Shown here in pieces: positions 1 to 64,000 of a stretch of 64,000 nt of DNA. Below the pieces are notes generated by a model, which saw nothing but the letters and a program-made list of their open reading frames with translations, was not told the origin of the DNA and searched no databases. The number at the start of each line of letters is the position of its first letter. The first letter of the stretch is position 1. Source of the stretch: Leptotrichia sp. oral taxon 498 (GTDB lineage Bacteria; Fusobacteriota; Fusobacteriia; Fusobacteriales; Leptotrichiaceae); NCBI RefSeq assembly GCF_002240055.1, contig NZ_CP016753.1, forward strand, positions 1,736,001-1,800,000. Direction: 5' to 3'. Both the position numbers and the translations under genes were made by a program.

Positions 1-2
1 TT

Positions 3-176
3 GAAATGTTAAAAGTAAACAGCAATGAAATAAACGGTTTAAAAAGTATGACACAAGGACAATTTGAGATATTAAAAGATAATGAAGATATCTTAAATAA
101 AGATGAAGAAATGCAAAATCAAATTTACAAAAGGATGCGTCTAGTTGTAACAGCCACTTATTTTATAAGATATTAG
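3..176 (+). CDS. 3' end of an unidentified gene (partial)
   Basis: An open frame enters from the left edge and ends at a TAG, giving the last 57 residues of a protein. The visible part is hydrophilic (many K, E, N, D) and ends in a short hydrophobic-aromatic tail, RLVVTATYFIRY. It lies 43 bp before efp on the same strand and could be co-transcribed with it. No family was recognised from this fragment. Confidence 0.5.
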   Translation, partial: EMLKVNSNEINGLKSMTQGQFEILKDNEDILNKDEEMQNQIYKRMRLVVTATYFIRY

Positions 177-219
177 TTAATTTAAAAATAATAAATAAAA
201 TAAATCAGGAGGAAAATTA

Positions 220-792
220 ATGAAACCAGCAGCAGAATTAAGACAGGGAAGTACATACAGAAAGGACAACATACCATATTTAATACTAAAAGCTGAAAGA
301 CATCAATCGACATCAGGAAAAAGACAAAGAGCGGCAGAAGTAAAATTTAAGACAAAAGAATTAATTTCTGGAAAAATTCAAGAAATTACAGTACTTGCTA
401 CCGAACTTATGGACGACATTATTTTAGATAGAAATCAAATGCAATTTTTGTACGAGAGCGACGGCGATTACAACTTTATGGATCAGGAAACTTTTGAGCA
501 AATAGCATTAACAGCAGAAGATTTAGGAGATGCAGTAAACTTTTTAGAAGAAGAAATGATTATTCAAGTATTGATGTATGAAGGAAGACCAGTTGGTGTG
601 GAACTACCTAATACGGTAATTAGGGAAATCACTTATACTGAGCCAGGATTAAAAGGAGATACAATCGGAAGAGCAACAAAACCTGCAACACTAGCAAATG
701 GTTACAGCTTACAGGTTCCTTTATTTGTCGTAATTGGAGATAAAATCAAAATTGACACAAGAACTGGAGAATACATCGAAAGAGCAAATTAA
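220..792 (+). CDS. efp: Translation elongation factor P
   Basis: EF-P binds ribosomes stalled on polyproline stretches and stimulates peptide bond formation. The 190-aa length is standard. Seen: an N-terminal KOW-like domain (about 1-65), the middle OB domain with YNFMDQETFEQI (about 85-96), and the C-terminal signature with VGVELPNTV, EPGLKGDT, KPATLANGY and VPLFV. The ATG has an AGGAGG site 7 bases upstream. The tip residue modified in E. coli, Lys34, is at exactly position 34 here, but the usual PGKG is replaced by SGKR with a further RQR. Family knowledge: EF-P needs a Lys or Arg modification at this tip. No modification enzyme gene is in this window. Confidence 0.96.
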   Translation: MKPAAELRQGSTYRKDNIPYLILKAERHQSTSGKRQRAAEVKFKTKELISGKIQEITVLATELMDDIILDRNQMQFLYESDGDYNFMDQETFEQIALTAEDLGDAVNFLEEEMIIQVLMYEGRPVGVELPNTVIREITYTEPGLKGDTIGRATKPATLANGYSLQVPLFVVIGDKIKIDTRTGEYIERAN

Positions 793-823
793 TAACGAAA
801 ATAAAAAAAAGGATAAAATTATG

Positions 824-854
824 AGCTATCGTTAAAAAACGATGGCTTTTTTTT
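824..854 (+). terminator. Rho-independent terminator after efp
   Basis: AGCTATCGTT pairs with AACGATGGCT (one G-T pair) around a 4-base loop, followed by eight T. It separates efp from the next gene. Confidence 0.88.
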
Positions 855-906
855 GAAAAATAAGTTATAATTAATATTATATTAAAATTTAGGAGATGAG
901 AAATTT

Positions 907-1242
907 ATGGATGATAAAAAAACAAAAAAAGCTGAAATAGCTGAAAAAATAAAAAGAATTGAAGAAATGGAAAAAATTTTGGATAAATCGGCAGATATAT
1001 TTAGAGAAGTAAATTTGGCGCTAGATAAATTAGAAAAAAATTTTTCAGATTATAGAAAATTAGACGAGTATTACAGCAGTAAAAATTGGTTTTCGGATGC
1101 AAACGATTACAATAATGGTAATTTGCCGCAGGACTTAAAATGCGGAGTTTTGAGTGAAGATGCGGCTTATGATTTGTTTGGGGACAGCCATGAGTTGGCG
1201 ATTAGAATGGTGGAAATTGCGGCGAAGATGCTTAGAAGATAG
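907..1242 (+). CDS. DUF4298 family protein
   Basis: A 111-aa, soluble, helical protein. It matches the DUF4298 pattern as I know it: RIEEMEKILDKSADIF near the N-terminus (about 17-32), a YYSSKNWFSDA stretch in the middle (about 55-65), and the C-terminal LPQDLKCGVLSEDAAYDL followed by ELAIRMVEIAAKML. Family function is not established; members are often small stand-alone cytoplasmic proteins. The ATG follows AGGAGATGAG. It is preceded by the efp terminator and its own AT-rich promoter region, so it is probably monocistronic. Confidence 0.8.
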   Translation: MDDKKTKKAEIAEKIKRIEEMEKILDKSADIFREVNLALDKLEKNFSDYRKLDEYYSSKNWFSDANDYNNGNLPQDLKCGVLSEDAAYDLFGDSHELAIRMVEIAAKMLRR

Positions 1243-1322
1243 TTTTTTATTTAAAGGGGAATTAGAGTCTTTTAAATTTATGAAAAATCATTTTAGATGA
1301 AAAAATTAAGGGGTTGATTGAA

Positions 1323-2204
1323 GTGAAAAAAAAGATAATAAAAGGGTTAATATTTATAATTATCATTTTAGGTTTATTTTGCTGTTCAAAAAAGAAAAAT
1401 ACTGATTTAGATTTAGGAAGTGGGATTAATCGGAGTGAAAATACAGTTTTAATTGCTTCGTTTAATGCGTTAAGACTTGGAGAAAAGCAAAAGGATTATT
1501 TAGCATTTGCAAAAATTTTGGCAAATTTTGATTTGATTGGGATAGAAGAGGTTATGAATGAAAAAGGTGTAAAAAAAGTGAAAGCTCAATTGGAAAAATT
1601 GACGCAAGAAAATTGGAATTATATAATTTCAGATCATTCTGTGGGAAGTGAAAATTATCGGGAATTTTATGCTTTTATTTACAGAAAAAATAAATTTTTG
1701 GAAGCAAAGCCAGTCGGATTTTATGTGGAAAAGGATGAAAATGAGTTTATGCGGGAACCTTTTGGCGCATATTTTAAAAGTGGAAACTTCGATTTTGTCT
1801 ACATCATAGCGCACTCGGTTTTCGGGGACAAAGAAAAGCAAAGACTTATTGAAGCTTCAAATTATGCGAATGTCTACGAATATTTTTCAAAACTCACAGA
1901 CGAAGATGACATAATTATTGCGGGAGATTTTAACATGTCTGCGGATAGCTTAGCTTTTAAAAATTTGTCTGAAAAATACGATGTTTCATATATTTTAGAC
2001 CCAAAGGAAAACCCAACAACATTATCGGACACTAAACTTGTAAGTTCATACGACAATTTTTTTATTAATCGTAAAAAAACAAAAGAATTTACTGGAAATT
2101 CTGGAGTTTATAACTTTATAAAAAATGATAATTATGCTGAAATTAAAAAATATGTGTCAGATCATTTATTAATTTTTTCAGAATATTCGACGACGAGTGA
2201 ATGA
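1323..2204 (+). CDS. Endonuclease/exonuclease/phosphatase-fold lipoprotein
   Basis: A DNase I-like (EEP) enzyme anchored by an N-terminal hydrophobic segment with cysteines (GLFCC), probably a lipoprotein though the lipobox is not perfect. The fold's catalytic positions are visible in order: SFNALRLG, GIEEV (metal-binding Glu), IAHSVFG (His), AGDFNMS (Asp/Asn), YDNFFI and the terminal SDHLL (Asp-His). This supports a nuclease or phosphodiesterase, substrate unknown, acting outside the cytoplasm. I chose the GTG at 1323, nine bases after AAGGGG; an in-frame TTG at 1314 touches that site and is unlikely. Confidence 0.82.
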   Translation: MKKKIIKGLIFIIIILGLFCCSKKKNTDLDLGSGINRSENTVLIASFNALRLGEKQKDYLAFAKILANFDLIGIEEVMNEKGVKKVKAQLEKLTQENWNYIISDHSVGSENYREFYAFIYRKNKFLEAKPVGFYVEKDENEFMREPFGAYFKSGNFDFVYIIAHSVFGDKEKQRLIEASNYANVYEYFSKLTDEDDIIIAGDFNMSADSLAFKNLSEKYDVSYILDPKENPTTLSDTKLVSSYDNFFINRKKTKEFTGNSGVYNFIKNDNYAEIKKYVSDHLLIFSEYSTTSE

Positions 2205-2332
2205 AATTAAACTTAAAAGAAAAATAAATTTTAATTGAATAAAATATAATATATAACTCATTTATTAAAATTTGCGGAAATATTAAATTATCAAGGTATA
2301 TAAAAGTTGTAAATTTCTTTTTTTTGATGGTC

Positions 2333-2360
2333 TTGACTTTGATAGAAAATAAGGTATAAT
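2333..2360 (+). promoter_or_regulatory. Promoter of treB
   Basis: TTGACT (2333-2338), a 16-base spacer and TATAAT (2355-2360), followed at 2401 by the GAGAGGAG ribosome site now separated from treB by the inserted element. Confidence 0.75.
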
Positions 2361-2488
2361 ATATTGTTATTGAAAAATATCGAATTATAATTTTATCTTA
2401 GAGAGGAGTTTTTATTAAGTGTGTTAGAACACTCGTGGCTTTAGCCATGAGATGAATAACACCAACATTGAAAATATTGCTTTAAAAT

Positions 2489-2517
2489 TTGCAATATTAC
2501 TAATTTTAGAGTATAAT
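2489..2517 (+). promoter_or_regulatory. Promoter inside the IS605-type element
   Basis: TTGCAA, a 17-base spacer and TATAAT, pointing toward the right end of the element and treB. It would start a transcript near 2524. Confidence 0.6.
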
Positions 2518-2523
2518 ATATTT

Positions 2524-2700
2524 GGGTTTAAAATTAATATACAGATAAAAAGTAGCAGTGTAGACATAATGTCTTATCTAGTAGTGGCTATTGTGGACTA
2601 GCCAAAAAGAATAAGGATTTTAAAATCAAACTTCTTAGAAGATAACTTACTTTTTCAGTTATCTTATGAAGCTCTTGACTTTTAGTCGTGAGTAGTTCAC
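2524..2700 (+). ncRNA. Candidate omega-RNA-like structured transcript
   Basis: The predicted transcript from the internal promoter has no coding potential and several hairpins: GACAT/ATGTC, GGCTA/TAGCC, AGATAACT/AGTTATCT (8 perfect pairs), and the terminal hairpin before GAGTAGTTCAC. In TnpB systems the guide RNA runs out of the transposon right end, and the bases just outside form the guide. Here the guide would be the first codons of treB from 2701. This is inferred from position and shared end structure, not from a matched RNA model. Confidence 0.42.
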
Positions 2701-4246
2701 GAATAAGTATCATGATGATGCCGTTAAGTTATTAAAACTTGTCGGCGGAAAAGAAAATGTCGTAGCAGTAACTCATTGTGCGACTAGAATGAGATTTTCT
2801 CTTGCGGATGAGAAAAAAGCAAATCCAAAAGAGATAGGACAGCTTGATTCTGTTAAGGGAACGTTTACTAATGCGGGACAGTTTCAAGTAATTGTCGGAA
2901 ATGATGTTGGAGACTTTTATAAGGAATTTATAAATGTGTCAGGTATTCAAGCGGCTTCAAAAGAAGATGTAAAAAAAGCCGCAATGAAACAGCAGCCATT
3001 ATTACAAAGAATGGTTGCACATTTAGCGGAAATTTTTGTGCCGTTAATTCCAGCATTGGTAGCTGGAGGGCTTATGCTTGGTATTGGAAACTTTTTACAA
3101 GCTAATTTACCATTTTTAGGTGGAAAATCATTTAAAGATATTTCGGAATTAGCAAGAGTTATTTTATTCTTTACAGACTGGATTGGTGGAGCTGTATTCG
3201 GAATGCTGCCAGTATTAGTTTGCTGGTCTACAGTTAGAAAGTTCAAGGGGAACGAAGCTCTTGGTATTGTGCTAGGATTGATGTTAGTAGCAGGAACTAT
3301 GTTAAATGCCTATGTTTACGGTGATATTTCTTCAAGTAAGGAATTGGCAGGTGCAGGAGTTCACCTAAAAGATATTTTAATTAATGGTTCAGCTAAATAT
3401 GCTCATTTATTTGGTGGAAAAGATCCGTTTAACATTGAGGCAGGAAAGCATGTGTTAAATTTAGGATTTACAAAATTAATGTTAGTTGGATATCAGGCAC
3501 AAGTATTGCCAGCAATGTTTGCAGGAATTGCATTATGTTATATTGAAGGTTTCTTTAATAAGAGAACACCAGAAGTATTAAAATTAGTGTGGGTTCCATT
3601 TATTACATTGATAGTTACAGGATTCTTAACAATTTTATTCATTGGACCATTTGCTAGAACATTAGGAGAATGGTTAGTTGCAATATTTGCGTTCTTATTT
3701 AAGACACCGGGGCTAAAATATGTTGGAGCACTTTTATTTGGTTCAACTTATGCACCATTGGTTATAACAGGACTACATCACACATTTATAGCAGTTGATT
3801 TACAATTGGCGGCAGCTTCGGGTGGAACATTCATTTGGCCATTGATTGCACTGTCAAATATGGCACAATCAGGTGCAGTTTTTGCAACATACTTTATTTA
3901 CAAAAAAGATAAAAAACAAGAATCAGTATCGTTATCTTCAACTGTATCAGCTTGTTTTGGGATTACAGAACCAGCTTTATTTGGGGCAAACTTGAAATAT
4001 ATGTACCCATTTTATGCAGCAATAACAGCTTCAGCATTAGCAGCAGTTATTTCTACTGGATTTAACGTATTGGCAAATGGAATCGGAGTTGGAGGAATTG
4101 CATTAGCATTCCTATCAATTAAATTTGAAGGTGCTCATCAATTAGGATTCTGGTTAGCTTCAATAGTTGCTTTTGGATTGGCATTCGTATTGACATTTGT
4201 ATTCTCTAAAAATCCAAAATTAAACAAAGGAAGTTTAACAAATTAA
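2701..4246 (+). pseudogene. treB: PTS trehalose-type IIBC permease, start codon split by element
   Basis: The protein resembles TreB, which imports and phosphorylates trehalose. The frame is open from just before 2701: a IIB domain with the phospho-cysteine motif VTHCATRMRF, then VKGTFTNAGQFQV, a linker, and a IIC domain of about ten membrane segments with PLVITGLHHT, WPLIALSNMAQ and FGITEPALFG. No start codon precedes the IIB Cys in the present sequence; the first ATG (2789) lies after it. Bases 2414-2415 (AT) plus 2701 (G) would give ATG-AAT-AAG-TAT behind GAGAGGAG, encoding a 515-aa protein. So the gene is intact except for the insertion. No treC or regulator is adjacent. Trehalose is inferred from similarity to TreB. 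Confidence 0.85.
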
Positions 4247-4326
4247 TAAAAAGCTATAAAAATATAGATTAAGCTTTACAATAATATTATTTGTTGCGGA
4301 ATTTGAGAATAAATTAATAAAATTTG

Positions 4327-4353
4327 GCGGGAGTTTTAACTCCTGCTTTTTTT
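4327..4353 (+). terminator. Terminator after treB
   Basis: GCGGGAG and CTCCTGC arms (one G-T pair) followed by seven T. Confidence 0.85.
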
Positions 4354-4371
4354 ATTTTTTTATTTCAGTCC

Positions 4372-4400
4372 TTGAATTTTAATCAAAGATTTGGTAAAAT
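4372..4400 (+). promoter_or_regulatory. Promoter of serA
   Basis: TTGAAT, 17-base spacer, TAAAAT. The same TTTGGTAAAAT context recurs before the amidase gene at 45895. A 116-base leader follows with no structure I could assign. Confidence 0.6.
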
Positions 4401-4516
4401 AAATACATAATTAAGTATTGCAAATATTAAAAAATATCGAGATATAGTGTAAAATAGTGATACATTATAATATTTGTATATAAAATAGAAATTTTAAAGT
4501 CAAAAAAGGAGAGACT

Positions 4517-6109
4517 ATGTTCAAAATACTAGTTGGAGAATATATTGATGATGAAGCAATTTCACATTTAAAAGAGGCAAAAGATATAAAAGTGGATGTG
4601 AAAATTGGAATTAAAAGAGAAGAAATCTTAGATATTATACAAGATTATGACGCTTTAATTGTGAGAAGTGTTATTAAAGTTGACAAAGAATTGCTTGATA
4701 GAGCTAAAAATTTAAAAATAGTAGGTCGTGCTGGGAATGGAGTTGATAATATCAATATTCCCGAAGCTACTGCACACGGAGTAATTGTTGCAAATACGCC
4801 TGACAGCAACACAGTTTCGGCTTGTGAAATTGCAATTGGACTTATGATAGCGTCAGCAAGAAATATAGTTTCAGCAAATAATTTTATAAAAAGCGGAAAA
4901 TGGGAAAGAGAAATTTTTGTTGGAAATGAATTATTTGAAAAAACATTGGGAATCATTGGTCTAGGAAGAATTGGAAGTCTTATGGCAAAGAGAATGAAAG
5001 CGTTTGGAATGAATTTAATTGCATATGATCCATATATTTCTGATGAAATATTTAAGAGAAATAATTGTGAAAAAGCAAATACGCTTGATGAACTTTTAAA
5101 AAAATCAGATGTAATTACAATTCATACACCGAAGACAAATGAAACAATAAATATAATAAATTCTGAAAATATTTCTAAGTTAAAAGATGGAGTTAGACTT
5201 GTCAATGCGGCTCGTGGAGGATTATTTAATGAAGAGGCAGTTGCAGAAGGTCTAAGAAGTGGGAAAATAGCAAGTTTCGGTTACGATGTTCACTCAGTTG
5301 AGCCAAGAAGTGAATGTGTACTTTATGAATTTGAAAATGCGATTGCAACACCACATATCGGAGCGACAACTTACGAAGCGCAAAGAAATGTTGGAACTCA
5401 AGTTGTAAAACAAGTATTAAACGGACTTCGTGGAGAAATCGTGGAAACAGCGGTGAACTTGCCGTCAATTGGAAGAGAAGAATATTTAATCGTAAAACCT
5501 TATATAAATTTAGCTGAAAAATTGGGAAAAATTTATTTTCAAATTGAAAAAAATCCAATTTCAAATATCGTAATTAATTATTACGGTGAAATAGCCCAGC
5601 AAGAAACAGCATTAGTTGATGCAACTGCAATAAAAGGGATTTTGGAGCCTGTATTAAAAGAAGAAGTGAATTACATAAATTCAAGACCGCTTGCTGAAAA
5701 AAGAGGAATTAATATTTCAATAAATAAAAAAGATGAAAAGTACAAAAATTACGCGTCAGCAATTGAATTTGTTGTAAGTAATGAAGAAGGGCATAAAGTT
5801 CATGTTGTCGGAACAATTGGGATAAATGGTGAAGAGAGAATAGTAAACATCAAAAAACACGATGTCGACATGGCAATTTCAGATAACATGATTTATCTTG
5901 GAAATGACGATGTTCCAGGAGTAATTGGAGCTGTTGGAGCAACATTAGGAAAAGCTGGTGTGAATATTGCAACAATGAATGTTGGAAGAAGAGATAACAG
6001 TGCTATAATGCTACTTACTGTGGATAGTGAAGTAGAAGGAAATGCGCTTAGAAATTTGAGAAAATTAAGTCAAATTAAATGGGCTCATTATTTGGATTTG
6101 AAATTATAA
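4517..6109 (+). CDS. serA: D-3-phosphoglycerate dehydrogenase
   Basis: Oxidises 3-phosphoglycerate to 3-phosphohydroxypyruvate, the first step of serine synthesis. At 530 aa it is the long form with an intervening domain and a C-terminal ACT domain. Seen: substrate region VGRAGNGVDNI (about 74-84), NAD-binding GLGRIGSLMAKRM (about 147-160), catalytic Arg in NAARGGLFNEEAV (about 232), catalytic His in TPHIGATTYEAQ (about 280), and ACT-type DDVPGVIGAVGATLGKAGVNI near the end. The ATG is 7 bases after AGGAG. thrB follows after 94 bp, so the two may be co-transcribed, but serB and serC are not here. Confidence 0.96.
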   Translation: MFKILVGEYIDDEAISHLKEAKDIKVDVKIGIKREEILDIIQDYDALIVRSVIKVDKELLDRAKNLKIVGRAGNGVDNINIPEATAHGVIVANTPDSNTVSACEIAIGLMIASARNIVSANNFIKSGKWEREIFVGNELFEKTLGIIGLGRIGSLMAKRMKAFGMNLIAYDPYISDEIFKRNNCEKANTLDELLKKSDVITIHTPKTNETINIINSENISKLKDGVRLVNAARGGLFNEEAVAEGLRSGKIASFGYDVHSVEPRSECVLYEFENAIATPHIGATTYEAQRNVGTQVVKQVLNGLRGEIVETAVNLPSIGREEYLIVKPYINLAEKLGKIYFQIEKNPISNIVINYYGEIAQQETALVDATAIKGILEPVLKEEVNYINSRPLAEKRGINISINKKDEKYKNYASAIEFVVSNEEGHKVHVVGTIGINGEERIVNIKKHDVDMAISDNMIYLGNDDVPGVIGAVGATLGKAGVNIATMNVGRRDNSAIMLLTVDSEVEGNALRNLRKLSQIKWAHYLDLKL

Positions 6110-6156
6110 AAAATATAAAACAAAGAAAAGAAAAAAAAGAATAAGAAAGGAGCACG

Positions 6157-6191
6157 ATCGAAAAGTTTTAATCAAATTAAAATTTTTCGAT
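6157..6191 (+). other. Long hairpin between the thrB ribosome site and start codon
   Basis: Two 16-base arms (6157-6172 and 6176-6191, one G-T pair) with a 3-base loop. It lies between AAGGAGC (6147-6153) and the thrB ATG (6204). No run of T follows, so it does not look like a normal terminator. Folding would bring the ribosome site to roughly 15 bases from the start. Confidence 0.6.
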
Positions 6192-6203
6192 TTATAACAA
6201 GAA

Positions 6204-7097
6204 ATGGGTTTAAAATTTAAAGTTAGAGTACCGGGAACTTCTGCAAATATTGGTGTTGGTTATGATTGTCTGGGAGTTGCACTAGATTATTTTTTGGAAA
6301 TGGAAGTTGAAGAGAGCGATAAAATTGAGTTTTTTGAAAATGGAAAACCTTTTCCAATACCGATTGAAGAAAATTTAATTTTTGAAGCGATAAAATATAC
6401 TGAAAAACATTTGGTAAAAAATATTCCAAGCTACAAAGTGAATATTACAAGAAACGACATTCCTATTTCTCGTGGGCTTGGGAGTAGCTCATCAGCAATT
6501 GTTGCGGGAATTTTAATTGCAAATAAATTTGCTGGAGATGTTTTGGACATGGATAAAATCGCAGAATTAGCTGTAGAAATGGAAGGACATCCAGACAATG
6601 TCGTACCTGCAATATTTGGAGGAATGGTCTTGACTGCTCACGACAAGGATAAATTGGTGTATAGTTCGCTTCTTAGTTCAGATGACTTATGTTTTTATGT
6701 TATGATACCAGATTTTAAATTATCAACTGAGAAAGCTAGAAGTGTACTTCCAAATTCTTATTTAGTTTCGGATGTAATTAACAATATGTCAAAACTTGGG
6801 TTATTAGTAAATGCTTTTAGCAAAGGAGAATATCAAAATTTAAGATTTTTATTGGGAGATAAAATTCATCAGCCTTATAGATTTGCACTTATAAACGATT
6901 CTGAAAAAATATTTGAAATGTCGAAAAAATATGGAGCATTGGGAGAATACATAAGTGGTGCGGGACCAACTTTAATCTCGCTTAATTATGACAACGATGA
7001 ATTTTTGGAAAATATGAGAAAAGAACTTGAAAAATTGCCAGATAAATGGACTATTGAAAAGAAAAAAATAAATTTATATGGAGCTGAAGTTTTTTGA
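6204..7097 (+). CDS. thrB: Homoserine kinase
   Basis: A GHMP-family kinase that phosphorylates homoserine to O-phosphohomoserine in threonine synthesis. Length 297 aa is normal. Seen: the N-terminal KVRVPGTSANIGVGYDCLG (residues 5-23), the ATP-binding GHMP motif ISRGLGSSSSAIVAG (about 89-103), EGHPDNVVPAIFGG (about 127-140) and the C-terminal ISGAGPTLISL. The ATG is fixed by the family N-terminus even though no ribosome site lies directly before it; the nearest is AAGGAGC 51 bases upstream, across a strong hairpin. thrA and thrC are not in this window. Confidence 0.95.
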   Translation: MGLKFKVRVPGTSANIGVGYDCLGVALDYFLEMEVEESDKIEFFENGKPFPIPIEENLIFEAIKYTEKHLVKNIPSYKVNITRNDIPISRGLGSSSSAIVAGILIANKFAGDVLDMDKIAELAVEMEGHPDNVVPAIFGGMVLTAHDKDKLVYSSLLSSDDLCFYVMIPDFKLSTEKARSVLPNSYLVSDVINNMSKLGLLVNAFSKGEYQNLRFLLGDKIHQPYRFALINDSEKIFEMSKKYGALGEYISGAGPTLISLNYDNDEFLENMRKELEKLPDKWTIEKKKINLYGAEVF

Positions 7098-7159
7098 ATA
7101 AATAAATAAACAAAAATTTAAATAAAAATTTTAAAATAAATAAATTTAATAAAAAATAA

Positions 7160-7188
7160 TTGATATTTACTGTATTTTACAGTTTATA
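7160..7188 (+). promoter_or_regulatory. Promoter with overlapping palindrome before the thymidine kinase gene
   Basis: TTGATA (7160-7165), 17 bases, TTTATA (7183-7188). ACTGTA, TTT, TACAGT (7169-7183) is a perfect inverted repeat filling the spacer, a typical repressor-site position. The regulator is unknown. Confidence 0.45.
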
Positions 7189-7226
7189 TCTTTTATTTTT
7201 TTTATAAAAAATTAGAAAGGGGAAAG

Positions 7227-8303
7227 ATGGAAAATCCTAAAATAGGAACACTCGAAGTAATAACTGGAAGTATGTTTTCTGGGAAAAGTGAAGAACTTAT
7301 AAGACGACTCAGAAGAGCGAAATTTGCAAAACAAAAAGTTGTTACATTTAAACATTCTGTCGATAATAGATATGGAGAAAATGGCGTATTTTCTCATAGA
7401 AAAGAAAGTATTTTTGCATATCCGGTAAAAGATGTCGCTGAAATGGAAAAAATTATGGATGAAAATATTGATGCTGAAATTATTGGAATTGATGAAGTTC
7501 AGTTTTTTGGTGATGAAATTGTGGATTTTTGTAAGAAATATGTAAATTTTGGAAAAAGAGTGATTGTGGCGGGGCTTGATTTAAGTTTTAGAGCAGAGCC
7601 GTATGAGCCTGTTCCAGAACTTATGGCAATTGCTGACGAAGTTGATAAATTACATGCTATTTGTACCGTTTGCGGAAAACCTGCTTATGCGAGTCAAAGA
7701 CTTTTAGATGGGAAACCTGCGTATTATGAAGATCCGCTTGTGATGGTTGGAACAAGTGAAAATTACGAAGCTAGATGTAAAAGGCATTTTATTATAAATC
7801 ACAGAAATGAAAAAAAAGCTAAAATTTATTTTTTTGTTGGAACTGAAATTAATGTTGGAAAAAAATTTGTTGAAGAAATGTATATAAAAAATTTGGCAAA
7901 ACATGAAAATATTAAAAGTGAAACGATAATTCTAAGTGGAAATATTTTAAATTGTGAAAAAAATGCGCTAAAAAATTTGCGGAAAAAAGTTGGAGAAAAA
8001 ATTTCAAAAAATGATTTTTTGTTTGTGAGAATTACAGGTGGGATTTTGCTTCCAATTGAAAAAAATTATACAATTTTGGATTTTATGTGTGAGTTACGAA
8101 AAGATTCTGAAGTTATAATTGTTTCAAAAAATAAAAAGGGAGCTTTGAATCAAATTTTGGTCATGGCTGATCTGATAAAAAAATCGGATTTAAATTTAAG
8201 AGAAATTGTTTATAAAAAGACTAGCAATAATAATGAAATTGAAGAAAATCAAATAATTGAAAAAATTTCTAAATTAGCTGGAATTGGGTATAGAATGATT
8301 TAG
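7227..8303 (+). CDS. tdk: Thymidine kinase fused to a BioD-like domain
   Basis: Residues 1 to about 190 are a type II thymidine kinase (thymidine to dTMP): P-loop GSMFSGKSEELIRR (12-25), catalytic DEVQFF, lasso region, and zinc ligands CTVCGKPA and CKRH. Bacterial enzymes of this type normally end here. About 168 more residues follow without a stop: FFVGTEINVGKKFVEEMYI resembles the dethiobiotin synthetase P-loop but has KK for KT, and ITGGILLPIEKNYTILDFM plus VIIVSKNKKGALNQ resemble later BioD motifs. The tail is therefore a diverged, probably non-catalytic BioD-like domain. The ATG follows GAAAGGGGAAAG. Kinase call is firm; the tail assignment is by motif only. Confidence 0.88.
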   Translation: MENPKIGTLEVITGSMFSGKSEELIRRLRRAKFAKQKVVTFKHSVDNRYGENGVFSHRKESIFAYPVKDVAEMEKIMDENIDAEIIGIDEVQFFGDEIVDFCKKYVNFGKRVIVAGLDLSFRAEPYEPVPELMAIADEVDKLHAICTVCGKPAYASQRLLDGKPAYYEDPLVMVGTSENYEARCKRHFIINHRNEKKAKIYFFVGTEINVGKKFVEEMYIKNLAKHENIKSETIILSGNILNCEKNALKNLRKKVGEKISKNDFLFVRITGGILLPIEKNYTILDFMCELRKDSEVIIVSKNKKGALNQILVMADLIKKSDLNLREIVYKKTSNNNEIEENQIIEKISKLAGIGYRMI

Positions 8304-8325
8304 AAAATAAAAAAGGAGAAGAAAA

Positions 8326-10518
8326 TTGAGTATTTTAGATAAATTGAATGAAGAACAGAGAAAAGCGGCGGAAAAAGTTGAAGGGCCTGTGTTAATTTTA
8401 GCTGGAGCTGGAAGCGGGAAAACGAGAACAGTCACTTACAGAATGGCACATATGATAAAAGAAAAAGGAATTTCACCACTTAACATACTTGCGTTAACTT
8501 TTACTAATAAGGCTGCAAGAGAGATGAAGGAAAGAGCTGAAGAACTTATTGGAAGTGAAGCACAAAATTTGGTAGTTTCGACATTTCATGCTTTTTCTGT
8601 AAGACTTTTAAAAATGTATGCTGATAGAATTGGATATGACAGAAATTTTAATATTTATGATGTGGATGACCAAAAATCCATTATTACAAAAATAAAAAAA
8701 GAAATGAACATTGGAGACAATGACAGTTCAAAACCTGGAGTTTTGGCAAATAGAATTAGTAAATTGAAGGAACAGGGAATTGGCGTGAACGAATTAGGGC
8801 AGCAAGTTGACTTGAAAATTCCAGCAAATAAAATTTTTGCACAAATTTATCAAAGTTATAATGAAACTTTGAAAAAAAATAATGCGATGGACTTTTCGGA
8901 TTTGCTTGTGAATGCAAGAAAATTATTGGACGATAAATTTATTCTTGAACGAATACAAGAGAGATATAAGTACATTATGGTGGATGAATATCAAGATACA
9001 AATGATATTCAATACGAGATAATCAATTTGATTGCAGAAAAATATAAAAATATTTGCGTCGTGGGAGATGAAGATCAGAGTATTTACGCTTTTCGTGGAG
9101 CAAATATTAACAATATACTGAATTTTGAGCGAGATTACAAAGATGCGTTTACCGTAAAATTGGAGCAGAATTACCGTTCAACTAAAAAGATACTTGATAC
9201 AGCAAATGAACTTATTAAAAACAATAAAAGCTCGAAAGGAAAAAATCTTTGGACAAATTCTAGTGAAGGAGAAAAAATTAAAGTTTACAACGCCACAGAT
9301 ATTTTTGATGAAGCAAATTACATCGTGTCGGAAATAAGAAAAAAAGTTAAAAATGGAGCTTCTTATAAAAATATGACGATACTTTATCGTACGAATGCAC
9401 AATCTCGAATATTGGAAGAAAAATTGCTGGCAGCTAATGTACCATATAAAATTTACGGTGGAATGCAGTTTTTTCAAAGGAAGGAAATAAAAGATATTTT
9501 GGCATATTTAAGTTTGTTAAATAATAGAAATGACAATCACAATTTTGCAAGAATTATAAATGTTCCAAAAAGAGCAGTTGGAGAAAAGACTCTTCAAAAA
9601 ATTTCAGAATTTGCGATCGAAAAAAATGTATCAATGTTGGATGCACTGAAATATGTTGATGAAATTTCAATTAGAGCAACTGTAAAGCCAACATTAAAAA
9701 GTTTTTATAATATGATGGAAAGTATTCATTCAAACCTTGAAAATTTATCAATAAAAGAGATCTTTGAACAAGTTTTGTCAAAGACAAGCTATATTGATAG
9801 CCTTGAAGATAATAAAGAAGATAGAATAAAAAATATAGAAGAACTTTTGAATAGTATAATTGAAGCAGAAAAACAAAATCCAGATATTTCATTAGCTGAA
9901 TATCTTGATATGATTTCATTAACTTCATCATCGGACAACATCGAAGAAGATGAAAATTATGTAAAACTTATGACAATTCACAGCTCAAAAGGATTGGAAT
10001 TTGACTATGTATTTTTAGCGGGAATGGAAGAAGGACTATTTCCCTCAATTTCATTTGATACGCCAGAAGAAGAAATTGAAGAAGAGCGAAGACTTTGCTA
10101 TGTGGCAATTACTCGTGCTAAAAAAGAACTGTTTATTTCTTACGCTTCGACAAGAAAAATTTGGGGAAGAGACGACAACTTTAGAAAACCTTCAAGATTT
10201 TTGTATGAGATGAAACAGGATAACTTAGAATATGTTGGTGGAAGATTTGGAACTTTAAGAAGATCTTCTGTAGCCAAAAGTGTTCCAACAATTGAAAACT
10301 TTAATCCATTTTCAAAAGGTGGATTTGGTAGAAAAGTTAAGCTAAGAAAAGTTGAAAAAACTGAAAATTCAAAATATAAAGTGGGGCAAACTGTGACTCA
10401 CAAAAAATTTGGTTCGGGAAAAATAAAAAAAGTTGATACAAAAAGTATGACTGTGGAATTTAAAGTTGGAGAGAAAAAAATTGCGTTGATACTTGCCGAT
10501 AAAATTTTGGAAAATTAA
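8326..10518 (+). CDS. pcrA: ATP-dependent DNA helicase PcrA/UvrD
   Basis: A 730-aa superfamily 1A 3'-5' helicase for repair and removal of RecA or stalled polymerases. Seen in order: Q-motif LNEEQRKAA (6-14), Walker A AGAGSGKTRTV (about 27-37), LTFTNKAAREMKER, Walker B DEYQDTNDIQ (about 223-232), GDEDQSIYAFRGA (motif III), QNYRST (motif IV), TIHSSKGLEF (motif V), VAITRAKKEL (motif VI), and a C-terminal Tudor-like VGQTVTHKKFGSGKI typical of PcrA. The start is a TTG 9 bases after GGAGAAG; the gap to the kinase gene is 22 bp, so they are likely one transcript. Confidence 0.96.
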   Translation: MSILDKLNEEQRKAAEKVEGPVLILAGAGSGKTRTVTYRMAHMIKEKGISPLNILALTFTNKAAREMKERAEELIGSEAQNLVVSTFHAFSVRLLKMYADRIGYDRNFNIYDVDDQKSIITKIKKEMNIGDNDSSKPGVLANRISKLKEQGIGVNELGQQVDLKIPANKIFAQIYQSYNETLKKNNAMDFSDLLVNARKLLDDKFILERIQERYKYIMVDEYQDTNDIQYEIINLIAEKYKNICVVGDEDQSIYAFRGANINNILNFERDYKDAFTVKLEQNYRSTKKILDTANELIKNNKSSKGKNLWTNSSEGEKIKVYNATDIFDEANYIVSEIRKKVKNGASYKNMTILYRTNAQSRILEEKLLAANVPYKIYGGMQFFQRKEIKDILAYLSLLNNRNDNHNFARIINVPKRAVGEKTLQKISEFAIEKNVSMLDALKYVDEISIRATVKPTLKSFYNMMESIHSNLENLSIKEIFEQVLSKTSYIDSLEDNKEDRIKNIEELLNSIIEAEKQNPDISLAEYLDMISLTSSSDNIEEDENYVKLMTIHSSKGLEFDYVFLAGMEEGLFPSISFDTPEEEIEEERRLCYVAITRAKKELFISYASTRKIWGRDDNFRKPSRFLYEMKQDNLEYVGGRFGTLRRSSVAKSVPTIENFNPFSKGGFGRKVKLRKVEKTENSKYKVGQTVTHKKFGSGKIKKVDTKSMTVEFKVGEKKIALILADKILEN

Positions 10519-10593
10519 AAATTTAATAAATTAAAATAATTTAATTAAAATGAAACTTAAAATTAATGAAACTTAAAATTGTAGTTAGAATTG

Positions 10594-10625
10594 AAGAGTA
10601 GAAAAAAATTCTACTCTTTATTATT
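10594..10625 (+). terminator. Terminator after pcrA
   Basis: AAGAGTAGAA and TTCTACTCTT arms, then TTATTATTA. It lies in a 369-bp gap (10519-10887) that otherwise holds only AT-rich sequence and the pyrB promoter. Confidence 0.75.
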
Positions 10626-10810
10626 AAATAACCATTTTTTATAATTTAAAAAGATAATTTTTGAAATAATGAAATTAAAATAAATTAATATTAAAATCTA
10701 AAAAGTAAGTAGATATAAGATAATGAAAAAAATGTAAATTTAATTTTAAAGCTCTCGATAAAAAACTGAATAGATATAAAGAAAAAAATTATAGATTTTT
10801 TTTAGATTTA

Positions 10811-10839
10811 TTGAATTACCCCAAAAAATATGTTATTAT
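10811..10839 (+). promoter_or_regulatory. Promoter of the pyr operon
   Basis: TTGAAT, 17-base spacer, TATTAT with an extended -10 TG (10831-10832). I see no PyrR-type RNA hairpin between it and pyrB. Confidence 0.65.
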
Positions 10840-10887
10840 TTAATCAGTAAAAATTCTTGGGATAAAAATAAAAAATAGGAGAAAAAG

Positions 10888-11814
10888 ATGAAAAAAGATA
10901 TTATTTCAATGAATGATATGGCAAAAGAAGAGATAATGGAAATTTTAAGGTTAGCAAAAAAAATTGAAAATACTCCAGAAGAAGAAAAATTAAAAATTTT
11001 AAGTGGCAAAATTGTTTCCACTCTTTTTTTTGAACCGAGCACACGGACAAAGATGTCTTTTGAGTCGGCAGCTTATAGATTGGGAGCAAATGTTTTGCAG
11101 TTGCCACCAGCGGAATATTCTTCGCTAAAAAAAGGCGAATCATTTTTGGATACAATAAAAATGGTGGAAAGCTATTCTGATGTGATTGTTGTAAGACACC
11201 CATTTGACGGAGCGGCAAGACTTGCTTCAGTTGCTTCAATAAAACCTGTCATAAACGCAGGGGATGGTTCAAATCAACATCCAAGCCAAACTTTATTAGA
11301 TTTATACACAATTTTGGAAGAAAAAGGGACGCTCGAAAATTTATCAATTGCGTTTGTTGGCGATTTAAAATATGGAAGAACAGTTCATTCACTTATGAGA
11401 GCGCTAACTCACTTTAATCCAACAGTTTATTTTGTGGCACCGCAAATTTTGCAGATGCCGGATTATTTGCTGGAAAATTTGCGTAAAAATAACATAAAAT
11501 ATGAAATTTTATCTGATTTCAGAGATTGTCTTGATAAAATCGATGTCTTTTATATGACTCGAATTCAAAAAGAGAGATTTCTCGATGTTGATGAATATGA
11601 GAAATTAAAGGGAGTTTACATTATAAATAAAAAAAATATTATAGGAAAATGTAAAGAAGATATGATTATTCTGCATCCGCTTCCAAGAGTTGATGAAATT
11701 TCGACAGATTTAGATTCGACAAAACATGCGCTGTATTTTAAACAGGCTAAAAACGGAATTCCTATTAGACAAGCAATGATGTTAAAAGTTTTAGAAAAAG
11801 AAAAAATGGTATAA
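10888..11814 (+). CDS. pyrB: Aspartate carbamoyltransferase catalytic subunit
   Basis: Joins carbamoyl phosphate to aspartate, the first committed step of pyrimidine synthesis. 308 aa, normal. Seen: carbamoyl phosphate loop FEPSTRTKMSFESAA (about 50-64), KKGESFLDTI (80s loop with Lys), VVRHP, GDGSNQHPSQTLLDLYT (about 128-144), VGDLKYGRTVHSL (about 155-167) and HPLPRVDEI (about 264). The ATG follows AGGAG by 7 bases. It heads a five-gene pyr cluster and is paired with the regulatory chain gene pyrI, so the holoenzyme is probably the allosteric E. coli type. Confidence 0.97.
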   Translation: MKKDIISMNDMAKEEIMEILRLAKKIENTPEEEKLKILSGKIVSTLFFEPSTRTKMSFESAAYRLGANVLQLPPAEYSSLKKGESFLDTIKMVESYSDVIVVRHPFDGAARLASVASIKPVINAGDGSNQHPSQTLLDLYTILEEKGTLENLSIAFVGDLKYGRTVHSLMRALTHFNPTVYFVAPQILQMPDYLLENLRKNNIKYEILSDFRDCLDKIDVFYMTRIQKERFLDVDEYEKLKGVYIINKKNIIGKCKEDMIILHPLPRVDEISTDLDSTKHALYFKQAKNGIPIRQAMMLKVLEKEKMV

Positions 11815-11852
11815 TAATTTATTATTTGATTTTTAAACGAAAGGTAAATGGA

Positions 11853-12314
11853 ATGAGTAAAGGAAAAGAATTATTAATTGGAGCTATAAAAGACGGAATT
11901 GTAATTGACCATATTCCATCGAAAAAAGTTTTTTTGATTGTGGAAATTTTAAAGTTAAAAAATTATTCGCAAAGAATTACAGTTGCTACAAATATGCCAA
12001 GCAGTTCGCTTGTGAAAAAAGGGATTATAAAAATTGAAGATAAAATTTTGCAGGAAAATGAGCTTAATAATATTTCGCTTATTGCGCCAGATGCTACAAT
12101 AAATATTATTGAAGATTATGAAGTTGTGGAAAAAACGAAATTAGAAAGACTGGATGAAGTTGAAGAACTTGTGAAATGCGATAATCCAAAATGTATTTCA
12201 AATCACGAAAATATTAAGACAAAATTTGTAAGATTAAAAGAAGAAAATAAATACAAGTGTTTTTATTGCGAAAAAATAATTTCAGAAGATGAAATTCATT
12301 TAAAAACTAAATAA
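11853..12314 (+). CDS. pyrI: Aspartate carbamoyltransferase regulatory subunit
   Basis: Binds nucleotides and couples them to PyrB activity. From the ATG at 11853 the protein is 153 aa, the standard PyrI length, and begins in the allosteric domain (AIKDGIVIDHIPSKK, VATNMPSS). The zinc domain that contacts PyrB shows four Cys: CDNPKC and CFYC in the last 45 residues. A longer reading from a TTG at 11826 adds nine residues without a ribosome site, whereas GAAAGG precedes the ATG at a workable distance. The gap to pyrB is 38 bp. Confidence 0.95.
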   Translation: MSKGKELLIGAIKDGIVIDHIPSKKVFLIVEILKLKNYSQRITVATNMPSSSLVKKGIIKIEDKILQENELNNISLIAPDATINIIEDYEVVEKTKLERLDEVEELVKCDNPKCISNHENIKTKFVRLKEENKYKCFYCEKIISEDEIHLKTK

Positions 12315-12380
12315 ATTTTTTGAAAAAATAATAAAATAAAAATTTTTAACAAAAATTTGAAATGGAGAGAAAATTTTAAA

Positions 12381-13247
12381 ATGCAAGATAATTGTGAAAA
12401 AAATAAAAAAATGGAATTTTTAGAGAATGTGGAAATTTTGGAAAATAAAGCTGTTGGCGGAGATAATTTTTTGATGAGAGTAAAGTCTGAAAATGTTCCA
12501 AATAAAAAAAGCGCTCCTGTCGCTGGACAGTTTTATATGTTAAAGTTAAAAAATGAAATCATGATTTTAAGACGGCCAATAAGTTTGCACAGTGTCAATT
12601 CTCAAACTGGAGAAATAGAGTTTTTGTACAAAGTTTTGGGAAAAGGGACGAAAGAGTTGGCAAGTTATGCAAAAGGAGATGTCATAAACATTCAAGGTCC
12701 ACTTGGAAATGGTTTTGAATTAATAAAAAAATCATCAAAAATAGTGATTGTTGGCGGTGGAATTGGACTTGCGCCGTTAAAACAGCTGTTAAAAGAATTA
12801 TTGAAAAATAAAGAAAATAAAAAAATTGTCTTTATCGCTGGAGGTCGAGATAAAAAAACTTTGGAGATGCTTGACAGTTTTGATTTTTCAGATAAAAGAA
12901 TTTCTCTTAAAGTTTGCAGCGACGATGGAAGCGCTGGAGAAAAAGCGAATGTTATTGAGTTATTAAAAAAAGAAATTTCAATTGATGAAAAAATTGATAT
13001 TATTTATTCTTGTGGACCACACAAAGTGTTAGAATTAATTTCTGAATTGTCGAATGAAAATAATTTAACTTCGCAAGTTTCGATGGAAGAAAGAATGGCT
13101 TGTGGAGTTGGAGCTTGTGTGGGATGTTCTATTCCAAGCGAAGAAGGGATGAAAAAGGTTTGTAAAAATGGACCTGTTTTTTACAGCAAAATTTTTGGAA
13201 AAAAATCTGAAAATGTAAAAAATGGAGGTAAATTAAATGGAAAGTAA
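12381..13247 (+). CDS. pyrK: Dihydroorotate dehydrogenase electron-transfer subunit
   Basis: Carries electrons from PyrD's FMN through FAD and a 2Fe-2S cluster to NAD. Seen: flavin-binding ILRRPISLHSVN (about 57-68), GPLGNGFEL, nucleotide-binding VGGGIGLAPL, and the cluster motif CGVGACVGCS followed by a fourth Cys in KKVCKNGPVF. At 288 aa it is slightly longer than usual at both ends. I took the ATG at 12381, 11 bases after GGAGAG; a TTG at 12357 is also in frame, and a third ATG (12411) is possible. The gene overlaps pyrD by 11 bp, in keeping with a 1:1 complex. Confidence 0.93.
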   Translation: MQDNCEKNKKMEFLENVEILENKAVGGDNFLMRVKSENVPNKKSAPVAGQFYMLKLKNEIMILRRPISLHSVNSQTGEIEFLYKVLGKGTKELASYAKGDVINIQGPLGNGFELIKKSSKIVIVGGGIGLAPLKQLLKELLKNKENKKIVFIAGGRDKKTLEMLDSFDFSDKRISLKVCSDDGSAGEKANVIELLKKEISIDEKIDIIYSCGPHKVLELISELSNENNLTSQVSMEERMACGVGACVGCSIPSEEGMKKVCKNGPVFYSKIFGKKSENVKNGGKLNGK

Positions 13248-14202
13248 AACAAATAAACTTTCAACAAATTTTCTGGGAGTAAAATTAAATAATCCAATTT
13301 TTACAGGAAGCGGCTGTTTTGCTTTTGGAACAGAATATATGGATTATTTCGACCCAAATGAATTGGGAGCAATTGTAATAAAAGGCTTAACTTTGGAGAA
13401 AAGAGATGGGAATTCTGGCTCAAGAATTGCAGAAACGCCAGCGGGAATGCTAAATAGTGTGGGTCTTGAAAATCCTGGAATTGACTATTTTGAGAAAAAT
13501 ACGCTAAAAGAAATAAAAGAGCATTTAAATGTGCCAGTGGTCGCAAATATCAACGGAAGTACAGTTGAGCAATATGTGGAACTTACAAAAAGACTTGATA
13601 AACTTGAAGAAATAAAAATTTTGGAATTGAATATTTCATGTCCAAATGTAAAAGATGGAGGAATGGCTTTTGGAGCAAATCCTGAGATGGCAAGACTTGT
13701 CACAAGAGAAGTGAGAAAAGTCGCAAATAAGCCGTTAATGGTAAAATTGTCACCAAATGTGACAAATATTGTGGAAATTGCAAAAATTGTAGAAAGTGAA
13801 GGAGCAGACGCAATTTCGATGATAAATACTTTGCTTGGAATGGCAATTGACACAAATACTGGAAAAGCAATTTTGGGAAACACTTACGGCGGAATGTCGG
13901 GTCCTGCGGTTAAGCCAATTGCATTAAGAATGATACATCAAGTTTCACAAGCGGTGTCAATTCCGATTTTAGGAATGGGTGGAATAAGTTGTGCGAAAGA
14001 TGCGATTGAGTTCTTTTTGGCGGGAGCATCGGCAGTTTCAATAGGAACGGCTTTTTTTGGAAATCCTTTAGTAGCTCTTGAAGTAAAAAAAGAACTTTTG
14101 GAATATTGTGAAAAGAAAAATTTATCGAATATTTCAGAGATTATTGGATTTTCTCATCCTGATGATGGAGTTTCTTATAGAAAAAGACTTGAAATTAAAT
14201 AA
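13237..14202 (+). CDS. pyrD: Dihydroorotate dehydrogenase, class 1B catalytic subunit
   Basis: Oxidises dihydroorotate to orotate. 321 aa. Seen: SGCFAFGTEY near the N-terminus, IKGLTLEKRDGN, NSVGLENPGI, catalytic Cys in ELNISCPNVKDGG (about 130-142), VKLSPNV, and FMN phosphate sites NTLLGMAID, GGMSGPAVKPIALRM and GMGGISCAKDAIEF. The partnership with PyrK marks class 1B, the NAD-linked type. The ATG lies inside the end of pyrK behind GGAGG. Confidence 0.96.
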   Translation: MESKTNKLSTNFLGVKLNNPIFTGSGCFAFGTEYMDYFDPNELGAIVIKGLTLEKRDGNSGSRIAETPAGMLNSVGLENPGIDYFEKNTLKEIKEHLNVPVVANINGSTVEQYVELTKRLDKLEEIKILELNISCPNVKDGGMAFGANPEMARLVTREVRKVANKPLMVKLSPNVTNIVEIAKIVESEGADAISMINTLLGMAIDTNTGKAILGNTYGGMSGPAVKPIALRMIHQVSQAVSIPILGMGGISCAKDAIEFFLAGASAVSIGTAFFGNPLVALEVKKELLEYCEKKNLSNISEIIGFSHPDDGVSYRKRLEIK

Positions 14203-14283
14203 ATTAAAATTAAAATTATTTCAATTAATAGAGCTTTATGGTCTTTTAAAAATAATTAAATAAAATAAAAAAGGAGAAAAATT

Positions 14284-15024
14284 TTGAATAAAATAAATGA
14301 AAAAGCTAAAGAAAAAATATTTGTAGCGTTGGACTTTGACAATTTAGAAGATGCAAAAAAATTGGTGGAACAACTTGGAGATAATATTTCAATGTACAAA
14401 GTTGGGCTTGAGAGTTATTTGAGCACAGATGGGAAATTGGTTGATTATTTGCATGAAAAAGGGAAAAAAGTATTTTTAGATTTAAAATTTCATGACATTA
14501 CAAATACAGTAAAAATGGCGTGTAAAAATGCTATTCAAAAAAATGTTTTCATGTTTAACATTCATTGCTCAAATGGAAGCAAAACTATGAGAGAAGTTTC
14601 AAATTTAGTGAAAGAAAGTGGTTCAAAAAGCCTTTTAATCGGTGTGACAGTTTTGACAAATTTATCTGGCGATGACATTTCTGAAATGTTCAAAAGTAGC
14701 TTAAATGTCGAAGAAATGGTTCTAAATTTAGCAACAATTGCAAAAAATAATGGAATGCACGGGATTGTCTGCTCTCCTTTGGAGTCGAAGAAAATTAAAG
14801 AAAAGTTGGGACAAAACTTTGTAACTGTCTGTCCTGGAGTAAGACCAGCGTTTACATTAAATGCGCAAGGAAAAAGTGATGATGACCAAAACAGAATAAT
14901 GACACCATTTGATGCGATTAAAAATAATGTAGATTTTTTAGTCGTTGGAAGACCGATTACCAAAGCTGAAAATCCTGTGGAAAGTGCTAAATTAATTTTA
15001 GAAGAAATTTCCCAAGCTTTATAA
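14284..15024 (+). CDS. pyrF: Orotidine 5'-phosphate decarboxylase
   Basis: Makes UMP from OMP. 246 aa. Seen: FVALDFDNLEDA (substrate Asp, about 11-22), YKVGLE, the catalytic DLKFHDITNTVK with the D-x-K-x-x-D array (about 63-74), CPGVRP (about 182) and VVGRPIT near the end. It belongs to the group I family. The TTG start follows AAGGAG by 8 bases. The gap from pyrD is 81 bp. pyrC, pyrE and carAB are missing from this cluster. Confidence 0.95.
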   Translation: MNKINEKAKEKIFVALDFDNLEDAKKLVEQLGDNISMYKVGLESYLSTDGKLVDYLHEKGKKVFLDLKFHDITNTVKMACKNAIQKNVFMFNIHCSNGSKTMREVSNLVKESGSKSLLIGVTVLTNLSGDDISEMFKSSLNVEEMVLNLATIAKNNGMHGIVCSPLESKKIKEKLGQNFVTVCPGVRPAFTLNAQGKSDDDQNRIMTPFDAIKNNVDFLVVGRPITKAENPVESAKLILEEISQAL

Positions 15025-15117
15025 ATTTTATAAAAAAAGAGATAAAAAAGTTAAAATAAATTGAATTCAAATAAAATTGGATTATAATAACTAAAATAGA
15101 AATTTAAGGAGAAGATT

Positions 15118-15549
15118 ATGAGAAAAAAAGCAATAATGATAGTAGTAGCACTTTTTTTATGTCAATTGTCATATGCAGTAAGTAATGTTGAGAATGTTAA
15201 TCAGTCTGATGTGCCAAAAGATGTACCTTTAAATGCATATCCAAATTCAAATGATGAAACTTCAAATACAGCTGCAACTTCAGAAAAAATTCAAAATACA
15301 ATAAATGATGGAACAGATGAAACCACAGTTTTAACTCCTGCAGCTGGAGATGAAGAAAAAGAAACGACTTCAGAAAATACAGATGCAAATACAAAAATAA
15401 CAGAAACTAAAACAAAGAGAACAAATAAAACTCAGAAAAATCAAGTTAAAACAAAAAAAGAAAAAGCTAAGAAGCTGACTCTGGATGAAAAATTGGATTT
15501 GGAATTATCAAATCTAACTCGTATGTTAGACAGATTGGAAGGAAGATAA
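15118..15549 (+). CDS. Exported low-complexity protein
   Basis: A 143-aa protein with a clear type I signal peptide (RKKAIMIVVALFLCQLSYA, cleavage about residue 20). The mature part is rich in Thr, Asn, Asp, Glu and Lys with no fold I recognise (NTAATSEKIQNTIND, TDANTKITETKTKRT), then a basic stretch and a short helical end LDEKLDLELSNLTRMLDRLEGR. It could be a periplasmic linker or anchor, but nothing fixes a role. The ATG follows AAGGAGAAG. Confidence 0.65.
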   Translation: MRKKAIMIVVALFLCQLSYAVSNVENVNQSDVPKDVPLNAYPNSNDETSNTAATSEKIQNTINDGTDETTVLTPAAGDEEKETTSENTDANTKITETKTKRTNKTQKNQVKTKKEKAKKLTLDEKLDLELSNLTRMLDRLEGR

Positions 15550-15556
15550 AAAAAAG

Positions 15557-15595
15557 AAATCTCTTGTAATATTTGATTATTCAAGGGATTTTTTT
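15557..15595 (+). terminator. Terminator after the exported-protein gene
   Basis: AAATCTCTTG pairs with CAAGGGATTT (one G-T pair) around a 15-base loop, then seven T. Confidence 0.75.
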
Positions 15596-15601
15596 ATAAA
15601 A

Positions 15602-15642
15602 AAAACTATCTTAAAATTATCTAGTCTTTAAGATAGTTTTTT
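15602..15642. terminator. Bidirectional terminator between convergent genes
   Basis: AAACTATCTTAAA and TTTAAGATAGTTT arms with T runs on both sides. It ends secA transcripts on the minus strand and backs up the plus-strand terminator. Confidence 0.85.
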
Positions 15643-15649
15643 ATTTTAA

Positions 15650-18328
15650 TTATATATTTCTTCTTTCTCTTTCTCGTCTTTCTCTTCTTGAAAGTGGTCT
15701 TTGAGGTTGTTCAAGTTTTTCTGGAATAACTTCTTGCTGATAGTCATCGCCAATTATGATTTTATCGTCAGTATGCTCATATTTTACATTTGAAACTTCT
15801 TCGTGAGTTAAGTTATTTGTGTCTTCTTCCCCTCGAACTTTTAATTTCAAGATAAACGAGCTTGTTTCCCTTTTAATCGCATCAATCATTTCATTATAGA
15901 TATCGTACCCAACAATTTTGTAGTCATGAATTGGATTTCTTTGACCGTAAGAACGAAGTCTTATTCCCTCTCTTAATTCAGTCAAATCTTTTAAGTGTTG
16001 TCTCCATTTTGAATCCAGCACTTCTAGCATTATGTAACGTTCTATTTTTCTAAATACTTCATCTCCAACCGCTTTTTCTTTTTCATCATAAATTTTTATC
16101 AAATCGTCATAAATTAAATTTGAAACTTCTTCTGCCGATTTTCCTTCGATTCTATTAAGATCAATTTGGTAACCAAATATTTCGTTTAATTTGTCTTCTA
16201 ACAAATTCAAATCTTTTTCTTCAGATTCTCCTGCGAATGCATTGCCTACAACAACGTCAACAGTTTCTGAAATCATTCCTTCAATCAATTCTCTTAAATT
16301 CTCATTTTTTAAAATGGCATCTCTTTGCTCATAAACAGCTTCCCTTTGAGTGTTATTTACATCGTCATATTCAATAAGACTTTTTCTTGATGAAAAGTTT
16401 CGGCTTTCAATTCTTCTTTGTGCATTTTCAACCGATTTTGTAATTTGTTTATGACGAATGTCCTCATCTTCATCAATTTTTAATATTTTCATCATAGATT
16501 TTAATTTGTCTCCACCAAAAAGTCTCATCAAGTCATCGTCTAATGACAAATAAAATTCTGATGCTCCGGGATCTCCCTGACGGCCAGCACGACCTCTCAA
16601 CTGATTGTCAATACGTCGAGATTCATGTCTTTCGGTCCCTAAAATGAAAAGTCCTCCAGCTTTTAGAACTTTTTCTCTATTCTCAGCGCACTCTTTCATA
16701 TAGGTTTGATAGATATCCTCATATTCAGGCGTTCCTTTTATAGCAACTTTAGAAGCAAAAGATTCAGGATCTCCACCAAGTTTTATGTCGGTTCCCCTCC
16801 CTGCCATATTTGTCGCAATTGTTACAGTTTTAAATCTTCCAGCTTGAGATACAATTTCCGCTTCTCTTTCATGATGTTTTGCATTTAATATTTCATGCGG
16901 AATTCTTGCTTTTTTAAGTAGTGCCGAAACTTCTTCCGAGTGCTGGATAGATGCAGTTCCGACTAAGACTGGCTGTCCTTTTTCATATAATTCTTCAATT
17001 TTTCTTGCTATTGCTCGATATTTCGCATTTTTATTCATATAGATAACATCTGGCAAATCTTTTCTTATAACAGGTTTGTTTGTAGGAACAACTATAACTT
17101 TTAAGTTATAAATTTGTTTAAATTCTTCTTCTTCTGTTTTAGCTGTCCCCGTCATTCCTGACAATTTTTCGTACATCCTAAAATAATTTTGCAGTGTGAT
17201 AGAAGCTAGAGTCTGATTTTCTCCCGCAACTTCCAAATGTTCTTTGGCTTCAATCGCTTGGTGAAGCCCGTCCGAATATCTTCTACCTTCCATAAGTCTT
17301 CCAGTAAATTCGTCAACTATTATAACTTCTCCATCATTGTTGATGATGTAATCTCTATCAATTTTAAACAGTTCTTTCGCTTTTAATGCCTGTGTTAAAA
17401 AGTGTGTAAGTTCAACATATTCAGGTGAATAAAGGTTATCAATTTTCAAAATTCTCTCAACGTTTTTAATCCCTTTGTCTGTAATTGTAACAGTATGTGA
17501 TTTTTCATCAACTTCATAATCTTCCCAATCTTCGTCAGGAATTACAGTATTTTTTTTATCTTTTATTTCTTCAGTTTTGTAACTTCTTTTCAATCTTTTA
17601 GCAACTTCCGCAAAAGTGTTGTACCACTCTGTCGTCTCTTCAGCCGCTCCAGATATAATTAACGGAGTTCTCGCTTCATCAATTAAAATCGAATCCACCT
17701 CGTCGACAATTACAAAGTTATGTCCTCTTTGAACTTTTTCTTCAAGTGAACCAACCATGTTATCCCTTAAGTAGTCAAATCCAAACTCACTGTTTGTTCC
17801 GTAAGTTATATCCGCTTGGTAAGCGATTTTTCTCCGTTCTTGAGTAATATTTCCACCGATAAAATCAGATCTCAATCCCAAAAATTCAAATAACTCAGCC
17901 ATGATATCCCTATCCCTTTTGGCTAAATAGTCGTTTACGGTCACGACATGCACCCCTTTTCCAGTTAGTGCATTTAAGTAAATAGGAAGTGTCGACATAA
18001 GTGTTTTACCTTCTCCAGTTTTCATTTCTGCAATACTTCCCTTATGCAAAATCATACCACCTATGATTTGGACATCGTAGTGACGCATTCCTATTATTCT
18101 TTTAGACGCTTCTCTTACAGTAGCAAACGCTTCTATTAAAATATCATCTAAAGTTTCTGATTTTGAAATTCTTTCTTTAAATTCCACAGTTTTGTGCTGC
18201 AATTGTTCATCTGTCATTTTTTCAAATAGTGGTTCAATTTCATTAATTTTCTCCACTACTTTTCTCATTTTTTTTATTTCTCTTTCATCTGAAGTTCCAA
18301 ATATTTTTTCTCCAAGTTTTTTTAACAT
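15650..18328 (-). CDS. secA: Preprotein translocase ATPase SecA
   Basis: The motor that pushes preproteins through SecYEG. 892 aa. Seen: [20 protein letters not shown] (helicase start), Walker [15 protein letters not shown] (about 102-115), [10 protein letters not shown], Walker [18 protein letters not shown] (about 208-224), GTSIQ-type [46 protein letters not shown] and the scaffold/IRA2 region. The C-terminus ends in a basic [12 protein letters not shown] and lacks the usual CxCxSGKKYKxCHG zinc motif, so SecB docking through that tail is unlikely. It lies 75 bp downstream of a small exported-protein gene and may share its transcript. Confidence 0.97.
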
Positions 18329-18403
18329 TTTATTCTTCTTTTTCCTTTCGATTTAAATTTATTTAATTTAATTAAAATTTTTTGTAATTAAAATCGAAAA
18401 TTT

Positions 18404-18784
18404 TTATTCTCTTATTCGCAAGTCATTCTCTTTTCTTTTTTCAAAAAATCTGTCATTTTGGAATAAGTTTTTATTTCTTATTACATCGTCGAAAAAATCT
18501 ATATTTTCATTAATTTTTGTAATAACGTGAAATTCATTTCGTGAATTGCTTTCAATTTTTTTTCTTTTTCCAATTTTTTTAAGTTCTTTAGCAAAGACAT
18601 CATTTTTATCACTATTTATTTTGCTAATTTCATTCGCAATATCATCAATATCTTTATGCGACAAATTATTGTCGTTTACAAAGTTATTAAGTTTACTTGT
18701 GAATTTTGGCGTTCCCAAAAGACTCGAATAAGTCATCATAAAAATAATGCTCATAACGACTAAAACTATATTTTTTTTATTCAT
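18404..18784 (-). CDS. Small exported or membrane-anchored protein
   Basis: 126 aa with an N-terminal hydrophobic segment (IVLVVMSIIFMMTYSSLLG, about 5-23) that fits a signal peptide or anchor, followed by a charged region rich in Lys, Asn, Asp and Glu. No domain recognised. It is upstream of secA on the same strand (75-bp gap), which suggests co-transcription but says little about function. Confidence 0.6.
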   Translation of the reverse strand: MNKKNIVLVVMSIIFMMTYSSLLGTPKFTSKLNNFVNDNNLSHKDIDDIANEISKINSDKNDVFAKELKKIGKRKKIESNSRNEFHVITKINENIDFFDDVIRNKNLFQNDRFFEKRKENDLRIRE

Positions 18785-18955
18785 CTTGTCATTTCCTTAT
18801 AAAATTTTAATATGCATTGTGTTCATTTAAAAGAATAGTTCCCTTGAAAAATAAAGTTATTGCATAAAGTTATTATATCAAATATGTTAAATTATATCAA
18901 TAAAAAAATAGGAAAAATAGAAAGCTAAATAAATAAAAATTATTGTAACTTAACT

Positions 18956-19735
18956 TTAACTTCTTATTTTCAAAAAGAATGCAAGAATATTCAAAATCCA
19001 AAATTGCAAAGGATAAAAAATATAGAAAAACCATTTGTGAATTGGTGCCTTGCTTCCTTTTTTTCCATTATACAAAAATATGAATGGCAAAAATAAAAAT
19101 GTTAAACCGTCGCTGTTATAGCAAAAACTGTCAAACCATGCTCTTGAATTAGGGTATTTTGCAGGATTTAACGATGGCGTAAATAATGGAATATATAACA
19201 TATTCAAAATTAAAAATGTTATTATCTGCTTTTTTCTATTTCCATAGAATGCCCAAAAACTAATCATTGTAAACAAAGTCTGTATTCCACCTTCAAGTCC
19301 CATGATATAATTTCCAATCACAATAGGAACAAAAGAAAATACCAATCCCAAAATAAAAAGAAAAATTCCTAAAATATTATAAATTACTTTTTTACTACTT
19401 CTCCCTTTTTGCAAGAAATAAATTATTGTAAATCCAATCGCAAGACTTAAAAAAATATTATCTACTATTTGATATCTTTCTCCTAGTATGATAAATGAAA
19501 TTACATTTCCAAATTGCATCAAAATAGCGGCTATCCACAATCTTGCCATATATTTTTTACGGTTTCTTGTATGATAAAAGCCTTCCACTGTAAAAAATGC
19601 AAATAATGGTGCCACAAATCTTGTGATTAAATGAATCCAAGATGGTAAAAATCCTGAAAATGCAAAAAATACTGAGTCTAAAAACATAAAAAATAAAGCA
19701 ATATATTTCAACTGATTTGTATTTAATTTTTTCAT
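18956..19735 (-). CDS. TraX-family membrane protein
   Basis: A 259-aa polytopic membrane protein with about 7-8 segments. It matches the TraX family pattern: LKYIALFFMFLDSV near the start, LITRFVAPLFAFFTVEGFYHTRNRKKYM (His-Thr-Arg-Asn-rich turn, about 36-63), and RLWIAAILMQFGN. TraX of the F plasmid acetylates pilin; chromosomal members in anaerobes are usually stand-alone and are likely acyltransferases of unknown substrate. No pilus gene is nearby. The start is ATG with a GGAGGA site. Confidence 0.85.
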   Translation of the reverse strand: MKKLNTNQLKYIALFFMFLDSVFFAFSGFLPSWIHLITRFVAPLFAFFTVEGFYHTRNRKKYMARLWIAAILMQFGNVISFIILGERYQIVDNIFLSLAIGFTIIYFLQKGRSSKKVIYNILGIFLFILGLVFSFVPIVIGNYIMGLEGGIQTLFTMISFWAFYGNRKKQIITFLILNMLYIPLFTPSLNPAKYPNSRAWFDSFCYNSDGLTFLFLPFIFLYNGKKGSKAPIHKWFFYIFYPLQFWILNILAFFLKIRS

Positions 19736-19996
19736 AAAATCCTCCTCAAATATTATTTTTGTAAAAAATTATAACACTTTTATCAGATAGATTTATAATA
19801 TTTTATATAAAATAATCTTTATTATTAAAAATAAATAAAATATTTTTAAAAATTGAACTAATAAATATAAAATTTTTATATTTGAAAAAATAAGCACATT
19901 ATTTTAATATGTTTAGGTGTTGTATTTTAATTATAAAATCCATATTACAAATTCCAAAGTAAAAATTCCCAATCCTCATTCTTAATTTCTTCATTA

Positions 19997-20013
19997 GACC
20001 TGTTCGATAACCT
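19997..20013 (+). repeat. Left inverted repeat of the IS5-family element
   Basis: Seventeen bases, exact complement of 20880-20896. Confidence 0.92.
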
Positions 20014-20048
20014 TGTATAAAAAATTAGAATAGGGTATAATAATACTG

Positions 20049-20498
20049 GTGATGAAGATGATAGATAATATTGAAAGAATAAAAAAACTTAAAAAAGAGA
20101 ATTATCAAAAAATTTTTGGCATAAAAAAAGATACCTTTGACAAAATGCTGAAACTTTTGAATGAAACATACATAACTGAACATTTGAAAGGCGGGCATCC
20201 GCCAAAACTATCAGTTCTTGACAGGCTTGTAATCATGCTGTCATATTATCGCGAGTATAGAACTATGGAAAATATCGCCTTTGATTACGGCGTTGCCAAA
20301 AGCACCATTTGCGAGAGCATCAAATGGGCTGAAGGCATACTGATAAAGAGCGAGGCTTTTTCCTTGCCTAAAAAAAGGGAGCTTGCTAATGATGTAGACA
20401 TTGAGGCGGTATTGGCTGATGCTACGGAATGTGAAATTGAGCGTCCTAAAAAAAACAGCAGAAATACTATTCGGGGAAAAAGAAAAAACACACTGTAA
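20049..20498 (+). CDS. IS5-family transposase, first frame
   Basis: 149 aa. The N-terminal helix-turn-helix domain (KLSVLDRLVIMLSYYREYRTMENIAF, about 57-82, then SKSTICESIKWAE-like) and the first catalytic Asp in VLADATECEIERP (about 120-132) are in this frame. After Pro-Lys-Lys the frame drifts into an unrelated tail and stops. The slip heptamer A-AAA-AAC at 20450-20456 is in the correct phase for a -1 shift into the second frame. The start is GTG at 20049 or the ATG directly after it; no strong ribosome site. Confidence 0.88.
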   Translation: MMKMIDNIERIKKLKKENYQKIFGIKKDTFDKMLKLLNETYITEHLKGGHPPKLSVLDRLVIMLSYYREYRTMENIAFDYGVAKSTICESIKWAEGILIKSEAFSLPKKRELANDVDIEAVLADATECEIERPKKNSRNTIRGKRKNTL

Positions 20499-20881
20499 AG
20501 GCTCAGATAGCTGTGAACGAGAAGGACTTGAAAATCCTTAATGTTTCATTTTCATATGGGAGCGTGCATGATTTCAAGCTTTTATGCGAAAGCGGCCTAC
20601 ATTTTTCAAAGGATGTAGTTTTAATTGCAGATAAAGGATATCTTGGAATCAACAAGATACACAGTAATAGCCTGATACCGAAAAAGTCGACAAAGAAGCA
20701 CAAATTAACGAAAGAGGAAAAGAAATACAATTCAATTATTTCAAAGCGGAGAATTTACATAGAGCATGTGAACAGATGTATTAAGAAATTTAAAATAGTG
20801 TCTGGACGTTACAGAAATAAAAGGAAGAAATTTTTTATGAGATTCTCATTAATTTGTGCAATTTATAATTTTGAATTATAG
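20450..20881 (+). CDS. IS5-family transposase, second frame (by -1 frameshift)
   Basis: Read after the slip, the sequence continues KKKQQKYYSGKKKKHTVK, the conserved block of IS5-family transposases, then AQIAVNEKD, the second catalytic Asp in VVLIADKGYLGI, and the catalytic Glu in IEHVNRCIKKFKIV. Together with the first frame this gives a full DDE enzyme of about 277 aa. Both frames are free of stops elsewhere, so the element may still be active. Confidence 0.85.
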   Translation, partial: KKQQKYYSGKKKKHTVKAQIAVNEKDLKILNVSFSYGSVHDFKLLCESGLHFSKDVVLIADKGYLGINKIHSNSLIPKKSTKKHKLTKEEKKYNSIISKRRIYIEHVNRCIKKFKIVSGRYRNKRKKFFMRFSLICAIYNFEL

Positions 20882-20896
20882 GTTATCGAACAGGTC
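20880..20896 (-). repeat. Right inverted repeat of the IS5-family element
   Basis: Exact complement of the left repeat; it begins at the last base of the transposase stop codon. Confidence 0.92.
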
Positions 20897-20991
20897 TAAT
20901 TTAATAACTTCGTGGATTGAATAAGAAACTTAAAATAGAAGTTTTTATTTACCTTTAAATGTTTTGCTTCATCTCAATTTTTTTATTATGA

Positions 20992-21020
20992 TTGAAAAAT
21001 TTTTCAAATAATGGTAATAT
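20992..21020 (+). promoter_or_regulatory. Promoter of the MATE-lipoprotein operon
   Basis: TTGAAA, 17-base spacer, TAATAT; a second TATAAT lies at 21029. It is outside the insertion sequence. Confidence 0.5.
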
Positions 21021-21080
21021 TATTCTTGTATAATTTTATAAAAATAAAAAAATTTTAAACATAATTATTAAAGGAGAAGA

Positions 21081-22436
21081 ATGAAAAAAACACTTTATAA
21101 AAAAGTCTTTTCTGTAGGACTTCCAGTTGCAATAGAAAATATGATTTACAGCCTTATGAATTTTATTGACATATTTATGGTTGGAAAAAATAATGTAGCT
21201 CTTGGACTTGGAACAATTGCAGTTGCTGGAACAGGATTTGCCAATCAAATATTTATGATTTTCGTGACCTCGCTTTTTGGAATGAACAGCGGTGGCGGAA
21301 TTTTAGCAGCTCAGTATTTTGGGAACAAAGATTATAAAAATTTGAAGCGATGCCTTGGAATTACAATAATTGTTGGATTTGTGTTTTCGTTAATTTTTTT
21401 CTTTGCAGGAATTTTTATTCCAGAAGTTATAATTTCGATATTTACAAAAGATGCAAATGTTATAAAAGTTGGAGCAGCATATATGAAAATAGTCGCTTGG
21501 GTTTATCCACTTATGGGAGTTGGACTTGCGTTTAATATGCAGCTTCGTGCGATTGGAAAGACAAAATATTCGTTTTATTCAAGTGTCATTGGACTAGTCG
21601 TAAACTTAATGTTTAATACTGTGTTAATATTTGGATATTTTGGTTTTCCTGCGTTAGGAGTTAGAGGGGCTGCAATTGCGACTGTCATTGCAAGAATCAT
21701 AAGCACCTTTTATATAATTTTTATAATTTATAAATTGAAGTTGCCAATTGCGGGGAAAATAAGCGAATTATTTGATTTATCGCCACATTTTTTTGTAAAA
21801 GTTATGAAAATTTCGCTTCCAGTATTTTTGCATGAAATACTTTGGGTTTTGGGGTCAAGTGTCTACATCGTAATTTTTGGACGAATGGGAACAAATTATG
21901 CGGCTTCGATTCAGACGGTAAAAGCAATAAGCAGCTTAGTTTTAACATTATTTTTTGGACTTTCAAGCGCAACTTCAGCGATTATTGGAAATGAAATTGG
22001 TGCGGGGAATGAAGAAAATGCCTACAACTATTCTATGATTTTATTAAAAGTGTCATTTTTTTGTGGACTTTTAGTCGGACTTTTTGTGCTTTTATTCAGT
22101 CCGTTAATTTTGTCGCTGATGGGAATTTCTAAAAGCATTTACCCATTGACAAAGCAAATTGTAAAATCAGAAGTTTTTATAATTGTTGTAAAATCTTTGA
22201 GTCTGCAGCTTTTAGTTGGAATTTTAAGAGCTGGGGGAGATGTGATTTGGACGATATTTATGGATTTAATTCCGCTTTGGTGTGTTGCAATTCCAATCAC
22301 ATATTTTACAGGACTTCAGCTAGGGTGGCCAATTTATATAGTTTATTTACTTTCATGCAGCGACGAAGTCATAAAAATTTGGCCTTGTATTAAAAGATTA
22401 AAAAGTAAAAAATGGATTAATAATCTGGTAAGTTAG
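21081..22436 (+). CDS. MATE-family efflux transporter
   Basis: A 451-aa protein with 12 predicted membrane segments. MATE proteins export cationic drugs or metabolites against Na+ or H+. The N-terminal half has the family motif VGLPVAIENMIYSLMNFIDIFMVG and FGMNSGGGILAAQYFGNKDYKNL; the second half repeats the architecture (SLPVFLHEILWVLGSSVYIVIFG). It is followed after 12 bp by a lipoprotein gene, so it is the first gene of an operon with two lipoproteins. Substrate cannot be told. Confidence 0.92.
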   Translation: MKKTLYKKVFSVGLPVAIENMIYSLMNFIDIFMVGKNNVALGLGTIAVAGTGFANQIFMIFVTSLFGMNSGGGILAAQYFGNKDYKNLKRCLGITIIVGFVFSLIFFFAGIFIPEVIISIFTKDANVIKVGAAYMKIVAWVYPLMGVGLAFNMQLRAIGKTKYSFYSSVIGLVVNLMFNTVLIFGYFGFPALGVRGAAIATVIARIISTFYIIFIIYKLKLPIAGKISELFDLSPHFFVKVMKISLPVFLHEILWVLGSSVYIVIFGRMGTNYAASIQTVKAISSLVLTLFFGLSSATSAIIGNEIGAGNEENAYNYSMILLKVSFFCGLLVGLFVLLFSPLILSLMGISKSIYPLTKQIVKSEVFIIVVKSLSLQLLVGILRAGGDVIWTIFMDLIPLWCVAIPITYFTGLQLGWPIYIVYLLSCSDEVIKIWPCIKRLKSKKWINNLVS

Positions 22437-22448
22437 GGAGAAAAAAAT

Positions 22449-24074
22449 ATGAAAGAAAATATAAAAAAGAATATAATAAAAAGAAGTTTTACAATAGGAG
22501 TTTTATTTTTTCTTGTGTCTTGTTCTACAATAAAGACGCCACCTGAGGGAGTCGACTATGAAAGCCCGGTTAGAGATAGTAAAAATGTCGACTTTCACTA
22601 TGATTTAACATATTTGGACAAAGATGGAAATATTAAATATGATAGAAAGATTTGGGATGCGACTTACGAAGTTGTCGATAATGCAAAAGATTATTTGGTA
22701 ATCGAAATGTTTTTATTTAACGATATTTATAACAAAGATGTGGATAAATTTCCTGAATTTGCAAAAGAATACACGAGAAGGCTTGTGAAAAAGAAAATGG
22801 AAAATCCAAATTTAAAAGTATATATATTATCGGACGAAAATAATGATTTGTATGGAGCATTTGAGCATCCGCTTATCACAGAAATGAAAAATGCTGGAAT
22901 TGATGTTATAGATGTGGATATTTACAAGTTAAAAGACACTTTTCCATGGTATTCGCCCATTTGGCGAAGTGTGATAAAACCTTTTGGGAACCCACAGGGA
23001 AAAGGATGGATTACTAATTTTTATGGACCGATGTGGCCAAAACTTACGCTTAGAAATTTATTTCGTGCTTTAAATGTAAAAGCTGACCACAGAAAGATTT
23101 TTTTGAATGAAGATAAAGTTGTAATTGCGAGTGCAAATATTCACGATCCTAGTTATTTTCATGAAAATGTGGCAATTTCTGCTGATGGAGAAATTACTAA
23201 AGACATTTTAAGAGATTTACAGCTGGTTGCAAAATTTTCAGGTGGAAATATAGATGTCTCAAGTGAAAGTGAAGCTAAAAAACCTGTTAATATAAAAAAT
23301 TTTCAAGCATCAAAAATTAAATTTAAAGAAGATGAAAGTTTAAAATCAGATTTGCAAAAACAAGTTGAACAAATTGAGAAGAATAAAGGAAATTTTGTAG
23401 ATAAAGGAACGAAAGAATTTTACGAAACGGGAGAACTTACAAAAAATGAAGATGTTTTGCAAAATGATGATCCAAATAATAGTTACAAAGTTCAATTTGA
23501 GTCAGAAGCTAAGATTGGTGAAAATTTAGACAAAGATATTGACAGTTTAAAAGCTGGGGACGAAGTTCTTATGGGAATGTACTTTTTGGCGGACAGACCA
23601 GTTATAGATAAACTTATTAAAGCGGCTAACCGTGGAGTCAAAGTGAGAATTATTTTTGACAGAAGCAGGGATGCTTTTGGAATGAGTACAAATGGACTTC
23701 CAAATAAACCTGTTTCAAAAAAATTAAAGAAAAAAACAAAGAATAAAATCGAGATAAAATGGTATTTTACAAACAATGAACAATTTCATACAAAGATAAT
23801 GCTAATGAAAAAAACAGATGGAAATGTTATAATACATACAGGTTCTGCGAATTATATTAAAAAAAATATTCGTGGCTACATAATGGATGCCAATTTAAGA
23901 GTTTTGACAAATAAAGATTCTAAGCTGACAAAAGATGTCTACAACTATTTTGACAGATTGTGGGAAAATAGAGATGGACTGTTTACAATAAATTTTGATG
24001 ATGAGCCAACGACGAAAGCAAGTCAAGACTTTATGTACAAAATATTAGATGCGGCGCAATTAGGTTCGTTTTAA
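22449..24074 (+). CDS. Phospholipase D-like lipoprotein
   Basis: 541 aa, lipobox LVSC (Cys25). It has two phospholipase D half-sites. The first is DHRKIFLNEDKVVIASANI (about 210-228), with His and Lys kept and an Asp one place later than usual; the second is FHTKIMLMKK...GSAN (about 440-460), with His, Lys and GSAN kept but no Asp. Between them is a charged linker of about 100 residues. The family includes cardiolipin synthases and phosphodiesterases; the anchor places it on a membrane facing the periplasm. The exact reaction is unknown. The ATG follows GGGAG. Confidence 0.85.
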   Translation: MKENIKKNIIKRSFTIGVLFFLVSCSTIKTPPEGVDYESPVRDSKNVDFHYDLTYLDKDGNIKYDRKIWDATYEVVDNAKDYLVIEMFLFNDIYNKDVDKFPEFAKEYTRRLVKKKMENPNLKVYILSDENNDLYGAFEHPLITEMKNAGIDVIDVDIYKLKDTFPWYSPIWRSVIKPFGNPQGKGWITNFYGPMWPKLTLRNLFRALNVKADHRKIFLNEDKVVIASANIHDPSYFHENVAISADGEITKDILRDLQLVAKFSGGNIDVSSESEAKKPVNIKNFQASKIKFKEDESLKSDLQKQVEQIEKNKGNFVDKGTKEFYETGELTKNEDVLQNDDPNNSYKVQFESEAKIGENLDKDIDSLKAGDEVLMGMYFLADRPVIDKLIKAANRGVKVRIIFDRSRDAFGMSTNGLPNKPVSKKLKKKTKNKIEIKWYFTNNEQFHTKIMLMKKTDGNVIIHTGSANYIKKNIRGYIMDANLRVLTNKDSKLTKDVYNYFDRLWENRDGLFTINFDDEPTTKASQDFMYKILDAAQLGSF

Positions 24075-24117
24075 AATAATAAAAAATATAAATAATTTTA
24101 AAAGAGAGGAAAAAACT

Positions 24118-25338
24118 ATGAAAATGAGAAAAAAAATGACATTTTTGCTAATTATATTAGCACTGGGAACAATGACAGTATCTTGTAAAAAGAAAGCAAG
24201 AAACAATAAGTCGGCACAGACACAGATTTCAAATAAACCAATAAATACAGATATTTTCAATTTAGGAGCGAAACAAGCACAAGGAAATCCAAATATCCAA
24301 AATCTGACTCCTGAAGAACAACAAAAATTGATTGACAATCAAATTGATCCAGCAAAAGTTTCAGAAGCGTTGACAAAAGCGCAAAATGGAGATAAAGAAT
24401 CAATTATGTCATTGGCACAACTTTATTACAATTTAAAAGATAATAACAAAGTAAAACAAATTTTGCAGTATGGAGTTGATAAAGGTTACCCTGAAGCAAT
24501 TTATAATTTGGCAGTAATTTTAAAACAGGAAGGAAATACAGAACAAGCTAATAAACTTATGGCACAACTTCCAAGAACTGAAAGAGTTGTGAGAAGACAA
24601 GGGGGAAGAGTTGTAAGCAGTGGAGGACCTGTCATGATTAGACAGCTTAGAATGCGTCTAGGAGCTGAAGAATATAATAGAGCGGTAGATTTGGTAAGAG
24701 CCAAAAAATATGATGAAGCCAAAAAATATTTTGAAAAAGCCTACAATGCCGGAATAAAAGAAGCGGATGTCCGTATAGCGCTTATTAATAAAGAACAAAA
24801 AAATACAGATGAGTCTGTAAAATGGTTTCAAAAAGCAGCTAATCGTGGTGTAAAAGAAGCAAATTTTGAAGTGGGAGCAATGCTTTATGACAGTGGAAAA
24901 CAAGAAGAAGCTAGACCCTATTTACTAAAAGCATATAAAGCGGGAAATAAATCACTTGCCATGCCTATTGCAATGTCGTATCATAACCAAAAAGATACAG
25001 CTGAAGCGGTAAAATGGTATAAAATTGCTGCACAAAACGGAGATAAAAATGCAAAAGCGACACTTGAAAGACTTGAAAGACCAAATTCTTCAGGTGAAAA
25101 CAGTTCTACAACTAAAGGTGAAGAAGGAAAATCTAGAAACTCTACGACTTTTTTAGGAAATCAAAATTCAAAAAGTCTTACTGAAAGCACTTTAAACAGT
25201 GTTAAAAGTAAAGGTAAAGCTGAAGAGGAGAAAAAAATAGAGGAAAAGAAAGATACAAGCGAAAAACATAATAATGAAAAAAAAGAAGTAAATATAGATG
25301 AAATTATGAACAGTAAAGCAAAAGAATATAGCAAATAA
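24118..25338 (+). CDS. Sel1/TPR-repeat lipoprotein
   Basis: 406 aa with lipobox TVSC (about residue 22). From about residue 75 to 320 it is a helical repeat array of Sel1/TPR type: AQNGDKESIMSLAQLYYNL, GVDKGYPEAIYNLAVIL, AYNAGIKEADVRIALI, AANRGVKEANFEVGAML, AYKAGNKSLAMPIAM, AAQNGDKNAKATLERL. The last 85 residues are low-complexity Ser/Lys/Glu. Such proteins scaffold envelope complexes. The 43-bp gap after the phospholipase gene puts it in the MATE operon. A strong promoter and riboswitch follow. Confidence 0.85.
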   Translation: MKMRKKMTFLLIILALGTMTVSCKKKARNNKSAQTQISNKPINTDIFNLGAKQAQGNPNIQNLTPEEQQKLIDNQIDPAKVSEALTKAQNGDKESIMSLAQLYYNLKDNNKVKQILQYGVDKGYPEAIYNLAVILKQEGNTEQANKLMAQLPRTERVVRRQGGRVVSSGGPVMIRQLRMRLGAEEYNRAVDLVRAKKYDEAKKYFEKAYNAGIKEADVRIALINKEQKNTDESVKWFQKAANRGVKEANFEVGAMLYDSGKQEEARPYLLKAYKAGNKSLAMPIAMSYHNQKDTAEAVKWYKIAAQNGDKNAKATLERLERPNSSGENSSTTKGEEGKSRNSTTFLGNQNSKSLTESTLNSVKSKGKAEEEKKIEEKKDTSEKHNNEKKEVNIDEIMNSKAKEYSK

Positions 25339-25344
25339 AAAATA

Positions 25345-25373
25345 TTGACATTTAAAAAAAAATGTTGTATACT
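25345..25373 (+). promoter_or_regulatory. Promoter of metK
   Basis: TTGACA, 17-base spacer, TATACT: close to consensus. Confidence 0.85.
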
Positions 25374-25399
25374 AATTATACAATAATCAAATTAAATAA

Positions 25400-25533
25400 C
25401 TTATCAAGAGAGATATTAGGGACAGGCCCGTTTTGAGTATCCAGCAACCTGTATTTACAAGGTGCTAAATCCTGGCATTGAATGCGAAGATAAGAATTAT
25501 AATTCTCTTCCTAGCAGGAAGAGATTTTTTTTT
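25400..25533 (+). ncRNA. SAM-I (S-box) riboswitch with terminator
   Basis: The aptamer runs from CTTATCAAGAGAG (25400) to GATAAG (25489-25494), the two sides of P1. The conserved core is visible: AGGGACAGGCCC, CCAGCAACC, and AAGGTGCTAAATCCTGGCA. It is followed by an intrinsic terminator, CTCTTCCT/AGGAAGAG (25505-25523) and nine T. Known behaviour: SAM binding stabilises P1, lets the terminator form and stops transcription of the downstream gene, here SAM synthetase, giving feedback control. Confidence 0.95.
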
Positions 25534-25564
25534 AAATATTTGAAATGAAATTTAGGAGGAAAAA

Positions 25565-26716
25565 ATGGGAAAAAAAGTTTATTTTACATCAGAATTTGTA
25601 TCACCGGGGCATCCAGATAAAATTTGTGACCAAATTTCTGATTCAATTTTGGATGCTTGTTTAAAAGATGATGAAAATTCAAGAGTTGCTTGTGAAGCGT
25701 TTGCAACAACTGGACTAGTTGTTATAGGTGGAGAAATTACAACTAAAACTTATGTAGATGTACAAAAAATTGTGCGAGAAAAAATAACTGAAATTGGATA
25801 TAGACCTGGAATGGGATTTGACGCTGACTGTGGTGTGTTAAATACTATCCATTCTCAATCGCCAGATATTTCAATGGGAGTTGACACAGGTGGAGCTGGA
25901 GATCAAGGAATTATGTTCGGTGGTGCGGTAAACGAAACTGAAGAGCTTATGCCGCTTGCGCTTGTTCTATCTCGTGGAATTATTCAAAAATTGACAAAAC
26001 TTACTAGAAGTAAAGAGCTTTCTTGGGCTAGACCTGATGCTAAGGCTCAAGTTACGCTTGCTTATGATGAAAATGGTAAAGTTTTAGGAGTAGATACAAT
26101 TGTATTATCAGTTCAACACAACGAAGAAGTTACGCAAAAACAAATTGAAGAAGATTTAAAAGAAAAAGTGATAAAACCTGTACTTGAAAAATATGATTTA
26201 AAAATTGACGAAGTTAGAAAATTTCACATAAATCCGACTGGAAGATTTGTAATTGGAGGGCCTCACGGGGATTCTGGGCTAACTGGAAGAAAAATTATAA
26301 TTGACACTTATGGTGGATATTTTAGACATGGTGGAGGAGCATTTTCTGGAAAAGATCCATCAAAAGTTGACAGATCGGCTGCCTATGCGGCAAGATGGAT
26401 TGCTAAAAATATCGTTGCAGCGGGACTTGCCACTAAATGTGAAGTTCAGTTGTCTTATGCGATTGGAGTTGTTGAGCCGGTGTCAATAAGAGTCGAAACA
26501 TTTGGGACTGGAACTGTTGACGAAACTAAAATTGAAGAAGCTGTTTCTAAAATTTTTGATTTAACACCTAGAGGTATTGAAAAATCGCTTAGTCTTAGAA
26601 AACCGTCGTTTAGATATCAAGATTTGGCGGCATTTGGACATATTGGACGAACTGATATTGATTTACCTTGGGAAAAGCTTGACAAAGTTGAAGAAATAAA
26701 AGAAGCATTAAAATAA
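25565..26716 (+). CDS. metK: S-adenosylmethionine synthetase
   Basis: Makes SAM from methionine and ATP. 383 aa, standard. Seen: [20 protein letters not shown] (8-27), the [16 protein letters not shown] block, [12 protein letters not shown] (about 116-127), DAKAQVTL, and the phosphate-binding [21 protein letters not shown] (about 238-258) with [20 protein letters not shown] follows AGGAGG. Expression is under the SAM-I riboswitch directly upstream. Confidence 0.97.
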
Positions 26717-26809
26717 AAAAAATTAAAAAAATAGTAAAATAAATTATGTAAATTTAGCATATTAATGAAAAAAGTACAAAACCATTTAATATATTTTAAA
26801 GGAGGAATT

Positions 26810-28411
26810 GTGAAAAAATTTAAAATTTTATTTTTCGTTATAGTTATTTTAATTTTAGGAATAGGGATAAAAAGTATTTTTTTTAAAAGTAAAACAAAAA
26901 ATGATGATCCTGTGGTATTTAATTTAGGAATTAATTACAACACATTAGATCCACATTTATTTACGGAAATGATTTCTGCTCAAGTTGACAGTTCTATTTA
27001 TGAAGGACTTTTGCGTCTTGACAAAAAAGGAAACTATACTGGTGGAGTGGCTGAAAGTTTTACAGAAAATAATAATAAGATGACTTTTAAAATTAGAAAA
27101 AATGCCAAATGGAGTGACGGTTCTAGGGTTACTGCAAATGATTTCGTGTTTGCATTTAGAAGAGTTTTAAATCCTAAAACAGCTGCAAGATTCTCAGAAA
27201 TGCTTTTTCCAATAAAAAATGCGGAGAAATATTATGAGGGTAAAGCAAAAGCTGATGAATTAGGAGTTAAAGCGATAGATGATAATAACCTTGAAATAGA
27301 ATTTGAACATCCAGTTGCTTACTTTAAATATATTTTAACACTTCCAATAACAGCACCTATTAAAGAAGATTTTTATAAAACTCACGAAAAGACTTTTGCT
27401 GTAAATTTAGATAGTTTTTTGTTTAATGGACCGTATAAAATAACAAAATTAAGCGATGGGGAAACATTACTTGAAAAAAATGAAAATTATTGGAATGCTA
27501 AAAATATAAAAATACCTAAAATAAAATACATTGTTTCTTCAGATTTCCATGCTGTAGATAATTTAATAGAAAATGGAGAAATTGATATTTCGAGAGTTGA
27601 AAACTATAATCTTGAAAAATATAGAAAAGATAAAACATTAAATTCTTTCTTAATAGGAAAACTGTGGTATTTAGATTATAATTTAAATAATAAATTTTTG
27701 AAAAATCAAAAATTAAGACAAGCTATTTCAATGGCGATTGACAGAGATGTGAATATAAAAAAAATAAAAAACAACGATGGTTCAATAGCCGCAAGATCAG
27801 TAATTAGTAATCAAATTTCTGGATATTCAAAAAAATATAGGGAAGAATATCCTGATAATAATTACATAAATGATAAAGATCCAAAATTGGCTAAAAAATT
27901 ATATGACGAAGCATTAAAAGAACTTGGAGTGAAAGAGCTTGAACTGGGATTACTCGCAGGAAATTCTGATCCTGAAACATTGGAAATACAGCATATTCAG
28001 GAAGAATTAAGAGTAAAATTGGGATTAAAGACAAAAATAACAGTTGTATCGCTAAAAGAGCGTCTAAATATGACACGAAGCGAAAAGTACGACATCGTTC
28101 TAAATACTTGGTCACCAAAATATGACGATGCTACTACATATTTTGACAGATGGAAGACAAAAGATAATAAAAATGCTTCTGTTTGGCGAAAACAAAAATA
28201 TGATTTGTTAGTTGACGAAATTTACAAAATGCCAAAAAGTGCTGAAAGGGATAAGAAAATTAACGAAGCAGAAAAAATCTTAATTGACGACGCAGTAATT
28301 GCACCAATTTATTTTGCAATCGAAAATACTTACACAAATCCTAAAATTCACGGACTTGTTCGAAGAGAAATAACAGGAATAACAGATTTTACATATGCGT
28401 ATATTAAATGA
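26810..28411 (+). CDS. Oligopeptide ABC transporter substrate-binding protein
   Basis: A 533-aa extracytoplasmic binding protein (SBP_bac_5, OppA type). Seen: FNLGINYNTLDPHLFTEM, AESFTENNNKMTF, the family signature KWSDGSRVTANDFVFAFRR (about 85-103), and the C-terminal YDIVLNTWSPKYDDATTYFDRW. The N-terminal hydrophobic segment has no Cys, so it seems to be membrane-anchored or cleaved, not a lipoprotein. I chose GTG at 26810 directly behind AGGAGG; an ATG at 26765 in frame has no such site. No permease or ATPase genes are adjacent, so it may be an orphan receptor. Confidence 0.88.
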   Translation: MKKFKILFFVIVILILGIGIKSIFFKSKTKNDDPVVFNLGINYNTLDPHLFTEMISAQVDSSIYEGLLRLDKKGNYTGGVAESFTENNNKMTFKIRKNAKWSDGSRVTANDFVFAFRRVLNPKTAARFSEMLFPIKNAEKYYEGKAKADELGVKAIDDNNLEIEFEHPVAYFKYILTLPITAPIKEDFYKTHEKTFAVNLDSFLFNGPYKITKLSDGETLLEKNENYWNAKNIKIPKIKYIVSSDFHAVDNLIENGEIDISRVENYNLEKYRKDKTLNSFLIGKLWYLDYNLNNKFLKNQKLRQAISMAIDRDVNIKKIKNNDGSIAARSVISNQISGYSKKYREEYPDNNYINDKDPKLAKKLYDEALKELGVKELELGLLAGNSDPETLEIQHIQEELRVKLGLKTKITVVSLKERLNMTRSEKYDIVLNTWSPKYDDATTYFDRWKTKDNKNASVWRKQKYDLLVDEIYKMPKSAERDKKINEAEKILIDDAVIAPIYFAIENTYTNPKIHGLVRREITGITDFTYAYIK

Positions 28412-28445
28412 TTTATAATTTATTTTAACAACATAATTTAAATAT

Positions 28446-28503
28446 AAAAAAGTTTCTTAAATAATGTAACTAAAAAATTGCATTTTTACAGAAACTTTTT
28501 TTA
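28446..28503 (+). terminator. Terminator after the peptide-binding gene
   Basis: AAAAAGTTTCT and AGAAACTTTTT arms around a partly paired inner loop, ending in a T run. Confidence 0.75.
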
Positions 28504-28557
28504 TAAAATATTTTGTAAATCGAAAAAGAAAGAAAAAAATAAATAAAGAGAAAAAAT

Positions 28558-28586
28558 TTGATATAATTTATTTTTTGTAGTAAAAT
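28558..28586 (+). promoter_or_regulatory. Promoter of the M48 protease gene
   Basis: TTGATA, 17-base spacer, TAAAAT, 35 bases before the start codon. Confidence 0.65.
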
Positions 28587-28620
28587 ATAAAAAAATATTA
28601 AATATTAAAGGAGTGAACTT

Positions 28621-29412
28621 ATGAAACTAAAAAAATATTCTAAAATATTTATGGGTTTAACACTTTTAGGAATTTTGTCAAGCTGTACTACTGCACCACT
28701 TACAGGAAGAAAACAGCTTAGCCTTGTCAGCGATGAAAGTGTCAGAGAGAGCTCAATATCTTCTTACAACGAATTTATTCGTCAGGCGAGTGCAAAGGGA
28801 CTTCTTGCTAATAATACGGCTGATGGGCAAAGACTTAGAAGAATAGGAAACAGAATATCTTCAGCGGTTGAACAGTATTTACGTGAAAATAATTTATCGA
28901 GTAAAGCTAAAAATTTGGACTGGGAATTTAACTTGATAAAAAGTAACGAAGTAAATGCTTTTGCTATGCCAGGTGGAAAGATTGCCTTTTATACGGGAAT
29001 TTTGCCAGTGTTAAATACAGATTCTGGAATAGCGTTTGTAATGGGGCATGAAATAGGACATGTCATTGGAGGGCATCACTCTGAAGGTGCAAGTAATCAA
29101 GCATTAGCTGGAGTTGCGGCATCTGTTACAGGACTTTTTGCTGGAAACTTGGTAACTTCGCTTGTATCAGAAGGACTTAGTATAGGTCTGTTAAAATTTA
29201 ATAGAACGCAAGAATATGAGGCTGATAAATACGGTATGATTTTTATGGCAATGGCAGGTTATAATCCAGCAGATGCCATTACCGCTCAAGAGAGAATGGA
29301 ATCAATAGGTGGCAGAAATATAGAAATTTTATCGACACATCCATCTGGAAAAAACAGAGTTGAAGCAATGAGAAAATTTTTGCCAGAAGCTATGAAATAT
29401 TATAAGAAATAA
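28621..29412 (+). CDS. M48-family metalloprotease lipoprotein
   Basis: 263 aa, lipobox LSSC (Cys22) followed by TTAPLTGRKQLSL, the usual start of this group. The zinc site is HEIGHVIGGHH (HExxH, about 142-152) with the third ligand Glu in the EYEADKYGM motif (about 199-207). It resembles the catalytic part of BepA/LoiP, periplasmic proteases of outer-membrane protein quality control, but lacks BepA's TPR tail. ATG after AAAGGAG. Flanked by terminators, so monocistronic. Confidence 0.92.
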   Translation: MKLKKYSKIFMGLTLLGILSSCTTAPLTGRKQLSLVSDESVRESSISSYNEFIRQASAKGLLANNTADGQRLRRIGNRISSAVEQYLRENNLSSKAKNLDWEFNLIKSNEVNAFAMPGGKIAFYTGILPVLNTDSGIAFVMGHEIGHVIGGHHSEGASNQALAGVAASVTGLFAGNLVTSLVSEGLSIGLLKFNRTQEYEADKYGMIFMAMAGYNPADAITAQERMESIGGRNIEILSTHPSGKNRVEAMRKFLPEAMKYYKK

Positions 29413-29489
29413 GAAAAATTAAGAAATAAAAATTAAAGAAATAAAAAAATAGAATAGTAATAAAATAAAATAAAAATAAAAAAATTGAG

Positions 29490-29532
29490 ATAGAGTAAAA
29501 TTTAAAAATAAAAATATTTTGCTCTATTTTTT
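29490..29532 (+). terminator. Terminator after the M48 protease gene
   Basis: ATAGAGTAAAAT and ATTTTGCTCTAT arms (one G-T pair) with a T run. Confidence 0.8.
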
Positions 29533-29567
29533 AAATTATTAAAAAATAAAAGGAGTTTTATAAAAAA

Positions 29568-30587
29568 ATGAATAAATATAAAAAAAAAGAAATTATAAAA
29601 AATAAAATAAGTGTTGCTCCAATGGTTGATAGAACTGACAGGCACTTCAGAAATTTTGTCAGAATGATAAATAAAGACGTGTTGTTGTATACGGAAATGA
29701 TCACAGCACAGGCAATTATAAATGGGGATTTAGACTACATTTTAGGTTTTGACAAAATTGAAAATCCCATTGTTTTGCAAATTGCGGCGACAAGTCCTGA
29801 AGATGCATACAAAGCTGTAAAAATTTCGGAAAAATATGATTACGATGAAATAAATTTGAATGTGGGGTGTCCGTCAGACAGAGTTTCTGGAAATATGATG
29901 GGAGCTTGTCTTATGGCGTATCCAGAAAAAGTGGCAAAAATCTTGGAGGCAATGAATTCAGCTACTTCAAAACCTGTTTCGATTAAGCATAGAATTGGGA
30001 TAGATGGAACAAAGATATTGCCTGATGAGATTTCAAAAAAAGTGTTTGACACATATGAAGATATGAAAAATTTTGTTGAAATTGTAAAAAAAGTTGGGAT
30101 TAAAAAATTTATAATTCATGCAAGAATAGCAGTTCTTGCTGGTCTTGATACTAAGCAAAACAGAGAAATTCCGCCTTTGAGATATGATGAAGTTTATAAA
30201 ATAAAAAAAGAAATACCAGATTTGTATGTAGAAATTAATGGAGGAATTAAAACAGTTGAAGAGATTGATAAGCACTTGGAACATGTTGATTCAGTAATGA
30301 TTGGGCGGCAAATTTATGAAAATCCGATGATTTTAACACAGTTTGGAAAGTATTATGGTAAAAATATAAAAATTACGAGGGAAGAAATTATTGAAAAAAT
30401 GATAAAATATGTTGAAAAGATAGAATTAAATGGAATAAGACCACATTTATTCTTAATGCACACTCACGGTTTATTTTTTGGAAAGAAAGGCAGCAAGTTT
30501 TGGAAAAGAGCTATTAATAATCCAAAAGCTGATTCTTTTATGTTAAAAAATTTATTGAAAGAATTAAAAAACGAAAGAAAAATTTAA
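29568..30587 (+). CDS. dusA: tRNA-dihydrouridine synthase (DusA-like)
   Basis: Reduces uridines in the tRNA D-loop with FMN and NADPH. 339 aa. Seen: SVAPMVDRTDRHFRNFVR (about 13-30), YTEMITAQAII, QIAATSPEDA, INLNVGCPSDRVSGNMMGACLM with the catalytic Cys in GCPS (about 97-118), KHRIGID, HARIAVLAGL and NGGIKTVEE. VDRTDRHFR and GCPSDRVS are typical of DusA, not DusB/C. ATG after AAAGGAG. Confidence 0.93.
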   Translation: MNKYKKKEIIKNKISVAPMVDRTDRHFRNFVRMINKDVLLYTEMITAQAIINGDLDYILGFDKIENPIVLQIAATSPEDAYKAVKISEKYDYDEINLNVGCPSDRVSGNMMGACLMAYPEKVAKILEAMNSATSKPVSIKHRIGIDGTKILPDEISKKVFDTYEDMKNFVEIVKKVGIKKFIIHARIAVLAGLDTKQNREIPPLRYDEVYKIKKEIPDLYVEINGGIKTVEEIDKHLEHVDSVMIGRQIYENPMILTQFGKYYGKNIKITREEIIEKMIKYVEKIELNGIRPHLFLMHTHGLFFGKKGSKFWKRAINNPKADSFMLKNLLKELKNERKI

Positions 30588-30725
30588 AACAATGAAACTA
30601 CTTTTAAAACCAAAATATTAATGTAACAAATATAAAAAAGTATTTTACAAATTAAAAAATATATGTAATAATTATAATGTTGATATTAAATTAAGTGAAA
30701 AAAATAATTTAAAAGGAGAATATTT

Positions 30726-31486
30726 ATGCACGAAGACACAATATCTAAAGTTTCAAATGCGGCAAAAGGTAAAGTTGAACTACTGCGAGAAAGTAAAGCC
30801 AGATATTTAATGTCGGCAGGACTTGCGGGATTGTTTATTGGATTTGGAATTATGCTTATTTTTGTAATTTCAGGACTTTTAGGAAAGAGTCCAGCAACTA
30901 AAATTGTTATGGGAGTAGCTTTTCCAGTTGCCTTGAGTTTGGTGGTTGCACTTGGCGTGGAACTGTTTACTGGAAATAATATGGTTGGTTTTGCAGGATT
31001 TTTAAATAGAGCAATAACTGGAAAAGAATTGATTGAATTATGGATATTTTCATACATTGGAAATCTTATTGGTTCAATTATAGGTGGAGCGTTATTTGTT
31101 TTTTCAGGAGTTGCAACGCCGCAAATAGTTGATACATTTGTAAAAGCGGGTGTGGCAAAGACGACAGCACCAGCGGGACAATTTTTTTTAGAGGAATTTT
31201 ATGCAATTTTCTTGTCTGCCTTGCCGTTCTTTCTGGAATAAAATTAAAAGAGGAAACTGCAAAATTAATAATGGTTTTCTGGTGTTTATTCGTTTTTATA
31301 ACATGCGGATTTGAACATAGTGTAGCCAATATGACGCTTTTTACGATCGCAAATTTATTAAACGGTGCAAAAGTTACATTGGGAGGATGTGCTTATAACT
31401 TATTATTTGTAACATTAGGTAATATAGTTGGTGGCGGATTTATCGGTTTCGCATATTACTATATTGGAAGAGAAAAAAATAAATAA
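30726..31486 (+). pseudogene. FNT-family anion channel, frameshifted
   Basis: A formate/nitrite-transporter-family channel. The first frame (30726-31241) gives segments 1-4 with AGLFIGFGIMLI, ELFTGNNMVGF and SYIGNLIGSIIGGALF. The second (from 31271 and before) gives FITCGFEHSVANMTLF and the last helices. Between them, reading the other frame yields RGILCNFLVCLAVLSGIKLKEETAK, the conserved fourth-fifth segment link. The switch is at a run of eight T (31192-31199); one more T would give a 253-aa intact channel. Position directly before asrABC matches the clostridial hydrosulfide channel HSC, so the likely substrate is HS- or a related anion. Confidence 0.88.
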
Positions 31487-31531
31487 AATTTTTTATTAAT
31501 ATACGGAGAGAAATTTAATTCAGGAGGAAAA

Positions 31532-32563
31532 ATGAAAATAAGTTTAGATTACGAAAATTTTAATGCAGCACTTTCAAAATTGAGCAAAGAATATGAAATC
31601 TATGCTCCGATTGAAATACCGTATCGTGGAACTTTTTCTGATACGCCTGTTATCAGATATTCAAAAATAAATAAAGTGGAAGAAATTTGCTTTGATAAAA
31701 AATCGCATTTTTCAGCAAAGGAAATAATGCTTCCTATAACTCAAACAATGTTCTATTTTACTGGTGACGAGTGTAAAATGCCAGAAGAACAGGATAAAAA
31801 ATATTTAATATTTTTAAGAAGCTGTGATTTTCATGGAGTAAAAAGAGTGGATGAAATTTACTTAAATAACAAATTTTTAGATATTTATTATAAAAGAGTG
31901 AGGGATAAAGTTAAATTTGTCGTATTTGGATGTCCAAATTCATTTGAAAATTGTTTTTGCGTGGATATGGGAACTAACAAAACTGATAAATATAATTTGG
32001 GAATTAAAGTTACAGAAAATGAAATTTTTGTTGATATAAAAGACGACGAAATGAAAGAGTTTTTTGAAGAAACACAAAATAAAGAAAAAGATTTTGAAAT
32101 GGAATTTGTAACTGACAATGAAATTCATGTAGATATTCCAGACAATATTGAACTTTCCGATATTATAAATTTAGATTTATGGCGTGAATATGACAGCCGT
32201 TGCATAGCTTGTGGAAAATGTAACTTTGTCTGTCCAACTTGTACTTGTACGACGACGCAAGATATTTTTTACAGCGAGAATGACAATAATGGTGAGCGGA
32301 GAAGAGTGTGGGCTTCGTGCCATGTAAATGGATTTACTGATATGGCTGGTGGTCATTCGTTTAGACAAAGACATGGAGATAGAATGAGATTTAAAGTTAT
32401 GCATAAAATTTCTGACTTTAAAAAGAGATTTGGGTACCAGATGTGTACTGGTTGTGGACGATGTGATGATGCTTGCCCTGAATACATTTCATTCTCAAAC
32501 TGCATAAATAAATTAAGTGCGGAACTAAAGAGAATTTCCAAAGAAAAAAGGGGTGAAATCTAA
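31532..32563 (+). CDS. asrA: Anaerobic sulfite reductase subunit A
   Basis: 343-aa iron-sulfur subunit that passes electrons toward the sulfite site. Two 4Fe-4S motifs are in the C-terminal third: CIACGKCNFVCPTCTCTT (about 222-239) and CTGCGRCDDACP (about 304-315). The N-terminal part has the AsrA-type FLRSCDFHGVKRVDEIYL. ATG after AGGAGG. It overlaps asrB by one base (TAATG). Family knowledge: AsrABC reduces sulfite to sulfide with NADH under anaerobic conditions. Confidence 0.95.
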   Translation: MKISLDYENFNAALSKLSKEYEIYAPIEIPYRGTFSDTPVIRYSKINKVEEICFDKKSHFSAKEIMLPITQTMFYFTGDECKMPEEQDKKYLIFLRSCDFHGVKRVDEIYLNNKFLDIYYKRVRDKVKFVVFGCPNSFENCFCVDMGTNKTDKYNLGIKVTENEIFVDIKDDEMKEFFEETQNKEKDFEMEFVTDNEIHVDIPDNIELSDIINLDLWREYDSRCIACGKCNFVCPTCTCTTTQDIFYSENDNNGERRRVWASCHVNGFTDMAGGHSFRQRHGDRMRFKVMHKISDFKKRFGYQMCTGCGRCDDACPEYISFSNCINKLSAELKRISKEKRGEI

Positions 32564-33384
32564 TGGAAAATATTTATTTGCCGACAGCGCACAAAGTTTT
32601 ACTTGTGGAACAGACGACAGAGTTGGAGTGGCTTTTTCGTGTGGAATATAATGAAAGTAGTGTGAATGCTGGACAATTTATGCAAGTGTCGCTTCCTAAA
32701 GTTGGAGAAGCTCCTATTTCAATTGCAAATTTTGACTTGGAAAAAGGATATTTGGATTTTTTGATTAGAAAAGTTGGGAAAGTAACAGATGAAATTTTTA
32801 AATTAAAAGCTGGAGATAAAGTATTTTTGCGTGGACCTTACGGAAATGGTTTCCCAATTGAGAAATATAAAAATAAACATATTGTAATGGTTGTTGGAGG
32901 AAGTGGAATTGCACCAGTTCGTCCGATTATTGAATATTTTACAAAACATCCTGAAGAAATGAAGTCTTTTAAAATAATTGTAGGTTACAAAAATTATGAA
33001 AGCGTGATTTTTGAAGAAGAGTTTTCTCGTTGGAGGGAAAATATTGAGATTTTAGTCACTTTGGACAATGCTGAAAGTGCAAGAGATTTAGGGAAAACTG
33101 AAGAAGAATTTCATGAAGGAATGGTAACTAAATATATTCCAGATTTGAAAATTGAAAATATGGATGAAACCGAGTTTATTGTAGTGGGACCGCCAATAAT
33201 GATGCATTTTGCCTGTCTTGAAATTTTGAAATTGAATGTGCCAGTTGAAAAAATATGGGTTTCATTTGAGAGAAAAATGTCGTGTGCGGTTGGAAAATGT
33301 GGGCACTGTAAAATTGATGAGACATATATCTGCTTAGAAGGGCCTGTATTTAAGTATGACAAGGCACAAAAATTGTTGGATTAG
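32563..33384 (+). CDS. asrB: Anaerobic sulfite reductase subunit B
   Basis: 273-aa flavin/NAD subunit of the ferredoxin-reductase fold. Seen: APISIANFDLEKGYLDFLIRK (flavin site), RGPYGNGFPI, nucleotide-binding VVGGSGIAPVRPI, and the C-terminal 2Fe-2S motif CAVGKCGHC followed by a fourth Cys in YICLEGPVF. It takes electrons from NADH for AsrA and AsrC. Its layout is the same as PyrK in this window, a related family. Confidence 0.95.
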   Translation: MENIYLPTAHKVLLVEQTTELEWLFRVEYNESSVNAGQFMQVSLPKVGEAPISIANFDLEKGYLDFLIRKVGKVTDEIFKLKAGDKVFLRGPYGNGFPIEKYKNKHIVMVVGGSGIAPVRPIIEYFTKHPEEMKSFKIIVGYKNYESVIFEEEFSRWRENIEILVTLDNAESARDLGKTEEEFHEGMVTKYIPDLKIENMDETEFIVVGPPIMMHFACLEILKLNVPVEKIWVSFERKMSCAVGKCGHCKIDETYICLEGPVFKYDKAQKLLD

Positions 33385-33426
33385 AAAAATTTTTAGAAAT
33401 CTAAATTTAAGAAAGAAGGCAATAAA

Positions 33427-34404
33427 ATGAGTATGGATTTAAATAGAAAAGTTGTTACAAAAAATGCATATAGAGTGACAAAAGACAGATCAAAAACTGC
33501 ACTTCGTGTAAGAGTTCCAGGTGGAGCTATTACAGCAGAAATAATGGGCTTAGTTGCAGATATAGCAAATACTTACGGAGATGGAAATGTGCATATTACA
33601 ACTCGTCAAGGATTTGAAGTTTTGGGAATCAATTGGAAGGACATTGAAAAAGTCAACAAAATGGTTCAGCCAATTATGGAAAAATTAGATATTAATTACA
33701 AGGACAAAGATAAAGGATATGCAGCAGCTGGGACAAGAAATGTGGCAGCATGTATCGGAAATAAAGTTTGTCCAAAAGGGGCTTACAACACAACTGAACT
33801 TGCAAAAAAAATAGAAAAAGCGATTTTTCCAAATGATTTTCACTTTAAAGTTGCTCTAACTGGCTGTCCAAATGATTGTCAAAAAGTAAGAATGCACGAT
33901 TTTGGAATAATCGGAATGGCAAAGCCTGAACTGGATGAATCAAGATGTGTTTCGTGTGGAATGTGTGAAAGAAAATGTAAAAAATTGTCTACAGGAGCGA
34001 TTACATATAAAAATTATAAACCTGTGAGAGATCATGACAGATGCATAGGTTGTGGAGAATGTGTCTTAAACTGTCCTACAGGAGCGTGGACAAGATCACC
34101 CAAAAAATACTATAAGCTTGCGATAATGGGAAGAACTGGAAAGCAAAATCCAAGACTTGCTGAAGATTGGCTTTTGTGGGCAGACGAAGAATCAATTATA
34201 AAAATTATGAAAAATACTTATGAATATGTTGACAAATATATAGATAGAAGTCTTCCAAAAGAGCATATCGGTTATATCGTTGACAGAACTGGCTTTGATG
34301 AATTTAAGAAATGGGTTCTAAAAGATGTAAACTTACCTGAAGAAGCCATTATGATTGATAGAATTTACTGGGGAAATAGCATAAAATATCCTGGAATTAA
34401 ATAA
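33427..34404 (+). CDS. asrC: Anaerobic sulfite reductase subunit C (siroheme)
   Basis: 325-aa catalytic subunit that reduces sulfite to sulfide. Seen: VPGGAITAEIMGLVAD, HITTRQGFEVLGI, the siroheme/4Fe-4S cysteines in NVAACIGNKVCPKGAYNT (about 103-120) and LTGCPNDCQKVRMHD (about 145-159), then two ferredoxin motifs, CVSCGMCERKC and CIGCGECVLNCP. Complete and in-frame, so the reductase itself should work although the neighbouring channel gene is broken. Confidence 0.96.
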   Translation: MSMDLNRKVVTKNAYRVTKDRSKTALRVRVPGGAITAEIMGLVADIANTYGDGNVHITTRQGFEVLGINWKDIEKVNKMVQPIMEKLDINYKDKDKGYAAAGTRNVAACIGNKVCPKGAYNTTELAKKIEKAIFPNDFHFKVALTGCPNDCQKVRMHDFGIIGMAKPELDESRCVSCGMCERKCKKLSTGAITYKNYKPVRDHDRCIGCGECVLNCPTGAWTRSPKKYYKLAIMGRTGKQNPRLAEDWLLWADEESIIKIMKNTYEYVDKYIDRSLPKEHIGYIVDRTGFDEFKKWVLKDVNLPEEAIMIDRIYWGNSIKYPGIK

Positions 34405-34448
34405 TTTTTTGTAAAAAAATAATAAACTTGAAAAGAAAATAATAATTT

Positions 34449-34483
34449 GATACTATTTAACAAAAGAATAGTATCATTTTTAT
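34449..34483 (+). terminator. Terminator after asrABC
   Basis: GATACTATT and AATAGTATC, nine perfect pairs, then a T-rich tail. Confidence 0.85.
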
Positions 34484-34513
34484 TTAATTTAATTAAAAAA
34501 AGGAGTAAAGAAA

Positions 34514-35212
34514 TTGATAGAAGAAAATATAAAAAATGCGAAAGAAATACTTGAAAAAATGAATCCAAATCAAAAAATTAATTATCACACAATTTTGGGG
34601 AAATTAATAGATGATTGGAAAAAAAATGAAATCCGACCGAAAATATTGGTTCATAGTTGTTGTGCGCCGTGCAGCACCTATGTTTTGGAGTTTCTTACGC
34701 AATATGCCGATGTTACCGTACTTTTCGCCAATAACAACATTCATCCCCGAGCTGAGTATGAAAAAAGAGCTTTGGTGCAGAAGGAATTTATTGACAAATT
34801 TAATAAGAAAACTGGAAATAATGTTGGATTTATTGAAGAAGAGTATAAACCTGCTGATTTTTATCGTGCTGTAAAAGGTCTGGAAAATGAAAAAGAAGGA
34901 GGAAAAAGATGTACAATTTGCTTTCAAATGAGACTTGATATAGTGGCTAAAAAAGCGCAGAAACTGGGATTTGACTACTTTGGGAGCGCTTTGACACTGA
35001 GTCCACATAAAAATAGTCAGCTTATAAATACTTTGGGGCTAGAAATTCAAGAAATTTTTGATGTAAAATATTTGCCAGCGGATTTTAAGAAAAATAACGG
35101 CTACAAGCGTTCAGTTGACATGTGTGCTGAATATGATATTTACAGACAATGTTACTGCGGCTGTGTATTTGCAGCACTAGATCAAGGAATTGATTTAAAT
35201 GAATATAAATAG
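34514..35212 (+). CDS. queH: Epoxyqueuosine reductase QueH
   Basis: Catalyses the last step of queuosine synthesis in tRNA; QueH is the non-cobalamin replacement of QueG. 232 aa. Seen: HSCCAPCSTYVLEFL with the Cys-Cys...Cys pair (about 48-62), NNNIHPRAEYEKR, GKRCTICFQMRL (CxxC, about 131-142), SALTLSPHKNSQLIN, and YRQCYCGCVFA near the end. These cysteines bind the 4Fe-4S and adjacent metal. TTG start 9 bases after GGAG. Confidence 0.94.
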   Translation: MIEENIKNAKEILEKMNPNQKINYHTILGKLIDDWKKNEIRPKILVHSCCAPCSTYVLEFLTQYADVTVLFANNNIHPRAEYEKRALVQKEFIDKFNKKTGNNVGFIEEEYKPADFYRAVKGLENEKEGGKRCTICFQMRLDIVAKKAQKLGFDYFGSALTLSPHKNSQLINTLGLEIQEIFDVKYLPADFKKNNGYKRSVDMCAEYDIYRQCYCGCVFAALDQGIDLNEYK

Positions 35213-35227
35213 ATATTAAAAATAAAA

Positions 35228-35276
35228 AAACTCATTAATAGACGACCGATAATCATTTTAATGAGTTTAATTTTTT
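35228..35276. terminator. Bidirectional terminator between queH and the SemiSWEET gene
   Basis: AAACTCATTAA and TTAATGAGTTT arms with A/T runs on both sides. Confidence 0.75.
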
Positions 35277-35288
35277 AAATTAAATTAT

Positions 35289-35546
35289 TTAAAATGCTGT
35301 AACTGTTGCAAGAAATCCAAAAATAACTCCTGGTAAATTTGCTGCTGACAACGGATAATCTTTTTTTTCTTTTAAAAGTCCATAACTTGTCCAAATAGCA
35401 CAGTTAACTGTTGCAGCTAATGGTTGTAGGAAAAATGTTTTATGTCCATGTAAATTTCCCATTATTTGCGGAACATAAGATACATACATTATTACAGAAA
35501 GTAATGTTCCGAGCCATCCTAAAATTTTTAGATTTTTTTCAGTCAT
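35289..35546 (-). CDS. SemiSWEET sugar transporter
   Basis: 85 aa with three membrane helices, the size of bacterial SemiSWEETs, which dimerise to form a sugar uniporter. Seen: LGTLLSVIMYVSYVPQIMGNL with the PQ motif (about 9-29), KTFFLQPLAATVNCAIWTSYGLLK with the helix-2/3 Trp and Tyr, and a last helix ANLPGVIFGFLATVTAF. I took the ATG at 35546, 6 bases after GAAGGA; an in-frame GTG at 35570 adds eight residues before the ribosome site and is unlikely. Confidence 0.9.
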   Translation of the reverse strand: MTEKNLKILGWLGTLLSVIMYVSYVPQIMGNLHGHKTFFLQPLAATVNCAIWTSYGLLKEKKDYPLSAANLPGVIFGFLATVTAF

Positions 35547-35774
35547 CTTTTTTCCTTCTTTCTTTAACACTCTAGTTTTTTATTTTTTCTATAATTATAT
35601 AATTATAAAATGTTGAGTATTAATCTTTATATTTTTATTTATTCAATAATTATACTACTTTTTATTTAAAAATTCAAGTAAACTTTTATATTTTTAGTAA
35701 AATTAAAATCAGAATTTTTCTAAATAAAAGAAAAAAATTATAAAAGTATAACTTAATTCAAAGTAAGATTGTGG

Positions 35775-35780
35775 TATAAT
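35775..35780 (+). promoter_or_regulatory. -10 element ahead of the ABC exporter genes
   Basis: TATAAT preceded by TGTGG; a weak TTAATT lies 16 bases upstream. It is about 160 bases before the exporter start, leaving room for a leader. Confidence 0.5.
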
Positions 35781-35833
35781 ATCAAAACGAAAAAATTTTT
35801 AAATATTAAAGTTAAATATTAAAATTTAAATTT

Positions 35834-35860
35834 TAGCAATAAAAGTTGCTAGTTTTTTTT
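35834..35860 (+). terminator. Leader terminator before the ABC exporter
   Basis: TAGCAA, six-base loop, TTGCTA, then eight T after a G. It lies between the promoter and the coding region, so it may be an attenuator. No open leader peptide with ATG was found upstream of it. Confidence 0.55.
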
Positions 35861-35938
35861 ATTTTAAGAAAAAAATTAAGAGAAAATGTACTTTCAAAAA
35901 TTAAAAAAAACTTTTGAAGTATTGAGAAAGGAAGGAAT

Positions 35939-37665
35939 ATGATAAAGACACTGTTCTCACATATTGGTGAATATAAAAAAGTACTTTAATTGCGCCAATT
36001 TTCATTGCGCTAGAAGCTATTCTGGAAATGCTTATACCGACACTTATGGCTTCAATCATTGATTTAGGATTAAACAAGGGAGATATGAGCTTTACTGTAA
36101 AAGTTGGATCATTTACGCTAGTTATTGCGATGGTTTCGCTTACAGCTGGAATTTTGGCGGGAAGATATGCGTCACATGCTTCTGCTGGGTTTGCTAAAAA
36201 TTTGAGATGGGCGATGTTTAATAAAATACAGCAATATTCATTTACAAATATTGATAAGTTCTCCACAGCTGGACTTATCACAAGATTTACAACCGATGTA
36301 AATAATATTCAAATGTCATTTCAACTTTTGATAAGAGCATTTTGCAGAGCACCAGTTATGCTTGTTGTAGCGATGTTTATGTCGTTTCTAATAAGTCCAA
36401 AACTTTCAGTTATATTTTTAATTGCAATTATATTTTTAAGCTGCGTTTTGGCATTTATAATGTTTGGAGTTCATCCTTATTTCTCTCGTGCGATTAGAAA
36501 ATATGATGATTTGAACATAAATTTGCAGGAAAATATAAACGGAATTAGAGTTGTAAAATCTTTTATTCGAGAAAAGTATGAAACAAATAAATTTAAAAAA
36601 GCTACAAAAGAATTAAAAGAGTTGATGTTAAAAGGGGAACGAATGATAGTTTTTATTGCACCAGCAATGCAGTTAACAATATTTTCATGCATTTTATTAT
36701 TATCTTGGTTAGGAGCAAAAATGATTGTTGTAGGAGATTTGACAACTGGACAGCTGACAAGTTTATTTGCGTATACAACAAACATTTTGATGAGCCTGCT
36801 TATGATGGCTATGGTTATGGTGAATATCGTTTTATCTCGTGAATCAGGGGAACGAATAGCACTTGTATTAAATGAAGAGTCAAGCATAAAAAATCCGCAA
36901 AATCCCATAAAACAAGTTAAAAATGGAGATATTGAGTTTAAAAATGTAAACTTTAGCTATAGCAATAATCCTGAAATATTAAATTTGGAAAATATTAATT
37001 TAAAGATAAATTCTGGACAGACCATTGGAATAATCGGCGGAACGGGAAGTTCAAAGTCGGCACTTGTTCAGCTTATTCCAAGACTTTATGATGTGATAAG
37101 CGGAGAAGTTCTTGTAAGTGGTAAAGATGTTAGAAATTATGATATAAAGACGCTTCGTGACAATGTAGCGATGGTTTTACAAAAAAATGTTCTTTTTTCT
37201 GGAACAATAAAAGAAAATCTTCGTTGGGGAAATAAAAATTCAACGGACAGTCAAATTGAGCATGTGTGTAAATTGGCACAAGCTGATGAATTTATCCAAA
37301 AGTTTCCTGATAAATACGATACTTATATAGAGCGTGGCGGGACAAATGTTTCTGGTGGACAGAGACAAAGACTTTGTATCGCAAGAGCATTGCTTAAAAA
37401 TCCTAAAATATTAATTTTAGATGATTCAACAAGCGCAGTTGACACGAAAACGGATAAATTAATAAGAAATGCGTTTAAAAATGAAATTCCACATATTACA
37501 AAAATAATTATCGGACAAAGAATTTCATCAATAATTGATTCAGATAAAATCATTGTCATGAATGAAGGAAAAATCGTAAATTTTGGAACACACGAAGAAT
37601 TGATTAAATCTAGTCAAATTTACCGAGAAATTTACGAATCACAGACAGAAGGGAGTGAAAAATAA
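35939..37665 (+). pseudogene. ABC multidrug exporter subunit 1 (degenerate ATP site), frameshifted
   Basis: Membrane-ATPase half-transporter. The start ATG at 35939 (after GAAAGGAAGG) reads MIKTLFSHIGEYKKVL and then hits TAA; one more T in CTTTAA would continue LIAPIFIALEAILEML and join the long frame. That frame has six membrane segments and an ATPase domain with GGTGSSKSAL (Gly to Ser in Walker A), intact NVSGGQRQR, LILDDSTSAVD (Asp for the catalytic Glu) and GQRISSI (Gln for the switch His). This is the degenerate site of a heterodimeric exporter such as the BmrC/LmrC type. Translation could restart at 36028, but no ribosome site is there. Confidence 0.85.
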
Positions 37666-39612
37666 TGAAAAAAATTGAGAAAAAAATAAAAAAGAAAAAA
37701 AAGAAAGAAAAGAAGAACTTGAAGAAAAGAAAAGAATTCAAAAAAATCTCAAATAAAAGGTTTACTCAGACTTTTAAAATATATGTTTGAGCACAATAAA
37801 ATTTTGACTGTATTAGTTATAATATTCATTTTATTAAGCACCCTTGGAATGGTTCGTGGGACAATGTTTACAAAAGAGCTGATGGACAATTTTATCGTGC
37901 CAAGCGTAAAACAATATAAATTGCATAAAAGTATTGATTATTCACTTCTTTTGGCGATTATTTCCAAAATGATAGCAGTTTATGGATTTGCAGTCATTTG
38001 TTCATACATTTATGGACTTATGATGATTTATATCGCTCAAGGAACGCTAAAAAGTTTAAGAGATGATGTTTTTGTCAATATGGAAAGTTTGCCAATAAAA
38101 TTTTTTGACACAAATGCACATGGGGATATTATGAGTGTTTATTCAACTGATATTGACACTTTAAGAGCGATGATGGTGGAGAGCTTGTCACAGGTAATTT
38201 CATCAATTGTCACAATTATTGGAGTTTTAATTTCTATGTTTATTTTAAATGTGCCACTTACTTTTTTTGTCGTTTTTATGATAATCGTAATGATTTTTAC
38301 GACAAAAGCGATTTCTAAAAGAAGTTCAAAAAATTATGTCGCACAGCAAAAAAATATTGGAGCTGTAAACGGATATGTTGAAGAAATAATCGAAGGATTG
38401 CGGGTTGTAAAAGTTTTTTCGTATGAAGAAGAAGCGAACAAAAATTTTGAAAAGTATAATGAAGAATTATTTAAAAGTGCCGACAAAGCGATGAAATATG
38501 CCAATATATTGGGACCTGCGGTGGGAAATTTGGGAAATATTAATTTTGTGTTGACTGCCGTTATTGGTTCAATAATTGTGTATAACAACATTGCGGGATT
38601 CACCCTTGGCGGATTAGTTTCATTTTTGCAGTTTATAAAAGTGATTAATCAGCCAGTTTCTCAAATTGCACAGCAGCTAACTTCAGTTATATTGGCGGCA
38701 GCTGGGGCACAGAGAGTATTTGAGCTATTGGATCAAGTTTCTGAAAAAGATGAAGGTTATGTAAAATTGATAAATGTGAAAATTGATGAACACGGAAATA
38801 TTACAGAAGTAAAAGAACATACTGGAAAATGGGCTTGGAAACACCTTCATTCAGATGGAACAGTAACTTATACAAAACTTCTGGGAGATGTTGTCTTTGA
38901 AAATGTAACTTTTGGTTATAATGAAAATAAAACAGTACTTCACAATATAAATTTATTTGCAAAGCCAGGGCAGAAAATAGCGTTTGTTGGAGCGACAGGA
39001 GCTGGGAAAACTACGATTACAAATTTAATAAATAAGTTTTATGATATTAATTCTGGAAAAATTCGTTACGATGGAATAAATATTGATAAAATTCATAAGT
39101 CAGATTTACGAGCTTCACTTGGAATAGTTTTACAAGATACAAATTTATTTTCTGGAACGGTTGCTGATAACATACGATATGGTAAATTAGATGCGACAGA
39201 TGAAGAAGTGAGAGCCGCAGCAAAATTAGCAAATGCGGATTATTTCATAACTCATTTGCCAAATGGCTACAACACAGTCTTAAGTGGAAATGGTGCAAGT
39301 CTTTCTCAGGGGCAAAGACAACTTTTGTCAATAGCAAGAGCAGCGATTGCCGATCCGCCAGTATTGATTTTGGATGAAGCGACTTCCAGCATTGACACAA
39401 GAACGGAAAAAATTGTGCAAGATGGAATGGATAAATTAATGGAAGGAAGAACGGTATTTGTAATTGCGCACAGATTATCAACAATAAAAAATTCAGATGT
39501 TATAATGGTTTTGGATCAAGGAAAAATAATAGAGCGAGGAAATCATGAGGAATTAATTGCACAAAAAGGAACTTATTATCAATTATATACAGGTGGCTTT
39601 GAAAATCAGTAA
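37665..39612 (+). CDS. ABC multidrug exporter subunit 2 (canonical ATP site), 5' frameshift
   Basis: Partner of the preceding gene. The ATG at 37665 overlaps the previous stop by one base and has a GGGAG site, but its frame ends at 37790 after a Lys-rich stretch. The main frame, open from 37723, reads KGLLRLLKYMFEHNKIL and runs to 39612. So there is one extra base (or two missing) in the A-rich 5' end; the first ATG in the main frame is 37783. The body has six membrane segments and a full ATPase: GATGAGKTT, LSQGQRQL, LILDEATSSID, IAHRLSTI. A 40-residue insertion (about 325-365) precedes the ATPase domain. Confidence 0.85.
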
Positions 39613-39639
39613 TTAATTTTAAAATAAATAAATTTTGAA

Positions 39640-39677
39640 ATTTAAAAAGAAGAAGTTTTGAATTTCTTCTTTTTTAT
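39640..39677 (+). terminator. Terminator after the ABC exporter genes
   Basis: AAAAAGAAGAA and TTTCTTCTTTTTT arms around TTTTGAA. The rest of the 331-bp gap to the next gene holds the promoter below and the motif TATTATCGGACATTA at 39744-39758. Confidence 0.65.
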
Positions 39678-39804
39678 TTTATTTAAAAATTTAAATTATT
39701 TTTATAAAAGAAACTTTTTTATTTTAAATTAAAAATCTTAAATTTATTATCGGACATTAAATTTTTTATAATTAGACAATCTATCTAACAAAAAAATTAA
39801 CACT

Positions 39805-39832
39805 TTGAAAAAATCATTTTTTGTTGTATAAT
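39805..39832 (+). promoter_or_regulatory. Promoter of the DUF218 gene
   Basis: TTGAAA, 16-base spacer, TATAAT. Confidence 0.6.
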
Positions 39833-39943
39833 TAAAACGTTCATTATTTTTTATTTTATTAAATAAAAATATTGTAACTTTAAGTAATGAAAATATTTTT
39901 GATTGTCATACAAAATAATAATAAATAAAAAATTGGAGATTTT

Positions 39944-40564
39944 ATGAAAAATATAATTTTTACTATTTTGAAAATATTTGTTATTTTAATTTTTGTAGCA
40001 TTTATTTTGGAAGAATATTTTGTGATAAAAGAGTATAAAAATGATGATAAATTAATTTATAAAAATAAAAAAATAGATTATGTAATCATTCTGGGAGCTA
40101 GAGTTTATGGTGAAAAACCAAGTGAGTCACTTGTAGAGAGAATTAAAAAAGCTAGTGAGTTCTTACAGAAAAATAATTCGGTAAAGGTAATAGCAACTGG
40201 AGGAAAAGGGTCGAATGAAAAAATTTCGGAAGCACTAGCGATTAAAAGGGAACTTTTGAAATTGGGAATTTCGGAAGAAAGAATTATTTTGGAAGATAAA
40301 TCTCGAAACACCATTCAAAATTTTGAATTTTCACTTAAAAAAATAAAAGAAGATAATCCACAAAAAAATAAAAAAAATATTTTGATTGTGACAAATAACT
40401 ATCATATTTTTAGAGCGAAAAATATTGCAAAGTCTTTGGGATATGAAAAAGAAGGATATAAATTTTACGGATTACCAGCCAAGACTCCTTTGATTTTTAT
40501 TCCAAAATCACATTTCAGAGAATTTTTGTCAAATATAAAATTTTTTATTTGGGATAAAAAATAA
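39944..40564 (+). CDS. YdcF/SanA-like DUF218 membrane protein
   Basis: 206 aa with one N-terminal membrane anchor (IIFTILKIFVILIFVAFILEE) and a DUF218 domain: VIILGARVYGEKPSESLVERI (about 47-67), VIATGGKGSNEKISEA, LGISEERIILEDKSRNTIQNFEFS and IVTNNYHIFRA. Relatives (SanA, YdcF, ElyC) are linked to envelope permeability and peptidoglycan precursor or lipid carrier balance. The conserved Asp/Asn/His residues of the domain are present. Reaction unknown. Confidence 0.87.
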   Translation: MKNIIFTILKIFVILIFVAFILEEYFVIKEYKNDDKLIYKNKKIDYVIILGARVYGEKPSESLVERIKKASEFLQKNNSVKVIATGGKGSNEKISEALAIKRELLKLGISEERIILEDKSRNTIQNFEFSLKKIKEDNPQKNKKNILIVTNNYHIFRAKNIAKSLGYEKEGYKFYGLPAKTPLIFIPKSHFREFLSNIKFFIWDKK

Positions 40565-40569
40565 AAATG

Positions 40570-40598
40570 TTGTGAAAATTAAAAAAATATTATATAAT
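40570..40598 (+). promoter_or_regulatory. Promoter of the exported-protein/galU unit
   Basis: TTGTGA, 17-base spacer, TATAAT. Confidence 0.6.
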
Positions 40599-40634
40599 TA
40601 ATTAACAAGTCAAAAACGAAAGGATTAAAAAAAT

Positions 40635-41225
40635 ATGAAAAAATTAATGATATTTTTAATTGCGGGACTTAGTTTACAATCTTTTGCAAAAGTAAATGCC
40701 GGTGCTAATGTTATAGACAAGCCTCAGAATGAATTGACAAAAATTAACTCTTGCGAATTTTTAAACAAATCAGATGACCTTTTGAAAAGAGTGATTTCTC
40801 AAATAAAATCGGGAAATAAAGCTAATGAAATTTTTTGTGATTCTGATGGGACAAAAATGGTATATTATTTACTGCAAAATGGGAATTATGACCTGAATAT
40901 AGGTATTGCAATTAAAGTTGATAACAATACGACAAATTCTGAATTTAAAGAAACTTTTTATAAAAAACTGGATGAATATAAAAATCTTTTGAAAACAATA
41001 AATACAGCAAAAATAAAAAAAGAAAATCTGCCAGATAGTGAAGTTGTGAGATTTTACGGACAAATAGATGAAAATAAATTTTTTGTAATTGGTAAATTGG
41101 TTTATGATATGAAAACGAAAACATACAGAGTAGTGGGAAGTACGCAAGGAAAAGAGTTGTTTGACAGAATATCTTTGTTTGACCGATTGGATTCTGTGAC
41201 TTACAGTGATGAAATTTATTTTTAA
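40635..41225 (+). CDS. Exported protein of unknown function
   Basis: 196 aa with a type I signal peptide (KKLMIFLIAGLSLQSFA, cleavage near residue 18). The mature part is a mixed alpha/beta soluble domain with one pair of Cys (SCEFLNK and IFCDSDG) that may form a disulfide. No domain recognised. It lies 24 bp before galU and is probably in its transcript. ATG after AAAGGA. Confidence 0.65.
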   Translation: MKKLMIFLIAGLSLQSFAKVNAGANVIDKPQNELTKINSCEFLNKSDDLLKRVISQIKSGNKANEIFCDSDGTKMVYYLLQNGNYDLNIGIAIKVDNNTTNSEFKETFYKKLDEYKNLLKTINTAKIKKENLPDSEVVRFYGQIDENKFFVIGKLVYDMKTKTYRVVGSTQGKELFDRISLFDRLDSVTYSDEIYF

Positions 41226-41249
41226 AAAATAAGCGTTAAGGAGAAAAGT

Positions 41250-42146
41250 ATGAAAAGAATTAGAAAAGCTGTTATTCCTGCAGCAGGTCTTGGGACTAGA
41301 GTATTACCTGCAACAAAAGCACAGCCGAAAGAAATGTTGTCAATCGTTGACAAACCGGCGCTTCAGTATCTAGTTGAAGAATTAGTGGAATCTGGAATTG
41401 AAGAAATTTTAATTATTACAGGTCGGAATAAAGTTTCGATTGAAAACCATTTTGACTACTCTTTTGAATTAGAAAAGACATTGGAAGAAAATGGTAAATT
41501 AGAATTGCTCAAAGAAGTGAATAAAATTTCCGAAATGTCCAATATTTATTATGTAAGACAGAAAAAACCGCTTGGACTAGGTCATGCAATAAGTTGTGCC
41601 GAAGCATTTGTTGGAAATGAACCATTTGTCGTACTTTTGGGAGATGATATCATTTATACAGATAAATCAAAAGGAGAAGTTCCTGTAACAAAGCAATTAA
41701 TTGAAAAGTACAGTGAATTAGATGGAGGAAATATTTTAGGAGTACAGGAAGTTTTACAAAAAAATGTTTCTAAATATGGAATCATAAAACCGAAAAATCA
41801 AATTGACGCAAAAACTGTGATGGTGGAAGATTTTATTGAAAAACCTTCAATTGAAGAAGCACCAAGCAGAATGGCAGCTCTGGGACGATATGTTTTAGAG
41901 CCTGAAATATTTTCGTATTTAAAAAACACAAAACCTGGAAAAGGTGGAGAGATTCAATTAACCGATGCTATTTTAGCAATGAAAAAAGATAAGGACAGGT
42001 TATACGCTTACAATTTTGAGGGAAATAGATATGATACTGGAGATAAATTTGGAATGTTTGTAGCAAATGTTGAATTTGGACTTAGACATCCTGAATTAAA
42101 AGATAGAGCAAAAGAATATCTGAAAGAATTGGCAAAAAAATTGTGA
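41250..42146 (+). CDS. galU: UTP-glucose-1-phosphate uridylyltransferase
   Basis: Makes UDP-glucose for polysaccharides and glycolipids. 298 aa. Seen: the N-terminal PAAGLGTRVLPATKAQPKEM (10-29), DKPALQYLVEEL, QKKPLGLGHAISCAE (about 107-121), LLGDDI, GIIKPK, DFIEKP, GRYVLEPEIF and GKGGEIQLTDAI. ATG after AAGGAG. Nothing else of a sugar-nucleotide pathway is adjacent. Confidence 0.96.
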   Translation: MKRIRKAVIPAAGLGTRVLPATKAQPKEMLSIVDKPALQYLVEELVESGIEEILIITGRNKVSIENHFDYSFELEKTLEENGKLELLKEVNKISEMSNIYYVRQKKPLGLGHAISCAEAFVGNEPFVVLLGDDIIYTDKSKGEVPVTKQLIEKYSELDGGNILGVQEVLQKNVSKYGIIKPKNQIDAKTVMVEDFIEKPSIEEAPSRMAALGRYVLEPEIFSYLKNTKPGKGGEIQLTDAILAMKKDKDRLYAYNFEGNRYDTGDKFGMFVANVEFGLRHPELKDRAKEYLKELAKKL

Positions 42147-42178
42147 ATTTTTGAAAAAATTAAATAAAAAATAAAGGA

Positions 42179-42204
42179 GAATCTTAAGTTAAGGTTCTTT
42201 TTTT
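42179..42204 (+). terminator. Terminator after galU
   Basis: GAATCTT and AAGGTTC arms (one G-T pair) with eight T. A second hairpin, AGATAATA/TATTATCT, lies at 42213-42240. Confidence 0.6.
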
Positions 42205-42383
42205 ATAAAAAATAGAGATAATACCTATACAGATATTATCTCCTCCAAAGTCTTAATTTTAATTTTCAATTCTACAATTTGAAAATTATATTGATTTTTC
42301 TGATTGATTTACAAGTAACAGAAAACTTGCTATAAATATTATGTAAAAAATAAATTTTAAATTAAATACAAATTGTTGACTTT

Positions 42384-42926
42384 TTAACTAAACGGATTAA
42401 TTGCCCATCTAAATGTTTTGTTGTAAAAACTACTGTCTAAACTAGAAACCATTACTTTTCTACCTCCAGAAGAAGCATGAATAAATTGGCTATTTCCCAT
42501 ATAAATTCCTACATGTGAAATTCTACCTTTTCCAGTTGTTTCGAAAAATACTAAATCACCTTTTTTCATGTTCATTGATGAAATTCTTGGTTTATATGCG
42601 GCTTGTGAACTTGAAACTCTAGGTAAGTCTACATTAGCAGCTTTTTTGAAAACATAACCAACGAAGCCAGAACAATCAAATGTATTTGGTCCTGTAGCAC
42701 CCCATACATATGGCGAACCTAATTTAGTTTGTGCAAAACTGATAACTTTATCTCTTACTGCATTTGAAGTAGGATTAGCATAGCTATTATAACTATTCGC
42801 AGGTTCCACCTCTCTTTTTATAGTCAAATCAGTATTTTTGTAATGATTCTTGATTGTACTTTCTAAGTCTGCAAAAGATACTGCAGAAATAAGCAAAGCT
42901 CCAGCTAGTATCAATATTTTTTTCAT
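42384..42926 (-). CDS. Secreted NlpC/P60 peptidoglycan endopeptidase
   Basis: 180 aa: signal peptide KKILILAGALLISAVSFA, a short linker, and an NlpC/P60 cysteine peptidase domain. Catalytic Cys in NTFDCSGFVGYVF (about 93-105), His in ISHVGIYMG (about 143-151), third polar residue His in FIHASS. AQTKLGSPYVWGATGPN is the usual domain start. It would cut the gamma-D-Glu to diamino acid bond in cell-wall stems. The ATG is preceded on its strand by AGGAGG, and by an extended -10 (TGCTATAAT). Confidence 0.93.
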   Translation of the reverse strand: MKKILILAGALLISAVSFADLESTIKNHYKNTDLTIKREVEPANSYNSYANPTSNAVRDKVISFAQTKLGSPYVWGATGPNTFDCSGFVGYVFKKAANVDLPRVSSSQAAYKPRISSMNMKKGDLVFFETTGKGRISHVGIYMGNSQFIHASSGGRKVMVSSLDSSFYNKTFRWAINPFS

Positions 42927-42963
42927 TGTAACCTCCTATCTACCTTTGAACTTTGGTATACAC

Positions 42964-42972
42964 ATTATAGCA
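42964..42972 (-). promoter_or_regulatory. Extended -10 of the NlpC/P60 gene
   Basis: On the minus strand TGCTATAAT. The -35 is not clear. The rest of the 332-bp gap to khpA is AT-rich with no other structure I could assign except the khpA promoter. Confidence 0.55.
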
Positions 42973-43185
42973 AGGCACACTTTTTATATTGTTTGATAAA
43001 TTATATTTTTATCTTAGAAAAATGGCAAAAAAATCAGAAAAATTTCGATAAAACATTGATTATTAAAGGTTTTTTATCAAATATAAAAAAATTTAAAAAA
43101 ATTATTAATTTTTAAAAAAATTCAAGAAAATCAATAAAAAAATTATCTTTTAAAGACTTATTTAAAAGATTTGTTTAAAATAATA

Positions 43186-43215
43186 TTGACAAATTAACTT
43201 CCAATATTGTATTAT
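43186..43215 (+). promoter_or_regulatory. Promoter of khpA
   Basis: TTGACA, 18-base spacer, TATTAT. Confidence 0.7.
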
Positions 43216-43258
43216 TTAAGTGTGAAAAAGAAAATTAAAAGACGGGAGAGAAAAAAGA

Positions 43259-43501
43259 ATGAGTAAATATTTTGAAACGATAAATTTTTGGATTGAAAAT
43301 TTATTGGATTCTACGGAAAATTATATGATTGAAAGCAGTGAGAAAGGTAGACATATTGATGTTACAATTAATGTGATAAAAGAAGATATGGGAAAAGTTA
43401 TCGGAAAAAATGGAAGAATTATCACGGCTCTTCGTGTTCTCATTTCTTCAATTGCCAAAAAAGACAAGAGATCTGTAAAAATTGAAATAAAAGAGATGTA
43501 A
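43259..43501 (+). CDS. khpA: KH-domain RNA-binding protein KhpA
   Basis: 80 aa, one KH domain with the RNA-contact loop GKVIGKNGRIITALR (about 44-58). KhpA with KhpB forms a small-RNA binding pair in Gram-positive and Fusobacteria, reported to act as a global post-transcriptional regulator. Its partner khpB is not in this window. ATG after GGGAG. The thioesterase gene follows 11 bp later. Confidence 0.92.
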   Translation: MSKYFETINFWIENLLDSTENYMIESSEKGRHIDVTINVIKEDMGKVIGKNGRIITALRVLISSIAKKDKRSVKIEIKEM

Positions 43502-43512
43502 GGGAAAAATTT

Positions 43513-43899
43513 ATGAAGAGTTTTAAACTTAGAATATATTATTATGATACTGATAAAATGGGAGTTGTTTATCACTCAAATTATTTGAAATGGATGGAAA
43601 TTGCAAGAACTGAATATTTTAGAGATATTTTACCCTATAAGAACATAGAAAATATGGGATTTATTTTGCCAGTCAAGTCTCTTAATATCGAATATATTGA
43701 CTCGGCTAAATATGACGATGAAATTGAAATTTTTGTAAAAATTGAAGAAATCAATAGTATAAAAATAAAATTTTACTATGAAATGTATGACTCTAATAAA
43801 GTTTTAAAAGCAAAAGCACGAACAGTAAATGTATTTGTAGATAAAAATGGAAAATTAAAAAGAATTTCAAAAGAGATGTTAGAAATTTTAAAAAAATAA
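43513..43899 (+). CDS. YbgC/FadM-type acyl-CoA thioesterase
   Basis: 128-aa hot-dog fold enzyme. The catalytic N-terminal motif YYYDTDKMGVVYHSNYLKWME (about residues 9-29) has the Asp and the VYHSNYLKW helix of 4-hydroxybenzoyl-CoA thioesterases. It probably hydrolyses short acyl-CoA or acyl-ACP; in other bacteria YbgC goes with the Tol-Pal genes, which are not here. Co-transcribed with khpA. Confidence 0.9.
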   Translation: MKSFKLRIYYYDTDKMGVVYHSNYLKWMEIARTEYFRDILPYKNIENMGFILPVKSLNIEYIDSAKYDDEIEIFVKIEEINSIKIKFYYEMYDSNKVLKAKARTVNVFVDKNGKLKRISKEMLEILKK

Positions 43900-43946
43900 A
43901 TTTTATTAAAATACAATAAAAAATTTTTGAGAAAGAGGATTTTTAG

Positions 43947-44375
43947 ATGAAATTAGTTATCGGAAATGATCACGCAGGAGTGGAATTTAAAGAAAAATTG
44001 GTAAAGGCGCTCAAAGGAAGAGGACACGAGATTATTAATGTTGGAACGGATTCATTGGAATCGGTTGATTATCCAGATATTGCAGCACTTGTAGGTGAAA
44101 AAGTTTTAGACGGGAAAGCTGAATACGGGATACTTATCTGTGGAACAGGGATTGGAATTTCAATTGCAGCAAATAAAATTAAAGGAATCAGAGCAGCACT
44201 TGTTCACAATGAATTTACAGCAAGACTTGCTAGACTTCACAACGATGCGAATGTCATTGCATTGGGAGCCAGAGTAATTGGAGATGAATTGGGACTTGCA
44301 TGTGTTGAAACATTTATAAATACTGAATTTGAAGGTGGAAGACATGCTAGAAGAGTCGATAAAATAGAAAGATAA
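43947..44375 (+). CDS. rpiB: Ribose-5-phosphate isomerase B
   Basis: Interconverts ribose 5-phosphate and ribulose 5-phosphate. 142 aa. Seen: IGNDHAGVEFKEKL (5-18), DYPDIA, the catalytic Cys in ILICGTGIGISIAANK (about 63-78), LVHNEFTARLARLHNDANVIALGARV with His and the phosphate-binding Arg. ATG after AGAGGA. Confidence 0.95.
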   Translation: MKLVIGNDHAGVEFKEKLVKALKGRGHEIINVGTDSLESVDYPDIAALVGEKVLDGKAEYGILICGTGIGISIAANKIKGIRAALVHNEFTARLARLHNDANVIALGARVIGDELGLACVETFINTEFEGGRHARRVDKIER

Positions 44376-44492
44376 TTTTAATTTAATTAAAAAATAAAGT
44401 TAAATGAAACTTACAAAAAAAATAATTTAGGCAGATTAGATGGAGATAAAAGAGATAACAGTAGAATAAATATAGAAAGGATAAAAAAAGTT

Positions 44493-44834
44493 ATGTCAAC
44501 AATTTTTAAAAAAATAATAGATAAAGAAATACCAGCAAATATAGTTTATGAAGATGATGATTTTTTGGCTTTTTATGATATTCAGCCACAAGCTAAAGTT
44601 CATGTCATTGTGATACCTAAAAAAGAAATTAAGAATTTAGATGAAGCGACTGAAGAAGATGTGCTGGTACTAGGAAAATTGCAATTGACAATTGCAAAAA
44701 TTGCTCGTAAATTGGGAATTTCTAAGGATGGTTACAGAGTTATTACAAATATAAATGAAAATGGTGGACAAACAGTTTTTCATATGCATTATCATATTTT
44801 AGGTGGAGAAAAATTACCAGAAAACTTTAAATAA
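44493..44834 (+). CDS. HIT-family (Hint-type) nucleotide hydrolase
   Basis: 113 aa, full length for the Hint branch. Seen: IFKKIIDKEIPANIVYEDDDFLAF (4-27), PQAKVHVIVIPKKEI, and the histidine triad FHMHYHILGG near the end. The family hydrolyses adenosine phosphoramidates. ATG after GAAAGGAT. Confidence 0.93.
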   Translation: MSTIFKKIIDKEIPANIVYEDDDFLAFYDIQPQAKVHVIVIPKKEIKNLDEATEEDVLVLGKLQLTIAKIARKLGISKDGYRVITNINENGGQTVFHMHYHILGGEKLPENFK

Positions 44835-44926
44835 TGAAGATAAATAAAAAAATTTAAAGATTTTATATAATTTAACTATAAAGAATTTAATTATGAAGAA
44901 AAAAAGAGAAAGAGAAAATAAATTTA

Positions 44927-45700
44927 ATGAAAGATATAATAGCAAGTTCAGATAATAAGTTTTATAAATTGTTAAAAAAGTTGGATAAAAAAAAGTATAG
45001 AGATGAAAACAGTATTTTTAAAGCTGAAGGTGAAAAATTTTTAGGCGAAAATATAAATTTTAATAAAATTATTGTGAAAGAATCAAAATTTGAATATTTT
45101 GAAAAAAAATATAATATTTCTCAAAATGAAAATTTGACAATTTTAAAAGATAATTTATTTGACGAAGTTTCAACACAGGAAAATAGTCAAGGAATAATTT
45201 TTTTGTACTCCAAAAATTTGAATACGATTTTAGATATAAAAGGTGACGTTGTAATTTTAGATGATATTCAAGATCCTGGAAACGTTGGAACAATTATTAG
45301 AACAATGATTGCAACGGGTTTTTATAACTTAGTTCTTACGAAAGGTTCGGTGGATGTCTATAATCCAAAAACTGTGAGAGCGACTATGAGCGGGATTTTC
45401 AAATTAAATGTCATTTATGAAATGCCTAAAAATATTGTAAAATTTTTGAAAGAAAATAATTATTTGACAATTTCAACAGCATTGTATAAAGATTCTGTTT
45501 CATATGAGAAAATAGAATTAAAGGAAAAAAATGCTTTTATTTTTGGGCATGAAGGTGGTGGAGTTTCAGATTATATGATAAATAATTCGGATATAAAAGC
45601 AATAATTCCTATATATGGAAATATTGAATCCCTTAATGTAAGTGTTGCGGCTGGAGTTTTTTTATATAAAATGAAGGAAAAAATTATTGGCAAAAAATAA
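44927..45700 (+). CDS. TrmH/SpoU-family RNA 2'-O-methyltransferase
   Basis: 257 aa with an N-terminal substrate-binding domain (FYKLLKKLDKKKYRDENSIFKAEGEKF) and a C-terminal SPOUT domain. Motif 1 LDDIQDPGNVGTIIRTM (about 112-128), motif 2 FIFGHEGGGVS, motif 3 IPIYGNIESLNVSVAAGVFLY. It probably methylates a ribose in 23S rRNA (RlmB-like) or tRNA; the target cannot be told. Motif 2 has His where Asn or Ser is usual. Confidence 0.92.
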   Translation: MKDIIASSDNKFYKLLKKLDKKKYRDENSIFKAEGEKFLGENINFNKIIVKESKFEYFEKKYNISQNENLTILKDNLFDEVSTQENSQGIIFLYSKNLNTILDIKGDVVILDDIQDPGNVGTIIRTMIATGFYNLVLTKGSVDVYNPKTVRATMSGIFKLNVIYEMPKNIVKFLKENNYLTISTALYKDSVSYEKIELKEKNAFIFGHEGGGVSDYMINNSDIKAIIPIYGNIESLNVSVAAGVFLYKMKEKIIGKK

Positions 45701-45707
45701 GAAAAAT

Positions 45708-45745
45708 ATCACAGTCATTGTCATTAAATTGATTGTGATTTTTTT
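45708..45745 (+). terminator. Terminator after the methyltransferase gene
   Basis: ATCACAGTCA and TGATTGTGAT arms (one G-T pair), then seven T. The remaining 300 bp to the amidase gene are AT-rich and hold the promoter below. Confidence 0.85.
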
Positions 45746-45871
45746 AGTAAATTTCAAATAATTTTATTTTTTATAAATAAAAAATTATTAAAATAAATTT
45801 TTTTGAAATTTTGTAAAAATATAAAAATTATTGAAATAAAGTAAAATTATTTAATAAATTTTCAAAATAAC

Positions 45872-45900
45872 TTGAAAGAACAATGGAATTTTGGTAAAAT
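45872..45900 (+). promoter_or_regulatory. Promoter of the amidase operon
   Basis: TTGAAA, 17-base spacer, TAAAAT, leaving a leader of about 150 bases. Confidence 0.6.
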
Positions 45901-46054
45901 AAGAATTATATGTAATATTGTAATATTTTAGTAAAAATTTTAAAAGCAAAAAGAGTTTTGAAAAAATTTCTTGTTGAAATTAACTTTTAAAAATGTTACC
46001 ATAAATAAAAATGGTAAAAATTTTATAAAATAAAAAGCATAGGAGGTAAAAATT

Positions 46055-46981
46055 TTGAAAAAAGTTTTGATGATAATATCAATATTAGCATTTGCAAGTC
46101 TTTTAAATGCAAATAATAATGATTCTTCAAAAGATGTTAAAAAGCCAGTTGAAATTATAATAAATAATGGCGCAAGTAATAATGGAAACTCAAATCCAAA
46201 TCCAAATCCAGTTAGAAGCGGAAATCAGACAATTAGAAACTCAATAGGAAATATTACGATAAATTCTGACTACACTTCGGAAGGGCAAAATTATAGACAA
46301 AGATTTATAATTCTTCACTATACAGCAATTGGAAAGGAAGGTTCGCTTAAAACTTTGACAAAAGAGGAAGTGAGCGCACATTACTTAGTTTCTGACCAAA
46401 AAAATGATCCAGTTTATTATTTAGTTGATGAAAGCAAAAGAGCTTGGCACGCAGGAGCCAGTGAATGGAAAACAACTAAAAATCTAAATGATAGTTCAGT
46501 TGGAATTGAAATTGTAAATGATGGTGATGCACATGGATCATTTGTTCCATATAAAAATTTTCAAATAAAAAATGTCGCTGTTCTTGTAAAATACTTGGCT
46601 GATAAATATCAGATACCTGCAACAAATATTTTGGGACACGAAGATATAGCGCCTCAAAGAAAATCTGATCCAGGTCCTTTATTCCCTTGGCAAGAATTAT
46701 ATCAAAAATATAATATTGGAATGTGGTATGATAATGACAGAAAACAAGCCTATGAAGCACAATATTCAAGTGCTTGGAATACCGTTACACCATCAGTAGT
46801 ACAAACTGAGTTAAAAAAGTTTGGTTATGCAATAGATATTACAAACGGATGGGATAAACAGACTCAAAATGTAATAAAAGTATTTCAGCATCATTTCAGA
46901 CCATCAAAATATGATGGAAAAATTGATTTAGAAACATTTGCGATTCTAAAGGCATTAAATGAAAAATACAATAATAAATAA
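46055..46981 (+). CDS. Secreted N-acetylmuramoyl-L-alanine amidase (AmiD-like)
   Basis: 308 aa: type I signal peptide (KKVLMIISILAFASLLNA), an Asn/Pro-rich linker, an Amidase_2 domain and a C-terminal peptidoglycan-binding domain. Zinc and catalytic residues: His in FIILHYTAIG (about 90), SVGIEIVNDG, His in ILGHEDIAPQRKSDPGPLFPW with the terminal Asp. The order matches AmiD, which removes stem peptides from muropeptides. TTG start behind AGGAGG. It leads a four-gene operon with gaps of 29, 26 and 9 bp. Confidence 0.92.
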   Translation: MKKVLMIISILAFASLLNANNNDSSKDVKKPVEIIINNGASNNGNSNPNPNPVRSGNQTIRNSIGNITINSDYTSEGQNYRQRFIILHYTAIGKEGSLKTLTKEEVSAHYLVSDQKNDPVYYLVDESKRAWHAGASEWKTTKNLNDSSVGIEIVNDGDAHGSFVPYKNFQIKNVAVLVKYLADKYQIPATNILGHEDIAPQRKSDPGPLFPWQELYQKYNIGMWYDNDRKQAYEAQYSSAWNTVTPSVVQTELKKFGYAIDITNGWDKQTQNVIKVFQHHFRPSKYDGKIDLETFAILKALNEKYNNK

Positions 46982-47010
46982 GTTAATTTTTATACAAGAA
47001 AAGAGGGAAA

Positions 47011-48225
47011 ATGAAAGAGAGATTTTCAGATAGAGTACAAAATATGCAATATTCACCGATTAGGAAACTTGTTCCTTATATTGATGAAGCAAAAAAAGAA
47101 GGAGTAAAAGTTTACCAATTTCATATTGGTCAACCTGATGTGGAAACTCCGGATACTTTTTTTGAAGGATTGGATAATTATAAGGAAAAAATTGTAAAAT
47201 ATGCAAATTCCGCAGGAATACTGGAGCTCCGAGAAACATTTGTAAAAGCTTATAAAAAAGTGGGAATAGATATTTCAACAGAGGAAATTTTAATAACTCA
47301 AGGTGGGAGTGAAGCGATTCAGATTTCACTTCAGACAATTTGTAATCCAGGTGACGAAATTTTAGTTCCAGAACCTTATTACACAAATTATGATAGTTTT
47401 TTAAGAGCGGCTGATGCAAAATTAGTTCCAATTGAAACTGTTATCGAGAATCATTATCACCTTCCAAAGAAGGAAGAAATTGAAAAATTGATTACACCTA
47501 AAACTAAGGCGATATTATTTTCAAATCCATCAAATCCGACAGGAATTGTATTTACAAAAAAAGAGATGGAAATAATAAAAGAAATTGCACTAAAATATAA
47601 TTTATTTGTAATTTCTGATGAAGTTTATAGACAGTTTATTTACGATGAAGAGATTGAATCGCAATATCAGTCATTTTTAACAATGAAAGAAATTGAAGAC
47701 AGAGTTATTTTGGTTGACAGTATTTCAAAACACTATAGTGCATGTGGAGCAAGAATCGGAGTTATAGCTTCAAAAAATAAAGAGTTTATAGCTCAAGCGC
47801 TAAAATTTTGTCAAGCTAGACTTTCTGTATCGACAATTGAGCAATATGCGAGTGCAAACTTGATTAACACTCTTGACACTTATATAGACAACACAAAATT
47901 GGAATATAAAGTTAGAAGAGATATGATTTTTAAAAATATAACAAAAATTCCAGGAGTTATTACCTATAAGCCTAGCAGTGCCCTGTATTTGGTTGCGGAA
48001 TTACCTGTGGATGATATTGAAAAATTTGTAATTTGGCTGCTTACAGAATTTAGATATAAAAATCAGACATTGTCATTTGCACCAGGGCCTGGATTTTATA
48101 CGACACCTGGAAAAGGGACTAAAGAAGCTAGATTTTCATTTTGTACACATAACTTGATTGAAATTGAAAATGGAATGAAAGTTTTAAAACATGCCTTGGA
48201 AGAATATAATAAAAACAATAAATAA
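47011..48225 (+). CDS. Class I/II PLP-dependent aminotransferase
   Basis: 404 aa, fold type I. Seen: FHIGQPDVETP, YANSAGILELRETFVKAY, ITQGGSEAIQISLQ (PLP phosphate), LFSNPSNPTGIVFTK (about 170-184), ISDEVYRQFIYD (about 206-217), the Schiff-base Lys in VDSISKHYSACGARIGVI (about 232-249) and the C-terminal Arg in KEARFSF. Sub-family is aspartate/aromatic-like; substrate unknown. Its place between an amidase and an ATP-grasp ligase suggests it prepares or uses an amino acid for the next enzyme. Confidence 0.9.
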   Translation: MKERFSDRVQNMQYSPIRKLVPYIDEAKKEGVKVYQFHIGQPDVETPDTFFEGLDNYKEKIVKYANSAGILELRETFVKAYKKVGIDISTEEILITQGGSEAIQISLQTICNPGDEILVPEPYYTNYDSFLRAADAKLVPIETVIENHYHLPKKEEIEKLITPKTKAILFSNPSNPTGIVFTKKEMEIIKEIALKYNLFVISDEVYRQFIYDEEIESQYQSFLTMKEIEDRVILVDSISKHYSACGARIGVIASKNKEFIAQALKFCQARLSVSTIEQYASANLINTLDTYIDNTKLEYKVRRDMIFKNITKIPGVITYKPSSALYLVAELPVDDIEKFVIWLLTEFRYKNQTLSFAPGPGFYTTPGKGTKEARFSFCTHNLIEIENGMKVLKHALEEYNKNNK

Positions 48226-48251
48226 ATTATTTTTAAGGAGATGAGTAAAAT

Positions 48252-49451
48252 ATGAATTTTGTTTATATTTCACCACAATTTCCAAAGACAAACTGGGAAT
48301 TTTGTGACAGATTAAAAAAAAATGGAGTAACTGTTTTAGGAATAGCAGATGCCGAATATGATAGTTTAGATGTCAAATTAAAAGATGCTCTGACTGAGTA
48401 TTACAAAGTGTCGTCTTTAGAAAATTATGATGAAGTTTTAAAAGCTGTGGGATTTTTTACACATAAATATGGGAAAATAGACTGGATTGAATCAAATAAT
48501 GAATATTGGTTAGTTAATGATTCAAGACTTCGTACAGATTTTAATGTTACGACAGGAATCCAATTTAATAAAATTTCAGGAATAAAAGAAAAATCAAAAA
48601 TGAAAAAGTCTTATAAAAAAGCTGGAATTCCAACAGCAGATTATTCAATGGTAACAACTTTGGCAAAAGCTAAAAAATTTATTGAAAAAGTAGGTTATCC
48701 TGTTATTGTAAAACCTGACAACGGTGTTGGAGCAAGTGACACTCATAAAATTTCAAATGAAGAAGAATTAAAAACTTTTTTTAAAACATTAAATAAAGAC
48801 GTAAAATATATAATGGAAGAATATATTGATGGAGATTTGGTTTCCTATGATGCGATTATAAATTCAAAAGGAGAGCCACTTTTTGAAACAGGGATTTTTG
48901 AACCAACAATTATGGATGTGGTAAATGAAGGATTAGACGTTTATTATTATGTTGAAAAAGAAATGCCACAAAAGCTTCTTGAAATTGGAAGAGTTGCAGT
49001 AAAAGGATTTGGAGTAAAAAGTAGATTTATTCACTTGGAATTTTTCAAATTGAGAAAAGATAAAGAAGGGTTGGGTAAAAAAGGTGATTATATCGGACTT
49101 GAAACAAATATGCGTCCTGCAGGTGGATATACACCAGATATGTACAATTATGCAAACAATACGGATGTCTATCAAATTTGGGCTGATATGGTAGCTTTTG
49201 ATGAAATAAGAAATGCCAATTTAAACGAAAATCTTGAAAAAAATTATTGTTTTTATGCAAGTAGAAGAGATAACAACGAATATGTTTACTCACATGAACA
49301 AATAAAAGAAAAATATGCAAATGAAATTATGATGGATGAAAGAATGCCGGATATTTTCGCTGGAGCGATGGGAAATTATATGTATACCGCAAAATTTAAA
49401 ACGGAAGAAGAAATGAACGAATTCAAAAAAATGGTTCACGAGAAAAAATAA
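48252..49451 (+). CDS. ATP-grasp carboxylate-amine ligase-like protein
   Basis: 399 aa. N-terminal pre-ATP-grasp domain (MNFVYISPQFPKTNWEFCDRL is near the start), then ATP-grasp: YPVIVKPDNGVGASDTHKI (about 149-167, nucleotide lid), YIMEEYIDGDLVSYDAI (about 186-202) and the metal site GLETNMRPAGGYTPDMYNY (about 282-300). Such enzymes join a carboxylate to an amine or thiol through an acyl phosphate. It resembles carbamoyl-phosphate-synthase-like ATP-grasp proteins of unknown product. The gap to the esterase gene is only 9 bp, so the two probably act together. Confidence 0.87.
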   Translation: MNFVYISPQFPKTNWEFCDRLKKNGVTVLGIADAEYDSLDVKLKDALTEYYKVSSLENYDEVLKAVGFFTHKYGKIDWIESNNEYWLVNDSRLRTDFNVTTGIQFNKISGIKEKSKMKKSYKKAGIPTADYSMVTTLAKAKKFIEKVGYPVIVKPDNGVGASDTHKISNEEELKTFFKTLNKDVKYIMEEYIDGDLVSYDAIINSKGEPLFETGIFEPTIMDVVNEGLDVYYYVEKEMPQKLLEIGRVAVKGFGVKSRFIHLEFFKLRKDKEGLGKKGDYIGLETNMRPAGGYTPDMYNYANNTDVYQIWADMVAFDEIRNANLNENLEKNYCFYASRRDNNEYVYSHEQIKEKYANEIMMDERMPDIFAGAMGNYMYTAKFKTEEEMNEFKKMVHEKK

Positions 49452-49460
49452 GGAGAGAAT

Positions 49461-50195
49461 ATGCAAATAGAATATATAAGAGAGTATAGTCCCATACTTG
49501 ATAGAGAAGTGGAGTTTAAAAGATATGGTTATTCTGGAAAGCCAGTGTTGGTATTTCCTTCACAAGATGGAAATTGCAATCAATATGAAGAATTTGGAAT
49601 GATTGATGTTTTGTCGGATTTTATTGAACAGGGGAAGATTCAAGTTTTTTGTGTGGGAAGTGTTGATCTTGAAAGCTGGTCAGATTTAAATGGAAATCCT
49701 AGATATAGAATCGAAATGCAGGAGAGATGGTTTGAGCACATTTGCTATGAAATGGTTCCTAGAATCCAATATATTTCTTGGAGAAGCGATATAATTGTTA
49801 CAGGATGCAGTATGGGTGGATCTCACGCTGGAATTTTATTTTTCCGTAGACCAGACTTGTTTGATACATTAATTTCTTTAAGTGGACAATTTGATGCGAG
49901 AATGTTTTTTGGTAACTATATGGATGACTTGGTTTACAACAATTCGGTGGTTGACTTTTTAAAAGATATGCCTTGGAATCACCCTTATTTGGATTTGTAT
50001 AGACAAAAGAATATAATTATTTGTATTGGACAAGGGGCATGGGAAGGAGAACTTCTTCCAAGTAATAGAGAACTTGATAGAATTTTATGTGAAAAACAAG
50101 TTCCTGCTTGGTTTGATTACTGGGGATTTGATGTCGCTCACGACTGGCCTTGGTGGCGAATCCAGATAAGATATTTTATGGAACATATTTTATAA
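49461..50195 (+). CDS. Alpha/beta-hydrolase esterase (COG4947 type)
   Basis: 244 aa, cytoplasmic (no signal). Nucleophile Ser in VTGCSMGGSHAGILF (about 112-126) and a likely catalytic His in FDVAHDWPWW (about 220-229); a likely Asp is in the 170-195 region. The N-terminal VLVFPSQDGNCNQYEEFGM is typical of this esterase group, often found beside ATP-grasp genes. Likely substrate: an ester or thioester made by the ATP-grasp enzyme (inference). Confidence 0.87.
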   Translation: MQIEYIREYSPILDREVEFKRYGYSGKPVLVFPSQDGNCNQYEEFGMIDVLSDFIEQGKIQVFCVGSVDLESWSDLNGNPRYRIEMQERWFEHICYEMVPRIQYISWRSDIIVTGCSMGGSHAGILFFRRPDLFDTLISLSGQFDARMFFGNYMDDLVYNNSVVDFLKDMPWNHPYLDLYRQKNIIICIGQGAWEGELLPSNRELDRILCEKQVPAWFDYWGFDVAHDWPWWRIQIRYFMEHIL

Positions 50196-50201
50196 ATTAA
50201 T

Positions 50202-50258
50202 AAAAAAACATATATTATTAAATTAGTTTAACTAATAAAATTTTATATGTTTTTTTTA
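50202..50258. terminator. Bidirectional terminator between the esterase and YciI genes
   Basis: ACATATA and TATATGT outer arms with inner pairing (TTAG/CTAA), flanked by A and T runs on both sides. Confidence 0.7.
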
Positions 50259-50265
50259 AAAATTT

Positions 50266-50571
50266 TTATTTTTTTAATTTTTCCAAAATATCTTTTAGTC
50301 CATTTGCAAAAGACGCTGGATTAAATTCAGTTATCGCATATTCTGCCAAGCCATTCATATAATATGGATCGTTCTCAAAAATTTCTTCCAATTCTTTTTT
50401 TGTAACATTATGAGCAATAATAACAGCTCCGTCAATAGGATTTTTTCTTCCTACAACTAAAAATTTTCCAGAAAGAATAAAATTTTTAACATATGCCAAG
50501 TGTTCCTCTCTTTTTTTGTCAACTTCGTCTAGATTCTTTTTGTAAGTTGAAATAATCGCAAACATACTCAT
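50266..50571 (-). CDS. YciI-like (YCII) family protein
   Basis: 101 aa from the ATG at 50571. Ferredoxin-like YCII domain: REEHLAYVKNFILSGKFLVVGRKN with the conserved His (about 22) and DGAVIIAHNVTKKELEEIFENDPYYMNGLAEYAI. The group includes dienelactone-type isomerases and proteins of unknown role. A longer frame from 50610 adds 13 Lys-rich residues without better support. Confidence 0.82.
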   Translation of the reverse strand: MSMFAIISTYKKNLDEVDKKREEHLAYVKNFILSGKFLVVGRKNPIDGAVIIAHNVTKKELEEIFENDPYYMNGLAEYAITEFNPASFANGLKDILEKLKK

Positions 50572-50704
50572 TTTTAATAAGATTCCTTTCTTTTTTGTAT
50601 ATTTTAGCATAAATTTTAAATTAATAAAAGATAAAAAATAAAAAATAAAGTTTTTTAATTAATTATAAAGATGTTATAAAATTTATTATTTCATATATAT
50701 ATGA

Positions 50705-51083
50705 ATGAAATCAAATATATTTAAACTAAATTTTATCCTATTAGTTCTTTTCGGCTTCTTAAATTTTTTCTTAATATAATTTCGTCTATTATTACGAAGA
50801 TGAAAGAGAAACTTGTGATACAAAATTATCTTTTGGAAAGCAGTATAAATATAAAATTTTTAAAAAGTGAAGAAAAAAATTTGTGGATATAAAATTGATA
50901 ATGGGTATGCTGAAGATGGCTATTTCCAAAGCAGGAACACTGAATTTGAGCCTTAGATTATTTCCAAGAAAGAAATTATTGGAATTGAAGGTCAGAAGAT
51001 TAAAAAAAATTGTTATTCAAAATTTTCAAACATATGATAGCAAAAGATTTCTTTTTATGGTATACTGTTATATGAAGTGCTAA
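50705..51083 (+). pseudogene. Decayed exported-protein gene
   Basis: A signal-peptide-like start (MKSNIFKLNFILLVLFGFL at 50705) hits a stop after 24 codons. Protein-like stretches continue in other frames: YYEDERETCDTKLSFGKQYK, then NGYAEDGYFQSRNTEFE, then a Lys-rich tail. A 66-codon frame at 50883 crosses these pieces out of register. I read this as a small exported or lipoprotein gene broken by several indels. It fills most of the 660-bp gap before the TPR gene. Confidence 0.45.
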
Positions 51084-51232
51084 GTGTTCATTTGGAAAAC
51101 AAAATAAAAGTAAATTTGCTTAAATTTTTTAATAAAATAAATGGAAATTTTAAACCACCTATTATAATAGTTGACTATAAATAATTGTCAATTGTAAAAT
51201 TTTAGAAGTTCGAAGTTAGGAGGAAAAAATGT

Positions 51233-53194
51233 ATGGGAATTTTTGATTTTTTTAATAAACCTGAGGAAAAAAAACATAATTCCGAAGAGAAAAAAAAAGA
51301 AACCGAAACTAATAAAAAAAAATTTGTTGATGAATTCAAAATAGTCAAAGATGCTAGTGAATTAGAAGAAGTTTCCTGTTATGACAATTTTGGAAAAGAA
51401 ATAAAAATGAAAAAAAAAGAATGGATACAAAAAAAATTAGAGCCTGCAATAAAGAAGAACTGGAATAATGTAGAAAATTTACATCCAGTAATTATAGATG
51501 CTTTCTCAAAAAATTTATACAACGAAGTCAAAGAAGCTGTTTTCAGGTTCTATGCCAAAGACCATAATTTTGAGAGAAAATTAAATTTGCTGGGAACGTT
51601 TTATATTAAGACAGGTACTCCAGAACAAGCAACAGAACTTTATGAGAGAAATTTAAACAGCGAAAATATGACGGAGTCACTTTGTATTTCTTATGCAGAA
51701 GCGTTGGAAATGGAAGAAAAGTATTCAGAAGCTGAAAAAAAGTATTTGGATGCATTAGAAAAAAATCCAAATTCTTCAGTAGCATTTAAAAGATATTTTG
51801 ATATTGTGAAAAAGAGAAGCAATTTGGAATATGAAAGTAAATTGGAAAAATTATCTTCAATAAAGGGAAATTGGCGTGCAAAAGTTATGGAAGCTGTAGT
51901 TTTTTTTAAGCATGGAAATAGGGAAATGGGCAATTTTTATTTGATGTCGGCATTAAAAGAATCTAGTTATAATTCTGAAGTAATGAGTCTTACTTCGAGT
52001 ATCTATATTTTAAATCAGATGTATGAGGAATTTGAGAAATATGTCTTGCCATATTATACTCCTGAAAAACACGGAGTTCAGACGACTTTAAATGTATTGG
52101 AATACTATTATTCAAAAAGAAAATATAACGAAGGACTGGAACTTTGTAAGTTTGTGTCAAAATATCCTTGGATTGAATATTATAGGAAATTTATGAAATT
52201 GGAAGAAAAATTTTTAAAGTTGAAAATAAAAAAGACAGAGAGTAGAAATAAAAATGAAAAAAATAAGTTGCTTCCAAAAAATAAATTTTTTTCAACAAAT
52301 AAACCAATTTGGTACTATGAGTTTAATAAACCAGAATTTTTGTTAAATCAAACTAAAAGAGTGAAACCTAATATTTTGATTTTACCATTGACTTCGATTG
52401 GAGAAAAATCTGAAGTTGCAGAGAACTTGGCGATTTCTTTGCCACTTTATTTAAATGAAAATTTGCACTATAAAACAAATCTAAATTATCAGGTAGCAAT
52501 TGTTTATCGAGGTGAAAATTTATTTGTTCCAAAATCAAAATATAGTGTTGATTATATGAAAAAAATAAGGGAATCAAATACAAATTTAAATTATATCTTG
52601 TCGGGAAATATTTTAAAAACTAAAAATGTTGAAAGATATGAAATAGAAATTTATCTGTATGATGTTTTTAATGAGCAAAAATTAATGCTTGTAAGTAGAG
52701 CATATGATGAACAAAATCTTTTTCAGGTACAAAATGATTTGCTGAAAAAAATAAATAATTTTTTTGATAGAAATATTGCGATAAAATATGAGAAAGATAT
52801 GGGGAATTTAGTTTTATTTTCTCAGAAATTAAAATTTTTATTGGAGCCGAAAGAGTACAAGAAACATCATTCCTGGCGATATAAGAAACTTCTTTCAGAC
52901 CAGATTGATGTAGTTTTGGAAGATAGAAAAAATGACTTGAAAAAAATAAATTTACTAGCTTTGCTGTATGAAGTTAAAAGAACAAACAGTCAATTATTAA
53001 AAGAACAAAAACCTTTGATTTACAGTATGAATATTGAAGGAATATTTGAAACTCAGACATTAAAAGTTTTAGCACCGATTATTTTTAATATTTTTGATGA
53101 TGAAGAGAATTTTTTAGCCAATTTAGAAGCGCTAAATATTACAGATTCAACTTATGTTGAATGGGTAAAAAGATTTATTGAAAATGAAAGTTAG
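51233..53194 (+). CDS. TPR-containing cytoplasmic protein
   Basis: 653 aa, no signal peptide. It starts GIFDFFNKPEEKKHNSEEKKKE, a short hydrophobic patch and charged linker. Residues about 110-330 are TPR-like helix pairs (GTFYIKTGTPEQATELYERNL, SYAEALEMEEKYSEAEKKYLDALEKNPNS). The second half (about 370-520) looks like an alpha/beta domain with ILPLTSIGEKSEVAENLAISL and NLNYILSGNIL, a pattern like the N-terminal domain of signalling TPR proteins that build a periplasmic-type SGNI sheet. Function unknown. The ATG used has AGGAGG 8 bases upstream; a nearer ATG (51229) is out of frame. Confidence 0.75.
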   Translation: MGIFDFFNKPEEKKHNSEEKKKETETNKKKFVDEFKIVKDASELEEVSCYDNFGKEIKMKKKEWIQKKLEPAIKKNWNNVENLHPVIIDAFSKNLYNEVKEAVFRFYAKDHNFERKLNLLGTFYIKTGTPEQATELYERNLNSENMTESLCISYAEALEMEEKYSEAEKKYLDALEKNPNSSVAFKRYFDIVKKRSNLEYESKLEKLSSIKGNWRAKVMEAVVFFKHGNREMGNFYLMSALKESSYNSEVMSLTSSIYILNQMYEEFEKYVLPYYTPEKHGVQTTLNVLEYYYSKRKYNEGLELCKFVSKYPWIEYYRKFMKLEEKFLKLKIKKTESRNKNEKNKLLPKNKFFSTNKPIWYYEFNKPEFLLNQTKRVKPNILILPLTSIGEKSEVAENLAISLPLYLNENLHYKTNLNYQVAIVYRGENLFVPKSKYSVDYMKKIRESNTNLNYILSGNILKTKNVERYEIEIYLYDVFNEQKLMLVSRAYDEQNLFQVQNDLLKKINNFFDRNIAIKYEKDMGNLVLFSQKLKFLLEPKEYKKHHSWRYKKLLSDQIDVVLEDRKNDLKKINLLALLYEVKRTNSQLLKEQKPLIYSMNIEGIFETQTLKVLAPIIFNIFDDEENFLANLEALNITDSTYVEWVKRFIENES

Positions 53195-53208
53195 TTTGGG
53201 AGAATTTT

Positions 53209-53862
53209 ATGAAAACTAAAAAAATAGAAGAAAAAATAATAAAAAAATTTAACAAAAATCCGTCAGAAATAAGAAAATTTGTAAATTTATTTAGAAATTT
53301 AGTGGGAATACTTATATCTTTTCGTTTTATAACTTTAAATTTAGATTTTTATAGCACTATTTTTAAAGAATTTTCCAATAATAGAATTCATTATATAACC
53401 AGTCATTTGGTTTCTACAAGTTTTCTTTTTTGGATTTTTCTTTTTTGGACAATTTTTTTTGTTTACAAAAAAGGAAATAAAGAAAATTTAAGTTTTAATA
53501 TCACATTTTTAATTTTTATTGCAATTTCAATGTCTGTAGATATTTCAAGAGTTTTTTTGGAAAGTTCGCCATATTTCAATGATTTGGTAACTTCCTCACA
53601 AGAGTTGGCAATGCGGATAGGATTAATAAGAGTAGCGTATATATTTTTTTCAATTTCTTTAATCTTTTGCATGTGTAATACAAAAAATTTTTTTTTAATA
53701 GCAATTTCAATATTAACTTTTGCAAATTCAGTAATGATTTGGTTGGATTTTGATACAAATATCACAGCAATTTTAAGAGTGATAGTAGGAATTATGTGCA
53801 TTTTATTTTATGTATATGAAATAGTGACTTCAAATTTTATGAAAAAAGAATCTAATAATTAA
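53209..53862 (+). CDS. Polytopic membrane protein, unknown
   Basis: 217 aa with about six hydrophobic segments (FVNLFRNLVGILISFRFITL; TSFLFWIFLFWTIFFVY; ITFLIFIAISMSVDIS; AYIFFSISLIFCMCN; FFLIAISILTFANSVMIWL; ILRVIVGIMCILFYVYEIV). No motif recognised. It begins 14 bp after the TPR gene and ends at a strong terminator, so the two form one unit. Confidence 0.7.
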   Translation: MKTKKIEEKIIKKFNKNPSEIRKFVNLFRNLVGILISFRFITLNLDFYSTIFKEFSNNRIHYITSHLVSTSFLFWIFLFWTIFFVYKKGNKENLSFNITFLIFIAISMSVDISRVFLESSPYFNDLVTSSQELAMRIGLIRVAYIFFSISLIFCMCNTKNFFLIAISILTFANSVMIWLDFDTNITAILRVIVGIMCILFYVYEIVTSNFMKKESNN

Positions 53863-53884
53863 AGATTAAAATAAAGTAATTTTT

Positions 53885-53945
53885 AAACTCCAGTAATTAT
53901 TTATAGTAAAAATTAAACTATAAATAGTTATTAGAGTTTTTTTTA
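53885..53945 (+). terminator. Strong terminator after the TPR/membrane-protein unit
   Basis: About 20-bp stem (AAACTC...TTATAGT with ACTATAA...GAGTTT), then eight T. Confidence 0.88.
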
Positions 53946-54369
53946 TTTATTCAAATTTTTTAGTTTTAATAATAAAATATCTCTATTCAAAAAATATTAT
54001 CGGACGTTATTCATTATAAAAAAATATTAAACACTTTATTCATATAATCCAAATAGTCAATAGTCGATAATAAAAAAAGAGACTAATGTCTCTTTTAAAA
54101 TTTAAAACTATAAGATAATTTGACGCTTCTAACTTATTTTTACTATCGTTTCAAAGTAGAGCAGCATAGCCATTCAAAATTGTATTCTTTCGTTATCATA
54201 CATTTCTGTTATGTCTTTTTTTATCGTAGGATTTTTTCTATGTGTTCTTTTGCCATTTATATTTAATATTCTTTTTTACTATTTTAAATATGGTTTCCTC
54301 ATATATATCTTTGATTTTTTTTATTTCTATAGTAAATTTAGAAGCAAATAAACATTTTATAAATTTAAT
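53946..54369. other. Degenerate region without an intact gene
   Basis: It has the motif TATTATCGGACGTTA (53995-54010, near copy of one at 39744), a bidirectional hairpin AAAAGAGAC/GTCTCTTTT (54075-54096) and, on the minus strand, short protein-like pieces broken by stops (KDITEMYDNERIQF; KEYNFEWLCCSTLKR). I take it as the remains of a mobile element or lost gene downstream of the MATE gene; the family is not identified. Confidence 0.35.
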
Positions 54370-55722
54370 CTAAACATTTTTATTTGACCAATTTATTTTT
54401 AAAACTAAAATAAAAAATAAAATGCCAGCACACATATTTGAAAATAAATTTCCCCAAAAAACAGAGTAAACTCCTAAAAATGACTTTGTAAAAAGAATGA
54501 ATAAATATCTAAAGAACCAAATTCTTAATACAGACATAAACATTGGAACCTTTGTTCGACCAAGAGCAATGAAAACTCCTTGACAAACGCAGAAAATTCC
54601 GAAACTTATCACGGAATAAGTATAAATATTTAAAGCTTTGTTCGCAATTTCCAAAACAGCTTTTTCCCTTGTAAAAGATAAAGTTAATACTTCATCTAAA
54701 GGAAGAATTAAAGCAATTATTAAAATTGCTATAACTATGCTTGTTGCTATTCCGCAGTAAAAAATCTTTTTAGACTTTTTAATATTTCCGATTCCCATGT
54801 TCATACTTACCATACTTGTAACGGTTATTCCAATGGAAGCTGGTAAAATGAAACAAATTGAATTTATATTTGATGCGATCCCTTGAGCATTTAAGGATAT
54901 TGCGCCATATTTTTCCACTTCTGTATTTATTAAGAAAAAGCCTAATTGAATTAACATATAACTTATCATTGATGGAAAACCTATTCGGAGTAATTTTTTC
55001 ACGATAGGAGGAATAAATTTATATTTTTTTATTTCTAGACGCATATCATCTTTTTTTATAAACAAATCATGATACATCCAAATTGTTACGACAACATATG
55101 AGCAAAATGTTGCAATTACTGCTCCAAATATTTTTAATTTAAAAAAATATAAAAAAACTGTATTGAAAATAATTTTTAAAATAAGCAGGATAAAAATTCT
55201 TATTAATGGAACTTCTGGTCGTCCAATGGAATTTTTTGCCGCATTATAAATCGAAGCTAGAAAATTGAATGGAATGACCAATGAATAAAGCGAGATATAA
55301 ATAAATACATTATTTTTTATCTCTGGGGTTGTATATTCAGCTATAAAAAAAGCTAAAATTACGCAGACTGGGATTAATCCTAAACCGATAAAAAAGCTAA
55401 ATACAAAAATTTGTAAAGTTGTTTCTTTTACAGCACGAATAATTCCACGACCATAGAGTTTTCCAATCATTGCCATTGCAGCGGCACCAAGTCCCTGCGA
55501 GAGAGCTATCATTGTGTTTAAAATTGGTTGACTAAATGAAACTGAACTTGCGACAAGTACACCACCTAAATTATTTAAGAAAAGTCCGTCTGAAAGCGGG
55601 ATTAACGCTTGAATTATTCCAACCATGAGAGTTGGGACGGATAAAAATAAAAGTGTTGTTAAAATATTTCCATTTAAAATCATTTCACGGCGTTCTTCTG
55701 CCGATTGCTTTGAAAATAACAT
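54370..55722 (-). CDS. MATE-family efflux transporter
   Basis: 450 aa, 12 membrane segments in two repeats. The N-terminal NILTTLLFLSVPTLMVGIIQ and SQGLGAAAMAMIGKLYGRG are typical of the MepA/Vmr branch, different from the MATE protein at 21 kb. The middle linker is RLEIKKYKFIPPIVKKLLRIGFP. It probably exports a cationic drug or metabolite with Na+ or H+; substrate unknown. The ATG has a GGAGAGAT site on the minus strand. It is divergent from the SUKH-like gene. Confidence 0.91.
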   Translation of the reverse strand: MLFSKQSAEERREMILNGNILTTLLFLSVPTLMVGIIQALIPLSDGLFLNNLGGVLVASSVSFSQPILNTMIALSQGLGAAAMAMIGKLYGRGIIRAVKETTLQIFVFSFFIGLGLIPVCVILAFFIAEYTTPEIKNNVFIYISLYSLVIPFNFLASIYNAAKNSIGRPEVPLIRIFILLILKIIFNTVFLYFFKLKIFGAVIATFCSYVVVTIWMYHDLFIKKDDMRLEIKKYKFIPPIVKKLLRIGFPSMISYMLIQLGFFLINTEVEKYGAISLNAQGIASNINSICFILPASIGITVTSMVSMNMGIGNIKKSKKIFYCGIATSIVIAILIIALILPLDEVLTLSFTREKAVLEIANKALNIYTYSVISFGIFCVCQGVFIALGRTKVPMFMSVLRIWFFRYLFILFTKSFLGVYSVFWGNLFSNMCAGILFFILVLKINWSNKNV

Positions 55723-55895
55723 ATAAATCTCTCCTTTTCTATAAAATAAATTTTTTTATATTTTTAAAATAATATTTTTCAGGTTGCTAAACTATATGAT
55801 AACATTTAAAAGAAAAAAAATCAAATATTTATTTTTATGATTTTTATGTTACAAAATAGCAGAACAAAATTATTTTTTTAATAAAATAAATATGT

Positions 55896-55924
55896 TTGCA
55901 TATCTTAAAATCGTTTGATATAAT
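55896..55924 (+). promoter_or_regulatory. Promoter of the SUKH-like gene
   Basis: TTGCAT, 17-base spacer, TATAAT. Confidence 0.7.
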
Positions 55925-55987
55925 ATTAATATAAATATTTAAAAAATTTTTAAAAACTAATTATATGTTAGAAACAAAGAAAGGAAT

Positions 55988-56641
55988 TTGAAGAGATTGA
56001 AAAATTTTACATTTGATAATACAAAAAAATTAACAAAAAATAAAAAATATACTCAAGCTGAATTATTTAAAATGGTTTCAGAAAATGAAGATTTGAGAGA
56101 AAAAACAGAAACATTATTTGCATTGGACTTTAAAGATTTAACATTGGTAAAGGATGAATATCCAGATTATGAATTTAATATTGATGGAAAAGTTTTTGCC
56201 GAAGATGGTGGAGCTGGAGTTTATATTTTGCTGGAAGATGGCAGCATTGGCTATGTCTGTTTTGATTTTCCGCTTGAATGCGGGAGAATTGCTGAAAATT
56301 TGGCGGAATGGTTTGAACTACTTTTAAATTGTGCTAATTTTTGGTGGAATTATGCGAATAGGGAATATTTGGAAAATTTTGAAATGCTGGAAAAGAAAGT
56401 GGAAAAAACTGAATCAGAAAGGCGAGAAAATTTTGAAGATACTTATGGGGACGATATGCCATCTTATCTTGAATTGCAAAAGGAATTGTCAGAAAAACTG
56501 GATATAAAAATATATGATAATATTGCAAAAGATGTTTTACAAAGATTTTTTAAAATGGCGGAAAGAAAGCCTAAATTTATAACAAAGTATGTTCCAGATG
56601 ATGAAATTGCGAAAGACTTAATAAAAGAATTAGGAAGATAA
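55988..56641 (+). CDS. SUKH-like (SMI1/KNR4) protein, possible immunity protein
   Basis: 217 aa, acidic and cytoplasmic. The part with FNIDGKVFAEDGGAGVYILLED and GSIGYVCFDFPLECGRIAENLAEWFELLLN (about 57-108) has the SMI1/KNR4-type pattern of a Gly-rich turn, GSIGYV strand and Asn-Leu-x-Glu-Phe helix. SUKH proteins often protect against contact-dependent toxins, but also occur alone. No toxin gene is beside it. TTG start after GAAAGGAA. Confidence 0.55.
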   Translation: MKRLKNFTFDNTKKLTKNKKYTQAELFKMVSENEDLREKTETLFALDFKDLTLVKDEYPDYEFNIDGKVFAEDGGAGVYILLEDGSIGYVCFDFPLECGRIAENLAEWFELLLNCANFWWNYANREYLENFEMLEKKVEKTESERRENFEDTYGDDMPSYLELQKELSEKLDIKIYDNIAKDVLQRFFKMAERKPKFITKYVPDDEIAKDLIKELGR

Positions 56642-56856
56642 TCTATAAGAATTAAATAGATTTAGAAAAAAATATAATTATAATATGGAAAAATATTTAG
56701 AAAAAAATAAATAGTCGAAAAATTTTTGGAATTAAGAAAAAAGAGAACTATTTGAATTATTAATTTTGTAAAATTATAAACAATATGATTGATAAGATAG
56801 TTATAAATTGTAACTAACTAGAATAAATATAAAGCATAGAGAGGGAAAAATAAAAA

Positions 56857-57780
56857 ATGTTAAAAAAAGAAATTTTTAAAATAGGTTCGCATGTGGGAAT
56901 GAGTGGGAAAAATATGTTTCTGGGTTCTGTGAAAGAAGCTATTTCTTATGGCTCAAATACATTTATGATTTATACTGGAGCTCCACAAAATACCCGAAGA
57001 AAGCCAATTGAAGAATTGAATATTGAGGCTGGGCTTAAACTCATGGGAGAAAATGGGATTGATATAGATGACATCGTTGTTCACGCTCCGTATATTATAA
57101 ATCTTGGGAATGCTGTAAAGCCTGAAACTTTTGAGATTGCTGTGCAGTTTTTGAGAACGGAGATTGAAAGGACAGATGCGATTGGAGCAAAGAGAATTGT
57201 GCTTCATCCTGGAGCTCATGTTGGGGAAAGTGCGTCGACAGGGATTGATAAGATTATTGAAGGATTAAATGAAGTTTTGACAAAAGAACAGAAAACGACT
57301 GTGGCACTTGAGACGATGGCTGGAAAAGGTACGGAAATTGGGAGAAGTTTTGAAGAAATTGCAAAAATCATTGATGGTGTAAAATTAAAGGATAAACTGA
57401 CAGTTTGTTTTGATACTTGCCATGTTCACGATGCTGGATATGATATTGTGAATGATTTTGAAGGAGTTATTGAACAGTTTGACAAAATTGTTGGAATTGA
57501 CAGAATTTCAGTTATTCACTTGAATGATAGTAAAAATGTGTGTGGTGCACATAAAGATAGACACGAAAATTTGGGATTTGGAAACATTGGCTTTGAAGTG
57601 TTAAATAAAATTGCACATTTTGAAAAATTTTCTCATTTACCTAAGATTTTGGAAACACCTTATGTGGCTTTGAGCGATGATAAAAAGGCTAAAAAAGTTC
57701 CGCCGTATAAATTTGAGATTGAGATGTTGAGAAACGGGAAGTTTGATGAAGACGTGATGGAGAAAATAAAAAATCAGTAA
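56857..57780 (+). CDS. nfo: Endonuclease IV
   Basis: AP endonuclease for base excision repair with a trinuclear zinc site. 307 aa. Seen: [17 protein letters not shown] (5-21), [12 protein letters not shown] (about 72-83), [11 protein letters not shown] (about 113-123), [12 protein letters not shown] (about 149-160), [13 protein letters not shown] (about 185-197), VIHLNDSKN and [14 protein letters not shown]. All metal ligands are present. ATG behind GAGAGGG. Confidence 0.96.
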
Positions 57781-57979
57781 AATCTTTTTTAGATAGTTGT
57801 GTAGGCAAAATTTTTAAAAATCAAGCAGGAATAGAATTTACGGTAGCAAGGAATTAAGACTTTCACTAGAAAATGTAAAATAAAGTAAGAAAATTAAATG
57901 TAAAAAATGCTCTGTTTATTAGAATTTTTATACCTTTGGAAATAACTATACGATAAAAAATAAGGAGATTTGTGGAACA

Positions 57980-58510
57980 TTGAAAAAATTACAAGAAGAT
58001 TTTTTTAAAAAATTAAATAGTATAATAAAAGATATGGCATATCAACTAGAATATGGAATATCAGATGAATGGGAAAAAATGTACTTTCGTGCAGATATGG
58101 ATGATAATTTTGGTGGAAAAGTAAATTTTTACTTTAATACGACTGAAAACAAAGAATATAAGTGTTGTACAGAGATTCCTAAAATGTATAATGTACCCGA
58201 AAAAGAATATTATGAATATTTTGGAAAGGTGTATGAATCATTAATATTCTTGAAAGAGTTATTTTTAGAATATAAACGGACAACTTGGAAGGCGATAACT
58301 ATAATTGTAGATAAAAAAATGACAATAAAAACAGATTATGATTATACGGATTGGTTAAGCAGCCCTTATGATTCAGATTTATTGCTAGAATATTTTTTTA
58401 AGTATAAATATTTGGGGGAAATGCCTAAAACTGAAAATCGGGAAAAGTTGTTTAAAAAAATTGAAAAATATCAGAAACGAGTAGTTACATGCGTTTCGAA
58501 TAAAAAATAG
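57980..58510 (+). CDS. YezG/DUF600-family immunity-like protein
   Basis: 176 aa. Matches the YezG pattern: EYGISDEWEKMYFRADMDDNFGGKVNFYF (about 20-48), EIPKMYNVPEKEYYEYF, TTWKAITIIVDKKMTIKTDYDYTDW and EYFFKYKYLGEMP. In Bacillus, YezG-type proteins are antitoxins for LXG toxins of the type VII secretion system. No toxin is adjacent; 57830-57884 holds a short protein-like tail (NRIYGSKELRLSLENVK, then stop) that might be a toxin remnant. TTG start, AAGGAGA about 13 bases upstream. The last codons overlap the 5' end of the tnpB frame. Confidence 0.8.
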   Translation: MKKLQEDFFKKLNSIIKDMAYQLEYGISDEWEKMYFRADMDDNFGGKVNFYFNTTENKEYKCCTEIPKMYNVPEKEYYEYFGKVYESLIFLKELFLEYKRTTWKAITIIVDKKMTIKTDYDYTDWLSSPYDSDLLLEYFFKYKYLGEMPKTENREKLFKKIEKYQKRVVTCVSNKK

Positions 58511-59589
58511 TATATTTAACAAAAAGACAGCAAGAAGTCCAGGAATTATTGATAAACAAGACTTTTGGATGTGTCCGTTTTGTTTACAATACAATTTTGT
58601 ACACTGCGAATAAAATTTATGAAGAAACTGGAAAAAATAAAATAATTACACCTGCCAGTTTGAAGAATGAAAATCAATTTTTGAAAGAAGTAGACAGCTT
58701 GGCACTTGCAAATGCTCAATTGAATGTAAAACGATCGTTTACAAATTTTTTTCAGAAGAGAGCGAAGTTTCCAAAGTTCAAATCTAAAAAGACTAGTGTT
58801 AAAAGTTATACGACAAATTGTGTGAACAATTCGATACGAATTGAAGAAAATAAATATTTGATTTTGCCAAAACTGAAAAAAGTAAAATTGAAATATCATA
58901 GAGAAATACCAAAGAATTATAGAATAAAGTCGGTAACATTGACAAACAGTAATGGAAATTACTATGTTTCTGTTTTGACGGAATTTGAAAAAGAAATTCA
59001 AAAGGTAGCTAGTAAAGATAAAGTGATTGGACTTGATTTTTCAATGTCTGAATTATTTGTCAGTTCTGAAAACCAAAGGGCTGATTATCCAAGATATTTT
59101 AGGATGTTGGAGAAAAAATTGAAAGAATTACAAAAATCATTATCGAGAAAAGTGAAATTTTCTAAAAATTGGTATAAACAAAAAATGAAAATATCAAAAT
59201 TACATGAGTATATCAAGAATTGTCGAAGAGATTTTTTACATAAATTATCGAAAAAATTGTCTGAAATATATAATGCTGTGGTTGTTGAGGATTTGAATAT
59301 GAAAGGGATGATCCGGTCATTAAATTTTGGTAAAAGTATAGGAGATAATGGATGGGGAATGTTTTTGAGAATGCTTGAGTATAAACTGATGTTTTTAGGG
59401 AAACAATTTTTGAAGATAGATAAATGGTTTCCATCGTCGAAAACTTGTAGTAGATGTGGAAATGTTAAAGAGGAACTGAAATTATCAGAAAGAAGTTATA
59501 AATGTGAGTGCTGTGGAATTGAGATTGATAGAGATTATAATGCGGCACTGAATATAAGAGATATTGGAAAAGAAATGTTGAAATATTAG
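58504..59589 (+). CDS. tnpB: TnpB RNA-guided nuclease, start lost
   Basis: Transposon nuclease, ancestor of Cas12. The open frame from 58504 codes 361 residues and begins KIVYLTKRQQEVQELLINKT, the usual N-terminal region short of about five to ten residues. Seen: FGCVRFVYNT, RuvC Asp in VIGLDFSMSELFVSS, RuvC Glu in VVVEDLNMKGM, zinc cysteines in SKTCSRCGN and KCECCG, last RuvC Asp in DRDYNAALNI. All catalytic and zinc residues are present. No ATG/GTG/TTG is in the expected place; the first candidate is TTG at 58549, inside the conserved N-terminus and without a good ribosome site. So it may be silent or weakly expressed. Confidence 0.88.
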   Translation, partial: KIVYLTKRQQEVQELLINKTFGCVRFVYNTILYTANKIYEETGKNKIITPASLKNENQFLKEVDSLALANAQLNVKRSFTNFFQKRAKFPKFKSKKTSVKSYTTNCVNNSIRIEENKYLILPKLKKVKLKYHREIPKNYRIKSVTLTNSNGNYYVSVLTEFEKEIQKVASKDKVIGLDFSMSELFVSSENQRADYPRYFRMLEKKLKELQKSLSRKVKFSKNWYKQKMKISKLHEYIKNCRRDFLHKLSKKLSEIYNAVVVEDLNMKGMIRSLNFGKSIGDNGWGMFLRMLEYKLMFLGKQFLKIDKWFPSSKTCSRCGNVKEELKLSERSYKCECCGIEIDRDYNAALNIRDIGKEMLKY

Positions 59590-59700
59590 GAAATAAAGAA
59601 ACAGGGCAGGGACTGCCTGAAGAGCTTGGTAAATATATTTGGCTAACAAAAGCAGATACTTCCCAAGAAGCTCCCGCTTCTAAAGGCGGGAGTAGTTCAC
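59590..59700 (+). ncRNA. Candidate omega RNA at the tnpB element right end
   Basis: In TnpB systems the guide RNA comes from the 3' end of tnpB through the right end. Here 59620-59676 has CTTGG and CCAAG arms around a loop, then the GAAGCTC-hairpin-GAGTAGTTCAC end. The guide would be the bases after 59700, starting TAAAGCAAGATGAAACTAC. Assigned by position and end structure. Confidence 0.55.
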
Positions 59701-59746
59701 TAAAGCAAGATGAAACTACAAAAAATAATAGAAAGAAGTGATAAAA

Positions 59747-60421
59747 ATGACAAAAAATAAAGAATTGACAAAAAAGGAAATGCTTGAAATATTTAACAGA
59801 AGATATGCGTGCAAAAAATACGATAAGACAAAAGTTGTTTCAGACGAAGATTTTATGGCAATTATTGAGGCAGGGAGACTTTCTCCTAGTTCTTTTGGGC
59901 TTGAGCCTTGGAAATTTATTCTTGTGAAAAATGAGGAAATGCTGAATGACATGAGAGAGTTTGCTTGGGGAGCAATTAACAGCTTGAATGGGGCGAGCCA
60001 TATTGTTATGGTGCTGGCTAGAAAAGGTGTTACTGGTGATAGCGATTATTTTGAAAGAATTGGGAAGGAAATAAAAAATATTTCTGATGAAAATTTGAAG
60101 ATCAGAAAAGAATTTTTTATAAAATTTCAAAAAGAGCATTTTAAGTTGCTGGAAAGTGAAAGAGCATTATTTGACTGGGCTTCAAAACAGACTTACATTG
60201 CAATGGTAAATATGATGAATATGGCTGCGGCTCTTGGGATTGACAGCTGTACGATTGAAGGATTTAATAAAGAAATCGCTGAAAAATACTTCTCTGAAAA
60301 AGGTGTCTTTGATTTGAAGGAATATGGAATTTCATATTTTGTAAGTTTTGGATATAGGGATGAAGATATTACTCCAAAAACTAGAAGAAAACTTTCGGAA
60401 GTTTATGAGGTTGTTGAGTAA
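59747..60421 (+). CDS. Nitroreductase family protein (copy 1)
   Basis: 224 aa FMN enzyme of the NfsB/NADPH-nitroreductase fold. Seen: NRRYACKKYDKTKVVSDEDF (FMN phosphate Arg/Lys, about 14-33), RLSPSSFGLEPWKFILVK (about 43-60), WASKQTYIAMVNMMNMAAALGIDSCTIEGF (about 146-175) and VSFGYRDE near the end. Its physiological substrate is unknown. I took the ATG at 59747; the GTG at 59738 is also in frame. It starts 46 bp after the tnpB element end. Confidence 0.92.
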   Translation: MTKNKELTKKEMLEIFNRRYACKKYDKTKVVSDEDFMAIIEAGRLSPSSFGLEPWKFILVKNEEMLNDMREFAWGAINSLNGASHIVMVLARKGVTGDSDYFERIGKEIKNISDENLKIRKEFFIKFQKEHFKLLESERALFDWASKQTYIAMVNMMNMAAALGIDSCTIEGFNKEIAEKYFSEKGVFDLKEYGISYFVSFGYRDEDITPKTRRKLSEVYEVVE

Positions 60422-60523
60422 TAATTTATAAATTTTTTAGAGAAGAAATATTAAAAATAATGTAAATCTGAAATTTTGAGATATATTTTAACAATTAGAT
60501 ATAAAAAGAAAGAAGTGGTAAAA

Positions 60524-61198
60524 ATGTCAAAAGATACAGAATTAAAAAGAAAAGAAATTATAGAAGTATTTAATAGAAGATATGCATGTAAAAAGTTTAG
60601 TACAAAAAAGAGAGTGTCCGATGAAGATTTGAAAACAATTTTAGAAAGTGCAAGATTATCACCAAGTTCGTTTGGGCTTGAACCTTGGAAATTTTTATTG
60701 TTAAGAAATGAAAAGATGAGAGAAGATTTTAAGGAGTTCTCAACTGGAGCTATAAATAGCTTGAATGGAGCAACAGAAATTGTGATAATTTTGGCTAAAA
60801 AGGGAATTACTGCGGATAGTGAATTTTTCAGACATAGCTATAAAGATGTAAAAAAATTGCCAGATGATGTTTTTGAAATTAAGAAAAATAGTTTTTCAAT
60901 GTTGCAGGAAAAAAATATGAAATTATTGGAAAACGAAAGAACTCTTTTCGACTGGGCTTCAAAGCAAACTTACATTGCACTTGGAAATATGATGACTGTT
61001 GCAGCTTATTTGGGAATTGACAGCTGTGCAATTGAAGGATTTAATAAAGAAAAAGTCGAAAAATATTTGTCAGATATGGAACTTCTTGACTTAAGTGAAT
61101 ACGGAGTTTCTGTGATGGTAAGTTTTGGGTACAGGGATGAAGAACAGCCTGAAAAGATAAGACGAGAGTTAAAAGATGTTCTAGAAATAATTGAATAA
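60524..61198 (+). CDS. Nitroreductase family protein (copy 2)
   Basis: 224 aa, same length and close paralogue of the gene before it: NRRYACKKFSTKKRVSDEDL, RLSPSSFGLEPWKFLLL, WASKQTYIALGNMMTVAAYLGIDSCAIEGF, VSFGYRDE. The short leader GAAAGAAGTG(A/G)TAAAAATG is also shared, so the duplication included the ribosome site. Start at ATG 60524; a longer frame from 60476 is not supported by alignment with copy 1. Confidence 0.92.
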   Translation: MSKDTELKRKEIIEVFNRRYACKKFSTKKRVSDEDLKTILESARLSPSSFGLEPWKFLLLRNEKMREDFKEFSTGAINSLNGATEIVIILAKKGITADSEFFRHSYKDVKKLPDDVFEIKKNSFSMLQEKNMKLLENERTLFDWASKQTYIALGNMMTVAAYLGIDSCAIEGFNKEKVEKYLSDMELLDLSEYGVSVMVSFGYRDEEQPEKIRRELKDVLEIIE

Positions 61199-61244
61199 AA
61201 ATTATAAAAAATATTAAAAAATGAATAAATATAAATAAAGATAA

Positions 61245-61345
61245 AAACACAGTTCTGGTTGGTAGTCCAGACGCAGTAATGTAAGTAACCTGCCTCCTTA
61301 GGTTGTCCATTCTTTATTATAAATTTTTTTAGGGAGGCTGAAATT
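61245..61345 (+). ncRNA. yjdF-motif (azaaromatic) riboswitch
   Basis: The RNA directly before yjdF has two stable hairpins, TCTGG/CCAGA (61254-61271) and AACCT/AGGTT (61287-61304), each with an 8-base loop. The second loop is GCCTCCTT (61292-61299), which can pair base for base with the ribosome site AGGGAGGC (61331-61338), eight pairs with one G-T. Known: yjdF-motif RNAs precede DUF2992 genes in Firmicutes and respond to azaaromatic compounds, probably by freeing the ribosome site. Assigned by position and structure; not tested against the Rfam model. Confidence 0.7.
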
Positions 61346-61346
61346 T

Positions 61347-61763
61347 ATGAAAAAGATTTCAGGAAAATTGACAGTTTTTTTTGAAAATCCGTTTTGGGTA
61401 GGAATTTTTGAAAATTTTGAAAATAATAATTTGTCAGTTTGTAAAGTAACTTTTGGTTCAGAACCTAAAGAATATGAAATTTATGATTTTATATTAAAAA
61501 AGTTCTATAATCTTCGATTTAGTAATGAAATGAAGTCAAATTTTGGGGAGAAAGCAAAAAATCCAAAACGGAGACAACGAGAAATAAAAAAAGAACTCCA
61601 AAGTAAAAAATTTTTGAAAAAATCAGAAGAAATTCTAAAATTACAATACGAAGAGAAAAAAAAGGAACGAAAAGTAAAAACAAAACAAGAAAAAGAATTT
61701 GAAAAACAGAGAAAATTTTTATTGAAACAGGAGAAAAAGAAACAGAAACATAAAGGAAAATAA
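61347..61763 (+). CDS. yjdF: YjdF (DUF2992) family protein
   Basis: 138 aa. Matches YjdF closely: KLTVFFENPFWVGIFE (7-22), VTFGSEPKEYEIYDFIL, NPKRRQREIKKEL (about 72-84), and the very basic helical tail ERKVKTKQEKEFEKQRKFLL. Function unknown; it is thought to help cells deal with toxic aromatic compounds because of the riboswitch upstream. ATG 8 bases after the GGGAGGC site. Confidence 0.92.
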   Translation: MKKISGKLTVFFENPFWVGIFENFENNNLSVCKVTFGSEPKEYEIYDFILKKFYNLRFSNEMKSNFGEKAKNPKRRQREIKKELQSKKFLKKSEEILKLQYEEKKKERKVKTKQEKEFEKQRKFLLKQEKKKQKHKGK

Positions 61764-61824
61764 AAAATTATTATTTAATTAGTCAAAAATATTGAGAATA
61801 ATAAAAAAATATTGGGAGGAAAAA

Positions 61825-61998
61825 GTGGATTTAAAAAAAGAGAATTTAAAAGAATTTATATTGAAATTGAATCAAAAAGATATTAATGAATTAATGGCAA
61901 ATTCTGAAAAAGAAGAAGATATAATTTTTTATAATAAATTGTTTAATTTGATTTTGGAAACAAAGCAAGACGAATTGATAAAAAAAGGTGTGTTTTAA
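61825..61998 (+). CDS. Putative antitoxin of the zeta-type toxin
   Basis: 57 aa, all-helical and charged: DLKKENLKEFILKLNQKDI near the start, EKEEDIIFYNKLFNLILETKQDELIKKG at the end. Its stop overlaps the toxin start by one base (TAATG), as in toxin-antitoxin pairs. GTG start behind GGAGG; a longer frame from 61792 has no site. It is not similar to the epsilon antitoxin as I know it, so the role is inferred from position and size. Confidence 0.6.
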   Translation: MDLKKENLKEFILKLNQKDINELMANSEKEEDIIFYNKLFNLILETKQDELIKKGVF

Positions 61999-62600
61999 TG
62001 AAAAAAGTTTTATATATTTTTGCGGGAGTAAATGGAGCAGGAAAATCAACTCTGTATAATTCTGAAAATTTAGACAATAATATAAAATACAGTACAAGAA
62101 TTAATACAGATGAAATTGTTAGAAAAATCGGAGATTGGAAGAATAATTCTGATCAAATAAAAGCAGCAAAAATGGCGATAAATATAAGAAATGACTGCTT
62201 AAAACATGGAAAATCATTTAATGAGGAAACAACTTTAACTGGGAAAACTATTTTAAAAACTATTGACAAGGCAAAAAAATTAGGTTATGAGTTACAATTA
62301 TTCTATGTTGGAGTTAATAGTCCTGAAATAGCAAAAAAAAGAATAAAAAATAGAGTTGAAAAAGGTGGTCATAATATAGCTGATGAAATAGTTGAAAAAA
62401 GATATTATGAGTCTTTAGAAAATTTAAAACAAGTGATTTTAAAATTTGATGAAATCTATTTTTATGATAATTCTGAAAAATATAAAAATATTTTTTCAGT
62501 TATGAATAATAAGATTTTTTATAAGGATAAAAACTTTAATTGGTCAAAAGAAGCTATAGAAATGATTGAAAATAGAGAGAAAAATATGAAAATGCTTTGA
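61998..62600 (+). CDS. Zeta-toxin-family kinase
   Basis: 200 aa P-loop kinase. Walker A GVNGAGKSTLY (about 10-20), the substrate region RINTDEIVRKIG with Asp (about 35-46), NEETTLTGKTIL (about 75-86), FYVGVNSPEIAKKRIKNRVEKGGHNI with the lid Arg residues (about 102-127), and DEIVEKRY. Family knowledge: zeta toxins phosphorylate UDP-N-acetylglucosamine and block cell-wall synthesis. The stop overlaps the next frame; one additional T would fuse the two. Confidence 0.87.
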   Translation: MKKVLYIFAGVNGAGKSTLYNSENLDNNIKYSTRINTDEIVRKIGDWKNNSDQIKAAKMAINIRNDCLKHGKSFNEETTLTGKTILKTIDKAKKLGYELQLFYVGVNSPEIAKKRIKNRVEKGGHNIADEIVEKRYYESLENLKQVILKFDEIYFYDNSEKYKNIFSVMNNKIFYKDKNFNWSKEAIEMIENREKNMKML

Positions 62601-62887
62601 GAGAACAAAAAAGATTAATTGATCAAAGAAAGGAAAATGTAAAGGATATGCTTATGAATGTTCCAAGAGTAAATCCAGATTATGGAAAAGATATGGATAA
62701 GGATTTGTTTAATGCAAGGGATAATGCCTTAACAGAACAGTTGAACAAAGATTTTCCAAGAAATAATCCATATAGGAATATCAATCCTGATGAAGGTTTA
62801 AATATGCCAAAACCTCAAATAAATAGAGAAAAATCTCAAAATATAAATGAACAGTTAAAGAAATTGAGAGAAAGAGTAGGTAATTAA
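62597..62887 (+). CDS. Small hydrophilic protein, possibly the toxin C-terminus
   Basis: 96 aa, very charged, Asn- and Pro-rich (NVPRVNPDYGKDMDKD, RNNPYRNINPDEGLNMPKP). It begins with TTG overlapping the zeta stop by 4 bases, without a ribosome site of its own. Either it is translated by coupling, or it is the C-terminal extension of the toxin cut off by a missing T in CTTTGA. No family recognised. Confidence 0.5.
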   Translation: MREQKRLIDQRKENVKDMLMNVPRVNPDYGKDMDKDLFNARDNALTEQLNKDFPRNNPYRNINPDEGLNMPKPQINREKSQNINEQLKKLRERVGN

Positions 62888-62888
62888 G

Positions 62889-63452
62889 ATGAAAATATTA
62901 AGATTGTTGATATTATGTTTATTAAGTATTTTCTGTTTAAATTCCTGTCTTGCAACAGCTGCAATCATAGGTTCAATGCAGGGGGATGGTTTATTACCTC
63001 CTCCTAAACCTGAAAGTCCTTATTATTATGGTAATAATAAGAAATTAAATACCTTGCTTCTTACTGAAAATAAAAAAAAGATAGAGATTGGAAATAGTAA
63101 TGTACAAATTTCTATACCTAAAGGATTATGGTTAAAGAACAGTGATAGCAGTCTTATTAATGAAACATTGAGTAAAAAAAAATCATTTGAATTATCTGGT
63201 TATTATCTAGGAAAATCAATTATATTGCCAATCAATATTTATAATGAAAATTTTGAAGAATTTGCAAAAAAAGAGAATTTAGTTAAAATAAATGAAAATA
63301 CATACTCTAACAAATTTGAAGACAAGAGTAAGAAAATTAAATTGTATCAAATTATAAAAAAAATTGATGATAATGCTTTTGCCGTTATAAATTTTGATGA
63401 CGTGAATGATAAATCTAAAAATTTCTTTTTAGAGTTGATGAAAGATTGGTAA
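62889..63452 (+). CDS. Lipoprotein of unknown function
   Basis: 187 aa with lipobox LNSC (about residue 20) and a following Gly/Pro-rich stretch (GDGLLPPPKPESPYYYG). The mature part looks like one beta-rich domain (IEIGNSNVQISIPKGLWLK, FELSGYYLGKSIILPINIY, NAFAVINFDDV). It starts one base after the previous stop, so it belongs to the same transcript as the zeta module. Confidence 0.7.
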   Translation: MKILRLLILCLLSIFCLNSCLATAAIIGSMQGDGLLPPPKPESPYYYGNNKKLNTLLLTENKKKIEIGNSNVQISIPKGLWLKNSDSSLINETLSKKKSFELSGYYLGKSIILPINIYNENFEEFAKKENLVKINENTYSNKFEDKSKKIKLYQIIKKIDDNAFAVINFDDVNDKSKNFFLELMKDW

Positions 63453-63935
63453 AAAGTTTTAGATAAAAAATTGAAATAAAAAAATTATTATTAGGAATAA
63501 TGATTACAATGTGTTGCTTAAATGTAATTGTTAAAAATAATGAAGTAATTAAGTTAAAAAGACAGGGATTATTTTTTTGTATCACATATAATTTGGATAT
63601 TTAAAACAACTTTTCACCCAATAAATTTTATAAGTAAAAAAAGATGAAACAATATTGATAAGAGTGTCCAGAATTTTGTATAAACACAAAATATAATATA
63701 TGGTAGAGTGTGTAAAAATTTTTGTACAAATTCAGAATCGAAGTCAAGGCAGTCTCTTTTAGATTTCCATCAATACTCTCCAGTCCATACTCCCAAATTA
63801 ATTCTCAAAATATTTCAAATCCTCAAATTTAAAAAGAAAGCGTCACAGTGAGTTCAAACGACTTTATTTTAAATATCAAGTTATGGTATAATTAATATAT
63901 TGAAATTCAAAGAAAATAAAAGAGGGAGTGATTTT
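63453..63935. other. Non-coding stretch with mobile-element debris
   Basis: It includes AGAGTGTCCAGAATTTTGTA (63661-63680) and a related AGAGTGTGTAAAAATTTTTG (63703-63722), spaced 42 bases, similar to ends of IS256-type elements. On the minus strand, 63740-63808 reads WEYGLESIDGNLKETALTSI, next to KFEDLKYFEN after a frame break. I read it as a small transposase or gene fragment. A weak promoter (TATAAT at 63887-63892) serves the next gene. Confidence 0.35.
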
Positions 63936-64000
63936 ATGAGAAAAAAAGCTGTTCCTGTGGGGATTGAAGATTTTAAAGAGTTGATACAAGATGAATATTA
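63936..64000 (+). CDS. AAA-ATPase-like/PD-(D/E)XK protein (5' end only)
   Basis: The first 21 residues, RKKAVPVGIEDFKELIQDEY after Met, match the start of the AAA-ATPase-like family (P-x-G-I-x-D-F-K-x-L-x-x-x-x-Y-Y) with a C-terminal PD-(D/E)XK nuclease domain, often expanded in anaerobes. The gene runs off the right edge. ATG 9 bases after GAGGGAG. Confidence 0.65.
   Translation, partial: MRKKAVPVGIEDFKELIQDEY

Follow-up and report, generated by a model that had tools for sequence, protein, structure and literature searches.

The treB locus and its divided start codon

The window, by which we mean the whole stretch of 64,000 nucleotides analysed here (contig NZ_CP016753.1 of Leptotrichia sp. 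oral taxon 498, positions 1,736,001 to 1,800,000), contains a frame for treB, the PTS trehalose EIIBC component, at positions 2702–4246 on the forward strand, on which all features of this locus lie. The translated product, 514 residues without a start, is above the cut-off of NCBIfam NF008236 and has the Pfam EIIB and EIIC domains, with the phospho-Cys codon at 2777–2779. Upstream are a promoter-like site, TTGACT-16-TATAAT (2333–2360, 11 of 12 positions in a consensus scan), in a region that is conserved in the related genome G012, and the treB ribosome-binding site, GAGAGGAG (2401–2408), a motif that also precedes the ATG in G012. This ribosome-binding site is now parted from the gene. The pentanucleotide TTTAT (2411–2415) is followed directly by a 285-bp mobile element (2416–2700), as the initial annotation had proposed, so that the AT of the former start codon forms the last two bases of TTTAT, codon 2 of treB begins at 2702 and 2415|2701 is the predicted joint. 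The annotation had also noted that treB has no start codon before its phospho-Cys, and the frame bears this out: a TAG stop at 2693–2695, inside the element, is followed by TTC ACG AAT AAG ... TGT, and no ATG, GTG or TTG occurs between this stop and the phospho-Cys, the first in-frame ATG being at 2789, past the Cys. Since the ATG is split (AT|G) and the ribosome-binding site is separated, full-length TreB is unable to start at a normal codon. No second treB homologue was found at E≤1e-40 in the source genome, a complete assembly of 2.15 Mb in a single contig (G000). The insertion almost certainly silences the genome's only trehalose-importer gene, and weak initiation at the junction ACG, a non-standard codon in place of the ATG, is conceivable.

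An empty form of the site is present in G012, among genomes that are each the single representative of a species. There, the sequence matches the predicted joint, GAGAGGAGTTTnTAT|GAATAAG, but for one mismatch in the stretch, and treB starts ATG-AAT-AAG, exactly as had been predicted from joining 2415 to 2701. The joined window flanks and G012 are identical at 63 of 65 bases, one mismatch falling in the target (TTTCTAT in G012 versus TTTTTAT in the window) and one further upstream. A differing treB start in relatives, named beforehand as evidence against this joint, did not occur; in G002, G008 and G010, treB has ATG followed by xxx-AAG-TAT-CAT. The empty site thus comes from another species, and the one-contig source assembly contains the occupied form alone.

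Across the 13 genomes of the genus, treB is clearly present and intact in 4 (G002, G008, G010 and G012), is interrupted by the element in the source genome, has lost a large internal part in G003 and is without a close homologue in the 7 others, while a gene for trehalose-6-phosphate hydrolase is above the family cut-off in 13/13. Loss of treB is tolerated and the gene is dispensable in the genus, a point that the earlier reading had missed. The G003 gene (L213/L064) keeps its start and lacks approximately residues 48–356, so that treB was lost there independently. In the source genome, on the other hand, treB is otherwise undamaged, with 508/515 residues identical to G012 and a dN/dS of 0.03, and was thus functional until recently; as treB is otherwise intact and is the sole copy here, the insertion looks recent.

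A protein-less element with an omegaRNA-like right half

The ends of the element are fixed by its further copies. Five were found, two in G002 and three in G003, that are 93–98% identical to the window copy and have the same ends; all six follow TTTAT, finish with TAGTTCAC and a TCAC terminus and are free of a target duplication, and the G002 and G003 copies are flanked by unrelated DNA on both sides. The predicted ends, 2416 and 2700, are therefore upheld, and copies with other ends, which had been named in advance as contrary evidence, are not seen among the five. The search of the source genome that had been suggested gave no further copy at high identity, the 285-bp element being single there. 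Three properties place the element in the IS200/IS605 group. First of all, the target is a T-rich pentanucleotide that is not duplicated, as seen from the six copies, their unrelated right flanks and the G012 empty site. Second, folds and pair counts give subterminal imperfect palindromes at both ends and no terminal inverted repeats. Third, as in non-autonomous members, there is no protein gene, with no open reading frame of at least 50 amino acids inside 2416–2700. The element is a non-autonomous IS200/IS605 derivative of the PATE/MITE type, in which TTTAT is the target and left cleavage motif (the presumed TAM) and TTCAC (2696–2700) the right cleavage site, the last bases of which are shared with resident TnpA/TnpB elements; IStrons end in TTCAG. 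Elements of this kind are already known (PATE-like elements, PMC7290912), and this one stands out by its striking insertion site and by the putative omegaRNA described below.

At the left end, an imperfect palindrome (2421–2462) is formed by an outer stem, GTGTTA/TAACAC, and an inner hairpin, CTCGTGGC-TTTA-GCCATGAG. As single-stranded DNA, it folds more stably than shuffled sequences (z −3.8), and compensatory changes relative to the plasmid copies and IStrons give a covariation of 0.378 versus 0.237 in shuffles, with 0/500 shuffles as high. Its core, AGAACA-CTC...GAGATGAAT, is common to the TTTAT-inserting elements found here. The right-end hairpin, CTCTTGACTTTTAGTCGTGAG (2672–2692), is helix 6 of an alignment, A2, with IStrons of the same genus, so that the IS200/IS605-style hairpins of the initial annotation have support at both ends. 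Between the ends lies a predicted promoter-like site, TTGCAA-17-TATAAT (2489–2517, 10 of 12 in the consensus scan), that is directed to the right end; it is not kept in every copy, being weakened in one and partly deleted in another (copies G003b and G002b).

The right 130 bp of the element (2570–2700) align in A2 with the tnpB 3′ end and the right-end omegaRNA region of the Leptotrichia IStrons. The consensus fold of this region is intact in 99.8% of the alignment cells, one helix has 4 compensatory pairs, and double-change cells number 36 versus 14.7 in shuffles. A model of the region, R1, whose rows included the region itself, has 5 matches in the source genome, this one among them. The description of the element as gene-less holds for protein genes, but its right half shows homology to an omegaRNA, a relationship that had also been missed. 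Weak hits of the element to Rfam families, IMES-1 among them, are on the opposite strand and far below gathering scores, and were taken as chance.

The reRNA/omegaRNA of TnpB in ISDra2 consists of the corresponding region and approximately 16 nt of flanking sequence (PMC8612924). By the same layout, the bases directly 3′ of the right end, GAATAAGTATCATGATGATG (2701–2720), would be the guide, and these are treB codons 2–7 with flanking bases. If transcribed, the element probably carries a guide RNA aimed at repaired treB, next to TTTAT. Within 1 mismatch, the present genome has no target site for this guide, because the element interrupts it, and excision would recreate it; a second TTTAT-plus-guide site is likewise lacking from the source genome at this limit, and the guides of the other element copies are unrelated to that of treB. 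Three intact IStron-type TnpBs are resident, with the RuvC-like motifs GIDLGI, NE(D/N)F and ADCNGALN, behind TTTAT-targeted left ends. That one of them may accept the element's omegaRNA is suggested by approximately 70% sequence similarity and the shared fold.

Other gene-less elements occur in the source genome. L079 (G000:C1:1643868-1644180) is a 313-bp IStron derivative in which a short middle piece links the left end to the terminal portion of tnpB, the omegaRNA and the right end. L075 (G000:C1:484550-484805), of 256 bp, belongs to a third family that also targets TTTAT; the parent of L075, which has both TnpA and TnpB, occurs in G006 and G012. L075 retains a promoter-like site, together with the right-end region situated after tnpB in that parent. 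L076 (G000:C1:1317920-1317964) is, like L065, a 45-bp remnant in which the 5′ half of the left palindrome is joined directly to the right end (TAAATAGTGCAAGAACACTC...GGGAGGTTCAG), and both would seem to be solo hairpins that persisted after loss of all between.

Possible reversibility of the insertion

The events that we propose, with high confidence in the account as a whole, are a recent insertion of a PATE/MITE-type element at the treB start, its possible excision by TnpA and a possible opposition of TnpB and omegaRNA to the restored allele. The non-autonomous element inserted 3′ of TTTAT, splitting the ATG as AT|G. TnpA supplied in trans and acting on the two hairpins could, as in ISDra2, remove it precisely and bring back ATG-AAT-AAG. 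The restored site would carry TTTAT-GAATAAGTATCATGATG, the predicted target of TnpB and omegaRNA; provided that the omegaRNA is produced and that a resident TnpB accepts it, this TTTAT-GAATAAG... site would be cut by the complex. TnpB with its reRNA cuts beside the target motif, and it has been proposed that cleavage of the donor joint by TnpB leads to the element being copied back (PMC8612924). Such a cut at treB would favour repair that copies the element back; the insertion would then be maintained actively and would not be a free switch. The selective value likely goes to the element, not to the host.

How far the insertion can be reversed depends on TnpA. A tnpA/tnpB-deleted ISDra2 derivative leaves tetA precisely at 2×10^-3 with TnpA in trans and at <4.8×10^-9 without it (PMC2806898); switching treB on by TnpA in trans is thus sound in principle, and excision that restores treB is plausible by this analogy. 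The initial annotation had asked for a search for tnpA, and four intact TnpA genes are indeed present, but TTAAC is the motif behind which their elements insert, and the source genome yielded no TTTAT-linked TnpA. These elements have the right-end foot and cleavage site GAG-TAG-TTCAC in common with the 285-bp element, while the left-end core differs (AGAAG versus AGAACA). TTTAT-targeted elements with their own TnpA, of 134 aa versus 135 aa for the resident TnpA, were seen in G006 and G012 only. The TTAAC-type TnpA stays a candidate, on the other hand, because it is the sole type in the three genomes that hold the 285-bp element (G000, G002 and G003). The reading of the locus as an IS605 switch, put forward in the initial annotation, is thus upheld in the element type, precise ends, empty site and treB start, and falls short in the transposase, none being linked to TTTAT here.

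Elsewhere in the window, at 59353–59700, is a TTAAC-family tnpB (361-aa open frame) with the right end GGGAGTAGTTCAC and no TnpA detected adjacent; the family has about 20 tnpB copies in the source genome to 4 TnpA genes. The window also contains an azaaromatic (yjdF) riboswitch (61231–61326) and a SAM riboswitch (25398–25496), both above Rfam gathering scores.

Since all resident TnpA genes belong to the TTAAC-inserted family, the cell may lack a transposase that matches the element, which would leave the insertion frozen. An element that no transposase in the cell moves, in a treB that is decaying as in G003, is the strongest rival, and one to which we give a substantial chance that falls somewhat short of even; it shares the element's identity with our proposal and differs on reversibility only. 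It accords with the missing TTTAT-linked TnpA, with the single high-identity copy in the source genome, and with the large internal deletion in the treB of G003 and the want of a close homologue in 7 other genomes of the genus. The 98% identity to copies in two other species, however, points to recent movement, and treB shows no other damage.

Two further readings grant movement, and both are unlikely. The bolder one, which we put forward tentatively, is a locked switch: TnpA excision would open treB, and an IStron TnpB with the element's omegaRNA would cut the reopened start codon and copy the element back, so that the element, with no protein encoded, might spread through intact treB alleles in the manner of a small gene drive. 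The other, at best a slim prospect, is a simple reversible switch, in which TnpA in trans excises often enough to give a mixed treB-off/treB-on population. Precise ends and an empty site agree with it, as do a treB frame that is intact after past purifying selection, the four TnpA genes, the elements of which have the right-end foot and TTCAC in common with this one, and the confinement of the three element-holding genomes to the TTAAC type. The resident TnpA elements, however, use TTAAC and AGAAG rather than TTTAT and AGAACA, the complete one-contig assembly contains the occupied form only, and omegaRNA plus TnpB would oppose the restored allele.

Recruitment of the omegaRNA and its treB guide as a regulator of treB-like sequences elsewhere is very improbable: the guide position, the promoter-like site and the intact TnpBs would suit it, but the genome offers no second TTTAT-plus-guide site within 1 mismatch, the other copies' guides are unrelated, and cutting is to be expected rather than regulation because the RuvC-like motifs of the TnpBs appear intact. 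An intron-like IStron derivative that is removed from the mRNA and leaves treB functional is scarcely credible. The left end (about 82% identical over 60 bp) and TTTAT target are those of same-genus IStrons that carry a group I intron, but the element has no group I match, while L069 and L070 match RF00028 (5e-12 and 2e-10), an intron core does not fit in 285 bp, and the final base is C, whereas group A IStrons terminate in the G of TCAG (PMC4227781). With neither group I core nor 3′ TCAG, an IStron or self-splicing identity was rejected, and with no group I match and a TCAC end, the element is very unlikely to be removed from the RNA.

The locus offers a clean example from nature of an IS200/IS605 element that encodes no protein and lies inside a start codon, and a relative provides the empty site. 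We predict that proteins encoded elsewhere would be needed both to restore treB and to cut the restored allele under RNA guidance. Should a resident TnpB use the element's omegaRNA, the restored allele would be cut, the treB 'on' state opposed, and the element would resist being switched off. Gene-less elements of three families in the source genome keep the region that encodes or adjoins the omegaRNA in intact relatives, which suggests that guide RNAs alone may suffice for persistence, parasitising the TnpB of others.

Relatives and known systems

A DNA search for a gene-bearing parent with the same ends found none in 98 genomes of the phylum, in 96 genomes of the order (searched with the longer version from the plasmids), in viral contigs or in phages, and an element-specific 25-mer had no match in contigs of named organisms, a set that may omit near relatives. 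The closest relatives outside the genus are on Fusobacterium plasmids, as elements of 362 bp (NZ_CP056008.1, NZ_CP060113.1) and 346 bp (NZ_CP056019.1) that are 82–90% identical over 96–99% of the 285 bp and have the same ends; unlike the Leptotrichia copies, which have lost them, they contain about 77 extra bases between the promoter-like site and the omegaRNA. Two of these three plasmids are typed mobilizable, and a further gene-less relative is on one uncultured viral contig. Exchange of the element by plasmids among oral Fusobacteriota is likely.

Gene-less elements whose ends are quite different were noticed to share a conserved stretch (AACTGAATATATnnnGTTnAGGCnAGT...GCCTTGTAAAATATTCAC, about 77 nt) behind the promoter-like site, in L186:3001-3362, L207 (about 2500–2580), L192, L193 and L198, on Fusobacterium plasmids, a viral contig and in other Fusobacteriota. 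The inner hairpin of this stretch covaries, the stretch has no Rfam match, and a weaker match occurs on Paraclostridium sordellii plasmids.

Three known systems can be compared with the treB element. The Leptotrichia IStrons (LbISt1, PMC4227781; L068 and L069; the resident L077, L078 and L080) have the same TTTAT target, AGAACA-CTC...GAGATGAAT core and right-end omegaRNA fold, but they possess a group I intron and TnpB and have a TCAG end; the 285-bp element has neither and ends in TCAC. The PATE-like element of Halanaerobium hydrogeniformans (PMC7290912) is likewise a short IS605 derivative that keeps the left-end hairpin, the last tnpB bases and the whole right end without tnpA or tnpB. Its sequence is different, and for the treB element, on the other hand, a gene start is struck and a promoter-like site and omegaRNA fold have been checked. 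Finally, ISDra2-113, with tnpA and tnpB deleted (PMC2806898), similarly lacks transposition genes, lies inside a gene at a T-rich pentanucleotide and leaves by precise restoration with TnpA, but it is an experimental construct with the target TTGAT, for which the cognate TnpA is known.
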